Shown here piece after piece: positions 1-64,000 of a DNA stretch of 64,000 nucleotides (positions are counted from its first letter, which is position 1; each line of letters begins with the position of its first letter). The translations under genes and the position numbers were made by a program. This stretch comes from Acetobacteraceae bacterium. Lineage in GTDB: Bacteria; Pseudomonadota; Alphaproteobacteria; Acetobacterales; Acetobacteraceae. The stretch lies in the NCBI GenBank assembly GCA_027451405.1, contig DAIDJM010000035.1:62001-126000 (forward strand), in the 5' to 3' direction. Under the pieces are notes generated by a model. The model saw nothing but the letters and a program-made list of their open reading frames with translations, was not told the DNA's origin and searched no databases.

Positions 1-2
1 CG

Positions 3-569
3 GTCAGCACCTTCGCGTGGCTCGCGGCCTGGCTGTCCGAGGCAGAAACCATCCATCTGCCGGTCGTGGGATTGTTCCACCGGTTCCAGGCGCGCGGGGC
101 AAACCTGCTCCCCGTCTCCGATCCCCGTTACCGTTTTTACCTCTTTCCGATTCATTATGCGGTTCCGGTGGCGCTCTATCCGGAGGCGCACGCGGCTCTG
201 CGGGGCCTCTGGCGCTACATGCCGTCCGAGGCGATCGCCACCTGGTTCGCGCGACCGGCGCCGGAACGGTCGAAACCCGCCTATCTCGAAATGTTCGACG
301 AGGCGTTCTACCGTGCGGTGCATCCCGACATTGCCCTGGCGATCGCCGCGGGCGACCTGCCGGACGGGCGGCATCACTATGAACATTTCGGCTTCGAGGA
401 GGGGAGGGAGGGTTTCGCCCTCGATCGCGCCTGGTATTGCCGGCAATACCCGATCGCCGCGATCGAGATTTCGCAGGGCGATTATGCCGATGCCGATCAC
501 CATTGGCTCGCGATCGGACGAGCGCGCGGCTACCGGCGGGGGCCAGGGGAAGCCGCGCCGAGCAGCTAG
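3..569 (+). CDS. C-terminal part of an unidentified, probably glycan-related protein (5' end outside window)
   Basis: The frame is open from the left edge, so the start lies outside the window; 188 residues are visible. The first visible residues (FAWLAAWLSEAETIHLPV) resemble the end of a sugar-transferase-like domain in which an aspartate/serine-rich loop precedes an IHLP strand. The C-terminal third contains the repeat-like phrases EHFGFEEGREGF and WYCRQYP, which I associate with polysaccharide-assembly proteins that carry similar short modules next to glycosyltransferase domains. I cannot name the family with certainty. The stop codon is followed within a few bases by a strong hairpin (574-607) and then by a copy of the dispersed palindromic repeat. 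Function is inferred only from these weak similarities. Confidence 0.6.
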   Translation, partial: VSTFAWLAAWLSEAETIHLPVVGLFHRFQARGANLLPVSDPRYRFYLFPIHYAVPVALYPEAHAALRGLWRYMPSEAIATWFARPAPERSKPAYLEMFDEAFYRAVHPDIALAIAAGDLPDGRHHYEHFGFEEGREGFALDRAWYCRQYPIAAIEISQGDYADADHHWLAIGRARGYRRGPGEAAPSS

Positions 570-573
570 AGCA

Positions 574-607
574 GTATCACCCAGACCGGAATCGGTCTGG
601 GTGATAC
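574..607. repeat. 15-bp perfect inverted repeat (hairpin)
   Basis: Arms GTATCACCCAGACCG and CGGTCTGGGTGATAC are perfectly complementary around a GAAT loop. The pairing can be extended by GAGCA/TGCTC. It starts five bases after a stop codon. No T-run follows, so it is either a factor-dependent 3' end or a dispersed intergenic palindrome. Confidence 0.8.
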
Positions 608-639
608 AGTTGCTCGCCAAATCAAAGAGCCTAGAGCGG

Positions 640-703
640 GCCTCCGGCGGGCAGGGGGCTTTGCCCCCTGCACCCCCACTGGGGCCTTTCGGCCCCAGCG
701 GGC
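640..703 (+). repeat. Dispersed palindromic element, copy 1 (forward)
   Basis: Reads GCCTCCGGCGGGCAGGGG, then CTTTGCCCCCTGCACCCC, then CTGGGGCCTTTCGGCCCCAG. It holds two internal hairpins: GCAGGGGG/CCCCCTGC with a CTTTG loop, and CTGGGGCC/GGCCCCAG with a TTTC loop. It lies downstream of the 3-569 gene and ends before the convergent DUF2141 gene. Confidence 0.9.
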
Positions 704-794
704 TCGCCATCGCGGGCGCCATCGGTTCAAGCACCGGTGGGGCGAGCCAGAGGCCGGGCCGCCGGCGGCGCGCCACGATCCACTCCTTGTCGGT

Positions 795-1226
795 TCAGTA
801 ATATTTCAAACGGAACCGGATCGTCACACCTTGCGGAGGAACGGTGAAGGACGCTGCCTCGAAGCGCGGCGGACCGAAATACATGCGGGCGTCGTTGGAA
901 AACCCCATGCCCTCCTCGGGAAGCCCCAGGAGATTGCGGTCGAGCCGCCCATTGTCGTTCGCGTCCTGAAAGGCCTGCGCCGCGTAGAGGCCCGGAGGCA
1001 CGCCCCGGACCACCACAATCGTCTCGCCCATGTGAGACGGTGCGTTGCCCTTCCAGCCGCAATGCGGGTGCAGGAAATCCGCGCGCGAGCAGATGGCGAC
1101 CAGCACATGGCCGCGGTCGCTGCGCACGTTCTGCACGACGATGGTCACCGTTGCCGCCTGCGCGTGCCAGGCAAAGGCAACGGCAAAGGCGAGCGCGGCC
1201 GCCTGCCGGAGACGCAGGCGCGGCAT
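795..1226 (-). CDS. DUF2141 family exported protein
   Basis: 143 residues. Residues 1-24 form a signal peptide (Arg-rich start, long Ala/Leu core, ending AWHAQA). The mature part matches the DUF2141 pattern: an N-terminal beta-strand with VLVAICSRADF, then the acidic turn FQDANDNGRLDRNLLGLP, then a C-terminal strand ending FRLKYY. Its ATG overlaps the TGA of the upstream glycosyltransferase gene (TGATG), so it is translationally coupled and is the last gene of the carotenoid cluster. A longer frame reaches 1301, but the coupled ATG gives the proper signal peptide. DUF2141 genes often travel with carotenoid clusters; their biochemical role is unknown. Confidence 0.88.
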   Translation of the reverse strand: MPRLRLRQAAALAFAVAFAWHAQAATVTIVVQNVRSDRGHVLVAICSRADFLHPHCGWKGNAPSHMGETIVVVRGVPPGLYAAQAFQDANDNGRLDRNLLGLPEEGMGFSNDARMYFGPPRFEAASFTVPPQGVTIRFRLKYY

Positions 1227-2314
1227 CAACCCTGTGCCGGATAGGCCCGGCCTCGCCAGGTGGCGGGGCGTCCGCGGGCGGCGCGGATCAGGGCCGCCCA
1301 TTGCACGATCAACAGGGCGAGGACGCCGATCGGATGCAGCGCCGCGCTCAGCCAGGATTGGCGGAAGCGCGCGGCGAGCGCGAAACGCAGGCCGAGGCTG
1401 CAGGCGCAGGCGGCGATCGCCGCCATGGAGCCCGCCGGCGCGAGCAGGAACGGCAGGACATGGCCGCCGGCGAGCAGGGCCGACCAGATTGGGAGGGCAA
1501 GCGGCTTCGCCATGCCCTCGGTGGCGTTCTTGGTCAGCCCTTCCCAGAGCGAGGCACTGTTGTCGTACATGCGACAGGAAGCGAGCGTTGTCGCGTCGAA
1601 CAGGCCGGTTCGGAAACCGGAACGACGGAAGGCGCGTGGCAGTGTCACGCCGTCATGAAGGGAGGCGCGGATGGCCGCGTGTCCGCCGGCGGCCCGATAG
1701 GGCGTGCGCCGTGCGACGAAGAGCTGGCCACAGCCGGCGCCGAACCCGGGAGAAGGGCTACGTTCCATTTGCGCCATCGGCAGGTAGCCGAGCAGCAGGA
1801 AATGGATGAGAGGCAGAAGCAGCTTTTCGGACCAGGTGATGGTGATCTGGCGCGGGAAGCCGCTGGCCAGCGCCATTTCCGGATGGCGCTCCATGTAGCC
1901 GGCGATCCGCGTGAGCGCATCGGGCGCGAGTCTGACATCGGCGTCGACGAACACCATCAGTTCCGCGTCCGTGAGGGACGCGAGCGTGGCGCAGGCATGC
2001 TGCTTGCCCGACCAGCCTGGCGGAAGCGGCGGGGCTTGCGCCACGCGCAGTCTCGGGTCGGCGATCGCCGCCAGGATCTCCGGGGTCCGGTCGGTCGAGG
2101 AATCGTCGAGAACGTGCAGGGTCACATCGACGTCGCGATTGGCGAGCACGCAGGCGACCGCCTCTTCGATGTTCCGCTCTTCGTTCCGCGCCGGGATCAG
2201 AACGGCCACCGTGGCGCGTGCCGCCGCGGCCTCAGGCGTGCGGTAGCGGCGCAGATTGTCGGCCGCGAGCAGCAGCGGCAGCGCCGCGAGCGCCAGGGCG
2301 ATGTCCGCCAGCAT
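1226..2314 (-). CDS. Membrane-associated GT2 glycosyltransferase (CrtQ/HpnB-like)
   Basis: 362 residues. A hydrophobic N-terminal segment (1-18) is followed by a GT-A domain with VLIPARNEERN (about 38-48), LDDSSTDRT and the metal-binding DAD at 124-126. Four or so hydrophobic segments fill the last 100 residues. This architecture is that of CrtQ (4,4'-diaponeurosporenoate glycosyltransferase) and of hopene-associated HpnB. Its position between an acyltransferase and two carotenoid desaturases favours sugar transfer to a carotenoid acid. The start codon overlaps the stop of the acyltransferase gene (TGATG) and the stop overlaps the DUF2141 start. The substrate is inferred, not shown. Confidence 0.85.
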   Translation of the reverse strand: MLADIALALAALPLLLAADNLRRYRTPEAAAARATVAVLIPARNEERNIEEAVACVLANRDVDVTLHVLDDSSTDRTPEILAAIADPRLRVAQAPPLPPGWSGKQHACATLASLTDAELMVFVDADVRLAPDALTRIAGYMERHPEMALASGFPRQITITWSEKLLLPLIHFLLLGYLPMAQMERSPSPGFGAGCGQLFVARRTPYRAAGGHAAIRASLHDGVTLPRAFRRSGFRTGLFDATTLASCRMYDNSASLWEGLTKNATEGMAKPLALPIWSALLAGGHVLPFLLAPAGSMAAIAACACSLGLRFALAARFRQSWLSAALHPIGVLALLIVQWAALIRAARGRPATWRGRAYPAQG

Positions 2315-3105
2315 CAGATATTGCCCGGTTCGTGCCGCGCTTCGAAACGGCGGCCGGCGCTTGCCGCGCGCAGCCGGCGCCAGAGATCATAGGCGCCGCC
2401 GACGCCGGCGGTCCCGCGCAGCAAAGGCGTGAAGAGTGCGGCGTCCCGCTGTGCGGATTCCGCGGCCAGCGCATCGCAGGTCCGCTCAAGCGCCGATTCC
2501 AGGGCGGCCTTCCAGGCATCGATGGTGGCGCCGGGCGGCAGGGAAACCGGCGTGCCGAAACGAATGAGCGCCTCGGGGTGGCTTTCGTTCCAGAATGAAT
2601 ATTCGAGGGCGGCCGGCAGGAACACCGGCTCCGGCAGACGCCGCGCCAGATGGGCGATCCCGGGACGGATGGCGATCGGACGCAGGCGCGGATCCGTGAA
2701 GCGGCCTTCGGCGGTGACCCAGAGGATCGTGCGCGGATCGGCGAGCAGCGAGCGGCAGGTGCGCAGGAAGACGCCGGCGCCACGCGGCGTCGGCTCGACG
2801 CCGAACACGCCCATGCGCCGGAACAGCCCGTATCGCTCGAGTTCGGTGCTGTCCATGGGCCCGAAGCCGATGCGACCCGGGAACAATTTTGGGGAGACCA
2901 GCGCGATCATGGCCGGATCCCACCAGCTCGGGTGGTTGGTGAAGATCACGAGCGGACGGCCCTCGTGCCGCGCCGGCACGCCGGTTCGCGACAGGCGCAC
3001 CGAAGAAAACCGGCGCCAGAGGAGCGTATGAAGGTAGAAGCGGAACAGCGCGATGCGGACCGGGGAGCGTCGTGCGCGCGGATCCGGATCGGGCGCCGGA
3101 AGCAT
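2314..3105 (-). CDS. PlsC-type acyltransferase, probably acylating a carotenoid glycoside
   Basis: 263 residues. The lysophospholipid acyltransferase motif I is NHPSWWD (residues 57-63, HX4D), and the substrate-binding motif III is EGRF (133-136). No clear transmembrane segment is present. The gene starts 18 bases after the stop of the second desaturase and is coupled to the glycosyltransferase by a TGATG overlap. In Staphylococcus, CrtO acylates the glucose of staphyloxanthin, and by position this protein may do the same. CrtO itself is a different, smaller membrane protein, so this would be a functional analogue. A conventional phospholipid acyltransferase role cannot be excluded. Confidence 0.82.
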   Translation of the reverse strand: MLPAPDPDPRARRSPVRIALFRFYLHTLLWRRFSSVRLSRTGVPARHEGRPLVIFTNHPSWWDPAMIALVSPKLFPGRIGFGPMDSTELERYGLFRRMGVFGVEPTPRGAGVFLRTCRSLLADPRTILWVTAEGRFTDPRLRPIAIRPGIAHLARRLPEPVFLPAALEYSFWNESHPEALIRFGTPVSLPPGATIDAWKAALESALERTCDALAAESAQRDAALFTPLLRGTAGVGGAYDLWRRLRAASAGRRFEARHEPGNI

Positions 3106-3123
3106 CGTGGTCTCAGCCCGCGC

Positions 3124-4650
3124 TCATGCCGAAAGCCGTCCGCTGTTGGAGCGCAGATCGGCATCGAGCGAGTCGCCGGCGATCCATCCCGACATCAGAA
3201 CCATCGGCATGCCGGGGCCGGGATGCGCGGCGCCGCCGGCGAGATAGAGGCCCGGCAGGTCACGCGAGCGGTTGCCCGGCTTGAAGGCGCCGAACAGCCT
3301 GCCGTGACTGGCAAGCCCGTAGATCGCGCCGTCGAGCACGCGGTATCGCTCATGAATGTCCTGCGGCGTCAGCACGCGCTCGACGCGGATGCGGGATTCC
3401 AGATCCTTCATCCCAGCGGCGCGGGCCAGCTTGTCGAAGATCGTGCGCCGGTAGGCGGGCAGCATCGCCGACCAATCATGGTGCGGCCGGAGATAGGGCG
3501 TGTGCACGAGAATGTAGAGCGCTTCGCCGCCCGGCGGCGCGACGTCCGGCTCCGTGCGGGCGGGCGCGGCAATGTAGCAGGTGGGATCGGGCGCCGGTTC
3601 GCCGCGACGGTAGATCGCGTCGAACTCCTCCTCCGGATCCCGTGAAAACACGAAATCGTGGTGCGCGAGATGGTCGTAGGCGCGGTCGAGACCGAGATAG
3701 AGCACCACGCCCGAACAGGCGGGTTCGCGCTTCCAACGCCGGGAGAAGGATTTTTCGGGATCGCCGCCGACCAGCTCGCGATAGGTGCGCACGCTGTCCA
3801 TGTTGGAGACCACGGCCGCCACCGCGTGCCGACTGCCGTCGTCGGTTTCGATCGCCGCGGCGCGGCCGCCTTCGGTCACGATACGGGTGACGCCGACTCC
3901 CGTGTGGAACACCACGCCGAGTTCGCGGGCGAGCGCCTCGAGCGCCACGGGCACAGCGCGTGTGCCGCCGATCGGGTACCAAACCCCGTCATTCGTCTGC
4001 ATGTGCGCGATACCGCACAGCACGGCCGGCGAACCGTAGGGCGAGGAGCCCACATATTGCACGAAGTGATCGAGCATCTGCGCGACGCGGGCGTCGGGCA
4101 CGCGCTTGCGGATCTGCCCGGCGACGGTCGTTCCCATGCGCAGGGCGAGAATGTCGCGCAGCGTCTCGAGATCGAGATTCTTGCGCCAGTCGAGCGTGTC
4201 GCCGATATCCTCGACCGAGCGCCAGAAAAAGAATTTTTCGCTGACCTCGTGCAGTTTGCCGGACATGGCGAGGAAGTCGGCATAGCCCTGGGCGTTGCCG
4301 GGAGTCTTCGCGCCGAGCTCGGCTGCCATGTCGGCCTCGTTCTCGCGCAGATCGAGCACGAGCCCGTCGTCGAAGAAGCACCGCCATTGCGGGTCGAGCC
4401 GACGCAGATCGAGACGGTCCTCGAGCTTGACGCCCGCCTCCTCGAAAATGCGGCGCAGCACGCGCGGCACGGTGAGGATGGTCGGACCCATATCGAAACG
4501 GAAACCGCCTTCCTCGAACACCGCCGCCTTGCCGCCGAGCCAATCGTTTTTCTCGAACAACACGACGCGGTGTCCGCGCGCGGCGAGGGTGCAGGCGGCG
4601 GCGAGTCCGCCCAGTCCGCCACCGACGATGCCGATCGGCAAAACACTCAT
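3124..4650 (-). CDS. CrtI-fold carotenoid desaturase/oxidase (CrtD/CrtP-like)
   Basis: 508 residues. The N-terminal FAD dinucleotide fold is IGIVGGGLGGLAAA (6-19), followed by the family signature GFRFDMGPTILTVP. The C-terminal FAD-contact segment is GLYLAGGAAHPGPGMPMV. The middle phrase APARTEPDVAPPGGEALYIL is of the CrtD/CrtP type. The ATG overlaps the TGA of the upstream desaturase gene at 4650 (TGATG), which fixes the start; a longer open frame upstream is antisense-like and was not used. It likely acts on the polyene made by its partner, either by further desaturation or by terminal-methyl oxidation. Which reaction it performs cannot be decided from sequence alone. Confidence 0.88.
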   Translation of the reverse strand: MSVLPIGIVGGGLGGLAAACTLAARGHRVVLFEKNDWLGGKAAVFEEGGFRFDMGPTILTVPRVLRRIFEEAGVKLEDRLDLRRLDPQWRCFFDDGLVLDLRENEADMAAELGAKTPGNAQGYADFLAMSGKLHEVSEKFFFWRSVEDIGDTLDWRKNLDLETLRDILALRMGTTVAGQIRKRVPDARVAQMLDHFVQYVGSSPYGSPAVLCGIAHMQTNDGVWYPIGGTRAVPVALEALARELGVVFHTGVGVTRIVTEGGRAAAIETDDGSRHAVAAVVSNMDSVRTYRELVGGDPEKSFSRRWKREPACSGVVLYLGLDRAYDHLAHHDFVFSRDPEEEFDAIYRRGEPAPDPTCYIAAPARTEPDVAPPGGEALYILVHTPYLRPHHDWSAMLPAYRRTIFDKLARAAGMKDLESRIRVERVLTPQDIHERYRVLDGAIYGLASHGRLFGAFKPGNRSRDLPGLYLAGGAAHPGPGMPMVLMSGWIAGDSLDADLRSNSGRLSA

Positions 4651-6212
4651 CAGACGATCTCCGCCAGAGCGGGGTGGGGGTCCGGCGCCGCCGTCACGGG
4701 CGGGATGTCGCAAGAGGATGACAGTCCGAGATCCTCGGTCAACAACCGTGTCGTGATGCGGGCGCTTTCGAAGATCACCGGCAGGCCGCTGCCCGGGTGC
4801 GTGCCTCCGCCGACCAGGTAGAGGCCGCTCACATCCTCGAACCGGTTGCGCGGCCTGAAGCTCAACATCTGATCGAGGGAGTGCGCAAGGTTGAAGGTGG
4901 CGCCGCGATGGATCGCCATATCCTCCTCCCATCCCTTGGGCGTCAGAACTTTCTCGAAGCGGATGCGGCGCTCCAGGTCGGTGATGCCGATGCGCTCCAG
5001 CGCGCGAAGGGTTTTTGCCCGGTATTCCGGAGCCAGGGCCGGCCAGTCGGTGCCTTCGCCCACGCGGTTTCCGACCGGGACCAGCACGTAGAGAGTCGAA
5101 TGGCCGGCCGGGGCCAGCGTCGGGTCCGTCACGCTGGCATTCTGCACATAGAAGGAGGGATCGGAGGGCGGCAGCCCGGCTTCGATTTCGGCCAGGTTGC
5201 GGCGATAATCGGCCGAGAGGTGGATCGTGTGGTGCGCCACGTCGTCGTAGCGCCCCTCGATGCCGAGATACAGCATGAAGGTCGAGCAGGAGAATTTTTT
5301 CCGGGCGAGCCGCGCGTCGGTCCAGCGCCGGCGCTGCGCATCCGGCACGAGCGTGCGCATGGCATGCGCGAAATCCGCATTCACGACGATCGAGTCGAAG
5401 CGTTCGCTGCCCGCGTCGGTGCGCAATCCGGTGGCGCGGCCTCGCTCGACGGCGATTTCGCGCACGGGTTCGCCCATCCGGAACTCGACGCCGAGGGCGC
5501 GCGCGGCGCGCTCCATCGCGCTCATCACCGCACCGCAACCGCCACGCGGATGATAGACGCCGAACTCATATTCCATGAACGCAAGGATGGTGAAGAGGCT
5601 CGGGCAGCGGAACGGCGACATGCCGAGATATTTGCTCTGGAAGGAGAAGGCGAGCCGGATCCGTTCGTCGCTGAAATAGGTGGCGAGGTCGCTGTCGACG
5701 TTGCGGTGCGGGCGCATCATCGGCAGCGCACGCAGCATGGCGGGTCTGACCCAGTCGCGCAGGCTGTGGAATGGCATCTCCAGCACCGGCCGGAACAGGG
5801 CGAGCTTGGCGCGATTTTCCTCCATGTAGCGGGGAACGTTGGCTGCGTCGCGCGGCGCGATCCGGGCGACTTCTTCCTGGAGCCGAGCGAGATCGGGCGT
5901 GGCCCGCAGGCGGCCTCCGCCGGCGAAGATCAGTTCGTATTGAGGATCGAGCCGGATCAGCTCGACCTCGCGGTGGAGATCGAAGCCGCAGGCCTCGAAA
6001 ATATCGGCGAGCACACGGGGATAGAGAAAGAAGGTCGGTCCCATGTCGAAGCGGAACCGGCCGGCCGGGCTGTCCGCCTCGATCGTGGCCGAGCGGCCAC
6101 CGACCCGCGCGTGACGCTCGAAAACCGTCACTTGGGCGCCGGCGCGGGCGAGCAGCATGGCAGCGGCGAGCCCTCCCGGCCCGGCGCCGATCACGGCGAC
6201 ATGGCGGCTCAC
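4650..6212 (-). CDS. CrtI/CrtN-type phytoene (diapophytoene) desaturase
   Basis: 520 residues from the GTG start. The FAD fold is VAVIGAGPGGLAAAML (from about residue 5), followed by FRFDMGPTFFLYPRVLADIF, DPSFYVQNASVTDP and, near the C-terminus, LYLVGGGTHPGSGLP, all typical of bacterial phytoene/dehydrosqualene desaturases. I chose GTG at 6212 because GGAG lies six bases upstream and the FAD strand follows at once; an open frame with a TTG start at 6299 would add a poorly conserved leader. It is the first gene of the minus-strand carotenoid operon and is divergent from the glycosyltransferase at 6356. No phytoene or dehydrosqualene synthase lies in the window, so the C30 versus C40 substrate is inferred from the cluster's resemblance to crtNPQ. 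Confidence 0.88.
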   Translation of the reverse strand: MSRHVAVIGAGPGGLAAAMLLARAGAQVTVFERHARVGGRSATIEADSPAGRFRFDMGPTFFLYPRVLADIFEACGFDLHREVELIRLDPQYELIFAGGGRLRATPDLARLQEEVARIAPRDAANVPRYMEENRAKLALFRPVLEMPFHSLRDWVRPAMLRALPMMRPHRNVDSDLATYFSDERIRLAFSFQSKYLGMSPFRCPSLFTILAFMEYEFGVYHPRGGCGAVMSAMERAARALGVEFRMGEPVREIAVERGRATGLRTDAGSERFDSIVVNADFAHAMRTLVPDAQRRRWTDARLARKKFSCSTFMLYLGIEGRYDDVAHHTIHLSADYRRNLAEIEAGLPPSDPSFYVQNASVTDPTLAPAGHSTLYVLVPVGNRVGEGTDWPALAPEYRAKTLRALERIGITDLERRIRFEKVLTPKGWEEDMAIHRGATFNLAHSLDQMLSFRPRNRFEDVSGLYLVGGGTHPGSGLPVIFESARITTRLLTEDLGLSSSCDIPPVTAAPDPHPALAEIV

Positions 6213-6355
6213 GCGCCGCGCTCCGGAGAGGGCGGTGGGGATGGCGCGGGGGGAAAGGCGAGCATGGGTCTCCGGCACTAGAGCAAGGGCGGCCCTCAAA
6301 TGGGCCTGCGCCCGCTCTTGTCAGCGGCAACGGCGGGCGCGATCAAGGGGGGATA

Positions 6356-8395
6356 GTGCGCGCGCTCCGCTTCTCCCTCGCCGCTCCCGAGGCGGAGCTG
6401 GTCGTGGCCTCCCCCGCGCGGCAGGGCGCGATGCTGCGGGCCCAGGTCGCGCTGCCGCCGGGCGCAGCCGGACGCTGGATCGCGCTCGCGGTTTCTTTTT
6501 CCGGACCCGGCGCGTGGTGGGCGCAAATCACGCTCGAGGATGAAACGCGCGCGCAAATCGTGCGCGAGGCTTTTCTCGGTCCGCGCACGCGATGGTCCGG
6601 CGCGGTGTGGCGCCGCACGCTCCTGCATGTGCCCGCTGCAGCGGGCGCCTGCGAGGTCCGGATTTTCGCGGGGAGCGAGGGAGGCATCCGCGTGCGCGCC
6701 GCCGTGCTCGGCCGCCCGGCCACGACGCTTCGTCTGCTGGCCGGCGGTATCGCCCTCCTGCCGGGCGCGCTCGGCGGCGATGGTCGCGGACGGCTCGGCC
6801 GCCTGCGCGCGCTTCTGGGTCAGGCGCCCGCGCGGCGCGGTGAAGCGCCGCCTTACGCGCTATGGCGCCGATGGTTCGCCGATCCCGGCGCCGGCACGCC
6901 GCCTTTCCTGCCCGACGCGGTCCTGGTCGTGGGTTCGCACGACGCGCAGCTCGCCGCGACCGCCGACTCGGTGCGTAGCGTCCTTGATGACGGATCAACG
7001 CGCCTTTCAAAGGTCCGACCCGATGAGCCGTGGCCGGTGACGGCCGGCCAATGGGTGGTCCTGCTCGGCGAGGGGGAGCGGTTGACGCCCTGGGCCATCG
7101 CCGCGCTCACGCGTGGGGCGGGGACGGGCGCCGATCTCGTCTATGGCGACGCAGAGACCCTCGGCGCGGATGGCGCGCCGCGCGCGGCTCTTTTCGCGCC
7201 CGATCCGGGACCGGCTTTGTTGCGGACCGGTCTGCTCGCCCGCGGCGCCTGTCTTGTGCGGTGGCCGGACGTGGCCCCCGCGGCGCCGCGCGATGCCGAG
7301 GCGGCGCGGCTGGCGCTCGCGCTGGCGGCCTGGCCGCGGGTGGCCCATGTCGCCGCGATCGTCTCCGGCCGGCCCGAGGCCGGGCCAACACGGTCCGCCG
7401 CGCTCGTTGCGGTGGTCGGCGACGATCTGGCCTCGCACCGGATCGCGGCCGGCGTGGCGCCCGCCGGAGACGCGCTCCGGGTCATCAGACGCGCTCCGGA
7501 CCGGGTGCGCATCACCGCCATCGTGCCCTCCGCCTGCCGGGCGGCGCATGTCCTGTCTTGCCTCAGACGCATCGAGGCCAGCACCCGCGAGGTTGCGCTG
7601 GACATCCTGGTGGCGGTGTCGCGGGCCGATCCGGCGGACCGGCGCCAGGCGCGCATGCTGGCCCACCTCGCCGCCCTGCCTCGCACGCGAATCCTCAGGT
7701 TGGATCTGGAGAATTTCAATTATTCCGAGGTCAACAACCGGGCCGCGGCAGAGGCCCGGGGCGATCTGTTGCTTTTCCTCAACGACGATGTCGCGCCGAT
7801 CACCCCCGGCTGGCTCGGGCGCATGGCCGCGCATTTCGCCGACCCCGACGTGATCGCTGCAGGCGCGCGGCTGCTCTACGGCAACGGCCTCGTGCAGCAT
7901 GACGGCGTGGTGCTCGGTCTGGCCAATCTCGTGGAGCATGCCGGCCGGTTACGCGCCAGCAGCGACGCCGGCACCGGCTTCTTCGCCGGTATCGATCGCG
8001 AGGTCTCGGCCGCCACGGCGGCATGCCTGCTCGTACGGGCCGAGGGCTTTCGCGCGGCCGGCGGTTTCGACCCGGGATTCGCGATCGCCCTGAACGATGT
8101 CGATCTCTGCCTGAAACTGCGGGCCGCGGGCGGCCGGATCGTGCAATGCGGGTCGGTCCTGCTCACCCATTACGAGTCGCTGTCGCTCGGCCGGCATTAC
8201 CGAGGCGAACGCGCCAAGCTCGAAGCCATCGAAATCAGGCGGCTGCGCGAGCGCTGGGGGGCGGCTTTGGATGCGGACCCGTATTACAATCCCCAGGCAT
8301 CCCTGGAGCCCGGACGCGAATGGATGCCGGCGTTTGTGCCGCGTCACGGCGGTTTTTCCGCAACACTCTGCAAATCGTCTGCCTCCATATACTGA
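6356..8395 (+). CDS. Large GT2-family glycosyltransferase
   Basis: 679 residues. The GTG start has a very strong Shine-Dalgarno (AAGGGGGGA, 6345-6353). The first 350 or so residues are Ala/Arg/Leu-rich and match nothing I recognise. A GT-A domain begins near residue 380 (RVRITAIVPS). It carries the nucleotide-sugar motif FNYSEVNN and the DXD-like NDD at 476-478, then the acceptor-side phrase GGFDPGFAIALNDVDLCLKL, typical of rhamnosyl-, galactofuranosyl- and O-antigen-type transferases. No membrane segment is obvious, so it is probably cytoplasmic and acts on cell-surface polysaccharide. It is divergently transcribed from the carotenoid operon with 143 bases between starts. The partial gene at the left edge may belong to the same surface-glycan function. 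Confidence 0.85.
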   Translation: MRALRFSLAAPEAELVVASPARQGAMLRAQVALPPGAAGRWIALAVSFSGPGAWWAQITLEDETRAQIVREAFLGPRTRWSGAVWRRTLLHVPAAAGACEVRIFAGSEGGIRVRAAVLGRPATTLRLLAGGIALLPGALGGDGRGRLGRLRALLGQAPARRGEAPPYALWRRWFADPGAGTPPFLPDAVLVVGSHDAQLAATADSVRSVLDDGSTRLSKVRPDEPWPVTAGQWVVLLGEGERLTPWAIAALTRGAGTGADLVYGDAETLGADGAPRAALFAPDPGPALLRTGLLARGACLVRWPDVAPAAPRDAEAARLALALAAWPRVAHVAAIVSGRPEAGPTRSAALVAVVGDDLASHRIAAGVAPAGDALRVIRRAPDRVRITAIVPSACRAAHVLSCLRRIEASTREVALDILVAVSRADPADRRQARMLAHLAALPRTRILRLDLENFNYSEVNNRAAAEARGDLLLFLNDDVAPITPGWLGRMAAHFADPDVIAAGARLLYGNGLVQHDGVVLGLANLVEHAGRLRASSDAGTGFFAGIDREVSAATAACLLVRAEGFRAAGGFDPGFAIALNDVDLCLKLRAAGGRIVQCGSVLLTHYESLSLGRHYRGERAKLEAIEIRRLRERWGAALDADPYYNPQASLEPGREWMPAFVPRHGGFSATLCKSSASIY

Positions 8396-8414
8396 CTCCC
8401 GGAGCGGCCCTGCA

Positions 8415-8443
8415 TTGTCGCTTGCCGGGAAACCCGCTATTCC
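8415..8443 (+). promoter_or_regulatory. Candidate sigma70-like promoter for the HU gene
   Basis: TTGTCG (8415-8420), a 17-base spacer, then TATTCC (8438-8443). Transcription starting near 8450 would give a leader of about 134 bases before the HU start codon. Prediction from pattern only. Confidence 0.35.
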
Positions 8444-8583
8444 ACGCGCGAAAGGTGGGTCTTTCAGAGTCGCACGGGCTCCGCTGCCATTGCGGCATCC
8501 GGGGGGAGCGGGCGAAGCAGGGCCGGGCCGATCGCGGTGCGGGGACCCGTTTGCCCCGAAGTCGAGAGGAACAGGGACAGAGT

Positions 8584-8853
8584 ATGAGCAAGGCCTTTAT
8601 CGCAAGCGTCATTCAGGACAGCACGTCTTGCACCGGCGTCGCCGCCAATCAGGCCGCAGGCGCGCTGATCGAGGCGATCGTGACCCAGCTGAAGAAGGAT
8701 GGCGGGTTCACGCTCCCTTCCTTCGGTACCTTCACCGTCAAGAAGACCAAGGCGCGGAAGGCGATGAACCCCCGGACCGGCGAGCCGGTCAAGGTGAAGG
8801 CGGGCAAGACCGTTCGCTTCAAGGCCAGCCCGAACCTCAAGAAAGCCGTCTGA
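8584..8853 (+). CDS. hupB: HU-family DNA-binding protein
   Basis: 89 residues, normal for HU. The helical N-terminal half has LIEAIVTQLKK. The beta-arm region reads LPSFGTFTVKKTKARKAMNPRTG, close to the HU arm consensus, and the end is VRFKASPNLKKAV. A purine-rich Shine-Dalgarno (AGGAACAGGGACAG) precedes the ATG. HU dimers bend and compact DNA. The arm proline follows the MN of MNP as usual. The gene stands alone with a long leader and is followed by a stable hairpin at 8860-8889. Confidence 0.95.
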   Translation: MSKAFIASVIQDSTSCTGVAANQAAGALIEAIVTQLKKDGGFTLPSFGTFTVKKTKARKAMNPRTGEPVKVKAGKTVRFKASPNLKKAV

Positions 8854-8859
8854 CGCAGA

Positions 8860-8889
8860 GCGGGCGGGAGCCCCCGTGCTCCTGCCCGC
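8860..8889. terminator. Strong hairpin between convergent HU and PHB depolymerase genes
   Basis: GCGGGCGGGAGC pairs with GCTCCTGCCCGC (one G-U pair) around a six-base loop. It lies between two convergent genes with seven bases to spare. There is no U-run, so it could act as a bidirectional factor-assisted terminator. Confidence 0.55.
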
Positions 8890-8895
8890 AAGCCG

Positions 8896-10116
8896 CTACC
8901 GTTGCGCGGCAATGAAGCTCTTGATGCGCGGCGCCACGTCCCGCCGGAAACGGCTGCCGTTGAACAGCCCGTAATGGCCCACCCCTTCCTGCTCGTGATG
9001 CATTTTCATCCGCTCGGGAAGATGCCGGCAGAGCCGGTGGGCGGCCCGTGTCTGCCCGATCCCTGAAATATCGTCGCGCTCGCCCTCCACCGTCATCAGC
9101 GCGGTCCGGGTGATCGCCGCGCAATCGACCGGCCGGTCCCGGGAGATCATCAATCCGCGCGGCAGCAGATGGTCCTGGAACACGGCTGAAATCGTCTGCA
9201 GGTAATAATTCGCCGACATGTCCATGACGGATTTGTATTCCTGGTAGAAGGCGCGCTTCGAAGCCAGTGACTCGCCGTCGCCGTCCACCAGGTGCAGGAA
9301 CATCTGCCAGTGGGCTTCCATGTGGCGATCGAGATTCATCGCCATGAATCCGGCCAATTGCAGGAATCCCGGATAGACGCGGCGCATGAAGCCGGCATGG
9401 CCGAACGGCACCGCATGGATCACGTTGTTGCGGAACCAGTCGAGATTGCGGCGCTTGGCGAACTGATTGACCGCGGTAGGTGCTTCCCGCGTATCGATCG
9501 GACCGCCGATCAGCGTGATGGAGGCGGGGGCGTCAGGATCATTGGCAGCGTTCATCAGGGCGGTCGCCGCCAGAACCGGCACGGCGGGCTGGCAGACCGC
9601 GAGCACGTGCACCCGGGGGCCTAGAAGTCCGATGAAGTCGATGACATGGTCGATATAGTCATCGAGATCGAAATCGGGCGCGAATACCGGCACATCGCGC
9701 GCATTCGCCCAATCCGTGATGTAGACGTCATGGTCGGGGAGGAAAGCCTCGACGGTGCCCCGCAACAGCGTCGCGAAATGCCCCGAGAGGGGCGCGACGA
9801 TGAGCAGCCGCGGATCGCCGGGCCGTTCCACCTCCCGGCGGAAATGCAGCAGATCGCACCAGGTGCGGCGCTGCACCACTTCTTCGCTGACCGCGACCAT
9901 GCGGCCATCGATCTCGGTCGCCCCGTGTCCGAACGCAGGCTTGCCGAAATATTGTGTGTTGTTTTCGAAATGATCGAGAGCGGCCGCCGTGATGTGGCCG
10001 AGGGGCGTCTGCCGGAGCGGATTGCCGGGGAGATCGAGGAGCGACAACGCGCCGCTCGCCATCAGCCGCATCGGCGCGAGGCTGGCCCTGTGCAATTCGT
10101 AATATTGATAGAGCAT
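8896..10116 (-). CDS. phaZ: Intracellular polyhydroxybutyrate depolymerase
   Basis: 406 residues from the ATG at 10116, which has GGAG five bases upstream; the in-frame GTG six bases earlier has poorer spacing. The catalytic nucleophile region reads LAVCQPAVP, with cysteine (residue 175) in place of the usual serine, as in the cysteine-type intracellular PhaZ1 of Ralstonia. The N-terminus MLYQYYELHRA and the segment YFGKPAF are characteristic of this family. A C-terminal GVGHYGLFNG supplies the histidine. The enzyme degrades amorphous cytoplasmic PHB granules to hydroxybutyrate units, which feed acetoacetyl-CoA metabolism. It is convergent with the HU gene and divergent from the acyl-CoA dehydrogenase. 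No phaA, phaB or phaC gene is nearby. Confidence 0.93.
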   Translation of the reverse strand: MLYQYYELHRASLAPMRLMASGALSLLDLPGNPLRQTPLGHITAAALDHFENNTQYFGKPAFGHGATEIDGRMVAVSEEVVQRRTWCDLLHFRREVERPGDPRLLIVAPLSGHFATLLRGTVEAFLPDHDVYITDWANARDVPVFAPDFDLDDYIDHVIDFIGLLGPRVHVLAVCQPAVPVLAATALMNAANDPDAPASITLIGGPIDTREAPTAVNQFAKRRNLDWFRNNVIHAVPFGHAGFMRRVYPGFLQLAGFMAMNLDRHMEAHWQMFLHLVDGDGESLASKRAFYQEYKSVMDMSANYYLQTISAVFQDHLLPRGLMISRDRPVDCAAITRTALMTVEGERDDISGIGQTRAAHRLCRHLPERMKMHHEQEGVGHYGLFNGSRFRRDVAPRIKSFIAAQR

Positions 10117-10321
10117 GCGCACTCCTACGGAGCCGGCGCTCGCGCCGGCAAGGCCCTTCGCGCATTCAAGGGAAATTTACCGCAGGGCGGACCAGCCGTT
10201 TCGACATGGCTGCCCGGCGTTCCGGTGCCGGAGATGGCTCCAACCTTGGCACCGACCTCGAGATGGGCCTAGTCCGGGTGTCGAACAAGGTAGGCGCAGT
10301 CACGCTCTGCAGAGGTACAGG

Positions 10322-11482
10322 ATGGATGCCGCGGTCCCCCAGTCTCTGTTTTCCCTCACGCCGGACCAGCATGCGATCCGGGACATGGCGCGCCGCTTCG
10401 CCGACGAGAGGTTGGCCCCGTACGCGCTGGAGTGGGACGCGAAGAAGCACTTCCCCGTGCAGGAAATCCGTGAAGCGGCCGGGCTCGGATTGGGCGGCAT
10501 CGCGATCCGGGAAGATGTGGGCGGATCCGGTCTGCGCCGGCTCGAAGCGGCGCTGATCTTCGAGGCGCTCGCGACGGGGTGTCCGGCGGTTTCCGCCTAT
10601 ATTTCGATCCACAACATGGTGGCGGCCATGATCGATCGTTGGGGGACGCCAGCCCAGCGGGCGCGTTTCCTTCCCGATCTCTGCTCGATGGCGACGTTGG
10701 GCGCCTACTGCTTGACCGAGCCGGCGAGCGGCTCGGATGCCGCCGCACTCCGCTCCCGGGCCAGGCGGCAGGGAGACCATTACATTGTAACGGGAGTAAA
10801 ACAGTTTATTTCCGGAGCGGGATCGGCCGATCTCTACGCCGTGATGGTGCGCACCGGCGAGGACGGTCCGCGGGGCATCACCTGCCTGCTGGTTCCTGCC
10901 GGCACCGCGGGACTATCGTTCGGCGCGAACGAGCGGAAAATGGGCTGGAACGCACAGCCGACGCGGCAAGTCATTCTCGAGGAAGCCGTCGTGCCCTTGG
11001 AGAACCGGCTTGGCGAGGAAGGGCAGGGGTTCCGGATCGCCATGGCCGGTCTCGACGGCGGGCGGCTCAATATCGCCGCATGCTCGTTGGGTGGCGCGCA
11101 GGCGGCGCTGGAGAAGGCGCTGGCCTACACGGCAGAGCGCCGTGCGTTTGGCGCCCGCATCGATTCGTTCCAAGCCACGCAATTCAAGCTGGCGGACATG
11201 GCGACCGGGCTGGAGGCAGCGCGCACCCTGCTCTGGCGCGCCGCGGCGGCGCTGGATGCCGGCGACCCGAACGCAACGCAGCTTTGCGCCATGGCCAAAC
11301 GTTTCACCACGGACACCGGCTTCGCGGTGGCCAACGATGCGCTGCAGCTGTTCGGCGGCTACGGCTATCTTGCCGATTATGGGGTCGAGAAGATCGTGCG
11401 GGATTTGCGCGTGCATCAGATTCTGGAGGGCACGAACGAGATCATGCGGGTCATCATCGCGCGGGGATTGCTGTCGGCCTGA
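10322..11482 (+). CDS. Isobutyryl-CoA dehydrogenase (ACAD8-like)
   Basis: 386 residues. It resembles mammalian ACAD8 along its whole length: [20 protein letters not shown], then [37 protein letters not shown] and [18 protein letters not shown]. The catalytic glutamate is E369 in HQILEGTNE, the position used by most short-chain acyl-CoA dehydrogenases. It oxidises isobutyryl-CoA to methacrylyl-CoA in valine breakdown, passing electrons to ETF. The start is the ATG after AGAGGTACAGG. It is followed by a methylcitrate synthase gene after 71 bases, consistent with valine-derived propionyl-CoA being consumed by the methylcitrate route. A broader 2-methyl-branched acyl-CoA range is possible. Confidence 0.88.
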
Positions 11483-11553
11483 CGGGGGGATCTGGGGAAG
11501 CCGCGGAGGCCGACCACTCCGCGGACAAAATGAATGGAAGGGAGTCTGTTTCC

Positions 11554-12711
11554 GTGAACGACAGTCCGGCCGCGTCGATGCCGAAGCCAAAGAAATCGGT
11601 GGCCCTCTCCGGCGTGGTCGCCGGCAACACCGCGCTCTGCACGGTCGGCCGCACCGGCAATGACCTGCACTATCGTGGCTATGACATTCTCGATTTCGCG
11701 GACGGCGCCGAGTTCGAAGAAATCGCCTACCTGCTGGTGCATGGCACGCTGCCGAACGAGGCCACGTTGCGCGCCTACAAGGCCAGGCTGCGCGCCATGC
11801 GCGGGATCCCAGCCGCGGTCCGCGAAGTGCTCGAGGCGCTCCCGGCTGCCACGCATCCCATGGACGTGATGCGTACGGCCGTCTCGGCGCTCGGCTGCGC
11901 GCTGCCCGAGAAGGAGGATCACAACATCGCCGGCGCGCGCGAGATCGCCGATCGGCTCATGGCTTCGCTAGGCTCGATGCTGCTGTATTGGTATCATTAC
12001 GCGGTCAACGGCAGGCGCATCCATGTCGAGACTGGCGATGACAGCATCGGCGGGCATTTCCTGCATCTGCTGCACGGACATCCGCCCGCTGAGAGCTGGG
12101 TGCGGGCCATGCACACCTCGCTCATCCTCTACGCGGAGCACGAGTTCAATGCCTCGACTTTCGCGGCACGCGTGGTGGCCGGCACCGGTTCCGACATGTA
12201 TTCCGCCATCACGGCCGGCATAGGCGCGCTTCGCGGCCCAAAGCATGGCGGCGCGAACGAGGCGGCTTTCGAAATTCAGCAGCGCTATGCCGACCCCGAC
12301 GAGGCCGAAGCCGACATTCGCAAACGCGTCGCCAACCGCGAGGTCGTGATCGGCTTCGGCCATCCCGTCTACACGACCGGCGATCCACGCAACAAAATCA
12401 TCAAGGAAGTGGCGCAGCGACTCTCGCAGCAGGCGGGCTCCACGCAGATGTTCGACATCGCCGCCCGGCTTGAAGCCGTCATGTGGGACGCCAAGCGGAT
12501 GTTCCCCAACCTCGATTGGTACAGCGCGGTGAGCTATCACATGATGGGCGTGCCCACCGCGATGTTCACGCCCCTTTTCGTCATTTCACGGACGAGCGGC
12601 TGGGCCGCGCACGCCATCGAGCAGCGCATCGACAACAAGATCATCCGGCCGTCGGCCAACTATGTGGGGCCAGAAAACCTGAAATTCGTCCGCCTGCAGG
12701 ACAGGCCCTGA
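11554..12711 (+). CDS. prpC: 2-methylcitrate synthase (citrate synthase superfamily)
   Basis: 385 residues, the length of the short PrpC/CitZ group rather than hexameric GltA. Catalytic residues are visible as H231 (GPKHGG), H270 (GFGHPVY) and D321 (FPNLDWYSA). The opening [15 protein letters not shown] and YRGYDI are typical of PrpC. I chose GTG at 11554 because AAGGGAG lies nine bases upstream. It condenses propionyl-CoA with oxaloacetate. A separate 435-residue GltA is encoded at 30646-31953, supporting a specialised role here. No prpB, prpD or acnM gene is adjacent. Distinguishing PrpC from a second citrate synthase rests on family resemblance and context. Confidence 0.82.
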
Positions 12712-12802
12712 AAGTCTTACTTTTCCGGATAAAAAGCGGCAAAAGGACGCTATCTGCAGGGCGCGGGGGCGGCAGCCCGCGCCTGGCATCGGCGAGAGTG
12801 CT

Positions 12803-13447
12803 ATGAGCAGGCTTGGTATCGAGATCGTCCCGGTTACGCCTTTTGCCCAGAATTGCACACTCTTGTGGGACACCGACACCAAGGAAGCGGTGGTCGTCGA
12901 TCCCGGCGGGGATGTTGCAAAAATACAGGCGGATATTGCCCGTCTCGGCATCGAGGTAGGCGCCATCTGGCTCACGCACGGTCACATCGATCATGCGGGC
13001 GGTGCCATGGATCTGCAGGAAGCGCTGGCCGGCCACCCGCCGATCGTCGGGCCCGCGGAACCCGACCGTATGCTGCTCGACCACATCGTTCAGCAGGGAG
13101 CCATGTTCGGAATCCGGGGCGTCCGCAACGTGACGCCGGCCCGCTTCCTTTCCGAAGGGGAGCAGGTTTCGGTCGGGCGGCATGTCTTCGACGTGCTGGT
13201 TTGCCCGGGCCATACGCCTGGACATGTCGTCTTCGTCGACCGAGCGGCGCGGTTCGCGCAGGTCGGCGACGTCCTGTTCCGTGGCTCGGTGGGACGAACG
13301 GATTTTCCCTATGGAGACCACGCCGCGCTCATCGCCGCGATCCGAACGAAGCTGATGCCGCTTGGAGATGATCTGGCCTTCGTCTGCGGCCATGGCCCTG
13401 GTTCGACGATCGGTCAGGAGCGCCGGAGCAATCCTTTCCTTCAGTGA
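12803..13447 (+). CDS. Metallo-beta-lactamase-fold hydrolase (glyoxalase II-like, YcbL type)
   Basis: 214 residues. The di-metal motif is THGHIDHAGG (H59, H61, D63, H64), with further ligands in CPGHTPGHVVF, VGDVLF and the terminal CGHGPGSTIGQER. This is the short glyoxalase II-like branch that lacks the C-terminal glutathione-binding domain of GloB. It probably hydrolyses a thioester in the cytoplasm, but the substrate is unknown. The stop codon overlaps the GTG of the nuclease gene (GTGA), so the two are co-translated. Confidence 0.88.
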   Translation: MSRLGIEIVPVTPFAQNCTLLWDTDTKEAVVVDPGGDVAKIQADIARLGIEVGAIWLTHGHIDHAGGAMDLQEALAGHPPIVGPAEPDRMLLDHIVQQGAMFGIRGVRNVTPARFLSEGEQVSVGRHVFDVLVCPGHTPGHVVFVDRAARFAQVGDVLFRGSVGRTDFPYGDHAALIAAIRTKLMPLGDDLAFVCGHGPGSTIGQERRSNPFLQ

Positions 13448-14232
13448 GGCCCCCGGCGCCACTCGTTTCGGAGCTGTGGCTCGCGCGAACGCTCATCGGG
13501 CTCGTGGCCCTGGTTCTGGCGTGGCGGTCGTGGCACAGCCTCCGGTTCGCGCTCGCCATCGCCGGCGCCAGGCGCCGCGCGCGGGTGATCGCGCGGCAGC
13601 ATCTGCCCGCTCTTCTCCGCCGGCGCGCGCAACTGGTGCAAAGGGACGCCTACGGAAAGCCCGTCCTGGACCGGTGGAAGCAGGAATTACGGTATTTCGT
13701 CGGCGCCCATGTCGAGCCCGGTCTCAGCGCGGGGCAACGGAACTGGCTTGGCGGAAGTCTGGAGCGCCTGGAAACCGAGGTCGAGCAGGTCGTCGAGGCG
13801 GCCGCCGAGGCGGAAGGTGCTATGGCTTTCTCCGAGCCGGGCGCTGCCGCCGATTACGAAGCCTTCTGCGCGGCCGAACTGCGCCGTGCGGGATGGGACG
13901 CACGAGTCACGCCGCCCGGCCGCGATCAGGGGGCCGATGTGATCGCGGAGAAGGACGGCAAGCGAATCGTGCTCCAGTGCAAGCTCCACAATCGAAAGAT
14001 CGGCAATCGCGCGGTTCAGGAGGTGGTGGCGGCCCGCGCTCACGAACGGGCCTGTTTCGCTGCGGTCGTATCGAACCAGGCCTATACGGCATCCGCCATC
14101 GAACTCGCCGCCACCAACGAAGTCTTGTTGCTGCATCACACGCAACTGGCCGCGATCGACGGTCTTCTCAGCTTTCGCGTCGCGCCAAAAATGCCAGCCG
14201 CTCGAAAAGATGCACGTCCTGCTCGTTCTTGA
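13444..14232 (+). CDS. Membrane-anchored Mrr-like restriction endonuclease domain protein
   Basis: 262 residues. A single hydrophobic segment (about residues 9-28) is followed by a basic, helical linker of about 100 residues. The C-terminal Mrr_cat-type PD-(D/E)XK domain shows YEAFCAAELRRAGW, then DQGADV (D161, D165), then VLQCK (Q178, K180), the usual D...QxK catalytic set. The start is the GTG overlapping the preceding stop. The last 65 bases overlap the 3' end of the convergent MoxR gene. Such membrane-tethered Mrr-domain proteins are widespread but functionally poorly defined. Cleavage of modified or foreign DNA near the membrane is a reasonable guess, not a demonstrated activity. Confidence 0.82.
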   Translation: MRPPAPLVSELWLARTLIGLVALVLAWRSWHSLRFALAIAGARRRARVIARQHLPALLRRRAQLVQRDAYGKPVLDRWKQELRYFVGAHVEPGLSAGQRNWLGGSLERLETEVEQVVEAAAEAEGAMAFSEPGAAADYEAFCAAELRRAGWDARVTPPGRDQGADVIAEKDGKRIVLQCKLHNRKIGNRAVQEVVAARAHERACFAAVVSNQAYTASAIELAATNEVLLLHHTQLAAIDGLLSFRVAPKMPAARKDARPARS

Positions 14233-15013
14233 GCAGCGCGCCGTGCAGCGGCGGAAGCACCACATGCCGGTCGGTCGAGCGTAGCGCCTCTGCCGGCAGG
14301 TCCTCGATCATCAGCAATTTGAGCCAGTCGAGGAGTTCGCTCGTCGCGGGCTTTTTCCTGATTCCGGGCAGGTCGCGGATGCGGAAGAAGGCGGTGAGCG
14401 CCTCGCGCGCGAGGTCCCGCTTGAGATGAGGATAATGCGCCTCGACGATGCGCTCCATCGTCTCGCGATCCGGGAAGCGAATATAGTGGAAGAAGCAGCG
14501 GCGCAGAAAAGCGTCGGGCAGCTCTTTTTCATTGTTCGACGTGATGATCACCACAGGACGGTGATGCGCCACGATCGTCTGGCGCGTCTCGTAGACGAAG
14601 AAGCGCATGCGGTCGAGTTCGAGCAGCAGATCGTTGGGAAATTCGATGTCGGCCTTATCGATTTCGTCGATCAGCAGAACCGCGCGCTGTGCGGACTCGA
14701 ACGCGTCCCATAGCTTGCCGCGCAGTATGTAGTTGCCGATCTCATGCACTCTCGGATCGCCGAGTTGCCCGTCGCGCAGGCGGGCCACCGCATCATATTC
14801 GTAGAGTCCTTGTTGCGCTTTGGTGGTGCTCTTGATGTGCCACTCGATCAAGGGCAGGCCAAGCGCGGTGGCGACTTCCTGAGCCAGCACGGTCTTGCCC
14901 GTGCCGGGTTCTCCCTTGATGAGCAGAGGCCGCTCGAGCGCGACGGCGGCATTGACCGCGATCTCGAGCTCGCGGGACGCGATATAGCGCTCGGTGCCTT
15001 GGAAGCGGGACAT
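14168..15013 (-). CDS. MoxR-family AAA+ ATPase
   Basis: 281 residues. Walker A is GEPGTGKT (34-41), Walker B is LLIDEIDKAD (D116/E117), and sensor 1 is VIITSNNEKELPDAF, followed by the RRCFFHYIRFP segment typical of the MoxR/CbbQ/CoxD branch. MoxR ATPases remodel or insert cofactors into partner complexes, usually together with a VWA-domain protein encoded next door. No VWA gene is present here: the gene ends by overlapping a convergent nuclease gene. The client is therefore unknown. Upstream it is divergent from the QueD-like gene, with a U-rich hairpin repeat between them. Confidence 0.88.
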   Translation of the reverse strand: MSRFQGTERYIASRELEIAVNAAVALERPLLIKGEPGTGKTVLAQEVATALGLPLIEWHIKSTTKAQQGLYEYDAVARLRDGQLGDPRVHEIGNYILRGKLWDAFESAQRAVLLIDEIDKADIEFPNDLLLELDRMRFFVYETRQTIVAHHRPVVIITSNNEKELPDAFLRRCFFHYIRFPDRETMERIVEAHYPHLKRDLAREALTAFFRIRDLPGIRKKPATSELLDWLKLLMIEDLPAEALRSTDRHVVLPPLHGALLKNEQDVHLFERLAFLARRES

Positions 15014-15053
15014 GGGTCACGCAATGCCTCGGCTCATCGCCCTTGCAAAGGGT

Positions 15054-15077
15054 CTTCTTTTTCCACGCAAAAAGAAG
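15054..15077 (+). repeat. U-rich hairpin repeat, copy 1
   Basis: CTTCTTTTT and AAAAAGAAG form a perfect nine-base stem around CCACGC, followed by CAAATAGA. A similar element lies at 48412-48435 in the opposite orientation. Here it sits between two divergent genes, where a terminator would not be expected. Confidence 0.7.
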
Positions 15078-15153
15078 CAAATAGAGGCCCTGAATAAGGC
15101 GAGGCCTTCGCTGGTCTCGCCGGCGCCCTTGAGAGTTCGGTTCTGCCTTCCCG

Positions 15154-15639
15154 ATGAATGATCTGTCCGCCTGGCGTGTGGTCAAAACCTATGGCCACGA
15201 CGAGGGCCTCTCCTGCTGCTTTCGACAGTGGCAGGCCGAGACCTCTCATTGTCGCTTTCTGCATGGCTATGCGCTGGCGTTCCGTTTCACCTTCGTCGCC
15301 GCCACGCTCGATGCGCGCGGCTGGTGCATCGATTTCGGCGGTCTGAAGCCGCTGCGTGCCTGGCTGCACACGATGTTCGACCACACGCTGCTGGCCGCCG
15401 CCGACGATCCCGAACTGCCCACCTTCCGGGCGCTCGCCGCGCAGGGTCTGGTCCAGCTCAGGACGCTGCCGGCGGTCGGTTGCGAGGCCTTCGCTTCCGA
15501 GGCCTTTGTGTGGGCGCAGGCTTTCGCGGCGGGGGAAACCCGCGGACGGGTCCGGGTCGAGCAGGTCGAGGTGCGCGAACATGACGGGAACGCGGCCATC
15601 TACACGCCGCCTGTCGGAGACATGTTGCCGCAACCGTGA
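15154..15639 (+). CDS. QueD/PTPS-like protein with non-canonical zinc site
   Basis: 161 residues, T-fold size. Recognisable family features are the cysteine and HG in SHCRFLHGYAL (C33, H37), the strand DFGGLKPL, the catalytic-pair-like FDHTLL (D76, H77) and GCEAFA (E111). Canonical 6-carboxytetrahydropterin/6-pyruvoyltetrahydropterin synthases bind zinc through AAH.L and HGH. Here the first histidine region reads CFRQWQ and HGH has become HGY, so two of three zinc ligands appear to be missing. It may be an atypical subfamily with altered chemistry. The neighbouring AsmA gene begins at an overlapping GTGA. No other queuosine gene lies in the window. Confidence 0.8.
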   Translation: MNDLSAWRVVKTYGHDEGLSCCFRQWQAETSHCRFLHGYALAFRFTFVAATLDARGWCIDFGGLKPLRAWLHTMFDHTLLAAADDPELPTFRALAAQGLVQLRTLPAVGCEAFASEAFVWAQAFAAGETRGRVRVEQVEVREHDGNAAIYTPPVGDMLPQP

Positions 15640-17714
15640 CCGGCCTGGGCACGTTTCATCGTGCCATGGCCGACGGATGGGATCCCTCGCGCACCGATGC
15701 CTCGCCGCGCGATGCGTCGCAACCCCGGGCGGAGCCGGGCCGCCGGCGGCGGGTCCGGATCGTGCCGATCGTACTCGCGGTCATCGGGCTCGCCATCCTG
15801 GCGCTGATCCTGCTGTGGAACTGGGATTGGTTCATTCCCTTCGTCGATGCGCGGGCGTCGGCCGCGATCGGCCGGCAAGTGACGATCCGCCATCTCCATG
15901 TGCGGCTCGGCTGGAACACGCGGATCACCGCCGACGATGTCGTGGTGGCGAACCCGGCTGGCTTTCCGCCGACGGCGCCGCTGGCCCGCATCGCGGCGCT
16001 CACGGTCGTCGCCAACGTGCGCGACTATATCGACGGCAAGGGGATCGTGCTGCCGCTCATCGCGCTCGATCACCCTGCCCTGAACGCGCGAGCCCTGCCG
16101 GACGGGAAAAACAACTTCACGCTCGCTCTGGCGAAAGGCGGGAACAGCAGCGCCAAGCCGCCGCAGATCGGCGATCTGCGGATCACGGACGGGACCGGCC
16201 AAGTTTACTATCCGAAACTGAAAGCGGATTTCGGGCTCGGCATAGCGACGCGCGAGGCGGGGGCCGGTAAGCCCGCTTCATTGCTGGTCGATGCACGGGG
16301 GCGCTATGCCGGCCAGCCGATCCTGGCGAGCTTTGTGGGCGGCGCTCTCCTGACGTTGCGCCACAGACACGAGGCCTACCCGATCGACCTGCGCATCGAG
16401 AATGGCACGACCAAGGCACAGCTCGTGGGTACCGTCCGCGACCCGCTGCATTTCGCCGGCGCCGATCTGCAGCTCAGGCTGTCGGGCGACAGCATGGCGA
16501 AGCTCTACGCGCTTTCCGGAATCCCGCTGCCCGCGACGCCGCCTTTCACCATCAGCGGCGCCTTGGATTACGCACCGCCGAAATTCCGCTTCCATGATTT
16601 CGTCGGACGCGTCGGCAGCTCCGATCTCGAGGGCGACATCGACGAGGCGCCGGGGCTCGAGAGCAAGCCCGATGTGACCATGGATTTGCGCTCCAGCCGC
16701 GTCGATCTCACCGATCTCGGCGGCCTCGTCGGCACGCCGCCCGGCAAGTTGAGCACGCCCGGGCAGACGGCGCAGCAGAAGGCTGCGCTGGAACAGGCCG
16801 AGCACAAGAAAACGCTGCTGCCGGATACGCCGATCGACATCCCGCGGCTGCGTTCCGCCGATCTTCATGTGCGTTACGTCGCCGACCACATCGAAAACAA
16901 GTTCGTGCCCATCGACAAGATCCGGGTCGTGCTGGATGAGGTGGGCGGCCGCATCACCGTGCATCCGGCGGATTTCGCGGTCGGCACCGGCGCCATCCAA
17001 AGCCATCTCGACCTCACCCCGCAGAACGATCGCTCGGTGCGCGCCAGCGCCGATTTCCGTTTCCAGCGGCTCGATCTCGGCCGCATCATGAAGGCGACGC
17101 ACACCTTTACCGGTCAGGGCACCATCGGTGGCGAGGCGCGCATCGCAGCGACCGGCACCTCCATGGCCAGCCTCATGGGCCATGGCAATGGCGAGCTAAA
17201 GCTCGTGATGCTCGGCGGCGGCAATCTCTCCGCGTTGCTCGTCGATCTGTCCGGACTCGAATTCGGCAACGCGCTGATGTCGGCGCTCGGCCTGCCGCAG
17301 AAGACCGAGATCCAGTGTTTCGTGGCCGACATGCCGCTGCGCGACGGCATCCTCGACACCAACGTGCTTCTGCTCGACACCAAGGAGGCACGCCTCACCG
17401 GGAAGGGCAGCGTGGATTTCCGCAATCAGACCCTGAACTACTCGCTCACCACCCGCGCCAACCATTTCTCGGTCGGCTCGTTACCCGGTCCGATCGACAT
17501 CACCGGGCCGCTCGGCAGCCCCAACATCCGCCCCGGCACCGAAGTGGTGGCGCGGGCCGGCGCGGCCGCGGTGCTCGGCGCCGTGCTCACCCCCATCGCG
17601 GCGCTGCTGCCCACCATCCAGTTCGGCGTGGGAGACAACAACGCCTGCACCAAGGCGGTGACGGAAGCGCGAGAGCCCGCGCACGAGCGGCGGTCCCACC
17701 ACCGGCGTCGGTAA
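15636..17714 (+). CDS. AsmA-family envelope protein
   Basis: 692 residues from the GTG that overlaps the preceding stop; an ATG at 15666 is an alternative. After a charged leader comes one transmembrane helix (about residues 43-62, IVPIVLAVIGLAILALILLW). The AsmA N-terminal signature follows (ASAAIGRQVTI, then LGWNTRITADDVVVANPAGF). The C-terminal AsmA domain (about 480-660) has TGTSMASLMGHGNGE and GPIDITGPLGSPNIRPG. These bridge-like proteins lie in the periplasm anchored to the inner membrane and help phospholipid transport or outer-membrane assembly. The last 20 residues are Arg/His-rich and look unconserved. Confidence 0.88.
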   Translation: MTGLGTFHRAMADGWDPSRTDASPRDASQPRAEPGRRRRVRIVPIVLAVIGLAILALILLWNWDWFIPFVDARASAAIGRQVTIRHLHVRLGWNTRITADDVVVANPAGFPPTAPLARIAALTVVANVRDYIDGKGIVLPLIALDHPALNARALPDGKNNFTLALAKGGNSSAKPPQIGDLRITDGTGQVYYPKLKADFGLGIATREAGAGKPASLLVDARGRYAGQPILASFVGGALLTLRHRHEAYPIDLRIENGTTKAQLVGTVRDPLHFAGADLQLRLSGDSMAKLYALSGIPLPATPPFTISGALDYAPPKFRFHDFVGRVGSSDLEGDIDEAPGLESKPDVTMDLRSSRVDLTDLGGLVGTPPGKLSTPGQTAQQKAALEQAEHKKTLLPDTPIDIPRLRSADLHVRYVADHIENKFVPIDKIRVVLDEVGGRITVHPADFAVGTGAIQSHLDLTPQNDRSVRASADFRFQRLDLGRIMKATHTFTGQGTIGGEARIAATGTSMASLMGHGNGELKLVMLGGGNLSALLVDLSGLEFGNALMSALGLPQKTEIQCFVADMPLRDGILDTNVLLLDTKEARLTGKGSVDFRNQTLNYSLTTRANHFSVGSLPGPIDITGPLGSPNIRPGTEVVARAGAAAVLGAVLTPIAALLPTIQFGVGDNNACTKAVTEAREPAHERRSHHRRR

Positions 17715-17754
17715 GATTCGCCATACCCTCCCGCCTGCCTTGCTTCCGGAGGCA

Positions 17755-17848
17755 GGTGCGGAGCTGCCGGGCCCGTGGGGCTTGCCATCGCCGACGCTGG
17801 GTTACGAGCATGGACGGCGGAAGGGCAAAGTCTCTGCCCGCCGGAGGC
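17755..17848 (-). repeat. Degenerate copy of the dispersed palindromic element, donating the gor ribosome binding site
   Basis: Only the end GGGCAAAGTCTCTGCCCG (17823-17840) plus CCGGAGGC (17841-17848) is well preserved; the left part is eroded (GCTGCCGGGCCCGTGGGGC). The terminal GGAGG lies three bases before the glutathione reductase ATG. Confidence 0.6.
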
Positions 17849-17850
17849 CA

Positions 17851-19248
17851 ATGACCTACGATTTCGACCTTCTCGTGATTGGCGGCGGCAGCGGTGGCGT
17901 CCGTTGCGCCCGCATCGCCGCGACGCTCGGCGCCCGTGTCGCCATCGCCGAGGAACGCCACTGGGGCGGCACGTGCGTGAATGTCGGCTGCGTGCCGAAG
18001 AAGCTGATGGTGCAGGCCGGCGAATATGCGGCCCATGCCGAGGATGCGCACGGCTTCGGCTGGCACGGGGCGCATCCCACCCACGATTGGGGCGCCTTCA
18101 TGGCCGCCAAGGACGCCGAGATCCGGCGTCTCAACCGCCTCTATCTCACCTTGCTCGAAGGCGCCGGCGTCGCGCCCTTTTTCGCGCGGGCGCGGTTTCT
18201 CGACCCGCACACGGTGCAGGTGGGCGAGAATCGCGTCACCGCGGAACGCATCGTCATCGCCACCGGCGGCACGCCGGCCTGGCCCGAGATCGACAATGCG
18301 CGCCTCGGCATCGTGTCGGACGACGCCTTCCATCTCGAGGAACCGCCGCGGCGCGTGACGATCGTCGGCGGCGGCTATATCGGTGTCGAGTTCGCCTGCA
18401 TCTTCCGCAATCTCGGTGCGGAGGTGAACCTGCTCTATCGCCAGGCTTTGCCGCTCCGCGGATTTGACCAGGATTTACGGGAGTGCCTGGCGGATGCGCT
18501 TGCGAGTGAAGGCATCCGGCTCCATCCGAGGGCTCTTCCGCATCGGCTGGAAGCACTGCCGGATTCGGAGCGCCGGCTCCATCTGTCCGACGGAAGTCAT
18601 GTCGACAGCCAACGGGTGTTTTTCGCGATCGGTCGCGTGCCGAACACGCAGGCGCTGGGTCTCGAGCGGGCGGGTGTCGCCGTCACAGAGACGGGCCGGA
18701 TCGCCGTCACTGCCGAGCATGTCACGACGCAGGCGCATATTTATGCGATCGGCGACGTCTCGAACCGCACCAACCTGACACCGGTCGCCATTGCGGAAGG
18801 GCATCGACTGGCGGAGCGGCTGTTCGGACGCGAGCCGCGCGACTGGTCGTTCGATCCCATCCCGACCGCCGTCTTCTCCACGCCGCCGATCGGGACTTGC
18901 GGCAGGACCGAGGAAGACGCGGCGCGGCATGGGCCCGTCGATATCTATATCGCGCGGTTCACGCCGATGCGGCACGTGCTGTCCGGCCGCCACCGGCGCA
19001 GCATGATGAAACTGGTCGTGGATTCGTCGACCGAGCGGGTGCTCGGGGCGCACATGATCGGCGACGATGCGCCCGAGATGATGCAGGCGATCGGGGTTGC
19101 CATGAATGCCGGCGCGACCAAGCGGGATTTCGATCGGACCATCGGCATTCATCCCACCAGCGCGGAGGAGTGGGTGACCATGCGGGTGCGCACCCGGACC
19201 GCCGGGGAAGCGCGCCTCGAGACGGCGCTTCAAACCCCGAAGATCTGA
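17851..19248 (+). CDS. gor: Glutathione-disulfide reductase
   Basis: 465 residues. The FAD fold is DLLVIGGGSGGVRCAR. The redox-active disulfide is C42/C47 in GGTCVNVGCVPKK, the NADPH fold is VTIVGGGYIGVEFA, and the C-terminal dimer motif is GIHPTSAEEWVT, with the catalytic histidine. These are diagnostic of glutathione reductase rather than of lipoamide dehydrogenase. It keeps glutathione reduced in the cytoplasm. The only Shine-Dalgarno is the GGAGG at the end of a dispersed repeat, three bases before the ATG. The 3' end overlaps the convergent lipB by 19 bases. Confidence 0.93.
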   Translation: MTYDFDLLVIGGGSGGVRCARIAATLGARVAIAEERHWGGTCVNVGCVPKKLMVQAGEYAAHAEDAHGFGWHGAHPTHDWGAFMAAKDAEIRRLNRLYLTLLEGAGVAPFFARARFLDPHTVQVGENRVTAERIVIATGGTPAWPEIDNARLGIVSDDAFHLEEPPRRVTIVGGGYIGVEFACIFRNLGAEVNLLYRQALPLRGFDQDLRECLADALASEGIRLHPRALPHRLEALPDSERRLHLSDGSHVDSQRVFFAIGRVPNTQALGLERAGVAVTETGRIAVTAEHVTTQAHIYAIGDVSNRTNLTPVAIAEGHRLAERLFGREPRDWSFDPIPTAVFSTPPIGTCGRTEEDAARHGPVDIYIARFTPMRHVLSGRHRRSMMKLVVDSSTERVLGAHMIGDDAPEMMQAIGVAMNAGATKRDFDRTIGIHPTSAEEWVTMRVRTRTAGEARLETALQTPKI

Positions 19249-19895
19249 GCAAACCCGCCGCGCAACACCCGGTCCACCTCCTCGAGGGTCGCCTCGACGC
19301 CTTGCGCGCGAAGGCTGGTGACCCCGAAGGCGCGGATGCCGCAGGGAACGATTCCGCCGTAATCCTCGAGGTTCGGCGATACGTTCAGCGCGATCCCGTG
19401 CCAGCTGATCCAGCGCGAGACGCGCACCCCGAGCGCGGCGATCTTGGCCTCCGCGCCGGTTCTGCGGTCGACCACCCAGACGCCCACACGTCCAGGGCGC
19501 CGTTCGCCCCGCACCCCGAACTCGGCGAGCACGGCGATGAGCCATCGCTCGAGCCCCTCGACATAGCCATGCAGGTCCCGCGCCGGCACCGTCCCATGCC
19601 GCCGGTTGAGGTCCAGCATGACATAGGCGATGCGCTGGCCGGGGCCGTGATAGGTCCATTGGCCGCCGCGCCCCGTGCGGAAGATCGGCAGCCGCGCAGG
19701 GTCGCGCAGATCGGCGTCCTTCGCGGAACTGCCGGCCGTGTAGAGCGGAGGATGTTCGAGGAGCCAGACGCGCTCCGGTCCGCCTTGGCCGATATCGGCG
19801 ACGTCCGCCTGCATGCGGGACAGCGCCGTCTCGTAAGGGACGGGCTCGGGCGTGTGGCGCCAGAGCAGGGGTGGCGTTGAAGCGGGAAAGTCCAT
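19230..19895 (-). CDS. lipB: Octanoyl-[acyl-carrier-protein]:protein octanoyltransferase
   Basis: 221 residues. The family signature RGGQWTYHGPGQRIAYVMLD is followed by the catalytic lysine K151 (GAEAKIAALGV) and cysteine C185 (IVPCGI). It moves octanoate from acyl carrier protein to lipoyl domains, the first step of lipoate assembly. The lipA partner is not in the window. The start lies 23 bases from the tRNA-Leu gene on the other strand, so the two share a short divergent promoter region. The 3' end overlaps gor. Confidence 0.95.
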   Translation of the reverse strand: MDFPASTPPLLWRHTPEPVPYETALSRMQADVADIGQGGPERVWLLEHPPLYTAGSSAKDADLRDPARLPIFRTGRGGQWTYHGPGQRIAYVMLDLNRRHGTVPARDLHGYVEGLERWLIAVLAEFGVRGERRPGRVGVWVVDRRTGAEAKIAALGVRVSRWISWHGIALNVSPNLEDYGGIVPCGIRAFGVTSLRAQGVEATLEEVDRVLRGGFAQIFGV

Positions 19896-19917
19896 CGGCT
19901 ATAGGCCCGGTCTCCGC

Positions 19918-20003
19918 GCGGCCGTGGCGGAATGGTAGACGCGCAAGCTTGAGGTGCTTGTGGGGGAAACCCTGTGGAAGTTCGAGTCTTCTCGGCCGCA
20001 CCA
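19918..20003 (+). tRNA. tRNA-Leu (anticodon GAG)
   Basis: The acceptor stem is GCGGCCG (19918-19924) paired with CGGCCGC (19993-19999), discriminator A, then an encoded CCA. The anticodon stem-loop reads CAAGC TTGAGGT GCTTG, giving anticodon GAG. A long class II variable arm (TGGGGGAAACCCTG) and the T-loop TTCGAGTC confirm leucine identity. Confidence 0.96.
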
Positions 20004-20099
20004 ACCCAGGCGACCACCGCCTGCCACCCACTCGTTCGCCCCGTCTGAACGCCCGGCGGGCTTCGTACCGGTCAAGGTGCGGGACATATCGCGATTCGG

Positions 20100-20190
20100 G
20101 TGCACGGCCCGCCACCGGCGCGGGCTCGGCCCGGGGACCGAAAGGCCCCGGACCTTCGGACTTCGCAGAAGCCGTGTCGCTGCCGGGTCA
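20100..20190. repeat. Eroded relative of the dispersed palindromic element
   Basis: Contains CGGCCCGGGGACCGAAAGGC and then TTCGCAGAAGCCGTGT. The latter also follows the copy at 28955-29015 (TTCGAAGAAGCCGTGT), so the family seems to include this extra flank. It fills most of the 184 bases between the tRNA and the next gene. Confidence 0.4.
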
Positions 20191-21303
20191 GCCCGACCGT
20201 TTCCCGTCGGGCGCAGGTTGCGCCAGGAATGCCCCGATCGTCTGGTTCAAAAACCGCTCATCCGCCGGTGACGCGCCAGCGCCCGCCGGATGTCCCCAGA
20301 GCGAGGGGATCGGCTTGAAGGTGCATCGCGCGATGAACTTCGCTTCGAAGCGCGCATCCTCCACCGGAAAATAGAGATCGGTCGCCGACGGCATGTAGAG
20401 GACCGGCACCGCGATCGAGCGCAACGCTGCGGCGACGTCGCCGTGGAAGCCCGGCGTCGCCCCGACATCGTTGCTCTCCCAGGCGCGCATTTGCAGGATC
20501 AGGTCATTGGCGTCCGCGCCGGCAAAGAAATCCTTCGTGTAGCGTGCGACCACCGCGCGGAAGGTGATGCCTTTCGGCAGGTCGGGATCGGTCCGCCAAA
20601 GCTCGCGCCGCCACCATTCCTGCGAATAGAGCCACCCCAGCCAGACCAGGGAGGTCGCACGGATGCCCGCCACCGGCTCGGCGGCGTAGTTGCCATTCTC
20701 GAATGCCGGGTCGGTGGTGATCGCCGCGATCTGGCCCTCGAGCCGCACGATGCCATGCCCGTAGGTTTTCGCCGTGCCCGACGTGGCCACGATCCGGTCC
20801 ATGAAATGCGGATAGCTGACCGCCCATTGCAGCGCCTGCTGCGCGCCCATCGAGAAGCCGATCACGGCGCGCAGATGATGAATCCGGAGCTGGTCCAGCA
20901 GAAGCTGATGCACCGCATTGACATTGTCGCGGATGGTGATCGCCGGAAAACGTGGCCCATGGAACGGTTCGGGCGTGTTGCTCGGCGAGGAGGACCGGCC
21001 GTTGCCGAACATCTCCGTCGTGATCAGGAAGAGTTTCGACGGGTCGAGCGCGTGGCCGGGGCCGATCAGCCATTCGTAGCCATGCAGATCCGCCATGTAG
21101 TGCGAGGGCAGGAGAATGGCGTTGTCGTGCGCGGCATCGAGCGTGCCGTAGGTTCCGTAAACGATGTGGGCATCGGGCAGCACGGTGCCCGACTCGGTGA
21201 CGAAACGCGGGATGGTATAGACATGCTGTGACGGATCGGCCGCGCGCGCGGCGCCCACGGACAGGACAAGGGTGGCGACGCAGAACCAGGCCGGAGGTCT
21301 CAT
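20188..21303 (-). CDS. Exported alpha/beta hydrolase of the MetX (homoserine acetyltransferase-like) family
   Basis: 371 residues. Residues 1-22 are a signal peptide (ending GAARAAD). The rest follows the MetX fold: DAHIVYGTYGTL, the nucleophile S151 in IGFSMGAQQALQW, an aspartate in MPSATDLYFP, and a histidine near the end (SLWGHPAGAG). True MetX is cytoplasmic. The signal peptide suggests a periplasmic hydrolase or acyltransferase with an unknown substrate. The segment NGRSSSPSNT replaces the glycine/serine-rich MetX loop. It lies 59 bases downstream of the Ntn-hydrolase gene on the same strand and may be transcribed with it. Confidence 0.82.
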   Translation of the reverse strand: MRPPAWFCVATLVLSVGAARAADPSQHVYTIPRFVTESGTVLPDAHIVYGTYGTLDAAHDNAILLPSHYMADLHGYEWLIGPGHALDPSKLFLITTEMFGNGRSSSPSNTPEPFHGPRFPAITIRDNVNAVHQLLLDQLRIHHLRAVIGFSMGAQQALQWAVSYPHFMDRIVATSGTAKTYGHGIVRLEGQIAAITTDPAFENGNYAAEPVAGIRATSLVWLGWLYSQEWWRRELWRTDPDLPKGITFRAVVARYTKDFFAGADANDLILQMRAWESNDVGATPGFHGDVAAALRSIAVPVLYMPSATDLYFPVEDARFEAKFIARCTFKPIPSLWGHPAGAGASPADERFLNQTIGAFLAQPAPDGKRSG

Positions 21304-21362
21304 GCCCGCAAGAGTGGCGCAGAGCGGCCGCAGCGCAATAGGCTGAGGCCGCGCGCCGTGCC

Positions 21363-21839
21363 TCAGGCGACCGCCGCGAGTTTCACCGGCTCGGCGTCGT
21401 GACCCAGGGCGGAAGCGGGCTCGAAACGGAGTTCGTCCACCCCGTTGCCGGTGCCGGGATCGAACCGGGAGGCGATTTCGACCGCCACCCGCGACGGATG
21501 CCCGAGCGCCATCACCGCCATCGCGTAATCGCGCCCCGATCCCACCGCGACGAACGGGTCCTCGACGCGCCAGCGCGTGTCGCGATTATGCATCCAGCAG
21601 GCCCCGTCGGGCATGATTTCGAGGGCCGAGACCCAGCGCTCCGAATCCTGACAGACCGGTCGCTTGCCCCCTTGCTCGAGCCAGTCGAGCATGGCGATGC
21701 AGACGCCGTAATCGCCCGTGGCGCCGATCAGCCGACCGTCGCTGGTGCGGCGAATCTTCGTGCTGGTATAGACGATGGTGCCGCTGCTGATGCGCCGGTC
21801 CCCGGCCAGGATTTTTCCGTCCCACGCGATGGTCGTCAC
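21363..21839 (-). CDS. Proteasome-like Ntn hydrolase (HslV/20S beta-type fold)
   Basis: 158 residues if translation begins at the GTG at 21839. That start has GGGGG seven bases upstream and produces Met-Thr-Thr-Ile, as in HslV. Removal of Met would expose Thr1 as the N-terminal nucleophile. Asp13 in AGDRRIS and Lys27 in STKIRR stand where proteasomal beta subunits keep their catalytic Asp and Lys, and GATGDYG matches the family's first helix entrance. An upstream GTG/TTG start would bury the threonine. No hslU or other ATPase gene is adjacent, and the protein is a little shorter than HslV. Activity and partner are unknown. Confidence 0.75.
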   Translation of the reverse strand: MTTIAWDGKILAGDRRISSGTIVYTSTKIRRTSDGRLIGATGDYGVCIAMLDWLEQGGKRPVCQDSERWVSALEIMPDGACWMHNRDTRWRVEDPFVAVGSGRDYAMAVMALGHPSRVAVEIASRFDPGTGNGVDELRFEPASALGHDAEPVKLAAVA

Positions 21840-22002
21840 GATGTCGCCCCCATCCAACACGCCAAAGCATGTGTCACGAAAACGTGAGGCGCAAGCGGAA
21901 TCGTTTGTTCCTGGCTTCAGCGATGAAAATGCGATGCAAACGACACGGGACGCCGACAGCGCAATGAAATCGCCTCCGGACGAAAGCCGGGCAGGGCTTG
22001 CC

Positions 22003-22455
22003 ATGACCGGACTCCGGCTGGTCGGCCTGCTATGGCTCGCCGCGGCGCCGGCCGCCGCAGCGGCGGCGCCGTCCTGCAGCGCGCTCGGCATCGGCGCGGC
22101 GCCGGCACCGCTCCCGGCCGCCTGGGTGCCGGATTTCAATCGCACTTTCGGGCTCGCCCTCCCACCGGCCGTCGCCCTGCGCGCCGGCCGTGTGCGTTGC
22201 GAGGAAGGAACAGTGCTGGCGTGCAACGTCGGCGCCAATCTCCCCTGCGGCCTCGCCGACACGCGAACGCGCCTGCCGGGGGCCGATGCCTGGTGCGCCC
22301 GGCATCCCGGCAGCGCCGTCATTCCTGCCTTCGTCACTGGGCACGCCACGATCTACGACTGGGGGTGCCGCGGCGCGCGCGCATCGGCCGCGACGCGCAT
22401 CCGCACCGTCGATCGCGCCGGCTATATCGCCGATTTCTGGCGGCCCCTGCGCTGA
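22003..22455 (+). CDS. Hypothetical secreted cysteine-containing protein
   Basis: 150 residues from the ATG at 22003. This start gives a clean signal peptide (LRLVGLLWLAAAPAAAAA). In-frame ATGs at 21934 and 21964 would add a charged leader. The mature part has several cysteines (PSCSALG, VRCEEG, LACNVG, LPCGLA, AWCARH, WGCRGA), which could form disulfides in the periplasm. The end AGYIADFWRPLR is conserved-looking. I do not recognise a family. The last 34 bases overlap the 3' end of the convergent endonuclease III gene, and the 5' end is divergent from the Ntn-hydrolase gene. Confidence 0.65.
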   Translation: MTGLRLVGLLWLAAAPAAAAAAPSCSALGIGAAPAPLPAAWVPDFNRTFGLALPPAVALRAGRVRCEEGTVLACNVGANLPCGLADTRTRLPGADAWCARHPGSAVIPAFVTGHATIYDWGCRGARASAATRIRTVDRAGYIADFWRPLR

Positions 22456-23126
22456 GCGGCCGGCGGCGCCGCCGGCGCCGGCGTCTTGTCGGGGAACCGG
22501 CACCACGCGGCCGCCACGCAGCGCCAGCATTCCGGCTTGCGGGCCTTGCACACGTAGCGGCCGTGCAAAATCAGCCAGTGATGCGTGTCCCGCAGCAGAT
22601 CCGCCGGCACCCGCGCGAGCAGCGCATCCTCCACCGCGCGCGGCGTGCGGCCAGGTGCCAGCCCGGTTCGATTGCCCAGCCGGAAGATATGCGTGTCGAC
22701 CGCCATGGTCGCTTCGCCGAACGCGACATTGAGCACGACATTGGCGGTCTTCCGTCCCACCCCCGGCAGCGATTCCAGCGCCTCGCGGTCGCGCGGCACC
22801 GTTCCGTCATGTTCGGCGAGCAGCTGCGCCGAGAGGGCCACGACATGCCTCGCCTTCGCCTGCCACAATCCGATCGAGCGGATATGGCGTCCGACGCCCT
22901 CGACGCCGAGCCGCACCATCGCCGCCGGATCGGGCGCCTCCCGGAACAGCGTGGCCGTCACGCGATTGACCGAAACGTCCGTCGCTTGCGCCGACAGCAC
23001 GACGGCGATCAGCAGCGTGAACGGATCGTGGAAATGAAGTTCAGTGCGGGGATTGGGCCGCTCCCGCGCCAGCGCCTCGAGGAACGGGCGCACATCCCGT
23101 ATCGGCATCCGCCGCGCCGCCGCCAT
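22422..23126 (-). CDS. nth: Endonuclease III
   Basis: 234 residues from the ATG at 23126; a TTG-initiated extension to 23186 is less likely. The helix-hairpin-helix LPGVGRKTANVVL carries catalytic K126, and AVDTHIFRL carries D144. The iron-sulfur loop is C193-X6-C200-X2-C203-X5-C209. It excises oxidised pyrimidines and cuts the resulting abasic site in base excision repair. A proline/alanine-rich, poorly conserved tail of about 25 residues follows the cluster. The 5' end is divergent from cydD. Confidence 0.95.
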   Translation of the reverse strand: MAAARRMPIRDVRPFLEALARERPNPRTELHFHDPFTLLIAVVLSAQATDVSVNRVTATLFREAPDPAAMVRLGVEGVGRHIRSIGLWQAKARHVVALSAQLLAEHDGTVPRDREALESLPGVGRKTANVVLNVAFGEATMAVDTHIFRLGNRTGLAPGRTPRAVEDALLARVPADLLRDTHHWLILHGRYVCKARKPECWRCVAAAWCRFPDKTPAPAAPPAAQRRGRQKSAI

Positions 23127-23223
23127 TCTTTCCGCCCGTCCTCCCGAATTCGTTCGCACCATGACGAGGCTTACACGCGCCGCCAATGACAGGGAGCGAG
23201 CACGACGCTACATGCGAGCCGAC

Positions 23224-24906
23224 ATGCAGGATCAGAAGAAAGCTGCCCGGGCCTGGACACGCGCGCAGGCCCGCGCCGGGCGACGCGCGGCCTTGCCGGC
23301 CATCGTTCTCGGGCTTGCCGGCACCGCGTGCGGCGCGGGGCAGGCAGCCTGTCTGGCCCTGGCCCTCGGCGCCCGGCTTGGCGGCAGCACCGCCACGCTC
23401 TGGCCGGCGCTCGGCGGCTTCGCGGCGCTCGCGCTGGTGCGGGCGCTCGTCCAGTTCGCGGCCGAGCGCGCGGCCTTTCGCGCCGGAGCGGCCGGCCGCC
23501 AGCTTCTGCGGGCGGACATCGTCTCCCGCCTTCTGGCCTGCGGGCCGGCGATCCTTCGCGTGCGGCATTCCGCGGCGCTGGCCGCCGCCTCGGTCGACCA
23601 GGTCGAGGCCATGGACGGGCTGTACGGCCGCTGGGTACCGGCGGTCAGCCTCGCCGTGGTCGGACCGATCCTGGTGCTGATCGCCGCCGCGATCGCCGAC
23701 CCGGTTTCGGCCGCGATCCTGGCCGGGTTCGGCCTGCTTGTGCCGGTCGGCCAGGCGGTCGCCGGGATTGGCGCCGCGGCGGCCTCGCGCCGCCAGTTCC
23801 TGGCCCTCGAACGGCTGCAGGCCCGCTTCCTCGACCGCGTCCGCGGCATCGCCACCATCGTGCTCGCGGGCCAGACCGAGTCCGAAGCCGAGGCGCTCGC
23901 CCAGGCCGCCGACGAGTTGCGCCGCCGCACCATGCGCGTGCTGCGCGTCGTGTTTCTCTCCTCGGCCGCGCTCGATTGCGCGACCGCCGGCGCGCTCGTC
24001 CTGCTGGCCCTGCGCTACCGTCACGCCCTGCTCGCCGGCGGCCCGGAAACCGTGACCGCGCTGTTCCTGCTGCTGCTGGTGCCCGAATTCTTCGCGCCGC
24101 TGCGTGGCTTCGCGATGGCCTACCAGGACAAGTCGCATGCGACCGGCGCCGCCGAAGCGCTGATGGGACTGCCCGAACCGCCGCCGCCCGTCCCGGAAGA
24201 CGCCATCCGTACCGTCGAAGCCCGGGGCGTGGTGATTTCCGCCGAGGATGTCTGGCTGCGCTGGGATCCGGCGCGCCCGCCCGCACTCGCCGGGCTCAGC
24301 TTCTTCGTCGGCGCCGGCGAAACGCTCGTGCTCGCCGGCCCCTCCGGCGCCGGCAAATCGAGCATCATCTCGCTCCTGCTCGGCTTCGTGCGCCCCGATT
24401 CGGGCCATATCCGCTTCAACGGTCACGACATCGCCGACATCAACCCGGCCGCCCTCGCGGCGCTGACCGCCTGGATCGGCCAGCGCCCGATGCTCTTCGC
24501 CGGGACGATCCGCGACAACATCCGCTTCGCCCGGCCCGAGGCGACCGATGCGGAAATCGAGGCCGCCGCCGCGCAGGCGCTGGTCACCGCGTTCGCCGAC
24601 GCGCTGCCGCGCGGGCTCGACACGCCGGTCGGGGAGGGGGGCTATGGTCTTTCCGGCGGCCAGGCGCAGCGCGTCGCGATCGCCCGCGCCTATCTGAAGA
24701 ACGCGCCGCTGCTGCTGCTCGACGAGCCCACCGCGCATCTCGATCCCGCCACCGAACAGGACGTGCTGGCCGCGCTCCGCCGGCTCGCCGTCGGACGCAC
24801 GGTCGTGATGGCGAGCCATTCCGCCGCCGCGCATAGTTTCGGCGGGCGGCGGCTCGATCTTCGCGAGGGGCGGGCCGTGCCGGCCAAAGGGGCTGCGGTC
24901 GCATGA
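23224..24906 (+). CDS. cydD: Thiol reductant ABC exporter, CydD subunit
   Basis: 560 residues from the ATG at 23224; ATGs at 23161 and 23212 are in frame but would add a charged leader. Five to six hydrophobic helices precede an ABC ATPase domain with Walker A GPSGAGKSS (K378), signature LSGGQAQR and Walker B LLLLDEPTAHLD. CydDC exports cysteine and glutathione to the periplasm and is needed for cytochrome bd assembly. The stop overlaps the cydC start (ATGA). No cydAB genes are in the window. Assignment as CydD rather than another ABC exporter rests on the paired order with CydC. Confidence 0.9.
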   Translation: MQDQKKAARAWTRAQARAGRRAALPAIVLGLAGTACGAGQAACLALALGARLGGSTATLWPALGGFAALALVRALVQFAAERAAFRAGAAGRQLLRADIVSRLLACGPAILRVRHSAALAAASVDQVEAMDGLYGRWVPAVSLAVVGPILVLIAAAIADPVSAAILAGFGLLVPVGQAVAGIGAAAASRRQFLALERLQARFLDRVRGIATIVLAGQTESEAEALAQAADELRRRTMRVLRVVFLSSAALDCATAGALVLLALRYRHALLAGGPETVTALFLLLLVPEFFAPLRGFAMAYQDKSHATGAAEALMGLPEPPPPVPEDAIRTVEARGVVISAEDVWLRWDPARPPALAGLSFFVGAGETLVLAGPSGAGKSSIISLLLGFVRPDSGHIRFNGHDIADINPAALAALTAWIGQRPMLFAGTIRDNIRFARPEATDAEIEAAAAQALVTAFADALPRGLDTPVGEGGYGLSGGQAQRVAIARAYLKNAPLLLLDEPTAHLDPATEQDVLAALRRLAVGRTVVMASHSAAAHSFGGRRLDLREGRAVPAKGAAVA

Positions 24907-26528
24907 GCGCGCTGCTTCGGATCGCCGCGCTCTGGCGCAATCACGCGGGCGTGCTGCTTCTCGGCGTCGTGGTGACGCTCGCGTCGGTCGCGGCCGGCAT
25001 CGCGCTGATGGTGTTCGCGGGCGCGGCCGTCGCCGCCGCCCTCACCGGAGCGGCCCTCGCCGTTCCCCTGCTGCTGCGCCTGACCGGTCCGGCGCGCGTG
25101 GTGCTGCGCTATTTCGAGCGGCTCGTCAGCCATGCCGCGACATTCCGCGCGCTGGCCGATCTGCGGGTCTGGTTCTTCCGCGGCCTCGCCCGCCGCGCCG
25201 CCGGCGGGCTCGGCTTCCGCCAGGCCGGCGACATGCTCTCCCGGCTCGTCGCGGACGTCGAAGCGCTCGATGGGCTGTATCTGCGGATCGTGCTGCCGGC
25301 GGCGGCGGCGCTGGCGATCGTGCCGGCCGCTTCGCTGCTGACCGGCGCGCATTCCGCCTGGCTCGGCGCGGCCGTGGGCGGGCTGCTGCTCGCGGCGGCG
25401 TTCCTGCTGCCCTGGCTCGCGGCGTTGGGGGCGAGCGGCGCCGGCCGGCGCCTCGCCGCGGCGCAGGCCGATTTGCGTATCGCGGCGCTCGATACGTTCG
25501 CGGGACTGCGCGAGGTGCGCGCCTTCGGGGCCGAACGCCGCATGGCGGCGCGCATCGCGGCGAACGAGGCCACCCTCCTGGAGGTGCAGGACGGTGTCGC
25601 GCGCCGCGTCGCGCTGGCCCAGGCCGGCGGCCTTCTCTGCACCCAGTTGGCGCTGCTCGCGGTGCTGGTCTCCGGACTCGCAGCCCCGCTGCAGGTGGCG
25701 GCGATCTTCCTGGTCATCGCTGGTTTCGAGACGATCGCGCTCCTGCCGCGCGCCGGGCTCACGGCCGGGACCGCGGTCGCGGCGGCACAGCGTGTGCTCG
25801 AAACCGCCGAGGGGCCCGAAGCGCTTCCGGATCCGGCGCACCCGGTGCCCGCGCCCGCCCACGGCGCGCTGCGTTTCGAGGGCGTGCATTTCGCCTGGAC
25901 TCCGGACGCTCCGCCCGTCTTCGCCGGCCTCTCGCTGGAAATCCCCGAAGGCGCCCGCGTCGCGCTGCTGGGGCCCTCGGGCGGCGGCAAGAGCACGCTG
26001 GCGGCGCTGACCCTCAAGGTCGTTGCGCCCCAGGCCGGCCGCATCACGCTGGGCGGCGTCGATCTGGCCGATATGGCGGCGGCGGATCTGCGTCACCGCA
26101 TCGCCTGGCTCAGCCAGTCGACGCACCTGTTCGACGACACGATCCGCGGCAATCTCCTTCTCGGCCGGCCCGCCGCGCGCGAGCCGGAATTGTGGGATGC
26201 GCTGGACCGCGCCGCAATCGGCACCTGGGTGCGCAGCCTGCCGGACGGGCTCGACACCTGGCTCGGCGAGGGCGGCGCGCAGGTCTCGGGCGGGCAGGGG
26301 CGACGCATCGCGCTCGCCCGCGCGCTGCTCTCCAAGGCGCCGATCCTCATCCTCGACGAGCCCGGCGCGGGCCTCGACGCCGACACCGAACGCGCTTTCC
26401 TCACCACCTTGTTCGCCGAAGCGGGCGGGCGCACCGTGATTTTGATCGCGCACCGGCTCCTGGGCGTCGAGCGGCTCGACCGCATCTGGCGACTCTCCTC
26501 CGGGCATGCGATTGCGGCGGCTGCCTGA
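24903..26528 (+). CDS. cydC: Thiol reductant ABC exporter, CydC subunit
   Basis: 541 residues. The transmembrane half includes RYFERLVSHAATFRALADLR, a CydC hallmark. The ATPase domain has Walker A GPSGGGKST (K363), signature VSGGQGRR and Walker B ILILDEPGAGLD, with the H-loop IAHRLLG. It forms a heterodimer with CydD, and its start overlaps the cydD stop, which supports equal expression. The usual arrangement cydDC-cydAB is not continued here; an OmpA-like gene follows. Confidence 0.92.
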   Translation: MSALLRIAALWRNHAGVLLLGVVVTLASVAAGIALMVFAGAAVAAALTGAALAVPLLLRLTGPARVVLRYFERLVSHAATFRALADLRVWFFRGLARRAAGGLGFRQAGDMLSRLVADVEALDGLYLRIVLPAAAALAIVPAASLLTGAHSAWLGAAVGGLLLAAAFLLPWLAALGASGAGRRLAAAQADLRIAALDTFAGLREVRAFGAERRMAARIAANEATLLEVQDGVARRVALAQAGGLLCTQLALLAVLVSGLAAPLQVAAIFLVIAGFETIALLPRAGLTAGTAVAAAQRVLETAEGPEALPDPAHPVPAPAHGALRFEGVHFAWTPDAPPVFAGLSLEIPEGARVALLGPSGGGKSTLAALTLKVVAPQAGRITLGGVDLADMAAADLRHRIAWLSQSTHLFDDTIRGNLLLGRPAAREPELWDALDRAAIGTWVRSLPDGLDTWLGEGGAQVSGGQGRRIALARALLSKAPILILDEPGAGLDADTERAFLTTLFAEAGGRTVILIAHRLLGVERLDRIWRLSSGHAIAAAA

Positions 26529-26554
26529 GAGGCCCAACGGGGGGAGGGGATCGC

Positions 26555-26932
26555 ATGAAGCGTTTCGGTTTGGCCTTGCTGCTGAGCGCCACGGCAGGTC
26601 TTGCGATGGCCCAGCCGGCGCCGAGACCTTTGTTCATCGTGTTCTTCCCGCTTTGGTCGGGCGCGCTCGACAATGGGGCGAACGCCGTGATCGCGGAGGC
26701 CGCCAGCCAGCTGAAACAAAGCGGCGCGAGCGCCACGGTCACCGGCTACGCGGACAGTCGCGGCAGTTCGCAGGCCAACATTTATCTGACGGAGTTGCGA
26801 GCGCAGCGGGTGATCGACGGGCTGGTGGCGGACGGCGTTTCGCCCTCGCAACTGAAGCTGGTGGCGCGGGGGTCGCAGCCGGATAAGTCGATCGCGAGCC
26901 GGCGGGTGGAGATCGCGGTCTCCGGGCCGTGA
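26555..26932 (+). CDS. Small OmpA-domain periplasmic protein
   Basis: 125 residues with a signal peptide (residues 1-19, ending AGLAMA). The OmpA C-terminal peptidoglycan-binding motif is recognisable: VTGYADSRGSSQAN, then LTELRAQRVIDGLVADGV, then KLVARGSQPD and SRRVEI. Only the single domain is present. GGGGGAGGGGA precedes the ATG. It probably binds peptidoglycan. It follows cydC after 26 bases and may be read through from it. A forward repeat copy starts six bases after the stop. Confidence 0.85.
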   Translation: MKRFGLALLLSATAGLAMAQPAPRPLFIVFFPLWSGALDNGANAVIAEAASQLKQSGASATVTGYADSRGSSQANIYLTELRAQRVIDGLVADGVSPSQLKLVARGSQPDKSIASRRVEIAVSGP

Positions 26933-26937
26933 AGAGT

Positions 26938-27000
26938 GCCTCCGGCGGGCAGGGGGCTTTGCCCCCTGCACCCCCATTTGGGCCGGAAGGCCCCAAACCC
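26938..27000 (+). repeat. Dispersed palindromic element, copy 2 (forward arm of an inverted pair)
   Basis: Same core as copy 1, with CATTTGGGGCC replaced by ATTTGGGCCGGAAGGCCC. With the reverse copy at 27018-27080 it forms an inverted repeat with arms of about 60 bases and a 17-base spacer. Confidence 0.9.
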
Positions 27001-27017
27001 CGTCACCTTGGTGCGGA

Positions 27018-27080
27018 TGGGGTCTGGGGCCTTTCGGCCCCAGCGGGGTGCAGGGGCAGAGCCCCTGCCCGCCGGAGGCA
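27018..27080 (-). repeat. Dispersed palindromic element, copy 3 (reverse arm), carrying the recQ ribosome binding site
   Basis: Reverse complement of the core; ends CCTGCCCGCCGGAGGC. The GGAGG is five to six bases before the recQ ATG, so a hairpin with copy 2 would bury the recQ Shine-Dalgarno. Confidence 0.9.
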
Positions 27081-27083
27081 GAC

Positions 27084-28949
27084 ATGACTCCGGAAACCGC
27101 GCTCTCCCAGATCTTCGGCTACCGCGCCTTTCGCGGCCTTCAATCCGAGATCGTCCACCACGTCACTTCGGGCGGCGATGCGCTCGTGCTGATGCCGACG
27201 GGGGGCGGCAAATCCCTCTGCTACCAGGTCCCCGCGCTCTGCCGTGAAGGCACCGCGCTCGTCGTCTCGCCGCTCATCGCGCTCATGGAGGACCAGGTCG
27301 CCGCCCTGCGCCAGCTCGACATCGCCGCCGGCGCGCTCCATTCCGAGCTCGAGGCCGGCGAATCGCTGCGCGTCCAGAACCTTCTCGATTCCGGCAAGCT
27401 CGACCTGCTTTATGTCTCCCCCGAGCGGCTGCTCATGTCCGGCACGCTCGAGCGTCTGCGCCGCCGCCGCATCGCGCTCATCGCCATCGACGAAGCGCAT
27501 TGCGTCTCCGCCTGGGGCCATGAATTCCGGCCCGAATATCGCGACCTCGCCAGGCTCGCCTCGCTGTTTCCCGGCGTGCCGCGGATCGCGCTCACGGCGA
27601 CGGCCGATCCGCGCACGCGCGAGGACATCGTGGCCGCGCTCGATCTGCCGAAGGCGCGCATTTTTGCCGCGAGTTTCCACCGCGAGAATCTCTTCATCGA
27701 AGCACGCCCGAAATCCGACGACACCAGCCAGCTTCTCGCTTTTCTCAAATCGCGCGAGGGCGAAGCCGGCATCGTCTATTGCGGCAGCCGCGCCAAGACC
27801 GAGCGCGTCGCCTCGCGCCTGGCCGAACGGAACATTCCGGCCGCGGCCTTTCATGCCGGCCTCGCTCCCATCGAGAAACGCGCGGCGCTGGCCCGCTTCC
27901 GCAGCGGCGATCCCATGGTGGTGGTCGCCACCATCGCCTTCGGCATGGGGATCGACCGTCCGGACGTGCGTTTCGTCGTGCATCTCGACATGCCCGACAG
28001 CCCTGAATCCTACTACCAGCAAATCGGCCGCGCCGGGCGCGACGGCGACCCGGCGCATGCGCTCCTGCTGTTCGGCGGCGAGGATATCGCCCGCGCGCGC
28101 CACTGGCTTTCGCAATCCGGCGCGCCCGAACAGCAGAAAGCCGTGATGCGCCAGCGGCTCGAGGCCATGATCGGCCTCGCCGAAGCGGCCGACTGCCGCA
28201 CGCGCACGCTGCTCCGCTGTTTCGGCGAGGACATGGAGGGCGATTGCGGCCATTGCGATCGCTGCCGCTCGCCGGCACGGCTGTTCGACGGCACCGACGC
28301 CGCGCGCAAGGCGCTCTCCGCCATCTATCGTACCGGTCAGGTCTTCGGGACCCGCCACATCGTCGATGTTCTGAGGGGAGAACGCACCAAGTCGGTCGAA
28401 AACAAGGGGCACGACAAGCTGCCGCTGTTCGGCATCGGCGCGGAACGCGACGAGCGCTTCTGGCGCGGCGTTCTCCGCCAGCTGCTGGCGCGCGGCGCGT
28501 TGCGGGTGAAGGACGGGGTATATGCCAGTCTCGAACTCGTGCCCGAGGCCGCGCGGCCGATCCTGCGCGGCGAAGAGTCGGTGATGCTGCACGAGGACTC
28601 GGCACCCGCCGAGCCTCGCGCAGCGCGCATCAGCCCGGCCGCGCGCGAGATCGCCCGGGAGGTCGATGCGGCGACGGCCGAGCGGTTCGAAGCGCTGCGG
28701 CGCTGGCGCGCGGAGGCCGCCCGCGCGCAATCGGTGCCGCCCTACGTGATCTTTCACGACTCGGTTCTGCGCGAAATCGCCGCGGCCCAACCCGATTCGC
28801 TCGCGGAACTCTCACAGGTGAGGGGCGTAGGCGGGTCGAAATTGACCCGCTATGGACCCGCCGTGCTCCGCATCGTGCGCGGCGCCGGCGGGACGGAGTC
28901 CGATCGCGCGTTTGGTGGCGAGTCCGAGCGCGGTGCGCGTTTGGGGTGA
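27084..28949 (+). CDS. recQ: ATP-dependent DNA helicase RecQ
   Basis: 621 residues. Walker A is MPTGGGKS (K43), the DEAH box starts at D136 (AIDEAHCVSAWGHEFRPEY) and motif VI is QQIGRAGRDG. A zinc-binding cysteine cluster lies near 371-395 (GDCGHCDRC), then an RQC winged helix, then an HRDC domain around 540-610 with YVIFHDSVLREIA. It unwinds DNA in recombination and fork repair. The translation start uses the GGAGG supplied by the repeat copy at 27018-27080. The last 20 residues are low-complexity. Confidence 0.94.
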   Translation: MTPETALSQIFGYRAFRGLQSEIVHHVTSGGDALVLMPTGGGKSLCYQVPALCREGTALVVSPLIALMEDQVAALRQLDIAAGALHSELEAGESLRVQNLLDSGKLDLLYVSPERLLMSGTLERLRRRRIALIAIDEAHCVSAWGHEFRPEYRDLARLASLFPGVPRIALTATADPRTREDIVAALDLPKARIFAASFHRENLFIEARPKSDDTSQLLAFLKSREGEAGIVYCGSRAKTERVASRLAERNIPAAAFHAGLAPIEKRAALARFRSGDPMVVVATIAFGMGIDRPDVRFVVHLDMPDSPESYYQQIGRAGRDGDPAHALLLFGGEDIARARHWLSQSGAPEQQKAVMRQRLEAMIGLAEAADCRTRTLLRCFGEDMEGDCGHCDRCRSPARLFDGTDAARKALSAIYRTGQVFGTRHIVDVLRGERTKSVENKGHDKLPLFGIGAERDERFWRGVLRQLLARGALRVKDGVYASLELVPEAARPILRGEESVMLHEDSAPAEPRAARISPAAREIAREVDAATAERFEALRRWRAEAARAQSVPPYVIFHDSVLREIAAAQPDSLAELSQVRGVGGSKLTRYGPAVLRIVRGAGGTESDRAFGGESERGARLG

Positions 28950-28954
28950 CGTGT

Positions 28955-29015
28955 GGCTCCGGCGGGCAGGGGCTTTGCCCCTGCGCCCCACTGGGGCCGC
29001 AAGGGCCCAGACCCC
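28955..29015 (+). repeat. Dispersed palindromic element, copy 4 (forward)
   Basis: Begins six bases after the recQ stop with GGCTCCGGCGGGCAGGGGC and continues through the two internal hairpins. The flank TTCGAAGAAGCCGTGT follows, and a short reverse end (CGCCGGAGGCAC) appears near 29071-29082. Confidence 0.85.
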
Positions 29016-29103
29016 GAGAATTCGAAGAAGCCGTGTTGGCTGAGGCGATTTTCCGAAGCGCCGGGGTCGCCGGAGGCACACATAAACGAAAACGCCTCCC
29101 GCT

Positions 29104-29514
29104 TCAGCGCACGAGGAGCGCCAGGCTGGCGACACCGACCACGGTGAAGGTCAGGATCGTGCCGCCCCCGCGGAATGCATTGGGTACTTTGCGGCCCATG
29201 CCGATCGGGTGCAGTACGCGCGCGGCCACCAGCGCCGCCGCCAGGGTGAGCATCAGCCAGTGCGGCGCGCCGCGCACCTCGTTCAGCCCGAGCAACAGGA
29301 GCGCGATCGGAACATATTCAGCGAAGTTCGCGTGGCTCCGGCATGCGACCAGAAGCGGCACCGTGTGCTCCTGCCCGGCCGGCACCGTGCCCGTGCCGCC
29401 GTCGCCGAGGCTCGCCCCGCTTTTGAAACGGTTGGCCACGACGCGGGCCGCGAGGACAAGATAGATCAGACCGAGCACGCCCGCGGCCGTGCTGGTCACC
29501 GGCAGGGGGCTCAC
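29104..29514 (-). CDS. MAPEG-family membrane protein
   Basis: 136 residues with four hydrophobic helices. The MAPEG pattern is seen in AARVVANRFKSGASLGDG, then EHTVPLLVACRSHANFAEYVP (R/N/E-rich glutathione-binding loop), then ARVLHPIGM. Bacterial MAPEG proteins may carry glutathione transferase or peroxidase activity in the inner membrane. The GTG start overlaps the pyrE stop (GTGA), so it is coupled to pyrE. Confidence 0.88.
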   Translation of the reverse strand: MSPLPVTSTAAGVLGLIYLVLAARVVANRFKSGASLGDGGTGTVPAGQEHTVPLLVACRSHANFAEYVPIALLLLGLNEVRGAPHWLMLTLAAALVAARVLHPIGMGRKVPNAFRGGGTILTFTVVGVASLALLVR

Positions 29515-30218
29515 CCCGCGCTCTGCGGCGCCGGCGGCTCGACCACGGCCCCTCTGGCCGCCGACCAGGCCACCGGGTCTTCGAGGAATTTCCGCACTTC
29601 CGCCAGGTGATGCTGCGGAAATCCAGGCCATGCCTTCGCGGCCTCGAGCACGTCCCACCAGGTGCAGAGATGATGGAGCGAAATGCCCATGTTCCCGAGC
29701 GTCTCGAGGCTGCCGGGGAAGACGCCGTAATAGAAGACCACGAAGGCGTGATCGACGATGGCACCGGCATCCCGCAATGCCTGCGCGAAACGGATTTTCG
29801 ATCGTCCGTCGGTCGTCAGATCCTCGACCAGCAAGGTGCGCCTGCCGGCCGGCACGTCGCCTTCGATCAGGGCATTGCGCCCGAAGCCCTTGGGCTGCTT
29901 GCGGACATACACCATCGGCGTCGCCGTGAGGTCGGCGATCCAGGCAGCGAACGGGATGCCAGCGGTCTCGCCGCCGGCCACCGCCTCGATCTGCTCGTAT
30001 CCGACGTTCCGGTAAATCTTCTCGACGCCGAGCTCACAAATCTTCCGCCGCGCGCGCGGGAAGAAAATGATCTTCCGGCAATCGATATAAACCGGCGACT
30101 TCCAGCCGGACGTCAGCGTGAACGGATCCTCGGGCCGGAAATTCAGCGCCCCGATCTCCAGCAGGATGCGCGCGGTGGTCAGCGCCGCCTCCCTGTCCCT
30201 TTCGCTCGTTCCGTTCAC
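29511..30218 (-). CDS. pyrE: Orotate phosphoribosyltransferase
   Basis: 235 residues. The PRPP-binding motif is LLVEDLTTDGRS (129-140), and the N-terminal SGWKSPVYIDCRK matches the alphaproteobacterial long form of PyrE. It makes OMP from orotate and PRPP in pyrimidine synthesis. The C-terminal 15 residues are Pro/Ala-rich. It is first in a two-gene operon with the MAPEG gene and divergent from the small gene at 30346. Confidence 0.95.
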   Translation of the reverse strand: MNGTSERDREAALTTARILLEIGALNFRPEDPFTLTSGWKSPVYIDCRKIIFFPRARRKICELGVEKIYRNVGYEQIEAVAGGETAGIPFAAWIADLTATPMVYVRKQPKGFGRNALIEGDVPAGRRTLLVEDLTTDGRSKIRFAQALRDAGAIVDHAFVVFYYGVFPGSLETLGNMGISLHHLCTWWDVLEAAKAWPGFPQHHLAEVRKFLEDPVAWSAARGAVVEPPAPQSAG

Positions 30219-30280
30219 GGAAACCCCCCGATGTCCTCACCCCTTCATCCTACGACGACCTGGCCGCGGCAAGGCGGCGG

Positions 30281-30309
30281 TTGCCGCAGCGCGACATCAT
30301 GGTTAGACT
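30281..30309 (+). promoter_or_regulatory. Candidate promoter for the 74-residue gene
   Basis: TTGCCG (30281-30286), a 17-base spacer, then TAGACT (30304-30309). The expected start point, near 30316, falls directly before a Fur-like box. Confidence 0.4.
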
Positions 30310-30318
30310 TTCGCCAGA

Positions 30319-30333
30319 TGAGAACGATTCTCA
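30319..30333. promoter_or_regulatory. Probable Fur box
   Basis: TGAGAACGATTCTCA is a 7-1-7 inverted repeat with one mismatch, close to the known Fur-type core TGAGAATNATTCTCA. It sits two bases before a Shine-Dalgarno (TTGGAG) and just downstream of the candidate promoter, where a bound repressor would block initiation. Confidence 0.65.
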
Positions 30334-30345
30334 ATTGGAGGCCCC

Positions 30346-30570
30346 GTGGTGGAGATCGCGCGTCGATGTGAGCGGGCGGTCGTCATGGCCTACCGGGAAC
30401 TCCGCCGGTCCGGCACCGACGACCTCGCCGCCTTCCAGAGCTGCACGACGCTCTACCGGATTCACCATCCGGAGGCCTCGATCAGCGAGGCCCGGCGGCT
30501 CGTGGCGGAGTGGATCGACCACCATGTGGTGCGGCAGGGTTCGGGTCCGACGCCGGGCTGCGACTGCTGA
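30346..30570 (+). CDS. Small hypothetical protein, probably iron-regulated
   Basis: 74 residues from a GTG with TTGGAG five bases upstream. It is predicted helical and basic (ARRCERAVVMAYRELRRSG, then SISEARRLVAEWIDHHVV), with four cysteines, two of them in the terminal CDC. No family is recognised. A Fur-like box overlaps the promoter start, so a role in iron limitation or iron handling is inferred. The gene stands between pyrE (divergent) and gltA (convergent). Codon use has the high third-position GC of its neighbours. Confidence 0.6.
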   Translation: MVEIARRCERAVVMAYRELRRSGTDDLAAFQSCTTLYRIHHPEASISEARRLVAEWIDHHVVRQGSGPTPGCDC

Positions 30571-30612
30571 CGCCGGCCTCGGCCGGGCAGGGGTTTCGGC
30601 CCCTGCGGCCGA
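30571..30612. repeat. Eroded palindromic segment
   Basis: GGGCAGGGGTTTCGGCCCCTGCGGCC contains one of the two hairpins of the dispersed element (GCAGGGG/CCCCTGC) but lacks the rest. It follows the stop codon at 30570 directly. Confidence 0.4.
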
Positions 30613-30645
30613 ACTCTCTGATCCCGCCGCATCGCAGCCGGGCGA

Positions 30646-31953
30646 TTACTCCGCCGCCGCGCGCATCGGGTAATCGCGCCGCGCGTGGCCGGTATAAAGC
30701 TGCCGCGGCCGCCCGATGCGCTGGCTCGGATCCTCCATCATTTCCTTCCACTGGCTCACCCAGCCGACCGTGCGCGCCACCGCGAAGAGCACGGTGAACA
30801 TGCTGGTGGGAATGCCCATCGCTTTGAGAATGATACCGGAATAGAAATCCACGTTCGGGTAGAGCTTCTTGCCGACGAAATATTCGTCATGGAGCGCGAT
30901 GCGCTCGAGTTCCATCGCCAGATCGAGCAGCGGATCGCCGGTGATGCCGAGTTCGGTCAGCACCTCGTGGCAGGTGCGCTGCATGATCTTCGCGCGCGGG
31001 TCGTAGTTCTTATAGACCCGGTGGCCGAAACCCATCAGCCGCACATTGCTGTTCTTGTCCTTCACGCGCGCGATGAAGCCGGGAATTGCGTCCGGCGTGC
31101 CTATTTCCGCCAGCATCTTCAACACCGCTTCGTTGGCGCCGCCATGCGCGGGCCCCCACAGGCTCGCGATGCCCGCGGCGATGCAGGCGAACGGATTGGC
31201 GCCGGTCGAACCCGCCAGCCGCACCGTGCTCGTGGACGCGTTCTGTTCGTGATCGGCGTGCAGGATCAGGATGCGATCCATCGCGCGCGCCAGCACCGGA
31301 TTGATCTGATAGGGCTCCGATGGCACCGCGTTCATCATGTAGAGGAAATTTTCCGCGTAGCTCAGGTCGTTGCGCGGATACATGAAGGGCTGGCCGAGCG
31401 AATATTTGAAAGCCCAGGACGCGATCGTCGGCAGCTTGGCGATCAGCCGGAACGCGCTGATCCGCCGGTGTTCCGGATTATTCACGTCCAGACTGTCATG
31501 ATAGAAGGCCGACAGCGCGCCGACCACGCCGCAGATCACGGCCATCGGATGCGCGTCGCGGCGGAACCCGTTGTAGAATTGGCGGAGCTGCTCATGCACC
31601 ATCGTGTGCAGGCGGATGCCGCGATCGAATTCCTGCATCTGTCCCGCGCTCGGCAACTCGCCGTTGAGAAGCAGGTAGGCCACTTCGAGAAACGTGGAAT
31701 GTTCGGCGAGCTGCTCGATCGGATAGCCGCGATGCAGCAGCACGCCCGCGTCGCCGTCGATATAGGTGATCTTGCTTTCGCAGGCGGCGGTGCCGCCGTA
31801 GCCCGGATCGTAGGTGAAGATCCCGAGTTCGCCGTAAAGCTTGCGGATATCCGCGACCGCCGGCCCGATCGTCCCCGGCAGCAAAGGCACGGCCGATTCC
31901 CGCCCGGTGTCGTCGATCCGGATGGTTGCCGTGGCGGGGGCGTTGCTGCTCAT
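30646..31953 (-). CDS. gltA: Citrate synthase (type II)
   Basis: 435 residues, the length of hexameric proteobacterial GltA. An N-terminal beta domain ([20 protein letters not shown]) precedes the catalytic domain. The catalytic histidines are in [13 protein letters not shown] and [14 protein letters not shown], with aspartate in [11 protein letters not shown]. It performs the entry step of the TCA cycle and is the general enzyme, in contrast to the short methylcitrate synthase at 11554. It is transcribed alone, with a hairpin in the region upstream. Confidence 0.96.
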
Positions 31954-32026
31954 TCGGGACTACCTCGCGTGCGCGCGCGGGGAGCGGCCCCGGCGCCGGG
32001 AGGTCCAGAATAAAGGCTGAATTGTG

Positions 32027-32049
32027 GCGGGTGCAACCTTCGCACCCGC
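32027..32049. other. Hairpin upstream of gltA
   Basis: GCGGGTGC and GCACCCGC form a perfect eight-base stem around AACCTTC. It lies between two minus-strand genes and has no U-run on either side, so it could be a 3' end of the upstream gene or part of the gltA leader. Confidence 0.5.
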
Positions 32050-32112
32050 AGCATGAGGCAGGAAGCGGCGCATCACGCCCGGCCGGATCGATCCATCCGG
32101 CCGGAAAATGCG

Positions 32113-32664
32113 CTAGATGTGATGACGGCGCTTGCTGCTCTTATGCGAGGCGGGCGCCATCGCGGTTTCGACCGCCGTCGTGCTGCCGCAGGGCGTATAG
32201 CTTGCCGGCTGCACCAGCGGCTGGCTCTGCGCATATTGCGGGAGCTGCGATGCGTTCTGAAGGCTCATCACCTCGTCGAACATGTTGGGCAGATTGTCGC
32301 AGAAAGCGGTGCCTGCCTTCACCCCGTCCTCGGCCTGGGCGTTGGCAAGGTTGCTGATATATTCGTCATATTGCGTCTGGCTGCTGCGCCCGTAGACGCG
32401 CTTGAAGAAGGCGCGCAAATCCGCCTCCTCGCGCGCGATGGCCGGCTTATATTCACGCATGAACGCGTTGTATTTCGCATGCGCCTGACATTGAAGCGCG
32501 GTCACCATCAGCTCGCTCTTCAGCGCCTCCACCTCGAACGCGGTCTGATCGCTCGGCTCGAGACAGGCGGGAGCGGCATGGCTGTGCGAAACACTGTGAT
32601 GGCGGGCAGCGATCGCCGGGCCGGCGATCAGGCTGAAGGCAAGCAGGGCGGGCAGGGGGCGCAT
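32113..32664 (-). CDS. Hypothetical secreted protein
   Basis: 183 residues. A signal peptide (RPLPALLAFSLIAGPAIAA) leads into a His-rich stretch (RHHSVSHSHAAPACL). A helical body follows (EVEALKSELMVTALQCQAHAKYNAF, of which the glutamine/cysteine part is striking), with three or four cysteines and a final basic SKRRHHI. I do not recognise the family. The helical middle (REYKPAIAREEADLRAFFKR, then TQYDEYISNLANAQAE) suggests a small periplasmic helical-bundle protein. It may precede gltA in the same orientation, but the gap of 159 bases suggests separate transcription. Confidence 0.7.
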   Translation of the reverse strand: MRPLPALLAFSLIAGPAIAARHHSVSHSHAAPACLEPSDQTAFEVEALKSELMVTALQCQAHAKYNAFMREYKPAIAREEADLRAFFKRVYGRSSQTQYDEYISNLANAQAEDGVKAGTAFCDNLPNMFDEVMSLQNASQLPQYAQSQPLVQPASYTPCGSTTAVETAMAPASHKSSKRRHHI

Positions 32665-32837
32665 GACGGGCCTCGCGGAAGTTGCGCAATTTCCCTCAGT
32701 AACCTGAGAAAACGTGACCTCTGCAATAGGTTTTCCGTGAGCTGCGGGACGCGGTTTGCCTGAGCGCGCGCGCTCGGCTATGCGCGAGGCCCCTCCCGGC
32801 TGCCGCCGGCCCCAGCTCACCCTCCGGAGACTGCCCG

Positions 32838-33293
32838 TTGCACGCCCGTCTCGCCATCCCCGGTGCCCTCGCGCTTCTCCTCGCCGGCTGCGCCCAGACC
32901 CCGCCGCCCGCGCCCCCGCCGCCGCCGCTCCCGGCACATCTCGGGCCACCCCCCGCGGCCACCTGCAAGGTGGCGCCTTACCAGATCAGCGAGGGCGGCA
33001 CCGGCACCGTCCAGATGACCGTCAGCAACGACGGCGGCTATTGCGCGGCCACCCTCACCGCCGCCAACGGCAAGCCCTACGACGCGCCTCTGGAGACCGT
33101 GCTGCCCCGGCTCGGGCACGCGCGGGTCGTGAAGTATAATGGCAAGACCAGCATCGAATATGAATCGAATCCGGGTGCGACCGGCACCGACGATTTCACC
33201 GTGCGTCTCATCGAACGCGGCAAGCCCGGCTTCACGACGGTGAACGTGCACGTCCTGCTCGCGCCGCCCGGCGCCGCCGCCCCCAGGGCCTGA
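32838..33293 (+). CDS. Hypothetical lipoprotein
   Basis: 151 residues from a TTG start preceded by CTCCGGAGA. The signal peptide ends in a lipobox LLAGC, followed by a proline-rich linker (TPPPAPPPPPLP). The mature domain is beta-rich (CKVAPYQISEGGTGTVQM, then GTDDFTVRLIERG) and ends with VNVHVLL. The pattern resembles small immunoglobulin-like periplasmic domains but is not a family I can name. The gene ends four bases before the acyl-CoA ligase start, so the two are probably co-transcribed. Confidence 0.7.
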   Translation: MHARLAIPGALALLLAGCAQTPPPAPPPPPLPAHLGPPPAATCKVAPYQISEGGTGTVQMTVSNDGGYCAATLTAANGKPYDAPLETVLPRLGHARVVKYNGKTSIEYESNPGATGTDDFTVRLIERGKPGFTTVNVHVLLAPPGAAAPRA

Positions 33294-33297
33294 CCCC

Positions 33298-34992
33298 ATG
33301 CCGGACCAGGCAGAGGCCGGGTCCGCGCTCCGGCCGCTCGACGCGATGCTCCGGGAGGCGGCCTCCCGCTTTCCGGGGCACGACGCCATCCGCTTCGCGG
33401 GCCGCGGCTGGACCTACGCCGCGCTCGACCGGCTCGTGGACCAGGCCGCGGCCGGCCTGCAATCGCTCGGCGCCGTCCGCGGCACGCGCATCGGCCTCTG
33501 CCTCCCGAACACGCCTTACGCCGTCATCTTCTTTTTCGCCGCACTCCGCCTCGGCGCCGTCGTGGTGAATTTCAACCCGCTTTATGTCGAGCGCGAGCTA
33601 GCGCATCAGATCGCCGATTCCGGCACCGAGATCATGGTCACGATCGACCTCGCGCTCGTGCTGCCCAAGCTGCTCGCGGTCGCCGCGAACACCGATCTCC
33701 GCCTCGTGGTCTGCCCGATCTGCGGCGCGCTGCCGCCGGGCAAAAGCCTGCTTTTCCGGCTGTTCCGCCGCCGCGACCTGGCCCGCGCGCCCGCCTCCGA
33801 CCGCATCGTCTCCTACGCCGCCCTCATGCGGCGTGGCGACTGCCCCATGCCGGTCGCCGTTTCGCCGGTCGCCCCCGGCGATCTCGCGGTGCTGCAATAT
33901 ACCGGCGGCACCACGGGAATCCCGAAAGCAGCCGAGCTCACGCACGCGAACCTGGTCGCCAATTGCGAGCAGGTCGTGTCCGGCATGCGCGATCTGCGCG
34001 AGGGCGCGGAGCGCGTGCTTGGCGTGCTGCCGCTGTTTCACGTATTCGCGATGACGAGCGTGATGAATCTCGCCGTGCGGACCGCCGCGACGATGATCCT
34101 GATGCCCCGCTTCGCGCTCCCCGATCTGCTGCGCACCATCGCGAGCGAGCGCCCCACCGTCTTCCCCGCCGTTCCCACCATCTACGCCGCGCTGGTCGAG
34201 GAGGCCTCCCGCCGCCGCGTCGATCTCCGCTCGATCCGGCTCTGCGTCTCCGGCGGCGCGCCGCTGCCTACCGAGACGCGCCAGCGCTTCATGGCGCTCA
34301 CCGGCTGCGACCTGATGGAGGGGTATGGCCTCTCCGAAACCTCGCCGGTGGTCAGCTTCACCCCCCCGGACATGCCCTACAAAGAAGGATCCGCCGGGGT
34401 CGCCGTGCCCGGCACCACGATCGAAATCCGCAGCCCCGAGCCGCCGCACGCGCTGCTGCCCGCCGGCGAACGCGGCGAGATCTGTATCCGCGGCCCGCAG
34501 GTGATGCGCGGCTATTGGCAGCGCCCGGACGAGACCGCGCAGAGCTTCGTCGAGGGCGCGCTGCGTACCGGCGACATCGGCTATCTCGACGCCGACGGCT
34601 ACTTGTTTCTTGTCGACCGCATCAAGGACATCATCATCGCCGGCGGCTACAACATCTATCCGCGCGTCATCGAGGAAGCGCTCTACCAGCACCCCGAGGT
34701 GAAGGAAGCCGTGGTGATCGGCGTGCCGGACCGCTATCGCGGCCAGGCGCCGAAAGCCTTCGTGACGTTGCGCGAGGGCGGAGCGGCGACGGCGGAGGTG
34801 CTGCGGGCCTTCCTCGGCGATTATCTCTCGAAGATCGAGCTGCCGCGCGAGATCGAAATCCGCGAGACGCTGCCGAAGACGCTGATCGGGAAACTGTCGA
34901 AGAAGGCGCTGCTGGAGGAGGCCTCCGGCGGGCCGGGGGCTTTGCCCCCTGCACCCCCACTGGGGCCGGAGGCCCCAGACCCCTTCACCTGA
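33298..34992 (+). CDS. Long-chain acyl-CoA ligase with repeat-encoded C-terminal tail
   Basis: 564 residues. AMP-binding motif A5-like TGGTTGIPK starts at residue 202, and MEGYGLSETSP, TGDIGYLDADGYLFLVDR and the lysine in LPKTLIGKLSKK follow in the usual order. It activates fatty acids to acyl-CoA and lies upstream of beta-oxidation genes. The last 23 residues (from about 542, ASGGPGALPPAPPLGPEAPD) are the translation of a dispersed palindromic element that begins at 34921. The enzyme domain itself ends just before, at KKALLEE. The insertion therefore appears to have replaced the original stop. Confidence 0.9.
   Translation: MPDQAEAGSALRPLDAMLREAASRFPGHDAIRFAGRGWTYAALDRLVDQAAAGLQSLGAVRGTRIGLCLPNTPYAVIFFFAALRLGAVVVNFNPLYVERELAHQIADSGTEIMVTIDLALVLPKLLAVAANTDLRLVVCPICGALPPGKSLLFRLFRRRDLARAPASDRIVSYAALMRRGDCPMPVAVSPVAPGDLAVLQYTGGTTGIPKAAELTHANLVANCEQVVSGMRDLREGAERVLGVLPLFHVFAMTSVMNLAVRTAATMILMPRFALPDLLRTIASERPTVFPAVPTIYAALVEEASRRRVDLRSIRLCVSGGAPLPTETRQRFMALTGCDLMEGYGLSETSPVVSFTPPDMPYKEGSAGVAVPGTTIEIRSPEPPHALLPAGERGEICIRGPQVMRGYWQRPDETAQSFVEGALRTGDIGYLDADGYLFLVDRIKDIIIAGGYNIYPRVIEEALYQHPEVKEAVVIGVPDRYRGQAPKAFVTLREGGAATAEVLRAFLGDYLSKIELPREIEIRETLPKTLIGKLSKKALLEEASGGPGALPPAPPLGPEAPDPFT
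34921..34981 (+). repeat. Dispersed palindromic element, copy 5 (forward, inside the ligase reading frame)
   Basis: GCCTCCGGCGGGCCGGGGGC, TTTGCCCCCTGCACCCCC and ACTGGGGCCGGAGGCCCCAG match copy 1 with few changes. It is in frame with the ligase gene, and the stop (TGA, 34990-34992) lies just beyond it. Confidence 0.9.
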
Positions 34993-35021
34993 GAGCCGGG
35001 GCTTTCGTCGCCGGCGAGGCA

Positions 35022-35049
35022 TTGCATCCGGCCGTCTGGCTGCTATATC
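35022..35049 (+). promoter_or_regulatory. Candidate promoter of the MerR operon
   Basis: TTGCAT (35022-35027), a 16-base spacer, then TATATC (35044-35049). It precedes the motif at 35061-35081 and the regulator start at 35083. Confidence 0.4.
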
Positions 35050-35060
35050 CCCGCGTCAGG

Positions 35061-35081
35061 ACCCTAACGTATAGGTAAAGG
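35061..35081 (+). promoter_or_regulatory. Candidate operator A (LiuR-like), overlapping the MerR translation start region
   Basis: ACCCTAACGTATAGGTAAAGG shares 15 of 21 positions with the sequence upstream of the bifunctional gene at 41669. The core AACGTA resembles the ACGT-centred sites of LiuR, a MerR-type regulator of branched-chain and fatty acid catabolism. Confidence 0.5.
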
Positions 35082-35082
35082 C

Positions 35083-35499
35083 GTGGCCCTTACCCAGGCA
35101 GCCGAGTTCAGCACGGTCACGCAACTGGCGCGCGATCTCGGGATCAGCGCGCGCACCATCCGTTTCTACGAAGACAAGGGCCTGATCGCGCCGCAGCGCG
35201 CCGGCAACACGCGCGTCTACACCGCCCGCGACCGCGCCCGCATGATCCTCATCCTGCGCGGCAAGCGCCTCGGGTTTTCGCTCCGTGAGATCAAGGATTA
35301 TCTCGATCTCTACGACGTGGACCGCACCCAGGCCGAGCAAAACCGCCTGCTGCTCACGGCGGTCAAGAAGCGCCTGTTCTCGCTGCGTGAGCAGCGCCAG
35401 GCACTCGAACAGACGATCACGGAATTGGAAGACGTGCAGCGCCAAGCCGAAGCCGCGCTCACCGATCTTATGCCACGCAAACGAACCGCCCGCCCCTGA
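35083..35499 (+). CDS. MerR-family regulator, probably of acyl-CoA catabolism (LiuR-like)
   Basis: 138 residues. The N-terminal winged helix reads VTQLARDLGISARTIRFYEDKGLI (about 12-35), then NTRVYTARDRARM. A long dimerisation coiled coil fills residues 75-130. No metal-binding cysteines are present, so it belongs to the MerR branch that senses acyl-CoA-type ligands (LiuR/PfmR). It starts at a GTG two bases after the candidate operator, suggesting autoregulation, and precedes thiolase, FadB-type and acyl-CoA dehydrogenase genes in one direction. It is bracketed by inverted repeat copies (34921-34981 and 35505-35566). Confidence 0.85.
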   Translation: MALTQAAEFSTVTQLARDLGISARTIRFYEDKGLIAPQRAGNTRVYTARDRARMILILRGKRLGFSLREIKDYLDLYDVDRTQAEQNRLLLTAVKKRLFSLREQRQALEQTITELEDVQRQAEAALTDLMPRKRTARP

Positions 35500-35504
35500 G
35501 GAAA

Positions 35505-35566
35505 GGGGTCTGGGGCCCGCCGGCCCCAGTGGGGTGCAGGGGCAAAGCCCCTGCCCGCCGGAGGCA
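35505..35566 (-). repeat. Dispersed palindromic element, copy 6 (reverse)
   Basis: GGGGTCTGGGGCCCGCCGGC, CCCAGTGGGGTGCAGGGGC and AAAGCCCCTGCCCGCCGGAGGC are the reverse complement of copy 1. It begins six bases after the merR stop and ends 18 bases before the thiolase ATG. A second GAGGAG closer to the ATG serves as Shine-Dalgarno here. Confidence 0.9.
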
Positions 35567-35583
35567 AAACCGAGGAGCCCGTC

Positions 35584-36720
35584 ATGTCCCCCATCGTCAT
35601 CGCCGGCTACGCCCGCTCCCCTTTCACGCTCGCCAAAAAAGGCGCGCTCACGAAGATCCGCCCCGACGACCTCGCCGCCCAGACCATCCGCGGCCTGATC
35701 AAAAAAACCGGGGTCAAGCCTGAAGACATTGAAGACATCTATGTCGGCTGCGCGTTCCCGGAGGGTGAGCAGGGCATGAACGTGGCCCGCCTGATCGGCC
35801 TGCTCGCCGACCTGCCGCTCAGCGTCGGTGGTGCGACGGTCAACCGGTTCTGCGGCAGTTCGATGCAGGCGGTGCACATGGCCGCCGGCCAGATCAAGCT
35901 CGGCGCCGGCGAGGTGTTCGTCGCCGGCGGCGTCGAGAGCATGACGCGCGTGCCGATGGGCGGCTACAATCCGCTGTTCAATCCGGTGCTCGCCGAGAAG
36001 CAGCCCGGCGCCTATATGAGCATGGGCGAGACCGCCGAGAATGTCGCGCGCAAATGGCAGATCACGCGCGACATGCAGGAGGATTTCGCGGTCGAGAGCC
36101 AGCGCAAGGCCGCCGACGCCCAGGCTGCCGGCAAGTTCCGGGATGAGATCGTTCCGATCCACAACAACGGTTCCACCGTCGAGTCGGATGGCTGCATCCG
36201 TCCCGGCACCACGAAAGAGGCGCTCGCCGGCCTGAAGCTCGCGTTCGATCAGGAAGGCACCGTCACCGCCGGCACCTCCTCGCCGCTCACGGACGGCGCC
36301 GCCGCGGTTCTGGTCTGCACGGAGACCTACGCGGAAAAGCACGGACTGCCGGTTCTTGCCCGCCTCAAAAGCGTCGGCGTCGCCGGCGTCGAGCCGGAAA
36401 TCATGGGTATCGGGCCGGTGCGCTCGTCGCGGAAGGCGCTCGACCGCGCCGGGCTCAAAGGCACCGACATGGATGTCGTCGAGCTCAACGAGGCTTTTGC
36501 GAGCCAGGCGATCGCAAGCCTGCGCGAGATCGGCTTCCGCCCCGAGACTGTCAATATCGATGGCGGCGCGATCGCGATCGGTCACCCGCTCGGCGCCACC
36601 GGCGCGCGCATCGTCGGCAAGGCCGCCTCGTTGCTGAAACGCGAGGGCGGCAAATACGCGATCGCCACGCAATGCATCGGCGGCGGCCAGGGCATCGCCA
36701 CCGTTCTCGAGCGGGTCTGA
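35584..36720 (+). CDS. Acetyl-CoA acyltransferase (thiolase, FadA-like)
   Basis: 378 residues. The acyl-accepting nucleophile is C90 in NRFCGSSMQAV. The other catalytic elements are NEAFASQA, GGAIAIGHPLGATGAR and the proton-donor cysteine in TQCIGGGQG. It cleaves 3-ketoacyl-CoA in beta-oxidation. The FadB-type gene follows after four bases, so the two form a coupled trifunctional unit. Shorter than PhaA-type thiolases and most like the FadA/FadI group. Confidence 0.92.
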   Translation: MSPIVIAGYARSPFTLAKKGALTKIRPDDLAAQTIRGLIKKTGVKPEDIEDIYVGCAFPEGEQGMNVARLIGLLADLPLSVGGATVNRFCGSSMQAVHMAAGQIKLGAGEVFVAGGVESMTRVPMGGYNPLFNPVLAEKQPGAYMSMGETAENVARKWQITRDMQEDFAVESQRKAADAQAAGKFRDEIVPIHNNGSTVESDGCIRPGTTKEALAGLKLAFDQEGTVTAGTSSPLTDGAAAVLVCTETYAEKHGLPVLARLKSVGVAGVEPEIMGIGPVRSSRKALDRAGLKGTDMDVVELNEAFASQAIASLREIGFRPETVNIDGGAIAIGHPLGATGARIVGKAASLLKREGGKYAIATQCIGGGQGIATVLERV

Positions 36721-36724
36721 TCCG

Positions 36725-39046
36725 ATGGCAACATTCAGCAAAGTCGCGGTGATCGGTTCCGGCGTCATGGGCGCCGGCATCGCCGCGCAAATCGCCAATG
36801 CGGGCGTCCGCGTGCTGCTGCTCGACATCGTTCCCAAGGAAGGCGGCCGCAATTCCGTGGCCGAAGGCGCGATCGCCCGCGCGCTGAAGACCGATCCGGC
36901 GCCCTTCATGTCGGCCGCCGCGGCAAGGCTCGTCGAGCCGGGCAATATCGAGGACGATCTCGCGCGCGTCGCCGAATGCGACTGGATCGTCGAGGTCGTG
37001 GTCGAACGGCTCGACATCAAGCAGGCACTCTATCGCAAACTCGACGCGCTGCGCCGTCCCGGCACGCCGGTCTCCTCGAACACCTCGACCATTCCGCTGA
37101 AAACGCTGACCGAGGGCATGCCGGACGCTTTCGTGCGCGATTTCATGATCACGCATTTCTTCAACCCGCCGCGCTACATGCGCCTGCTCGAACTCATCAC
37201 CGGACCCGCGACCGATCCCGCGCTCGCGCGCCGTGTCGCCGATTTCTGCGACGTGGCCCTCGGCAAGAGCGTGGTCGCCTGCCACGACAGTCCCGGCTTC
37301 ATCGCCAACCGTCTCGGCGTTTTCTGGATGACCAGCGCCGTCACGGAAGCCCCGTTGCACGGCCTGACGATCGAGGAAGCCGACGCGATCATGGGCCGGC
37401 CGTTCGGCATCCCCAAGACCGGCGTCTTTGGTCTGATGGATCTGGTCGGCCTCGATCTCATGCCGCATGTGAATGCGAGCATGCAGGGCGCTTTGCCGCC
37501 GGCTGACGAATTCCACGCCGTGAATCGCGACGTGCCCATCGCGCGCAAACTGATCGAGACCGGCTATACCGGCCGGAAAGGGAAGGGCGGTTTTTACCGT
37601 CTCAATCGCGAGGGCGGCAAGCGCGTCAAGGAAACCATCGATTTCGCGACTGGCGAATTCCGCCCCGAGCGCCGCGCCGATCTGCCTGAACTCAAAGCCG
37701 CGGGCCGTGATCTTCGCGCGCTGTTCGAAACACCGGGCCGGGTCGGAGCCTATGCGTGGAAGGTGATGGGCCACACGCTCGGCTACGCCGCCAAACTCGT
37801 GCCCGAAGCCGCCGATAGCATTCTCGACATCGATGAGGCCATGCGCCTCGGCTATAATTGGAAACACGGCCCGTTCGAGCTGATCGATCAGGTCGGCGCC
37901 GACTGGCTCGCCGCCAAATTGCGGGCCGATGGTTTCGCCGTGGCCCCCATCCTGGAGCGCGCCGCCGGCCGGAGCTTCTACCGTGTGCACGAGGGCAAGC
38001 GCCAATATCTCGGCCTCGACGGCGCGTATCACGACGTCGTCCGTCCCGAGGGCGTGCTGCTGCTCGAGGATGTGAAGCTCACTCAGAAACCTCTGCTTCG
38101 GAACGCCAGCGCTGCGGTCTGGGATGTCGGGGACGGCGTTCTCTGCTTCGAGTTCACGAGCAAATCGAATGCGCTCGATGAGCCGATCATGACGCTGCTC
38201 CAGAAAACCATCACGCTGGTGCGCGACAAATACAAAGCCCTCGTCATCTACAATGAGGGGCGCAATTTCTCGGTCGGCGCCAATATCGGCTTGGCGCTCT
38301 TCGCCGCGAACATGGCCGCCTGGGCGCAGGTCGAAGCCCTAATCGCGACCGGCCAGGAGATCATGCAAAAGCTGAAATACGCGCCATTCCCGGTGGTCTC
38401 GGCGCCCTCCGGCATGGCGCTCGGCGGCGGCTGCGAATTCCTGCTGCACAGCTCGGCCGTGCAGGCGCATGCGGAAACCTATGCCGGTCTCGTGGAATGC
38501 GGCGTCGGCCTGCTCCCCGGATGGGGCGGCTGCAAGGAAATGCTCGGCCGCTGGTCCACCGACCCGAAAATGCCGAAAGGCCCGATGCCGGCGCCGATGA
38601 AAGTGTTCGAAATGATCAGCACGGCGAAGGTCGCGAAATCTGCCGCCGAAGCGCGGGAGATGGGCATCCTGCGCAAGGCCGACGGCATCACCATGAACCG
38701 CAACCGCCTGCTCGCGGATGCGAAGCGCCGCGCGCTCTCGATGGTGGACGGCTACAAGCCCCCCGAGCCGCGGGAAATCGTGCTGCCCGGTCCCTCCGGC
38801 AAAGTCGCGATCGAACAGGCGGTGCAGGGCTTCGCCAAGCTCGGCCTCGCCACCCGGCACGATATCGTCGTTTCGGGCGAACTCGCGACCGTGCTGACCG
38901 GCGGCCGCACCGACATCATCGACATCGTGAAGGAATCGAAACTGCTGGAACTCGAGCGCGAGGGTTTCCTCCGCCTGCTGCGGACCCCCGCCACGCTCGC
39001 CCGCATCGAGCACATGCTCGAAACCGGCAAGCCTTTGCGCAACTGA
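36725..39046 (+). CDS. Fatty-acid oxidation bifunctional protein (3-hydroxyacyl-CoA dehydrogenase, then enoyl-CoA hydratase)
   Basis: 773 residues. The order is reversed from E. coli FadB. The NAD fold is N-terminal (VIGSGVMGAGIAAQIANAG, about 9-27), with SNTSTIPLKTL, ITHFFNPPRYMRLLEL and HDSPGFIANRLGVF. A second dehydrogenase domain follows. The crotonase region is C-terminal: NFSVGANIGLALF, SAPSGMALGGGCEFLLH, and VECGVGLLPGWGG with both catalytic glutamates. This layout is that of the FadN family. It converts enoyl-CoA to ketoacyl-CoA for the thiolase upstream. The dehydrogenase gene at 39059 starts 12 bases later. Confidence 0.93.
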   Translation: MATFSKVAVIGSGVMGAGIAAQIANAGVRVLLLDIVPKEGGRNSVAEGAIARALKTDPAPFMSAAAARLVEPGNIEDDLARVAECDWIVEVVVERLDIKQALYRKLDALRRPGTPVSSNTSTIPLKTLTEGMPDAFVRDFMITHFFNPPRYMRLLELITGPATDPALARRVADFCDVALGKSVVACHDSPGFIANRLGVFWMTSAVTEAPLHGLTIEEADAIMGRPFGIPKTGVFGLMDLVGLDLMPHVNASMQGALPPADEFHAVNRDVPIARKLIETGYTGRKGKGGFYRLNREGGKRVKETIDFATGEFRPERRADLPELKAAGRDLRALFETPGRVGAYAWKVMGHTLGYAAKLVPEAADSILDIDEAMRLGYNWKHGPFELIDQVGADWLAAKLRADGFAVAPILERAAGRSFYRVHEGKRQYLGLDGAYHDVVRPEGVLLLEDVKLTQKPLLRNASAAVWDVGDGVLCFEFTSKSNALDEPIMTLLQKTITLVRDKYKALVIYNEGRNFSVGANIGLALFAANMAAWAQVEALIATGQEIMQKLKYAPFPVVSAPSGMALGGGCEFLLHSSAVQAHAETYAGLVECGVGLLPGWGGCKEMLGRWSTDPKMPKGPMPAPMKVFEMISTAKVAKSAAEAREMGILRKADGITMNRNRLLADAKRRALSMVDGYKPPEPREIVLPGPSGKVAIEQAVQGFAKLGLATRHDIVVSGELATVLTGGRTDIIDIVKESKLLELEREGFLRLLRTPATLARIEHMLETGKPLRN

Positions 39047-39058
39047 AGGAGAGCGATC

Positions 39059-40837
39059 ATGCAGATCTACAACGCACCGCTCCGCGACATGCGCTTCGTG
39101 ATGCACGAGCTGCACGGCAGTGCCGCCCATCTCGATCGCATCGGCAAAAGCGGCGTCACATCCGAGCTCATCGACAGCATTCTCGAGGAAGCCGGCAAAT
39201 TCGCCAGCGAGGTGTTGCTGCCGATCAATGCCAGCGGCGACGAGGAAGGCTGCCATTACGAGAACGGCGTCGTGCGCACGCCGCGCGGCTTCAAGCAGGC
39301 CTATGACCAGTTCCGCGAGAGCGGCTGGAGCGCGCTCGCGGCCCCCGCGGAATTCGGCGGCCAGGACCTGCCCGATATCGTCGGCAAAATGGTCGAGGAA
39401 ATGCAGTGCTCGGCCAACCTGTCCTTCAGCCTCTATCCGGGCCTCACCCAAGGCGCCACGCTGGCACTGCTCGGCCACGGCAGCGACGAGCTGAAAGCCC
39501 GCTTTCTGCCGAAAATGATCGAAGGCGTCTGGTCCGGCACGATGAACCTCACCGAGGCTCATTGCGGCACCGATCTCGGCCTGCTCCGCACGAAAGCGGT
39601 CCCGCAGGAAGACGGCAGTTACCGCATCACGGGGGCGAAGATCTTCATCAGCTCCGGCGAGCACGATCTCACCGAGAACATCATCCACCTGGTGCTCGCG
39701 CGCCTGCCCGACGCGCCGAAGGGCGTCAAAGGCATCAGCATGTTCCTGGTGCCGAAATTCCTGCCGACTGGCGACAACAAGCCCGGGCCGCGCAACGGCG
39801 TCACCTGCGCCGGCATCGAACACAAAATGGGTCTCAAAGCCTCCGCCACCTGCCAGCTCGTTTTCGAGGACGCGGTCGGCTGGCTCGTCGGCGAACCGAA
39901 TCGCGGTCTCGCCGCCATGTTCACCATGATGAACGCGGAACGGCTCTCGGTCGGCATCCAGGGGCTGGGCGTTGCTGAGACCGCCTATCAGAGCGCGGTC
40001 CATTACGCGCGCGAACGCCTGCAGGGCCGCGCCCTATCGGGCCCGAGGCGCCCCGACCTTGCGGCCGATCCCATCATCGTCCACCCCGACGTGCGCCGCA
40101 CGCTCATGACGATCCGCGCCTATGTCGAAGGCTGCCGCGCCCTCTCGGGCTGGGTCGCGCAGGCGCTCGATCTCGAAAAGCTCGGCCCAGACCCGGAAAC
40201 CCGCCGCGCGGCCGAGGATTTCGTGGCGCTCATGACGCCGGTGGTGAAAGCGCTTTTCACCGATCTCGCATTCGAAACATCGAGCATGGCGCTGCAGGTC
40301 TATGGCGGCCACGGCTATATCCGCGACCATGGCATGGAACAGCTCGTGCGCGACGCGCGCATCTGCATGATCTACGAGGGCGCCAACGGCATCCAGGCGC
40401 TCGACCTCGTCGGCCGCAAACTCCCCGCCCATATGGGCCGCATGCTGCGCGGCTTCTTCCACCCCGTGCAGGCCTTCATCGAAGCCAACGCGGCCGATCC
40501 GCGCATCATGCCGCTCGCCCGCGCCTTCGGCGCGCTGCAGCAGGCGACCGCCCATATCGCGCAGGCCGGACTGAAGGACCCCGAAGAAGCCGGCGCCGCC
40601 GCGACCGACTATCTCCGGCTGCTCGGCCTGGTCGCCCTCGGCTATATGTGGGCCCGCACGACGCAAGTTGCCGAGGCGAAACTGCCTACCGCGAACGGGG
40701 ATGCGTCTTTCTACCAATCCAAGCTCACCACCGCGCAGTTTTTCAACGAGCGTCTGCTGCCGCAGGCGGGAGCGCTGTGGACGGCGATCAAGGCGGGCAA
40801 GGAGAGCATGATGGCGCTCGACAGCGCGGCTTTCTAA
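39059..40837 (+). CDS. Acyl-CoA dehydrogenase with C-terminal extension (DmdC/FadE-like)
   Basis: 592 residues, of the long acyl-CoA dehydrogenase group that includes 3-methylmercaptopropionyl-CoA dehydrogenase (DmdC). Key phrases are LTEAHCGTDLGLLRTKA (FAD site), GAKIFISSGEHD, ALQVYGGHGYIRDHGMEQLVRD, and the catalytic-base region IYEGANGIQALDLVGRKL. A helical domain of about 120 residues follows. It supplies enoyl-CoA to the gene product upstream, probably with long- or medium-chain preference. The DmdC label should not be taken as proof of sulfur-compound metabolism. AAGGAGAG lies before the ATG. Confidence 0.9.
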   Translation: MQIYNAPLRDMRFVMHELHGSAAHLDRIGKSGVTSELIDSILEEAGKFASEVLLPINASGDEEGCHYENGVVRTPRGFKQAYDQFRESGWSALAAPAEFGGQDLPDIVGKMVEEMQCSANLSFSLYPGLTQGATLALLGHGSDELKARFLPKMIEGVWSGTMNLTEAHCGTDLGLLRTKAVPQEDGSYRITGAKIFISSGEHDLTENIIHLVLARLPDAPKGVKGISMFLVPKFLPTGDNKPGPRNGVTCAGIEHKMGLKASATCQLVFEDAVGWLVGEPNRGLAAMFTMMNAERLSVGIQGLGVAETAYQSAVHYARERLQGRALSGPRRPDLAADPIIVHPDVRRTLMTIRAYVEGCRALSGWVAQALDLEKLGPDPETRRAAEDFVALMTPVVKALFTDLAFETSSMALQVYGGHGYIRDHGMEQLVRDARICMIYEGANGIQALDLVGRKLPAHMGRMLRGFFHPVQAFIEANAADPRIMPLARAFGALQQATAHIAQAGLKDPEEAGAAATDYLRLLGLVALGYMWARTTQVAEAKLPTANGDASFYQSKLTTAQFFNERLLPQAGALWTAIKAGKESMMALDSAAF

Positions 40838-40839
40838 GA

Positions 40840-40894
40840 CCAGGGAGGCTCTGCCTCCCTGGACCCTCCGCTGGGGCCGAAAGGCCCCAGACCC
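40840..40894 (+). repeat. Dispersed palindromic element, copy 7 (variant)
   Basis: CCAGGGAGGCTCTGCCTCCC, TGGACCCTCCGCTGGGGCC and GAAAGGCCCCAG replace the first hairpin by CCAGGGAGGC/GCCTCCCTGG but keep the second. It starts three bases after a stop codon. The same variant occurs at 49887-49953. Confidence 0.85.
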
Positions 40895-40901
40895 CTTTAC
40901 T

Positions 40902-41537
40902 TTAAGCGGCTAAGCGGGCCGGTTCAGCCGGGCACAACCGAACCATGATCGGGCGGTGGTCCGAGGTGTGGCGATGCAGCGCGGCCGCCTCCACACATCG
41001 CAGGCCGCGCACGTAACAGCGATCCAGGCGCAGCGGCAGAACATCCGCGCAATGATGCGTCGGTTCGCGCGGACCCACATCCGTGAAGCCCGGCAACAAA
41101 GCCGGCCCCACCAGATTGTAATCGCCGAGGACCGCCGCCCGATACGGCAAATGCCGCTCGATCCAGCGTAATTGCCGCCGGTTCAGCACCTGCCCATGCG
41201 ACAAATGCACGTTCGCCACCGTGAAATCGCCGAAATCGAGCACCTGGCAGACGCGATCCACCACCGCGCCGGACGGCAACCGCACCACCGCCGCGCGCAG
41301 CCCTGGGCGGGGGCTCCAGAATGCCAGCCCATGCACCCGCCCCGGCAAGGGCGCTCGACCGTAGGAGCCGCCCAGATAAGACCCGAGCGCATCGATCTCC
41401 CGCGTCGCCTCCTGCAGCAGCAAAAGGTCGGGCTGCTCCCGCTTCGCCAGCCGCATCACGTCGACCAGCGAGGCGCCGGTCAGGCGCAGCAGGTTCCAGC
41501 TGAGGACCTTGTAGGGAGCAGGGCTAGTCGATGTCAT
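40902..41537 (-). CDS. Endonuclease/exonuclease/phosphatase-family protein
   Basis: 211 residues. The EEP fold shows VLSWNLLR near the N-terminus (metal-binding Asn), LLLQEATRE (metal-binding Glu), FTVANVHLSHG, AVLGDYN (Asp/Asn) and the terminal TSDHRPIMV (catalytic Asp-His). No signal peptide or membrane segment is present. Substrates in this family range from DNA to phospholipids and inositol phosphates, so none is assigned. It is convergent with the acyl-CoA dehydrogenase and divergent from the next beta-oxidation gene. Confidence 0.88.
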   Translation of the reverse strand: MTSTSPAPYKVLSWNLLRLTGASLVDVMRLAKREQPDLLLLQEATREIDALGSYLGGSYGRAPLPGRVHGLAFWSPRPGLRAAVVRLPSGAVVDRVCQVLDFGDFTVANVHLSHGQVLNRRQLRWIERHLPYRAAVLGDYNLVGPALLPGFTDVGPREPTHHCADVLPLRLDRCYVRGLRCVEAAALHRHTSDHRPIMVRLCPAEPARLAA

Positions 41538-41640
41538 GCTGCGCTGCGGCTAACACATCTTCCTTGGCGAGTCGTAGCTGAAAAACGCAACTGCGCCCCG
41601 CCCTTTCCCCGCGCCCGCCATCGTGCAAGTTTCCCGCGCT

Positions 41641-41661
41641 ACCTTGACGTAAACGGAAAGG
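41641..41661 (+). promoter_or_regulatory. Candidate operator B (LiuR-like)
   Basis: ACCTTGACGTAAACGGAAAGG aligns without gaps to the motif at 35061-35081 and contains TTGACGTAAACG, close to the known LiuR consensus. It ends seven bases before the GTG at 41669. Confidence 0.5.
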
Positions 41662-41668
41662 GGTTCGC

Positions 41669-43714
<2,046 letters not shown>

Positions 43715-43719
43715 GCCGA

Positions 43720-46131
43720 TCAGGCGGCCATGGCCTCGGCGACGAGCGCTTCGGTTTCCATCAACAAGGCATCCTCGTCGGCCGCGGTGCGCACGCTTTC
43801 GCGTCCGATATCCAGCAACACCGGCACCGCGAGCGGCGACACCCGATCGAGCCGCCGCACGCGGATCTTCCCCTGCACCCGCGCGAGCATCGCGGCGATG
43901 CGGCCGAGATCGGTGAGCCCGCTCGCCGCATCCGCCCAGGTCGCGCGCAGCAGCACATGATCCGGCTCATGCCGCCGTAGCACGTTGTAGATCAGATCGG
44001 TATTGATCGTGACCTGCCGCCGGTTCCGTTCCGCCCCCGGCGCATGCCGGTCCACCATGCCGGCGATCACCGCGATATTGCGAAAGGTCCGGCGCAGCAT
44101 CGAGCTTTCCGCCATCCATTCCTGCAGATCGTCGCCCAGCATGTCCTGGGCGAATAATGCCTCGATGTCGCCGGGCTCATGCGCCGACCAGGCGCCCAGC
44201 ACGTAATCGGTCGCGACGAATCCGAGCGGCGCCGCGCCGAACCGTTCCATCCGCCGCGTCAGCAGCATGCCCAGCGTCTGATGCGCATTGCGCCCCTCGA
44301 ACGCATAGGCCACCAGATACCAGCGGCCTTCGCGCGGAAATATCTCCACCAGCAGATCCTCGGGGCCCGGCAATTCCGAGCGGTCGCGCTGCAATTCGAG
44401 CCATTCCCGCACCGGCTCGGGAAACCGGTGCCAACGCGCGCTGTCATGCAGCATCGCCCGCACCCGCGCCGCGAGATGCGTGGTCAGCGACATGCGCGTT
44501 CCCGCATAGGCCGGCACCGACGGCGTCCCGCTACCTCCCTCGGCGCATTCCAGCGTGATCTCGCGGATGCGCAAGAATCGCAGCAGCCTTCCCGCGAACA
44601 TGAACGTATCACCCTCGCGCAGCCCGTTCGCGAAACTCTCCTCCACCTCGCCGAGCGCCGCCCCGCCGCGTCCGGCGATCCGCACTTTCAAGAGCGGCGC
44701 CTCGACGATCGTGCCGATATTCATGCGCGCCTGCCGTGCCACCCGCGCGCTCGCCATATGCACGAGGCCCTCCGCATCCCGGAACAATTTCCGGTAGCGC
44801 TCATAGCTCGAGAGCGCATACCCGCCGGTCTCGACGAAGCCGAGCGCATCGTCGAAATCCTTGCGCAGCAATCCGGCGTAAGGCGCCGCGCGCCGCACCT
44901 CGGCGAACATCGCCTCGGGTGAGAACGGCCCCGCGCAGGCCATCAGCAGAAGATGTTGCGCCAGCACATCGAGCCCGCCCGGCCGAGGCGGCTCGCCATC
45001 GAGCGTGCGTGCCGCGACTCCATCCATCGCCGCCTCGCATTCCAGCACCTCGAACCGGTTGGCCGGCACCAGAACCGCCCGGCTCGGCTCATCCATCCGG
45101 TGATTGGCCCGCCCCACGCGCTGCAACAGCCGCGCCACCCCTTTCGGCGCTCCCACCTGGATCACCTGATCGACCCCACCCCAGTCGATGCCGAGATCGA
45201 GCGAGGACGTCGCGATCACCGCGCGCAATTCGCCGCCCGCCATCGCCGCCTCCACGCGCTTGCGCTGCGCGAGATCGAGGCTCCCATGATGCAGCGCGAT
45301 CGGCAGCGTCGCCTCGTTCAGTTTCCATACTTCCTGAAACAGAAGTTCCGCCTGCGCGCGCGTGTTGACGAACACGATCGTCGTGCCCGCCGCCTCGATC
45401 CGCCGCAGCACCGCGCTCGCCGAGGCGAGACCCATCCGCCCCGCCCAGGCGATCCGCGCCTCGGGCAGCATCATGCGAATCTCGGGCGGCGTCGTCTCCG
45501 CCACTTCGATCCGCCGCGCCCGCCCACCGCAGGCCACGTAGTCGAGCAGCGCCTCCGGAAACGCGACCGTGGCCGAAAGCCCCGCGCGCCGCGCCCGCGG
45601 CGCGAGCGCTGTCAGCCGTGCGAGACACAGCGCCAGCTGATCGCCGCGCTTCGTGCCGGCCAGCGCATGAATCTCGTCGATCACGATCGCCTCCAGCGAC
45701 GCGACCAGCCGCGGCGCATCCTCGAGCGACAGCAGCAGCGCCAGACTTTCCGGCGTCGTCAGCAAAAAATCGGGCGGCACCTCTCGCTGCCGGCGCCGCC
45801 GTTCCGCGCTCGTATCGCCCGTGCGCGTCTCGACCGTGACCGGCAGCCCCATCGCCTCGATCGGCGCCATCAGATTGCGCGCCACATCGTTCGCCAGCGC
45901 CTTCAGCGGGCTGACATAAATCGTGTGCAGCGCCGGCGCCGCGCGCGGCGTCGCGAGTGCCACCAGCGACGGCAAAAACCCCGCCAGCGTCTTGCCCCCG
46001 CCGGTCGGCGCCACCAGCAGCACATGCTCGCCCGCCGCCGCCGCCTCCAGCATCGCGAGCTGGTGCGGCCGCGGCGTCCAGGACCGGCTGGCGAACCAGC
46101 GCAAGAACGGCTCCGGCAGCAAGTCCTGCAT
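43720..46131 (-). CDS. Lhr-type (ligase-associated) DEXH-box helicase
   Basis: 803 residues from the ATG at 46131; a longer frame beyond it is not supported. Walker A is APTGGGKT (41-48), DEIH is 152-155, and motif VI is RLLQRVGRANHR. Further Lhr features are LDLGIDWGGVDQVIQVG and a winged-helix/beta-barrel C-terminal half. This is the shorter Lhr-Core group usually annotated as ligase-associated DNA-damage-response helicase, and it translocates on single-stranded DNA. Its common partners (ATP-dependent ligase, MBL exonuclease, phosphoesterase) are not next to it. It is divergent from an epoxide hydrolase gene. Confidence 0.9.
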   Translation of the reverse strand: MQDLLPEPFLRWFASRSWTPRPHQLAMLEAAAAGEHVLLVAPTGGGKTLAGFLPSLVALATPRAAPALHTIYVSPLKALANDVARNLMAPIEAMGLPVTVETRTGDTSAERRRRQREVPPDFLLTTPESLALLLSLEDAPRLVASLEAIVIDEIHALAGTKRGDQLALCLARLTALAPRARRAGLSATVAFPEALLDYVACGGRARRIEVAETTPPEIRMMLPEARIAWAGRMGLASASAVLRRIEAAGTTIVFVNTRAQAELLFQEVWKLNEATLPIALHHGSLDLAQRKRVEAAMAGGELRAVIATSSLDLGIDWGGVDQVIQVGAPKGVARLLQRVGRANHRMDEPSRAVLVPANRFEVLECEAAMDGVAARTLDGEPPRPGGLDVLAQHLLLMACAGPFSPEAMFAEVRRAAPYAGLLRKDFDDALGFVETGGYALSSYERYRKLFRDAEGLVHMASARVARQARMNIGTIVEAPLLKVRIAGRGGAALGEVEESFANGLREGDTFMFAGRLLRFLRIREITLECAEGGSGTPSVPAYAGTRMSLTTHLAARVRAMLHDSARWHRFPEPVREWLELQRDRSELPGPEDLLVEIFPREGRWYLVAYAFEGRNAHQTLGMLLTRRMERFGAAPLGFVATDYVLGAWSAHEPGDIEALFAQDMLGDDLQEWMAESSMLRRTFRNIAVIAGMVDRHAPGAERNRRQVTINTDLIYNVLRRHEPDHVLLRATWADAASGLTDLGRIAAMLARVQGKIRVRRLDRVSPLAVPVLLDIGRESVRTAADEDALLMETEALVAEAMAA

Positions 46132-46209
46132 CGCCGCCGATGCTAGGCCACCGGCCGGCCGCGCTCCAGGCGCTCGACGCGCGCCGTCCGCCGCCGCATG
46201 CTGGCCCGC

Positions 46210-47079
46210 ATGGAAGACTTCATCCGGATCGAGGCGAACGGAATCGACTTCGCCTGCGACGTCGCCGGCGAGGGTGACGCGGTCGCGCTCTGCCTGCACG
46301 GCTTCCCCGAAAGCCGCTTCTCCTGGCGCTATCAGCTGCCTTTCCTGGCCGCCCGCGGCTGGCGCGCCGTTGCGCCCGACCTGCGCGGCTATGGCGACAG
46401 CACGCGCCCGGCCGGCATCGCGCCTTACCGCATGGCAGAACTCAAACAGGACGTCGCCGCCCTGTTCGACGCGCTCGGCGCCCGCCGCCGCCTGCTGGTC
46501 GCGCATGATTGGGGCGCGCTGATCGCCTGGGAATTCGCGATCGACCGGGTGCGCCCGCTGGACGGCCTGGTCATCCTGAACGTCCCGCACCCCGCGGTGC
46601 TCCGCGCGGTCCTGCGCCAATCGCCGCGCCAGATGTTACGTTCTTGGTATGTGTTTTTCTTCCAGATCCCGAGGCTGCCCGAGTGGCTGCTCGGCGCGCG
46701 TGGCGCACGCGCGGTCGGCGACACGATCCGCGGCATGGCAGTCGATAAATCCGCCTTCCCTGATGCCGTGCTCGAGCATTATCGCGAATCGGCACGCCGC
46801 CCCGGCGCGCTCACCGCGATGGTGAATTACTACCGGGCGAATTTCTTCCAGATGTGGGAGCGGGCGGAAACCCCGCCGATCGAGGTGCCCACGCTCATGA
46901 TCTGGGGCGAGGAAGACCGCGCGCTCGGACTGGAACTTACCGAGGGTTACGGGCCTTACGTACGCGATTTCACGCTCGTGCGCCTGCCGCGCGTTTCGCA
47001 CTGGGTACAGCAGGAGGCACCGGACCGGGTCAATGCGGCGCTCGGCACGTGGCTCGATCGGATCGGAGAGGCGCCATGA
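46210..47079 (+). CDS. Alpha/beta hydrolase, epoxide hydrolase-like
   Basis: 289 residues from the ATG at 46210; an ATG four codons earlier is equally possible. The oxyanion-hole motif is LHGFPESRFSWRYQ, the nucleophile is D100 in VAHDWGALIAW (Asp, as in epoxide hydrolases and haloalkane dehalogenases), and the base is the histidine of RVSHWVQQE. The lid region holds RQSPRQMLRSWYVFFFQIPR. A tyrosine pair expected for epoxide opening may be in the WYVFFFQ and MVNYYRANF segments. Its stop overlaps the next start (ATGA). Confidence 0.87.
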   Translation: MEDFIRIEANGIDFACDVAGEGDAVALCLHGFPESRFSWRYQLPFLAARGWRAVAPDLRGYGDSTRPAGIAPYRMAELKQDVAALFDALGARRRLLVAHDWGALIAWEFAIDRVRPLDGLVILNVPHPAVLRAVLRQSPRQMLRSWYVFFFQIPRLPEWLLGARGARAVGDTIRGMAVDKSAFPDAVLEHYRESARRPGALTAMVNYYRANFFQMWERAETPPIEVPTLMIWGEEDRALGLELTEGYGPYVRDFTLVRLPRVSHWVQQEAPDRVNAALGTWLDRIGEAP

Positions 47080-47285
47080 AATTGCTGATCATCTTGCTGA
47101 TCATTCTCGCCATCGCCGGTTTCGGCCATTCCGGGTGGCGCCGCGGCTGGTATGCGCGACCGGTCTATTACGAACCCAGACCAGCCTGGGGTGGCGGCGG
47201 CCTTGGAATCATTCTTCTGCTGATCGTGGTTTGGCTACTGTTCTTCCACCATCCCCGCCATATGGGATATTATTATTACCGTTGA
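47076..47285 (+). CDS. Small two-helix membrane protein
   Basis: 69 residues. A first helix (LLIILLIILAIAGF) and a second (GLGIILLLIVVWLLFF) flank a basic/aromatic loop (WRRGWYARPVYYEPRPAW). The C-terminus is HPRHMGYYYYR. The start overlaps the hydrolase stop, so the two are coupled. No family is recognised. The very regular hydrophobic pattern and high third-position GC support a real gene. Confidence 0.7.
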   Translation: MKLLIILLIILAIAGFGHSGWRRGWYARPVYYEPRPAWGGGGLGIILLLIVVWLLFFHHPRHMGYYYYR

Positions 47286-47300
47286 GGGCGGATCGCCGGT

Positions 47301-47504
47301 TTACGCCGCCATCCGGTAGTCCGCCGGCTGGGCCGGCCGGCGGTGCGGCGTGTGGCCGAAGCGCGCCTGGGCATCTTCCAGATCGTAAATGTCGGATGCG
47401 GCCTCATGCGGCACGCCGCCGTAGCGGAAGCGGGATTCGAGCGCGAGCAGAACCAGATCGGACACCGTTCCGTCGCATCCACAGTCGCAAGCGATCCTGT
47501 TCAT
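47301..47504 (-). CDS. Small hypothetical protein with N-terminal cysteine cluster
   Basis: 67 residues from the ATG at 47504, which has an AGG nine bases upstream; a start at 47528 is in frame. The N-terminus MNRIACDCGCDGT holds three cysteines and could bind a metal. The rest is acidic then basic (SDIYDLEDAQARFGHTP). No family recognised. It is convergent with the 69-residue membrane protein gene. The reality of the gene rests on codon use and size only. Confidence 0.45.
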   Translation of the reverse strand: MNRIACDCGCDGTVSDLVLLALESRFRYGGVPHEAASDIYDLEDAQARFGHTPHRRPAQPADYRMAA

Positions 47505-47800
47505 CGTCTGAGACCTCGTCTTCGTCATGGGTGGAACATAGGATCCAACGGCCGTTCGAAAACGTCAGAAGTTCTTATGGCTGCATCAAAGCTTCTTCGC
47601 GCGGGCTTAACACTGCGGTCATGATGCAGGCCTATTCTGGTCAAATCCCGAATAAACAGTTTGTTAATCGAAACTGACGCCTCCGCGCATCGAATGCCGT
47701 GAACGTCGTGCGAGGGGCGGCTTCCTTACAAAATATTGCGCATGCCAGGCCTCGCGAGCTAACATTCGCAACACGGGGGTTCTCGAAGGCCGAGGGAACC
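47505..47800. other. Relatively AT-rich intergenic stretch without a recognisable gene
   Basis: This 296-base stretch is noticeably less GC-rich than its surroundings (for example AATAAACAGTTTGTTAATCG near 47650). No tRNA, repeat copy or good promoter is visible. It ends at the Shine-Dalgarno of a frameshifted gene. Confidence 0.6.
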
Positions 47801-48285
47801 ATGCACCCATCCCGACCGTCGCGCCTCTGCGGGGCACGTTCCCCGTCTGGCTCGCACTCGCCGCTCCAGCCGCCGGCCAAGCGTGGCAGATCGGCCCCAA
47901 GCCGCTCGACACCTCTGGCCCCGCCGTCGCGCCCCTCCGCGAGGAAGCCGCTGGCCCGCAGGGGCTCTCACGCGCCGGCTACCGGCTCAAGGTCGGCGGC
48001 GTTGACCTCGAAGCCATCGCCGACCGGCCCGCTTCCCCCGTCCGTCTCGCCTACGATCCCGCCGCCCCCGGCGGCGCCCGCCTGTCGATCGCCGTCGGCA
48101 CCCGCCAGATCCGCGCTCCCCGGCCGGACTGGCAGCTCAAACCCATCGCCGACCTTGCCGACAGCCCCTACACCGCCGACGTGACGCGGTTCGGCGAGGG
48201 GCCCGACACCGACCATGACGTCTACCCGCGCTTCCACCCGGCGTTGCGCGATACGCTGCTCGGTCTGCGCTGCAGCCTGTCGTGA
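47801..48285 (+). pseudogene. Frameshifted gene for a secreted protein
   Basis: The ATG at 47801 has GAGGG five bases upstream but opens only MHPSRPSRLCG before the frame loses its coding character. From the G4 run at 47831-47834 the frame one base back carries strongly coding sequence to the TGA at 48285: a signal-peptide core (FPVWLALAAPAAGQA), then WQIGPKPLDTSGPAV, RAGYRLKVGGVDLEAI and RFHPALRDTLLGLRC. That frame has no start codon of its own. One extra G in the run would join the two into a 161-residue exported protein. Either the gene is a pseudogene, or the run is a sequencing error or a slippage site. The family is not recognised. Confidence 0.6.
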
Positions 48286-48312
48286 AGACTCCGACACGGT
48301 GGATCAGAGACG

Positions 48313-48344
48313 ATTAAAAAATGTTCTTCTTTGAAAAAAAGAAC
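48313..48344 (-). terminator. Rho-independent-like terminator, minus strand
   Basis: Read on the minus strand, GTTCTTTTTTT and AAAGAAGAAC form a stem closed by a short loop and followed by ATTTTTTAA. It lies about 95 bases downstream of the BLUF gene stop. Confidence 0.5.
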
Positions 48345-48411
48345 AAAAAAACGTTATCGTATCGGAAGGTCGCTGTCTCCAGCACCGTCCAATACGACAA
48401 AAGTCTTTTTG

Positions 48412-48435
48412 CTTCTTTTTCTTCAGAAAAAGAAG
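48412..48435 (-). repeat. U-rich hairpin repeat, copy 2
   Basis: CTTCTTTTTC and GAAAAAGAAG form a perfect ten-base stem around TTCA, four bases beyond the BLUF stop. On the minus strand it is followed by CAAAAAGA, matching CAAATAGA after the copy at 15054-15077. Confidence 0.7.
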
Positions 48436-48439
48436 ATTC

Positions 48440-49054
48440 TTAAACCTGCCGCAACATCCCGAGCGCCGTCTCGCAGAGACGTGCCTGCGCCGCCCCGAAC
48501 GTCCCGCCCCGACCGGCTTCCGCGCACCCTTCCAGCACCAGCGTCGCCAGTCCCAGGCAGCCGCGGGTATGCGCCAAGGTCGATTTGAGGTGTTTCAACA
48601 TCCGGTCACGCTCGTCGAGCGCCTCGACGAGCGGTTCCCAGTGCGGCTGCCGATAGTGATCGATCAGCTCCTCGGCGATTTCCACATGCTGGCGGAGGAA
48701 ATCCGCCGTGAACTCGCTGTCGCTGAACTCGAGCACCGCGTCCGGGTGCGGCAACGTCGCGCCGGCGATCCGTTTGAACCCCATCGACCAGTCCGCATAT
48801 TCGCGATGGGCGATGGTCTTCCGCCGCAGCAACTGCACATCCGCGTGGCGCGGATCGGTCAGGATCGTCTCGTAGAGCGGCTCCACGACGGCCTCGTCGC
48901 CTTCGAGCGCCTGCAGGAAGGTCTCATTGCCGTATAGCAACATACCCGTCACGCCGCGCTCGGTATTCCGCCGCAGGCAAGTGTCCAGCAGGCTCATCAG
49001 ATCCTGGGTGGACATCGGCTGGGTCGCTGCGCTGAGATACGAAATCTGGATCAT
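48440..49054 (-). CDS. BLUF-domain blue-light photoreceptor
   Basis: 204 residues from the ATG at 49054, which has GGAG six bases upstream. The BLUF domain occupies 1-95. All flavin-switch residues are present with a constant offset of 15 from AppA numbering: Y6, N30, Q48, W89 and M91. A helical C-terminal extension of about 100 residues (VEIAEELIDHYRQ, then LDERDRMLKHLKSTLAHTRG) with a Cys-containing end replaces any enzymatic output domain. Output is therefore probably by protein contact. It follows an SDR gene and is followed by a U-rich hairpin. What it controls is unknown; the window also encodes carotenoid genes, but no link is visible. Confidence 0.92.
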   Translation of the reverse strand: MIQISYLSAATQPMSTQDLMSLLDTCLRRNTERGVTGMLLYGNETFLQALEGDEAVVEPLYETILTDPRHADVQLLRRKTIAHREYADWSMGFKRIAGATLPHPDAVLEFSDSEFTADFLRQHVEIAEELIDHYRQPHWEPLVEALDERDRMLKHLKSTLAHTRGCLGLATLVLEGCAEAGRGGTFGAAQARLCETALGMLRQV

Positions 49055-49147
49055 GGGCTCTCCATCCGGTCGCTGCCGACCGCTCGCCACTGCCAGTCTT
49101 CGTCCCGTAAATGGCTCAGCCCGCCGAACCGGCAAGGGCCCGAAAAT

Positions 49148-49879
49148 TTACCCTTCTGTTAAGGCCGGCGCCGGCGCCTGCGCGTTCACGAGCGCCTTGT
49201 GCCGCGTCTCCGACGGCAGACAGAGCGGCACGAGCGCCGCAGCCGCCTCGGCCGGCGTCTGGATGGTGCTCGGATCCTCGCCGGGATAGGCCTGCGCCCG
49301 CATCCGGGTCGCGGTCTTGCCAGGATTGAACAGGTTGATCCGCAGCCGCGTCTGCTCGGTTTCGTCCGCCCAGGTCAGCGCGAGCGATTCCATCGCCGCC
49401 TTGGTGCTGGCATAGGCGCCCCAATAGGCCCGCGGCGTGCGCGCGACGTTGCTGGTCACGAACACCGCGCGCCCGGCATCCGACGCGATCAGCGGCGGCG
49501 CGCAGGTGCGGATCAGCCGGTAGGTCGCCACGAGATTGACCGCCACGCACGCGGCCATGTCGCGCGGCTCGATATGCGCGACCGGCGTGAGCTTCCCGAG
49601 CGCGCCCGCATTATGCACGAGAATGTCGAGCCGCCCGAACCGCTGCACGATGCTCGGCCCGATCGCATCGATGCCGTCGGCCTTCGCCAGGTCGAGCGGC
49701 AGCAGCGTGGCCGACCCGCCGGCCGCGCGCACCGCATCGTCGGTTTCCTCGAGCCCGCCCTGGGTGCGGGCGATCAGCACGAGGTGCGCGCCCTGTTGCG
49801 CGAGGGCAACGGCGATCGCGGCGCCGATGCCGCGGCTCGCGCCGGTGATCAGGGCGACGCGGTTCTCGAGCGGCTTCAC
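49148..49879 (-). CDS. Short-chain dehydrogenase/reductase (YciK-like)
   Basis: 243 residues. The NAD(P) motif is TGASRGIG (12-19), the NAG strand is LVHNAGALG, and the catalytic segment is VARTPRAYWGAYASTK, which contains the YxxxK pair and an upstream Ser. It most resembles the YciK group of SDRs, whose substrate is unknown. The GTG start is preceded by GGAGG from the repeat copy at 49887-49953, eight bases upstream. It follows purF in the same direction with 88 bases between. Confidence 0.87.
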   Translation of the reverse strand: MKPLENRVALITGASRGIGAAIAVALAQQGAHLVLIARTQGGLEETDDAVRAAGGSATLLPLDLAKADGIDAIGPSIVQRFGRLDILVHNAGALGKLTPVAHIEPRDMAACVAVNLVATYRLIRTCAPPLIASDAGRAVFVTSNVARTPRAYWGAYASTKAAMESLALTWADETEQTRLRINLFNPGKTATRMRAQAYPGEDPSTIQTPAEAAAALVPLCLPSETRHKALVNAQAPAPALTEG

Positions 49880-49886
49880 GCGGTTT

Positions 49887-49953
49887 GCCTCCGGCGGCCA
49901 GGGAGGCTCTGCCTCCCTGGACCCTCCGCTGGGGCCGGAAGACCCGAGACCCC
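49887..49953 (+). repeat. Dispersed palindromic element, copy 8 (variant), carrying the SDR ribosome binding site
   Basis: GCCTCCGGCGGCCAGGGAGG, CTCTGCCTCCCTGGACCCTCC and GCTGGGGCCGGAAGACCC match copy 7 plus the GCCTCCGGCGG end of copy 1. On the minus strand the end reads CCGGAGGC, eight bases before the SDR start. Confidence 0.85.
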
Positions 49954-49967
49954 ATTCCGTTTGATTT

Positions 49968-51425
49968 TCACCCGATCTCCGCCAGCAAGCTTAGTTGCGA
50001 ATTGCTTTTTTCGTCGAAATCGGGGATCGCGATAGGGTAATCCCCGGTGAAGCACGCATCGCAATAATGCGGCCGCGCATCGGTCCGCCCCGGATGGCCC
50101 AAAGCCCGGTAGAGCCCGTCGATCGAAATGAAAGCGAGGCTGTCCGCTCCGATCAGCCGCGCCATCTCGGTCACATCGTGCCGCGCCGCCAGCAACTTGC
50201 CCCGCTCCGGCGTGTCGATCCCGTAAAAACAGGAATGCGTGGTCGGCGGCGACGAGATTCGCATATGCACTTCGGTCGCCCCCGCCGCGCGCACCATCTC
50301 GACGATCTTCCGGCTCGTCGTCCCGCGCACGATGCTGTCATCCACCAGCACCACCCGCTTGCCTTCGAGCACCGCGCGGTTGGCGGAATGTTTCAGCTTC
50401 ACGCCCAGATTGCGGATATGGTCCGTGGGCTCGATGAAGGTCCGTCCCACGTAATGATTGCGGATGATGCCGAGCTCGAACGGCAGCCCGCTCTCCTCGG
50501 CATATCCCATCGCCGCCGGCACGCCGCTGTCCGGCACCGGTACCACGATGTCCGCGCCCACCGCCCCCTCGCGCGCCAGCTCCGCGCCGATCCGCTTGCG
50601 CGCCGCGTAGACGGGCGTGCCTTCCATGATCGAGTCCGGCCGCGCGAAATAGATGTATTCGAACACGCAGAAGCGCGACTTGGTCGGCCCGAACGGCTTG
50701 ATGCTGCGGATCCCCTGGTCGTTGATCAGCACGATCTCGCCCGGCTCGACGTCGCGCACGAACTCCGCGCCGACGATGTCGAGCGCGCAGCTCTCGCTCG
50801 TCAGAACCCAGGCCGGGTTTCCGTTCGCCTCGCCGATCCGCCCGAGGATCAGCGGCCGGACCCCGTGCGGATCGCGCACGCCGATCAGCGACTCGTTCGA
50901 CAGCGCCACCAGCGAATAGGCGCCGGTCACCTGCTTCAGCGCATCGATCAGCCGGTCGACGACGGTGGAATAAAGGCTGATCGCGATGAGCTGGATGAAC
51001 ACCTCGCTGTCGGTGGTCGACTGGAACAGACAGCCGCGCCGCACCAGCACGCGCCGCAAGCCCAGCGCATTGGTGAGATTGCCGTTATGCGCGACCGCGA
51101 GCCCGCCGAACTCGAAATCCGCGTACAGCGGCTGCACGTTGCGCAGGATCGTCTCGCCGGTCGTGGCATACCGGTTGTGCCCGACCGCGCTGCGCCCGGG
51201 CAGGGACGCGATCACCCGCGCATCGCCGAACACGTCGCCGACCAGCCCGAGCCCGCGCTGGGAATGGAACCGGTGCCCGTCGAAGGACACGAGCCCGGTC
51301 GCCTCCTGTCCCCGGTGCTGGAGCGCGTGAAGCCCGAGCGCCGTCACCGCCGAGGCATCGGGCATGTTCCAGACGCCGAAAACGCCGCACTCCTCGTGCA
51401 GCTTGTCATCCTGAGCTTCGGGCAC
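49968..51425 (-). CDS. purF: Amidophosphoribosyltransferase
   Basis: 485 residues from the GTG at 51425, which has GGAGGGAG six bases upstream; a TTG at 51470 is too far. C13 in HEECGVFGVW would become the N-terminal glutamine-amidotransferase nucleophile after removal of a 12-residue propeptide, as in the Bacillus-type enzyme. The PRPP motif is VVLVDDSIVRGTTSRKIV. Cysteines for a 4Fe-4S cluster may be present (CFYGIDTP, YCDACFTGDYP). First committed step of purine synthesis. It sits in the classical alphaproteobacterial cvpA-purF-SDR order. Confidence 0.95.
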   Translation of the reverse strand: MPEAQDDKLHEECGVFGVWNMPDASAVTALGLHALQHRGQEATGLVSFDGHRFHSQRGLGLVGDVFGDARVIASLPGRSAVGHNRYATTGETILRNVQPLYADFEFGGLAVAHNGNLTNALGLRRVLVRRGCLFQSTTDSEVFIQLIAISLYSTVVDRLIDALKQVTGAYSLVALSNESLIGVRDPHGVRPLILGRIGEANGNPAWVLTSESCALDIVGAEFVRDVEPGEIVLINDQGIRSIKPFGPTKSRFCVFEYIYFARPDSIMEGTPVYAARKRIGAELAREGAVGADIVVPVPDSGVPAAMGYAEESGLPFELGIIRNHYVGRTFIEPTDHIRNLGVKLKHSANRAVLEGKRVVLVDDSIVRGTTSRKIVEMVRAAGATEVHMRISSPPTTHSCFYGIDTPERGKLLAARHDVTEMARLIGADSLAFISIDGLYRALGHPGRTDARPHYCDACFTGDYPIAIPDFDEKSNSQLSLLAEIG

Positions 51426-51470
51426 TGCCGACTCCCTCCGGGGCGTCCGGGACTGTAGCAGAACCGTCAA

Positions 51471-52052
51471 CTAGGGGTGGTTCTGGCTGGGGCCAAGGGC
51501 CGATCCCGCCGGCGTCGCGTGCATCAGATCTGCTTCGGTCGCGGTCGGGGTCTCCGGCGGGGCCGGCACGCGCGGCCGGAAACGCGGCGGCAGCTGTTCC
51601 GCCGCCCAGGCGGCCCCCGCATAGATCACCGGAACGGTGCGCGCCCGCTGCACCGGCGGCGGCCAGTTCTCGGGCGGCAGCAGCAGGGCCGCCGCGATAT
51701 AGGCCGCGACCAGCACCACCGCCCCGCGGGCCAGCCCGAACAGAAGGCCAAGCGTGCGATCGAGCCCGCCCAGCACGGAAAAGCGGATCGCCCGCCCGAC
51801 CAGGTTGGAGACCAGCGAGAGCGCGAGCAGCACCACCAGGAACACCGCCACGTAAGCCGCCGGATCGGCGAGGTCCGGGTTGCCGATGAGCTTTTCACTC
51901 ATGGGCTGGAAGCCGGGCCCGTAAAGCAGTGCCGCGTAGCCCGCGAGCACCCAGGCGCCGAGCCCGAGCACCTCGCGCACCAGCCCGCGCGACAATCCGA
52001 GCAGCGCCGATATCGCGAGCACGCCGAGCACGCCGAGGTCGACGAGATTCAT
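51471..52052 (-). CDS. cvpA: CvpA-family membrane protein
   Basis: 193 residues from the ATG at 52052; an extension to 52088 would run into the upstream repeat. Four hydrophobic helices are followed by a cytoplasmic proline-rich tail (PPRFRPRVPAPPETP). The CvpA signature SALLGLSRGLVREVLGLGAW is clear. CvpA is needed for envelope function and colicin V export in E. coli and is nearly always next to purF, as here (45 bases upstream of purF). Its biochemical activity is unsettled. Confidence 0.9.
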   Translation of the reverse strand: MNLVDLGVLGVLAISALLGLSRGLVREVLGLGAWVLAGYAALLYGPGFQPMSEKLIGNPDLADPAAYVAVFLVVLLALSLVSNLVGRAIRFSVLGGLDRTLGLLFGLARGAVVLVAAYIAAALLLPPENWPPPVQRARTVPVIYAGAAWAAEQLPPRFRPRVPAPPETPTATEADLMHATPAGSALGPSQNHP

Positions 52053-52061
52053 GCGCTCTCT

Positions 52062-52151
52062 ATGGCTGAGGACGGCGCGCCGCGCCAAGGCATGGCTGAG
52101 GAAGGCGCTCCGCGCCAGGGCATGGCCGAAGAAGGCGCTCCGCGCCGGGGC
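52062..52151. repeat. Three tandem 30-bp repeats between ispDF and cvpA
   Basis: Units begin at 52062, 52092 and 52122 and read ATGGCTGAGGAAGGCGCTCC followed by GCGCCAGGGC, with four to five substitutions between outer copies. Each unit contains GGCGC-TCC-GCGCC, a short hairpin. The region is open on both strands in a frame of ten codons per unit (MAEEGAPRQG on plus, MPWRGAPSSA on minus), but neither frame belongs to a gene I support. Confidence 0.85.
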
Positions 52152-52194
52152 CGGCAGCCGGAGGGCAGGGGCCGCGCCCGCCAGGAGCGGAACG

Positions 52195-53328
52195 CTACTC
52201 CGGCAACAAAACGCATACCGAGGCCTGCGCCGCGATCCCTTCCTGCCGGCCGGTGAAACCCAGCCGCTCCGTCGTCGTCGCCTTCACGGAAATCCGCGCC
52301 GGCTCGACCCCGAGCAACTCCGCCACGCGCGCCTGCATCGCCGCCGCGTGCGGCCCGATTTTCGGCCGCTCGCAGATGAGCGTCACGTCGGCATTCACGA
52401 GGCGCCCGCCGCGCGCCGCGATCCGCTCGCCCGCATGGCGCAGAAACCGGGCGCTGTCGGCATCCTTCCAGGTCGCCTCGCTCGGCGGAAAATGCCGGCC
52501 GATATCCCCTTCCGCGAGCGCGCCGTAGATCGCGTCGCAAAGCGCATGTATGCCGACATCCGCATCCGAATGTCCGGCCAGCCCCCGCTCGTGCGGCACC
52601 CGCACGCCGCAAAGGATCAAGTCCCGCGCCTCCGCGAACGCATGCACGTCGAAGCCCGTGCCGACCCGCGGCACCATCATACCCCCGAGAATCCGTTCCA
52701 ATCGCGCAGCATCCTCCGGTCGTGTCAGCTTGATATTTTCTTCCGATCCAGCAACGAGCCGCACCGCGTGTCCCGCCTGTTCCAGCAGCCAAGCGTCGTC
52801 GGTCGCTTCCCCGCCGGCGGCCTGCTCGTGCAGTTCGAGCAACCGGAAGAAGCGGAAAGCCTGCGGCGTCTGCGCCCGGAACAATCCGTCGCGCGGCACG
52901 GTCCCGGCGATCGCGCCCTCGGCCCCGCGCTTGAGCGTATCGGCCACCGGACAGGCCGGGATCGCCCCGGGCGCCGTCTCGAGGGCGGCGAGCAGCGCCG
53001 GGATCGTTCCCGCCGGCACGTGCGGCCGCGCCGCGTCATGCACGAGCACGATCTCGGGCCGGTGCGGCGCCAGCGCCCGCAATCCGGCCAGCACGCTCTG
53101 CTGGCGCGTCGCCCCACCCGGCACCGGCGGCAAATGCGCGATCCCCCGCAGCGCCGCCCCGATCGACGCCGCATCGCCCACCGGCTGCACGGCATCGACG
53201 AACGGCGCCAGCGCCTCCGCCGCCCAGGCGATCACCGGCCGCCCGGCCAGCGTGCAATATTGTTTGGGTGTCGCGGCCCCGAAACGGGAACCGGTTCCCC
53301 CCGCCACCAGCAATGCCGCGATCCGCAT
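52195..53328 (-). CDS. ispDF: Fused IspD-IspF (MEP pathway)
   Basis: 377 residues. IspD (1-218) has [14 protein letters not shown] followed by PKQY and HDAARPHV. IspF (219-377) has GTGFDVHAF (zinc and substrate site), [16 protein letters not shown] and [19 protein letters not shown]. The fusion performs CTP:MEP cytidylyl transfer and MEcPP cyclisation, and isoprenoid precursors from it feed the carotenoid genes at the left of the window. The alphaproteobacterial fusion is known. It is transcribed toward cvpA and divergently from dusB. Confidence 0.95.
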
Positions 53329-53420
53329 GAGGGCGCCCTGTGCGGGAGCCCGCGCGCCGCGTCAACGCCCGCGTTTTGTGCGTTGCAGCATGGCTGGCGC
53401 TGCTTTACCCTGCCCAAATC

Positions 53421-54479
53421 ATGGGCAGCCCCGATCCCATCCGCCTCGGCCCGATCGATCTCGGCGGAGGCGTGCGCCTGGCGGAACCGGTCGTGCTCGC
53501 CCCCATGTCCGGCGTCACCGACCTGCCGTTCCGCAGGCTGGCCAAGCGGCTCGGCGCCGGTCTCGTCGTCTCCGAGATGATCGCCTCCTGGGCCATGGTG
53601 CGCGAGAATCGCACCACCGCCCGCATGGCGGCGCTGGATGAAGGGGTAGGCCCGCGCGCGATCCAGCTTGCCGGCTGCGAGCCCGAGGCCATGGCCGAAG
53701 CCGCCCGCATCGCGGTCGCCCGCGGCGCCGAGATCGTCGACATCAATTTCGGCTGCCCGGTGAAGAAGGTCGCGGTCGGCCAGATGGCCGGCTCCGCGCT
53801 CATGCGCGACGAAGCCGCCGCCGCCCGCCTGCTGGAAGCGACCGTCCGTGCCGTCCCGGTCCCGGTCACCCTGAAGATGCGGACCGGCTGGGACCATACC
53901 ACCCGCAACGCGCCGCGCCTCGCCCGCATCGCCCAGGATTGCGGCATCCGGCTCATCACCATCCACGGCCGCACCCGCCAGCAGATGTATACCGGCGCCG
54001 CCGACTGGGATTTCGTGGGCGAGGTGAAAGCCGCGATCGCCCTCCCGGTCCTCGTCAACGGCGACATCCTCACCGAAGCCGATGCCGAGGCCGCGCTCCG
54101 CCGGTCCGGCGCCGACGGCGTCATGGTCGGCCGCGCCTGCTACGGAAGACCCTGGTTTCCGGCGCAGCTTGCCCAATTTTTGTGCAAAGGTGAACGCTGC
54201 CCCGAACCCGGCCTCGCCGAGCAGCGCGCCATCCTGCACGCGCATTACGATGCCATGCTGGTCCATTACGGCACCGAGCCCGGCCTGCGCGCCGCCCGCA
54301 AGCACATCGCCTGGTATTCCCGCGGCCTGCCCGGCTCCGCCCCGTTCCGCGCCGAGATCATGCGGCTGGCCGACCCGACGCTCGTCCGCGACCGCATCGA
54401 CCGTTTCTACGACCCGCTCATCGCCGGCGGCGCCACCCGCGAGCACCTGGCCCCCGAAACCGAGCCGCTCGCCGCATGA
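53421..54479 (+). CDS. dusB: tRNA-dihydrouridine synthase B (NifR3 type)
   Basis: 352 residues. The FMN-binding TIM barrel begins [15 protein letters not shown], with the catalytic cysteine region [11 protein letters not shown] and the phosphate motif [15 protein letters not shown]. It reduces uridine in tRNA. In many alphaproteobacteria this gene (nifR3) is first in the ntrBC operon, as here: the stop overlaps the ntrB start (ATGA). Confidence 0.94.
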
Positions 54480-55599
54480 CCGCCCGCGCGCTCCGCCGCG
54501 TGCCCGAAACCGCGCCGTCCCCCGACCCGGCGGCGCTGCTGGCCACCCTGCCGGTCGCCTGCGTGCAGCTCGACGCCGACGGCCGGTTCCAATTCGCCAA
54601 TCCGGCGGCCGAACATTTCTTCGGCCTCTCCGCCGCCCAGCTCCAGAAAATCCGGCTGCGCGACCTGCTGCCGCCCGACAACCCGGTCTTCCTGCTCATC
54701 GACCAGGTCCGCACCCGCGGCGTCATCATCTCCGAGCGCGACCTCACGCTCGAAAGCCCGCGCCTCTCCCATCGCGGGGTCGCCATCACCGGCACCCCGC
54801 TGCCCGACGAGCCCGGCGCGCTGATCCTGACATTCTATGACTGGTCGGCCGCCCTCGCGCTCGACCGGCAAGTGAAACTCCGCCAGGCCGCGCGCTCGGT
54901 CGCCGGCATGGCGGCGATCCTCGCCCACGAGGTGAAGAACCCGCTCTCCGGCATCCGCGGCGCGGCCCAGCTCCTCGAAGCCACGGTCGGCCCGGGCGAC
55001 CGTGAACTCGCCGTGCTGATCCGCGAGGAGACCGACCGCATCCGGGCGCTGCTCGACCGCATGGAAGTGTTCGGCGACCGCCCGATCGAGCGCGGCGCCG
55101 TCAACATCCACCGCGTGCTCGACCATGTGCGCCGGCTCGCCCAGACCGGCTTCGCCGCGCATCTGCGCATCACCGAACAATACGACCCCTCGCTGCCGCC
55201 GGTCTGGGGCAACCGCGACCAGCTCGTGCAGGTGCTGCTCAACCTCATCAAGAACGCGGCCGAGGCGATCACCGAGGATTCCGGGCGCGGCGAGGCGGGC
55301 GAGATCGTGCTCCACTCGAGCTATCAGCAAGGGGTGCGCCTCACCGCGCCCGGCCAGTCCGTGCGCCTGCCGATCGTCATCGCGGTGCGCGACAACGGTC
55401 CCGGCATTCCGCCCGATATCGAAAAGACTCTGTTCGAACCCTTCATGAGTACGAAGGCAGGCGGCTCTGGCCTGGGGCTTGCTTTGGTCGCGAAGATCGT
55501 CGGCGATCATGGAGGGCTCATCGAAGTGGAAAGCCGCCCCGGACGCACGGAGTTCCGCCTGTTCCTGCCCGTCTTCCCGGAGGACCCGGCGGACCGCCC

Positions 55600-55603
<4 letters not shown>
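54476..55603 (+). CDS. ntrB: Nitrogen regulation sensor kinase
   Basis: 375 residues. A PAS domain (about 15-125) with no transmembrane segment precedes the H-box [17 protein letters not shown] (H151). The ATPase motifs are [10 protein letters not shown] (N-box), DNGPGIPP (G1) and [10 protein letters not shown] (G2). It is a cytoplasmic kinase that senses PII and controls NtrC. Its start overlaps dusB and its stop overlaps ntrC. Confidence 0.93.
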
Positions 55604-57039
<1,436 letters not shown>

Positions 57040-57056
57040 GCGCGTCCGTTCGAGGC

Positions 57057-57110
57057 GTGCCTCCGGCGGGCAGAGGCTCCGCCGCTCTTGCGTCCGATTG
57101 GGGGCCGCCC
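57057..57110 (+). repeat. Eroded dispersed palindromic element
   Basis: Begins GCCTCCGGCGGGCAGAGGCT, then keeps only traces (CCGATTGGGGGCCGCC). It starts 17 bases after the ntrC stop, the same orientation and position as other copies downstream of plus-strand genes. Confidence 0.6.
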
Positions 57111-57112
57111 GC

Positions 57113-57277
57113 TCAGAAATGGGGATGGGGCAGGGCAGCCCCGAGCATCACGAGACCGCCGACGAGAAGAACGCCGCCCGATGTCTCCAGCGCCGCCCGG
57201 CAGGCTGGGTAGCGCGGGCCGGCGACGGCCAGCGAGGTGCCGCCGATCAGGCTGAGAACACTTATCAAATAAAACAT
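57113..57277 (-). CDS. Small two-helix membrane protein
   Basis: 54 residues from an ATG with GGAAGGAA about nine bases upstream, a good support for such a short gene. Two hydrophobic segments (FYLISVLSLIGGTSLAVA and GGVLLVGGLVMLGAAL) are joined by a short loop with one cysteine. The C-terminus ends PHPHF. The family is not recognised. It is divergent from the 351-residue membrane protein. Confidence 0.65.
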   Translation of the reverse strand: MFYLISVLSLIGGTSLAVAGPRYPACRAALETSGGVLLVGGLVMLGAALPHPHF

Positions 57278-57399
57278 TTTGCAACGTTCCTTCCAATTTT
57301 CAAGAAAACGTCGAAAAGTTACGAAATTGCGCATGTCAAAATCATGGTCAATCCTCCATGCGAACGGATTAGTCTCCGAATCCGTACCGGAGGACTTCC

Positions 57400-58455
57400 A
57401 TGCCCTTTCGAGCCGCTTGGATCGGCGTCGCCTGCGCGCGCGCGCCGGCGACTGTCGCACTTGCCGCCTGCCCGCGTCCAGGATCGGCCCACGTCAAATG
57501 GTTCTGCGCCTATAACGTGGCGGCGAGCCCGCGCGATCTCGGCCGGGTCCTCAGTCCCGACTTCGATCGCCTCGTTCTGCTCACGCTCGCCGTCCTGCTG
57601 ATGGCCGCGATCCTCGACCGCACGCCGGTCGGCGCGGCGATCCAGCGGGCGCTCGACCGGGTCTTCTTCCTGTTGCGCGACCGCGCCGAGCTGATGATCC
57701 GGCTCACGCTGGCGGGATTCTTCCTGTGCCTGTGGCATCTCGGCGGCATCATCCTGACGCCGGAACTGAAGACCAGTGCCGGCTGGGTGCCACCGCTCCA
57801 GCTCGGCATCGCGCTCTGCATGGTCTCGCGCCGCACGCTGCCGGCGGCCGCGGCCGGCATGGTGGCACTCTACGCCTACGCGATCGACCAATATTGCGTG
57901 TTCCATTTGTTGGACTACCCGATCTTCCTCGGGCTCGCGCTCTATGTCGCGCTGCTCGGCCTCGGGCGCGAACCGTTCGGCCAGCGCCCGCTCGACCTGC
58001 TGCGCTGGGCCGCCGCCGCCACGCTGATGTGGGCCTCGGTCGAGAAATGGGCCTACCCGCAATGGACCTATCCGCTGCTGGCCCGCCATCCGGAAATGAC
58101 GTTCGGTTTCGACAGCCATTTCTATATGAGTGCCGCCGGCATCGTGGAGTTCGCGCTGGCCTTCACGCTGGCCTGCGGTCCGCTGATGCGCCGGGTGTCG
58201 GCGATCCTGCTCTCCGCCATGTTCATCAGCGCGATCTTCGAATTCGGCTATATCGACGCGATCGGCCATGCCGCGATCATCGCGGTGCTGTTCGCGATCA
58301 TCGGCGACCGCGGCGAGGCGCGGCCGCGCCGTCCGTGGTTGGCGCGGCCGGTCGGCCTGTTCGGCGCGCCTGCCGCATTCTGCGCCAGCCTCGCGGCCAC
58401 CATCGGCTTTTATTACGGTCTCCATGCGTTGTTCTACCGCGCGGCGATCGGCTGA
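57400..58455 (+). CDS. Polytopic membrane protein of unknown function (HVKWFCAY family)
   Basis: 351 residues with GGAGG before the ATG. After a poorly conserved leader comes the phrase SAHVKWFCAYNVAASP, which I recognise as recurring in proteobacterial membrane proteins of unknown function. About eight hydrophobic helices follow, including VLLTLAVLLMAAIL and FFLCLWHLGGIIL, and charged residues in helices (WASVEKWAYPQWTYPLL, ISAIFEFGYIDAIGHAA) suggest a channel or redox role. A DoxX-like fold is possible. The 3' end overlaps the convergent GGDEF/EAL gene by 22 bases. Confidence 0.75.
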   Translation: MPFRAAWIGVACARAPATVALAACPRPGSAHVKWFCAYNVAASPRDLGRVLSPDFDRLVLLTLAVLLMAAILDRTPVGAAIQRALDRVFFLLRDRAELMIRLTLAGFFLCLWHLGGIILTPELKTSAGWVPPLQLGIALCMVSRRTLPAAAAGMVALYAYAIDQYCVFHLLDYPIFLGLALYVALLGLGREPFGQRPLDLLRWAAAATLMWASVEKWAYPQWTYPLLARHPEMTFGFDSHFYMSAAGIVEFALAFTLACGPLMRRVSAILLSAMFISAIFEFGYIDAIGHAAIIAVLFAIIGDRGEARPRRPWLARPVGLFGAPAAFCASLAATIGFYYGLHALFYRAAIG

Positions 58456-61412
58456 AGCGGCCGCCGCTTGACGACCCGCGCGGCGCCCGCGGCGCGGGCG
58501 ATCACCGAAGCGACCTCCGCCGCCGGCACCGGCCGGCCCAGAAGAAAGCCCTGCACCTCGCCGCATCCGGCATGGCGCAGTGCCTCGAGCTGGGCCGCAT
58601 CCTCCACTCCCTCCGCCGTGATCGGGATGCCGAGCGCTGCCCCAAGCCCCACGATCGCGCGCACGATCGCCGCCGCATCCTCGCTCTCCGGCAGGCCGCG
58701 CACGAAGCTCTGGTCGATTTTCAGCCGGTCGAAGGAGAAAGTCTGCAGATAGGCGAGCGAACTGTAACCGGTGCCGAAATCGTCGAGGGCCACGGCGATG
58801 CCGTTCGCCTTGATGCGCTGCAAGGTCCCGAGCGTCACCGGATCGCGCTGCAGCAGCACCGTCTCGGTCACCTCGAGCTCGAGCCGGCCCGGTGCGATGC
58901 CTTCGGCGGCGATCGCGGCGGCGAATTCGGCGAAGAAACCGCTGGCCCGCAGTTGCACGGGCGAGACGTTGATCGCCAGCCGGAGCCCGGCCGGCCAGCC
59001 GCGCGCGACCCGGCAGGCCTCGCGCAGCACCCAGAGGCCGATCGCGTGGATGCTCGCCGTGTCCTCGGCCACGCCCACGAACTCGCCGGCGCCGATCAGG
59101 CCGCGCGTCGGATGGCGCCAGCGCAGCAGCGCCTCGAAGCCGGTGAGGCCGAGGGTCGCGGCATCGAACACCGGTTGGTAGTGGATCTCGAGCTGGCCGC
59201 CGGCGAGCGCATGGCCGAGATCGATCTCGATCCGCCGTTTCGCCTGAACCTCCGCCTCCATGGCCGGCTCGAACACCTGCCAGCCCGAGCGCCCGGCCGC
59301 TTTCGCGCGATAGAGCGCGATGTCGGCATTGCGCATGAGCGTGTCGCGGTCGGTGCCGTGGGCCGGGGCGATCGCGATGCCGATGCTGGCGCCCACCGCG
59401 AGTTCGTGGCCGTCGATCAGGAAGGGCGGGCGGATCACCCCGATCAGCCGCTCGGCATAGGCCATCGCGTCGCTCGGGTGCCGCAGCCCGGTGAGCAAGG
59501 TGGCGAACTCGTCCCCGCCGAGCCGCGCGATCGTGTCGTCCGCGCGCGCGCAGCCGGTGAAACGTTCCGCCACCCCGCGCAACAGCCGGTCGCCCACCGG
59601 ATGGCCGAGCGTGTCGTTGACGGTTTTGAAATGATCGAGATCGATGCAGAGCAGCGCGAAGGGCCGCGTCGGATCGGCCTCGGCCATGGCCGCTTCGAGC
59701 CGCTCGCCGAACAAAAGCCGGTTGGGCAAGCCGGTCAGCGCGTCGTGCCGCGCCATGAACAGGATCTTTTCCCGCGCGCGGTGCCGCTCGGTGACGTCCT
59801 CGTAGGTGGCGACCCAGCCGCCATCCGTCATCGGCTGATGGAACACCTCGACGATGCGGCCGCCGGCCAGCGTGACCTGCACCGCGAACGTATGGCGCTG
59901 CCGCAGCTTGCCCTGGCGCTCCGCCCAGACCCGCTCGGCCGTCATGCCCTCGGGCAGCCGGCCCGAAAGCTTGAGCTCGATCAGTTCCCGCATCGGCATG
60001 CCGATGCGCAGCCGCCCGCGTTCGAGCGCGAAAATCTCGCAGAAGCGGCGGTTGGCGACCATCAGCCGCCCCTCCGCGTCATACATGCAGAGCCCCTGCG
60101 ACATGTTTTCGAGCGCCGCGTCGAGCCACAGGTTGGATTGTTTCAGCTCCGCCTCGCGCAGCTTCCACTCGGTCATGTCGCTGCAGAAAGCGACGAGTCC
60201 GCCCTCGCCGGTGGAACTCCAGCCGATGCGGATCGTGCGCCCGTCGCGCAGCTGCACTTGCGCGCTGCAGAGCCCGCCGCCGCCCGCAAGCAGGCTGACC
60301 GGCGGGCCGGCCTCGTCGCGTCCGGGCTGGCGGGCGCGGTCGCCGAGCTCGGCCACGAAATCCGGGAAAAAGGCGCCCGGCCGCAGCATCGGCGCCAGAT
60401 CCTCGAAGAATTCGAGCGCCTGGCTGTTGCTGACCACCACCTCGCCCGCGCCGTTCACCAAAATCACGCCCTCGCGGGAATTCTCGATGGCGTCCGTCAG
60501 GCGCGCCTGCGCCGAGCGGCGCTGCGCCACTTCGCGGGCCATCATGCCGGCGATGCTGTCGCGCATCGCCGCCATCGAGCCGAGCAGCCGCCCGAGTTCG
60601 TCGCGCCCCGCGGCCGGGATCGCCACGTCGAGCTCGCCGCCGGCGATCCGTTCGGCGATCGCGGAGGCGAGCGAAACGGGACCGAGGATGCGCTGGCCGA
60701 GCGCCCAGCTCAGCAGCAGGGCGGCGAGTACGCCGCCGCCGGTCAGCAGGAGGTCGAGCTGCGTATCGGTCTGGATCGCCGCGAGCGCTGCCTGGCGGAA
60801 TGAAAATCCGTCCTCGGCGGTGTAGTTCACGAGCAGGTCGAGCTCGTGCTCGGCGGCGCTGCCGAAGCGATCGAGCGCGGCCCAGTTCGCGTCGATCTGG
60901 TGTTCGGCCCAGTTCGCCTCCCACCCATCGACCGAGGCGCGCACCTTGTCGACCGCAGCGGCCGCGCGGGCCGATTGGGCGCGCTCCGCGGCGATCGAGA
61001 GATCGTCGTCGAGGTCCTGACGGATCTGGGCGATGCGCGTCGCCAGCGAATCGCGTTGTCCGGCGTCGGTCACGAGCCGGTGCTGCATCAGCGCCGATTT
61101 CAGCCGCGCGAAATCGGCATCGGCTGCGCGGGCGTAATTGATCGCCATGAGCGACCGGTCATAGGTCTCGACCACGAGCGCCGCGGTGGCGCGGATGGTG
61201 CGCAGCGAATAGATGCCGAGCAGCGCGGTGATCAGCGTGAGCCCGAAAAACCCTAGGAAAAGCGAGAGCCGCAGCGGCGGCGAGGGCAGGCGCCAGCGCA
61301 TCGTGCGTCTCAGGGCATGCAGCGGCGTGGCGGGCCGCTCGACCGTCCGGTGCGCGGCGGGGGCCTCAACTCGCGGACCATCCTTCCCTCGCCGCTCGGG
61401 GCGCCGGGCCAT
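58434..61412 (-). CDS. Membrane-bound GGDEF/EAL cyclic di-GMP enzyme with HAMP and PAS domains
   Basis: 992 residues. Helix 1 (about 48-67) and helix 2 (about 222-242) flank a periplasmic helical sensor domain. A HAMP linker, then two PAS domains (about 310-430 and 440-560) follow. GGDEF is intact at 632-636 (RLGGDEFA). EAL is intact: EALLR at 760-764, then AINVSP, LELEVTETVLL, DDFGTGYSS, LKIDQSFV, AEGVE and VQGFLLGRP. Both synthesis and breakdown of cyclic di-GMP are therefore possible. A longer N-terminal leader rich in Arg precedes helix 1. It is divergent from a cupredoxin gene. Confidence 0.93.
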   Translation of the reverse strand: MARRPERRGKDGPRVEAPAAHRTVERPATPLHALRRTMRWRLPSPPLRLSLFLGFFGLTLITALLGIYSLRTIRATAALVVETYDRSLMAINYARAADADFARLKSALMQHRLVTDAGQRDSLATRIAQIRQDLDDDLSIAAERAQSARAAAAVDKVRASVDGWEANWAEHQIDANWAALDRFGSAAEHELDLLVNYTAEDGFSFRQAALAAIQTDTQLDLLLTGGGVLAALLLSWALGQRILGPVSLASAIAERIAGGELDVAIPAAGRDELGRLLGSMAAMRDSIAGMMAREVAQRRSAQARLTDAIENSREGVILVNGAGEVVVSNSQALEFFEDLAPMLRPGAFFPDFVAELGDRARQPGRDEAGPPVSLLAGGGGLCSAQVQLRDGRTIRIGWSSTGEGGLVAFCSDMTEWKLREAELKQSNLWLDAALENMSQGLCMYDAEGRLMVANRRFCEIFALERGRLRIGMPMRELIELKLSGRLPEGMTAERVWAERQGKLRQRHTFAVQVTLAGGRIVEVFHQPMTDGGWVATYEDVTERHRAREKILFMARHDALTGLPNRLLFGERLEAAMAEADPTRPFALLCIDLDHFKTVNDTLGHPVGDRLLRGVAERFTGCARADDTIARLGGDEFATLLTGLRHPSDAMAYAERLIGVIRPPFLIDGHELAVGASIGIAIAPAHGTDRDTLMRNADIALYRAKAAGRSGWQVFEPAMEAEVQAKRRIEIDLGHALAGGQLEIHYQPVFDAATLGLTGFEALLRWRHPTRGLIGAGEFVGVAEDTASIHAIGLWVLREACRVARGWPAGLRLAINVSPVQLRASGFFAEFAAAIAAEGIAPGRLELEVTETVLLQRDPVTLGTLQRIKANGIAVALDDFGTGYSSLAYLQTFSFDRLKIDQSFVRGLPESEDAAAIVRAIVGLGAALGIPITAEGVEDAAQLEALRHAGCGEVQGFLLGRPVPAAEVASVIARAAGAARVVKRRPLQPIAAR

Positions 61413-61486
61413 GCGCTTTCGCTTCTGTGCGGCGCGCGCCCACCTGCGATAATGTTTCAGACGCCCTTTCTGGTTGCAAGCAAGAC

Positions 61487-61864
61487 ATGAAGCTGATCGT
61501 CGCCACGGTCGCCGGGCTCGGTCTCGCCGGAGCCGCGCTTGCGTTCGTACTCGGCGGCGGCGTGCCGCCGAGCGGCGTCGTCTATACGATCTCGCAGCGA
61601 AACCGGCATTTCTCGCCGCATCTCCTCGCCATCCACGCAGGCGACACGGTGCTCGTCGTGAATGACGATGCCGACCTGCATCACCACGCTTACGTATCGA
61701 GCCGGTCTTTCAAATTCGATAGCGGCGATCAGCGTCCCGGCAGCCGCACGCCGATCGTCTTCACCGTGCCGGGCCATTTCAACGTGCTGTGCGGCATTCA
61801 CCCGAAGATGAAGCTCGTGGTCACGGTCGGGCCGCCGGTTCAGACCCGGCGGAACGACCAGTAG
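61487..61864 (+). CDS. Cupredoxin-like exported protein
   Basis: 125 residues. An N-terminal hydrophobic segment (LIVATVAGLGLAGAALAFVL) is a signal peptide or anchor. A single cupredoxin fold follows, with type 1 copper ligands likely in DLHHHAY (H65-67 region), C102, H105 and M108 (LCGIHPKM). This spacing is typical of small plastocyanin/MauL-like proteins. It probably carries electrons in the periplasm, but the partner is unknown. The last 25 bases overlap the convergent trmB gene. Confidence 0.88.
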   Translation: MKLIVATVAGLGLAGAALAFVLGGGVPPSGVVYTISQRNRHFSPHLLAIHAGDTVLVVNDDADLHHHAYVSSRSFKFDSGDQRPGSRTPIVFTVPGHFNVLCGIHPKMKLVVTVGPPVQTRRNDQ

Positions 61865-62520
61865 AGCGGTTGGCGTCCGGCCGCGCGGGCCTTGGCTTCG
61901 TAGCGGGTCGGCGGCCAGCCGGGCGGGCGCTCGCCGAGCGGCGGCGCGCCGGCGAAGTCGGCGCGGGCGCCCATGATCTCGGCCACCCAGGCCTGGTAGG
62001 TCGGATCGTCGCTCGCGATGCGCCACTCCGCGCCCGGGCGCAGCCGCCCGGCCAGGATGTCGAGCACGACCGGATGCACGAAGCGGCGCTTGGCATGGCG
62101 CGCCTTAGGCCAGGGGTCGGGAAACATCAGGACCGCGCCGTCCAGGCATCGGGGCGGCAGCTCCGCCAGCAGCGCCCGGGCATCGCCGTCCCAGAGGCGC
62201 AGATTGCCGGGCAGCGGCGCGGTCGCCTCGCCGCCTTCGGGGACGAGGGCGGCCAGCATCGAGCAGAGCCCCTGATCGAAGACCTCGCAGGCGATGAGGC
62301 CGAGCGCCGGATCGGCCTCCGTGAGCGCCCGGGCATGCTCGCCGCCGCCGAAGCCGATTTCGAGCCAGAGGCGCTGGGGCCGGGCCGCGAAGCCGGACCA
62401 GGGATCGGCCGGATCGGCCAGCCGGATGCGGGGCAGCGTTTCGGCCAGCAGGCGGCGCTGGCGGTCGCGCAGCGCGTGGGTGCGGCGGCGGCCATAGAGG
62501 CGATCGGGGGGTGGTTTCAC
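61840..62520 (-). CDS. trmB: tRNA (guanine-N7-)-methyltransferase
   Basis: 226 residues from a GTG start. The SAM motif I is LEIGFGGGEH, and the TrmB signature is VLMFPDPWPKARHAKRR, followed by LRPGAEWRIASDDPTY. The terminal TRYEAKARAAG is also characteristic. It makes m7G46 in tRNA. It follows metK in the same direction (101 bases), a common alphaproteobacterial order that couples SAM synthesis with use. Confidence 0.94.
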   Translation of the reverse strand: MKPPPDRLYGRRRTHALRDRQRRLLAETLPRIRLADPADPWSGFAARPQRLWLEIGFGGGEHARALTEADPALGLIACEVFDQGLCSMLAALVPEGGEATAPLPGNLRLWDGDARALLAELPPRCLDGAVLMFPDPWPKARHAKRRFVHPVVLDILAGRLRPGAEWRIASDDPTYQAWVAEIMGARADFAGAPPLGERPPGWPPTRYEAKARAAGRQPLYWSFRRV

Positions 62521-62565
62521 GGTGTCTCCGGGCCGGACGCTCCGAGCCCCGTGGCTTCGAACCGG

Positions 62566-62606
62566 CTGGGCGCAGGGGCGGCAGCGCCCCTGCCCACCGG
62601 CGGCCT
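62566..62606 (-). repeat. Eroded dispersed palindromic element
   Basis: GGCTGGGCGCAGGGGCGGC, then AGCGCCCCTGCCCACCGGCGG retain the GCAGGGGC/GCCCCTGC hairpin and the GCCSRCCGGMGG end. It lies between metK and trmB. Confidence 0.45.
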
Positions 62607-62620
62607 TGGGAACCCGACTT

Positions 62621-63808
62621 TTAGCGCCCGAAGGCGGCGCGCAGCGCCGGCACCAGGTCCGTCCGCTCCCAGGTGAAGGTGCCGCGGGTCTCGTCCGGCG
62701 TGCGGCCGAAATGGCCGTAGGCGGTGGTCGGCACGTAGATCGGCCGGTTCAGCTTCAGGTGCTCGCGGATGCCGCGCGGGCTCAGATTCATGATTTCGCG
62801 CAGCACCCGCTCGAGCTTGGCCTCGTCGATATCGGCGCCGGTGCCGTGCAGGTCGACATAGACCGAGAGCGGGTGGGAGACGCCGATCGCATAGGCGATC
62901 TGGATCGTGGCGCGCTCGGCGAGGCCGGCCGCGACCACGTTCTTGGCCAGATAGCGCGCGGCGTAGGCGGCGCTGCGATCGACCTTGGTCGGGTCCTTGC
63001 CCGAGAAGGCGCCGCCGCCATGCGGGGCCGCGCCGCCATAGGTGTCGACGATGATCTTGCGGCCGGTGAGCCCGCAATCGCCGTCGGGGCCGCCGATCAC
63101 GAACTTGCCGGTCGGGTTGATGTAGAGCTCGTCCTCCGGGCACATCCAGCCCTGGGGCATGCAGCTCTCGATCAGCGGGGTCAGGCGGCGCTTGATCTCG
63201 GCTTGGTCGATGCCCTCCTCGTGCTGGGTGCTGAGCACGATCGAGGTGGCGCCGACCGGGCGGCCGGCCGCGTAGCGCAGCGTGACCTGGCTTTTCGCGT
63301 CGGGCAGCAGGCCGGCGACGCGCGGGTCGCCGGCATGGCGCAGCTCGGTGATGTGACGCAGGATGGCGTGGGCGTAGTGGATCGGCGCCGGCATCAGGCT
63401 CGGCGTCTCGCGGGTGGCGTAGCCGAACATGATGCCCTGGTCGCCGGCGCCCTCGTCCTTGTTGCCGGCGGCATCGACGCCGACCGCGATGTCCTGGGAC
63501 TGGGCGTGCAGCAGGCACTCGATGCCGGCGGTGCGCCAGGAGAAGCCGGCCTGGTCGTAGCCGATCTCATGCACGGCCATCCGGGCGAGATGCATCAGGT
63601 ATTCGGGGGTCACCGAGGCGGGGCCGCGGGTCTCGCCGGCAAGCACGATGCGGTTGGTGGTGACCAGCGTCTCGCAGGCGACCCGGGCATGCGGGTCGGC
63701 GGCCAGGAAGGCGTCGAGCACCGTGTCGCTGATGCGGTCGGCGACCTTGTCGGGATGGCCCTCCGAGACGGATTCGGACGTGAACAGGAAATCGCCTCGG
63801 TTGCGCAC
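62621..63808 (-). CDS. metK: S-adenosylmethionine synthetase
   Basis: 395 residues from a GTG with CCGGAGACC upstream. All family blocks are present: [12 protein letters not shown] (N-terminus), [12 protein letters not shown] (methionine/ATP site) and [19 protein letters not shown] (phosphate loop). It makes SAM from methionine and ATP. No SAM riboswitch is recognisable in the 190 bases upstream. The upstream gene lies beyond the window. Confidence 0.96.
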
Positions 63809-64000
63809 TGGGGTCTCCGGCTTGGGGCGGGGAAGCGGGGGTCAGTGACCAAAACGAGGGGCAGGGTCAAGAGGCGGCCCGATGCGGCCGGTCGGGCCGG
63901 GGGGCGGTTTTTTTCCGCGGCGGATACGGCATACTGGCGCGGTATCGCTGAATCGGGTCGCGTATGCGGGCTTCAGATCTGATCCGGTTGTGGCTGCCGC

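Follow-up and report, generated by a model that had tools for sequence, protein, structure and literature searches.

Genes of the locus and family of the regulator

The window analysed here (the whole 64-kb stretch of DNA) carries a gene for a 138-aa MerR-type regulator, which is followed on the same strand by fadA-, fadB-, and fadE-like genes and, further downstream, by a fadJ-like gene. Gene starts were assigned by homology, and the features relevant to this analysis are as follows:

33298..34992, + strand, fadD-like long-chain acyl-CoA ligase gene, upstream neighbour of merR with a 90-bp gap
35022..35049, + strand, predicted promoter of merR-fadA-fadB-fadE (TTGCAT, 16 bp, TATATC)
35055..35058, + strand, upstream GTCA half-site of operator 1 (extended-motif positions -9 to -6)
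35065..35078, + strand, predicted operator 1, TAACGTATAGGTAA, core score 25.8
35083..35499, + strand, merR-type regulator gene, 138 aa, no cysteine (Pfam MerR_1 and MerR-DNA-bind)
35584..36720, + strand, fadA-like thiolase gene (family models)
36725..39046, + strand, fadB-like 3-hydroxyacyl-CoA dehydrogenase / enoyl-CoA hydratase gene, 773 aa (family models)
39059..40837, + strand, fadE-like acyl-CoA dehydrogenase gene, 592 aa (family models)
41645..41658, + strand, predicted operator 2, TGACGTAAACGGAA, core score 21.1, without conservation in orthologues
41669..43714, + strand, fadJ/fadB-like hydratase/dehydrogenase gene, 681 aa (family models)

Because an endonuclease/exonuclease/phosphatase-family gene sits on the opposite strand between 40837 and 41669, the fadJ-like gene stands as a unit of its own. 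Among 80 related loci, the start of a fadA-like gene lies no more than 900 bp after merR in 78, with a fadB-like gene coming after it in 76 and a fadE-like gene in 60 (some loci end early), and fadD lies upstream of merR on the same strand in 39.

The regulator scored above the cut-offs of three MerR family models (PF13411, MerR_1, 1.5e-16; PF09278, MerR-DNA-bind, 2.8e-13; PF00376, 1e-11), while all 14 NCBIfam models listed for it stayed under theirs. Among solved structures, CueR is the nearest to it in sequence (E 2.4e-9), and it shares a fold family with the metal and redox sensors CueR, MerR, and SoxR; unlike these, however, it contains no cysteine, has a predicted promoter spacer of normal length, and falls far under their NCBIfam cut-offs (59.9 bits against 147.4 for CueR, with MerR, ZntR, and SoxR also below). 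A search of its own genome (97.66% complete, 67 contigs) yielded only three MerR_1 proteins, and the sole other match to the regulator there has 35% identity. The two features expected of an alphaproteobacterial MerR regulator of fatty-acid degradation, i.e., merR together with fadA-fadB-fadE and a conserved operator, are both present in the window.

Extent and conservation of the shared motif

The preliminary description had pointed to two 21-mers, ACCCTAACGTATAGGTAAAGG at 35061-35081 before merR (site 1) and ACCTTGACGTAAACGGAAAGG at 41641-41661 before the fadJ-like gene (site 2), that align without gaps close to GTG starts. Reading the window bore this out, with 16 of 21 positions identical and with 1 base between site 1 and the GTG at 35083 and 7 bases between site 2 and the GTG at 41669. 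When site 1 was compared with every 21-mer of the window, forward and reverse, site 2 matched best and was the only other place to reach at least 15 matches; three places had 14. The extent of 21 bp proved too long, as conservation across genomes covers motif positions 1-14 (~14 bp, 35065-35078 and 41645-41658). The consensus of this near-palindrome is TTGACGTATA[G/C]G[T/G]NA, its palindromic form is TGACGTATACGTCA, and the left half of site 2, TTGACGTA, is closer to the family consensus than site 1 is. The upstream GTCA half-site, which site 1 has and site 2 lacks, is weaker than the core (G 0.85 and A 0.71 in 41 loci). The AAAGG common to the 3' ends of both 21-mers lies largely beyond the conserved core, and the AAAGGGG of site 2 that includes it is plausibly a ribosome-binding site.

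Among 120 genomes from the order to which the window belongs, 18 (the regulator's own included) hold a match to the regulator at 1e-10, and 13 of these, also including its own, form a clear group with at least 52% identity, the next best match having 43%. A sequence like TTGACGTATAGGTAA was found by eye upstream of merR in 8 of these 13 genomes (again with the window's own), in one of the eight (L007) as the perfect palindrome TTACCTATAGGTAA. Among the five group genomes without a site at merR, one (G112) has it before fadD and another (G004) before fadA; in the latter, merR comes last, after a fadE-like end. We drew a 15-mer consensus by eye from the eight merR-upstream regions, own included, and compared it with 80 named loci gathered in one further scan, from which L119 was dropped for its short upstream region. 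At up to 3 of 15 mismatches, the consensus matched 45 of the 79 loci and none of 79 shuffled regions; five of the 79 also belonged to the starting set, all of them matching, and without these the count is 40 of 74.

Hamming scans of whole genomes with the 15-mer did not discriminate, and a weight matrix was therefore adopted. In the window's own genome, the consensus at 3 mismatches showed no enrichment (12 matches vs. 20 with the reversed control), the site before an enoyl-CoA hydratase gene (see below) having 1 mismatch, site 1 having 2, and site 2 having 3 among ten such matches. Similarly, no enrichment was seen in 12 relatives at 2 mismatches (17 matches vs. 27 in the control), 8 of the 17 preceding fadD (4), merR (3), or fadA (1). 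The matrix comprised 43 columns and was retrained on merR-upstream regions of other genomes, with no site from the window's genome. It scored above 8 in 64 of the 79 regions, which are training data. At a score of at least 17, a site lay within 260 bp before merR in 58 of 80 loci (10 of them with another before fadD) and only before a same-direction fadD in 7, giving 65 of 80 loci with a site before merR or fadD, a count for loci that are related to one another and of which 79 were given to matrix training. Only 5 of 1600 shuffled control regions reached 17. The other 15 loci had a site in neither place, and two of them carry weaker sites upstream of merR (L131, 14.7; L132, 13.5).

The loci hold 106 sites of at least 17 in total, 28 of which stand elsewhere than before merR or fadD. 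Most of those examined precede apparent FadL/OmpP1-type porin or DUF2147 genes; Pfam confirmed three of the porins (in Telmatospirillum, Magnetospirillum, and Xanthobacter loci) and one of the DUF2147 proteins, the rest being recognised by eye. In Martelella, the genes with a site in front of them are fadD, merR, and an electron-transfer-flavoprotein beta gene, behind which lies a gene for a FAD-binding protein. No site was found at the unannotated Paracoccus and Pseudorhodobacter plasmid matches (~41% identity). These comparisons show the motif, its positions, and its conservation alongside the operon, and they show that the predicted operator follows the operon boundary, standing before merR, before fadD when it leads, or before fadA when merR is last, which makes regulon prediction easier in related alphaproteobacteria. 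They support the view that the motif behaves as the operator of the 138-aa MerR-family protein.

Predicted targets in the window and the genome

Within the window, the matrix gave 25.8 for site 1 and 21.1 for site 2, the next unrelated place scoring 10.7. Assuming independent bases, 0.008 matches of at least 21.1 are expected per window, 0.41 per genome, and 6e-6 per 100 bp on one strand. A relaxed pattern, in which one letter was chosen knowing site 2, found four places in the 3.37-Mb genome (control: one), and three of them lie immediately upstream of beta-oxidation genes or their operon, namely merR (at 4 bp), the fadJ-like gene (at 10 bp), and an enoyl-CoA hydratase gene (at 17 bp). The suggested genome scan for sites before other catabolic genes thus added the hydratase gene, while the fourth place (C54:1594) precedes a tannase-like gene and was not counted as a target. 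A strict pattern applied to seven other genomes gave 14 places (control: one), comprising 6 before merR (all training loci), 2 before hydratase genes, 1 before a fadL-like gene, and 5 before or inside unrelated or unrecognised genes.

The hydratase site, TTGACGTATAGGGAA, has a matrix score of 26.0 and lies on another contig (C45), where a nitronate monooxygenase gene comes after the hydratase gene. Because this is the top-scoring match among those scored in the genome (pattern matches and the window), the regulon is not the local one that had been envisaged. Hydratase matches at 1e-40 occurred in 6 of 15 genomes, and the site recurs with differing flanks at two of the four nearest orthologues (56-63% identity; L177, 24.8; L178, 26.5); it is missing at the other two and at one distant orthologue (44%; one contig under two handles).

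The proposal that the regulator controls both its own operon and the separate gene 6 kb away finds support in that a predicted operator copy stands before each, but the second copy is not conserved at orthologous genes. The five nearest orthologues (70-76% identity) lack it, their best score being 14.4, on the reverse strand of one of them. Over all relatives inspected, including more distant ones, no convincing site was seen, either by eye (10 loci) or with the matrix (19 of 20 loci; L172, whose contig ends, was skipped, and L161 and L030 are one contig). With the site absent at those five, the link through site 2 comes from this genome alone. One could accordingly regard site 2 as a chance match, in which case the fadJ-like gene would fall outside a regulon made up of merR-fadABE and the hydratase operon. 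Besides the missing conservation, the 0.41 equally strong matches expected per genome would agree with this, as would a match of similar score (C50:45163) without a clear target. Yet a match of this strength within a given 100 bp of one strand has a probability of ~6e-6, the gene that starts 10 bp after the site belongs to the same pathway, and no other unrelated match in the window exceeds 10.7, so that we consider a chance origin unlikely. Being missing in the orthologues and yet so improbable by chance, site 2 is likely real and recently gained, and control of the fadJ-like gene by the regulator is likely, though specific to this lineage. The C50:45163 match itself (score 21.8, above that of site 2) is followed after 17 bp by an ArsR-family gene, has a divergent thiolase gene 92 bp away, and was not counted as a target.

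Promoter geometry, proposed repression, and related regulators

The best sigma70-type promoter has its -10 box starting 15-19 bp before the operator in 26 of 45 loci, compared with about 3.7 expected from shuffles; the scan covered 45 of the 58 sites at merR, the remaining 13 lying mostly farther upstream, and the loci are partly close relatives. In the window, the -10 box starts 20 bp before the operator, with 15 bp between the promoter and the 14-bp motif. The predicted transcription start, ~7 bp past the -10 box, would fall inside the extended operator, a geometry that fits repression better than MerR-type activation.

MerR-family proteins are often activators, and a classical MerR-type activator would remodel a promoter with an over-long spacer from an operator between the -35 and -10 boxes. 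Such activators bind between boxes 19-20 bp apart (as described in an excerpt of PMC5045206), a TTGACG within the motif resembles a -35 box, and in 19 of the 45 loci the top-scoring promoter differs from the upstream one, all of which could speak for activation. Against it, the best promoter in the 26 other loci lies upstream of the operator and has a spacer of 16-18 bp, the window's predicted promoter likewise has a 16-bp spacer with the operator downstream of its -10 box, and only 4 bp separate the motif from the merR start codon, which leaves no room for a downstream -10 box at merR. An activator is therefore quite unlikely here. Repression by a MerR-family protein has a parallel in LiuR of Shewanella, which is stated to repress in an excerpt of PMC3223726.

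We thus favour an autoregulatory repressor of fatty-acid beta-oxidation. Mechanistically, the 138-aa protein would bind the ~14-bp near-palindrome, often together with an upstream CGTCA half-site, and at its own operon the operator would lie at the predicted transcription start, just past the -10 box, where bound repressor would block RNA polymerase. During fatty-acid breakdown, a CoA-thioester or fatty-acid intermediate probably releases the repressor, and release would switch on merR-fadA-fadB-fadE, the fadJ-like gene, and the enoyl-CoA hydratase / nitronate monooxygenase operon. What we infer is binding by the 138-aa protein, repression, and, from the genes controlled, the probable nature of the ligand. 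Judged from sequence comparison, this model of an autoregulatory MerR-family repressor acting on beta-oxidation through a ~14-bp operator is highly probable as a whole.

The closest named regulator is LiuR, a MerR-family regulator of branched-chain amino acid breakdown with a palindromic operator. The two are alike in family, in autoregulation, and in having acyl-CoA catabolic targets, but the targets here are fadA, fadB, fadE, fadD, fadL-like, and etf-like genes rather than liu or ivd. Were the protein to sense a branched-chain acyl-CoA and regulate leucine and valine breakdown, as LiuR does in other proteobacteria, it would have a precedent in the "ILV box" of Rhodospirillum rubrum, which precedes a LiuR-like gene and liu and ivd clusters (in an excerpt of PMC7238569). 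The gene content of the related loci, with fadA-, fadB-, and fadE-like genes after merR in 78, 76, and 60 of 80, argues against this, as do the four relaxed-pattern places, which precede merR-fadABE, the fadJ-like gene, the hydratase gene, and the tannase-like gene. None of these four precedes liu or ivd genes, though weaker site variants could escape the pattern. No LiuR paralogue beside liu genes was recognised in 12 genomes; three paralogues (L191-L193, 39-42%) lack the site, and in their unannotated reading frames no liu gene was recognised. Overall, we regard a branched-chain ligand as unlikely, and retain fatty-acid breakdown as the probable regulated process.

Since Kazakov et al. 2009 reportedly assigned alphaproteobacterial LiuR orthologues to fatty-acid degradation genes, the operator finding is of a kind already predicted; what it adds is a better-defined operator, a corrected extent, and a further target operon. 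It opens no new class of system, and it provides a concrete predicted operator and a short target list for a fatty-acid regulator of an Acetobacteraceae bacterium. Among the literature matches listed, none deals with MerR-type control of a fad operon in Acetobacteraceae. In other proteobacteria, fatty-acid degradation is regulated by FadR (GntR) and FadP (TetR), as given in an excerpt of PMC5343134. FadR, FadP, and PsrA have the same physiological role by gene content, but their DNA-binding families are unrelated to that of the MerR-type regulator.

One further idea is that AGG[T/G]NA, the operator's right half, might also serve as the ribosome-binding site of merR, the same bases then being used for repression and for the start of translation. 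We put this forward as a doubtful possibility. No start codon is that near in 22 of the 42 sites with G at motif position 10, nor at the hydratase site of the window's genome. In the other 20 of the 42 sites an in-frame start codon follows 3-8 nt on, exactly 4 nt on in 13 loci (the window's own included), vs. none of 17 sites with C at this position (one starts at 2 nt), a count that leaves out site 2. When the loci were thinned to 22 clusters, window excluded, the contrast was suggestive only, with such a start at 6 of 15 G sites and at none of 7 C sites.

Further candidate operator copies in the same genome

The highest score among all scored matches in this genome belongs to a copy of the operator on contig C45 (locus L034), which precedes an enoyl-CoA hydratase / nitronate monooxygenase operon, and a copy of this type was also found at two of the four nearest orthologues.

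L034, 1501-1515: operator copy, 17 bp before the operon
L034, 731-1483, minus strand: enoyl-CoA hydratase operon gene

On contig C50 (locus L044), another site lies ahead of an ArsR-family gene, with a divergent thiolase gene at a distance of 92 bp; this site may be either an additional target or a chance match.

L044, 1501-1516: site, score 21.8, 17 bp before the ArsR-family gene

Arrangement of the motif at merR and in related loci

Within 35065-35085, the 14-bp motif is followed by exactly 4 nt and then the start codon, and a possible in-frame start likewise lies 4 nt past the motif in 12 other loci. The AGG of the motif may serve as ribosome-binding site.

In Magnetospirillum-titled loci, TTTACGTAAACGTAAA-like copies overlap one another at intervals of 6 bp, as in L137 and, similarly, in L134, L131, L124, and L113. 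A copy near 786-831 is upstream of a FadL-type porin gene in L131 (porin by Pfam) and L134 (by eye).

L137, 326-347: overlapping TTTACGTAAACGTAAA-like copies
L137, 808-829: overlapping TTTACGTAAACGTAAA-like copies

Among the 11 Acidocella-titled loci, a site scoring at least 17 was present near the operon in six, and no such site was found near it in the other five (L069, L079, L111, L140, and L141), despite merR occurring together with fad genes there. Some members of this genus may have undergone a change in DNA specificity or in control.

Candidate sites beyond Proteobacteria and fad genes

On a Cytobacillus plasmid (L149), TTTACGTTAACGTCAA occurs at 4933-4948 upstream of a Bacillota MerR gene that adjoins an acyl-CoA dehydrogenase gene, a sequence hinting that this operator type may extend past Proteobacteria. 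A strict-pattern site in L208 (G121:C111:16440) lies 38 bp ahead of an open frame resembling, by eye only, N-acetylglucosamine-6-phosphate deacetylase, and is possibly an unrelated or expanded target.
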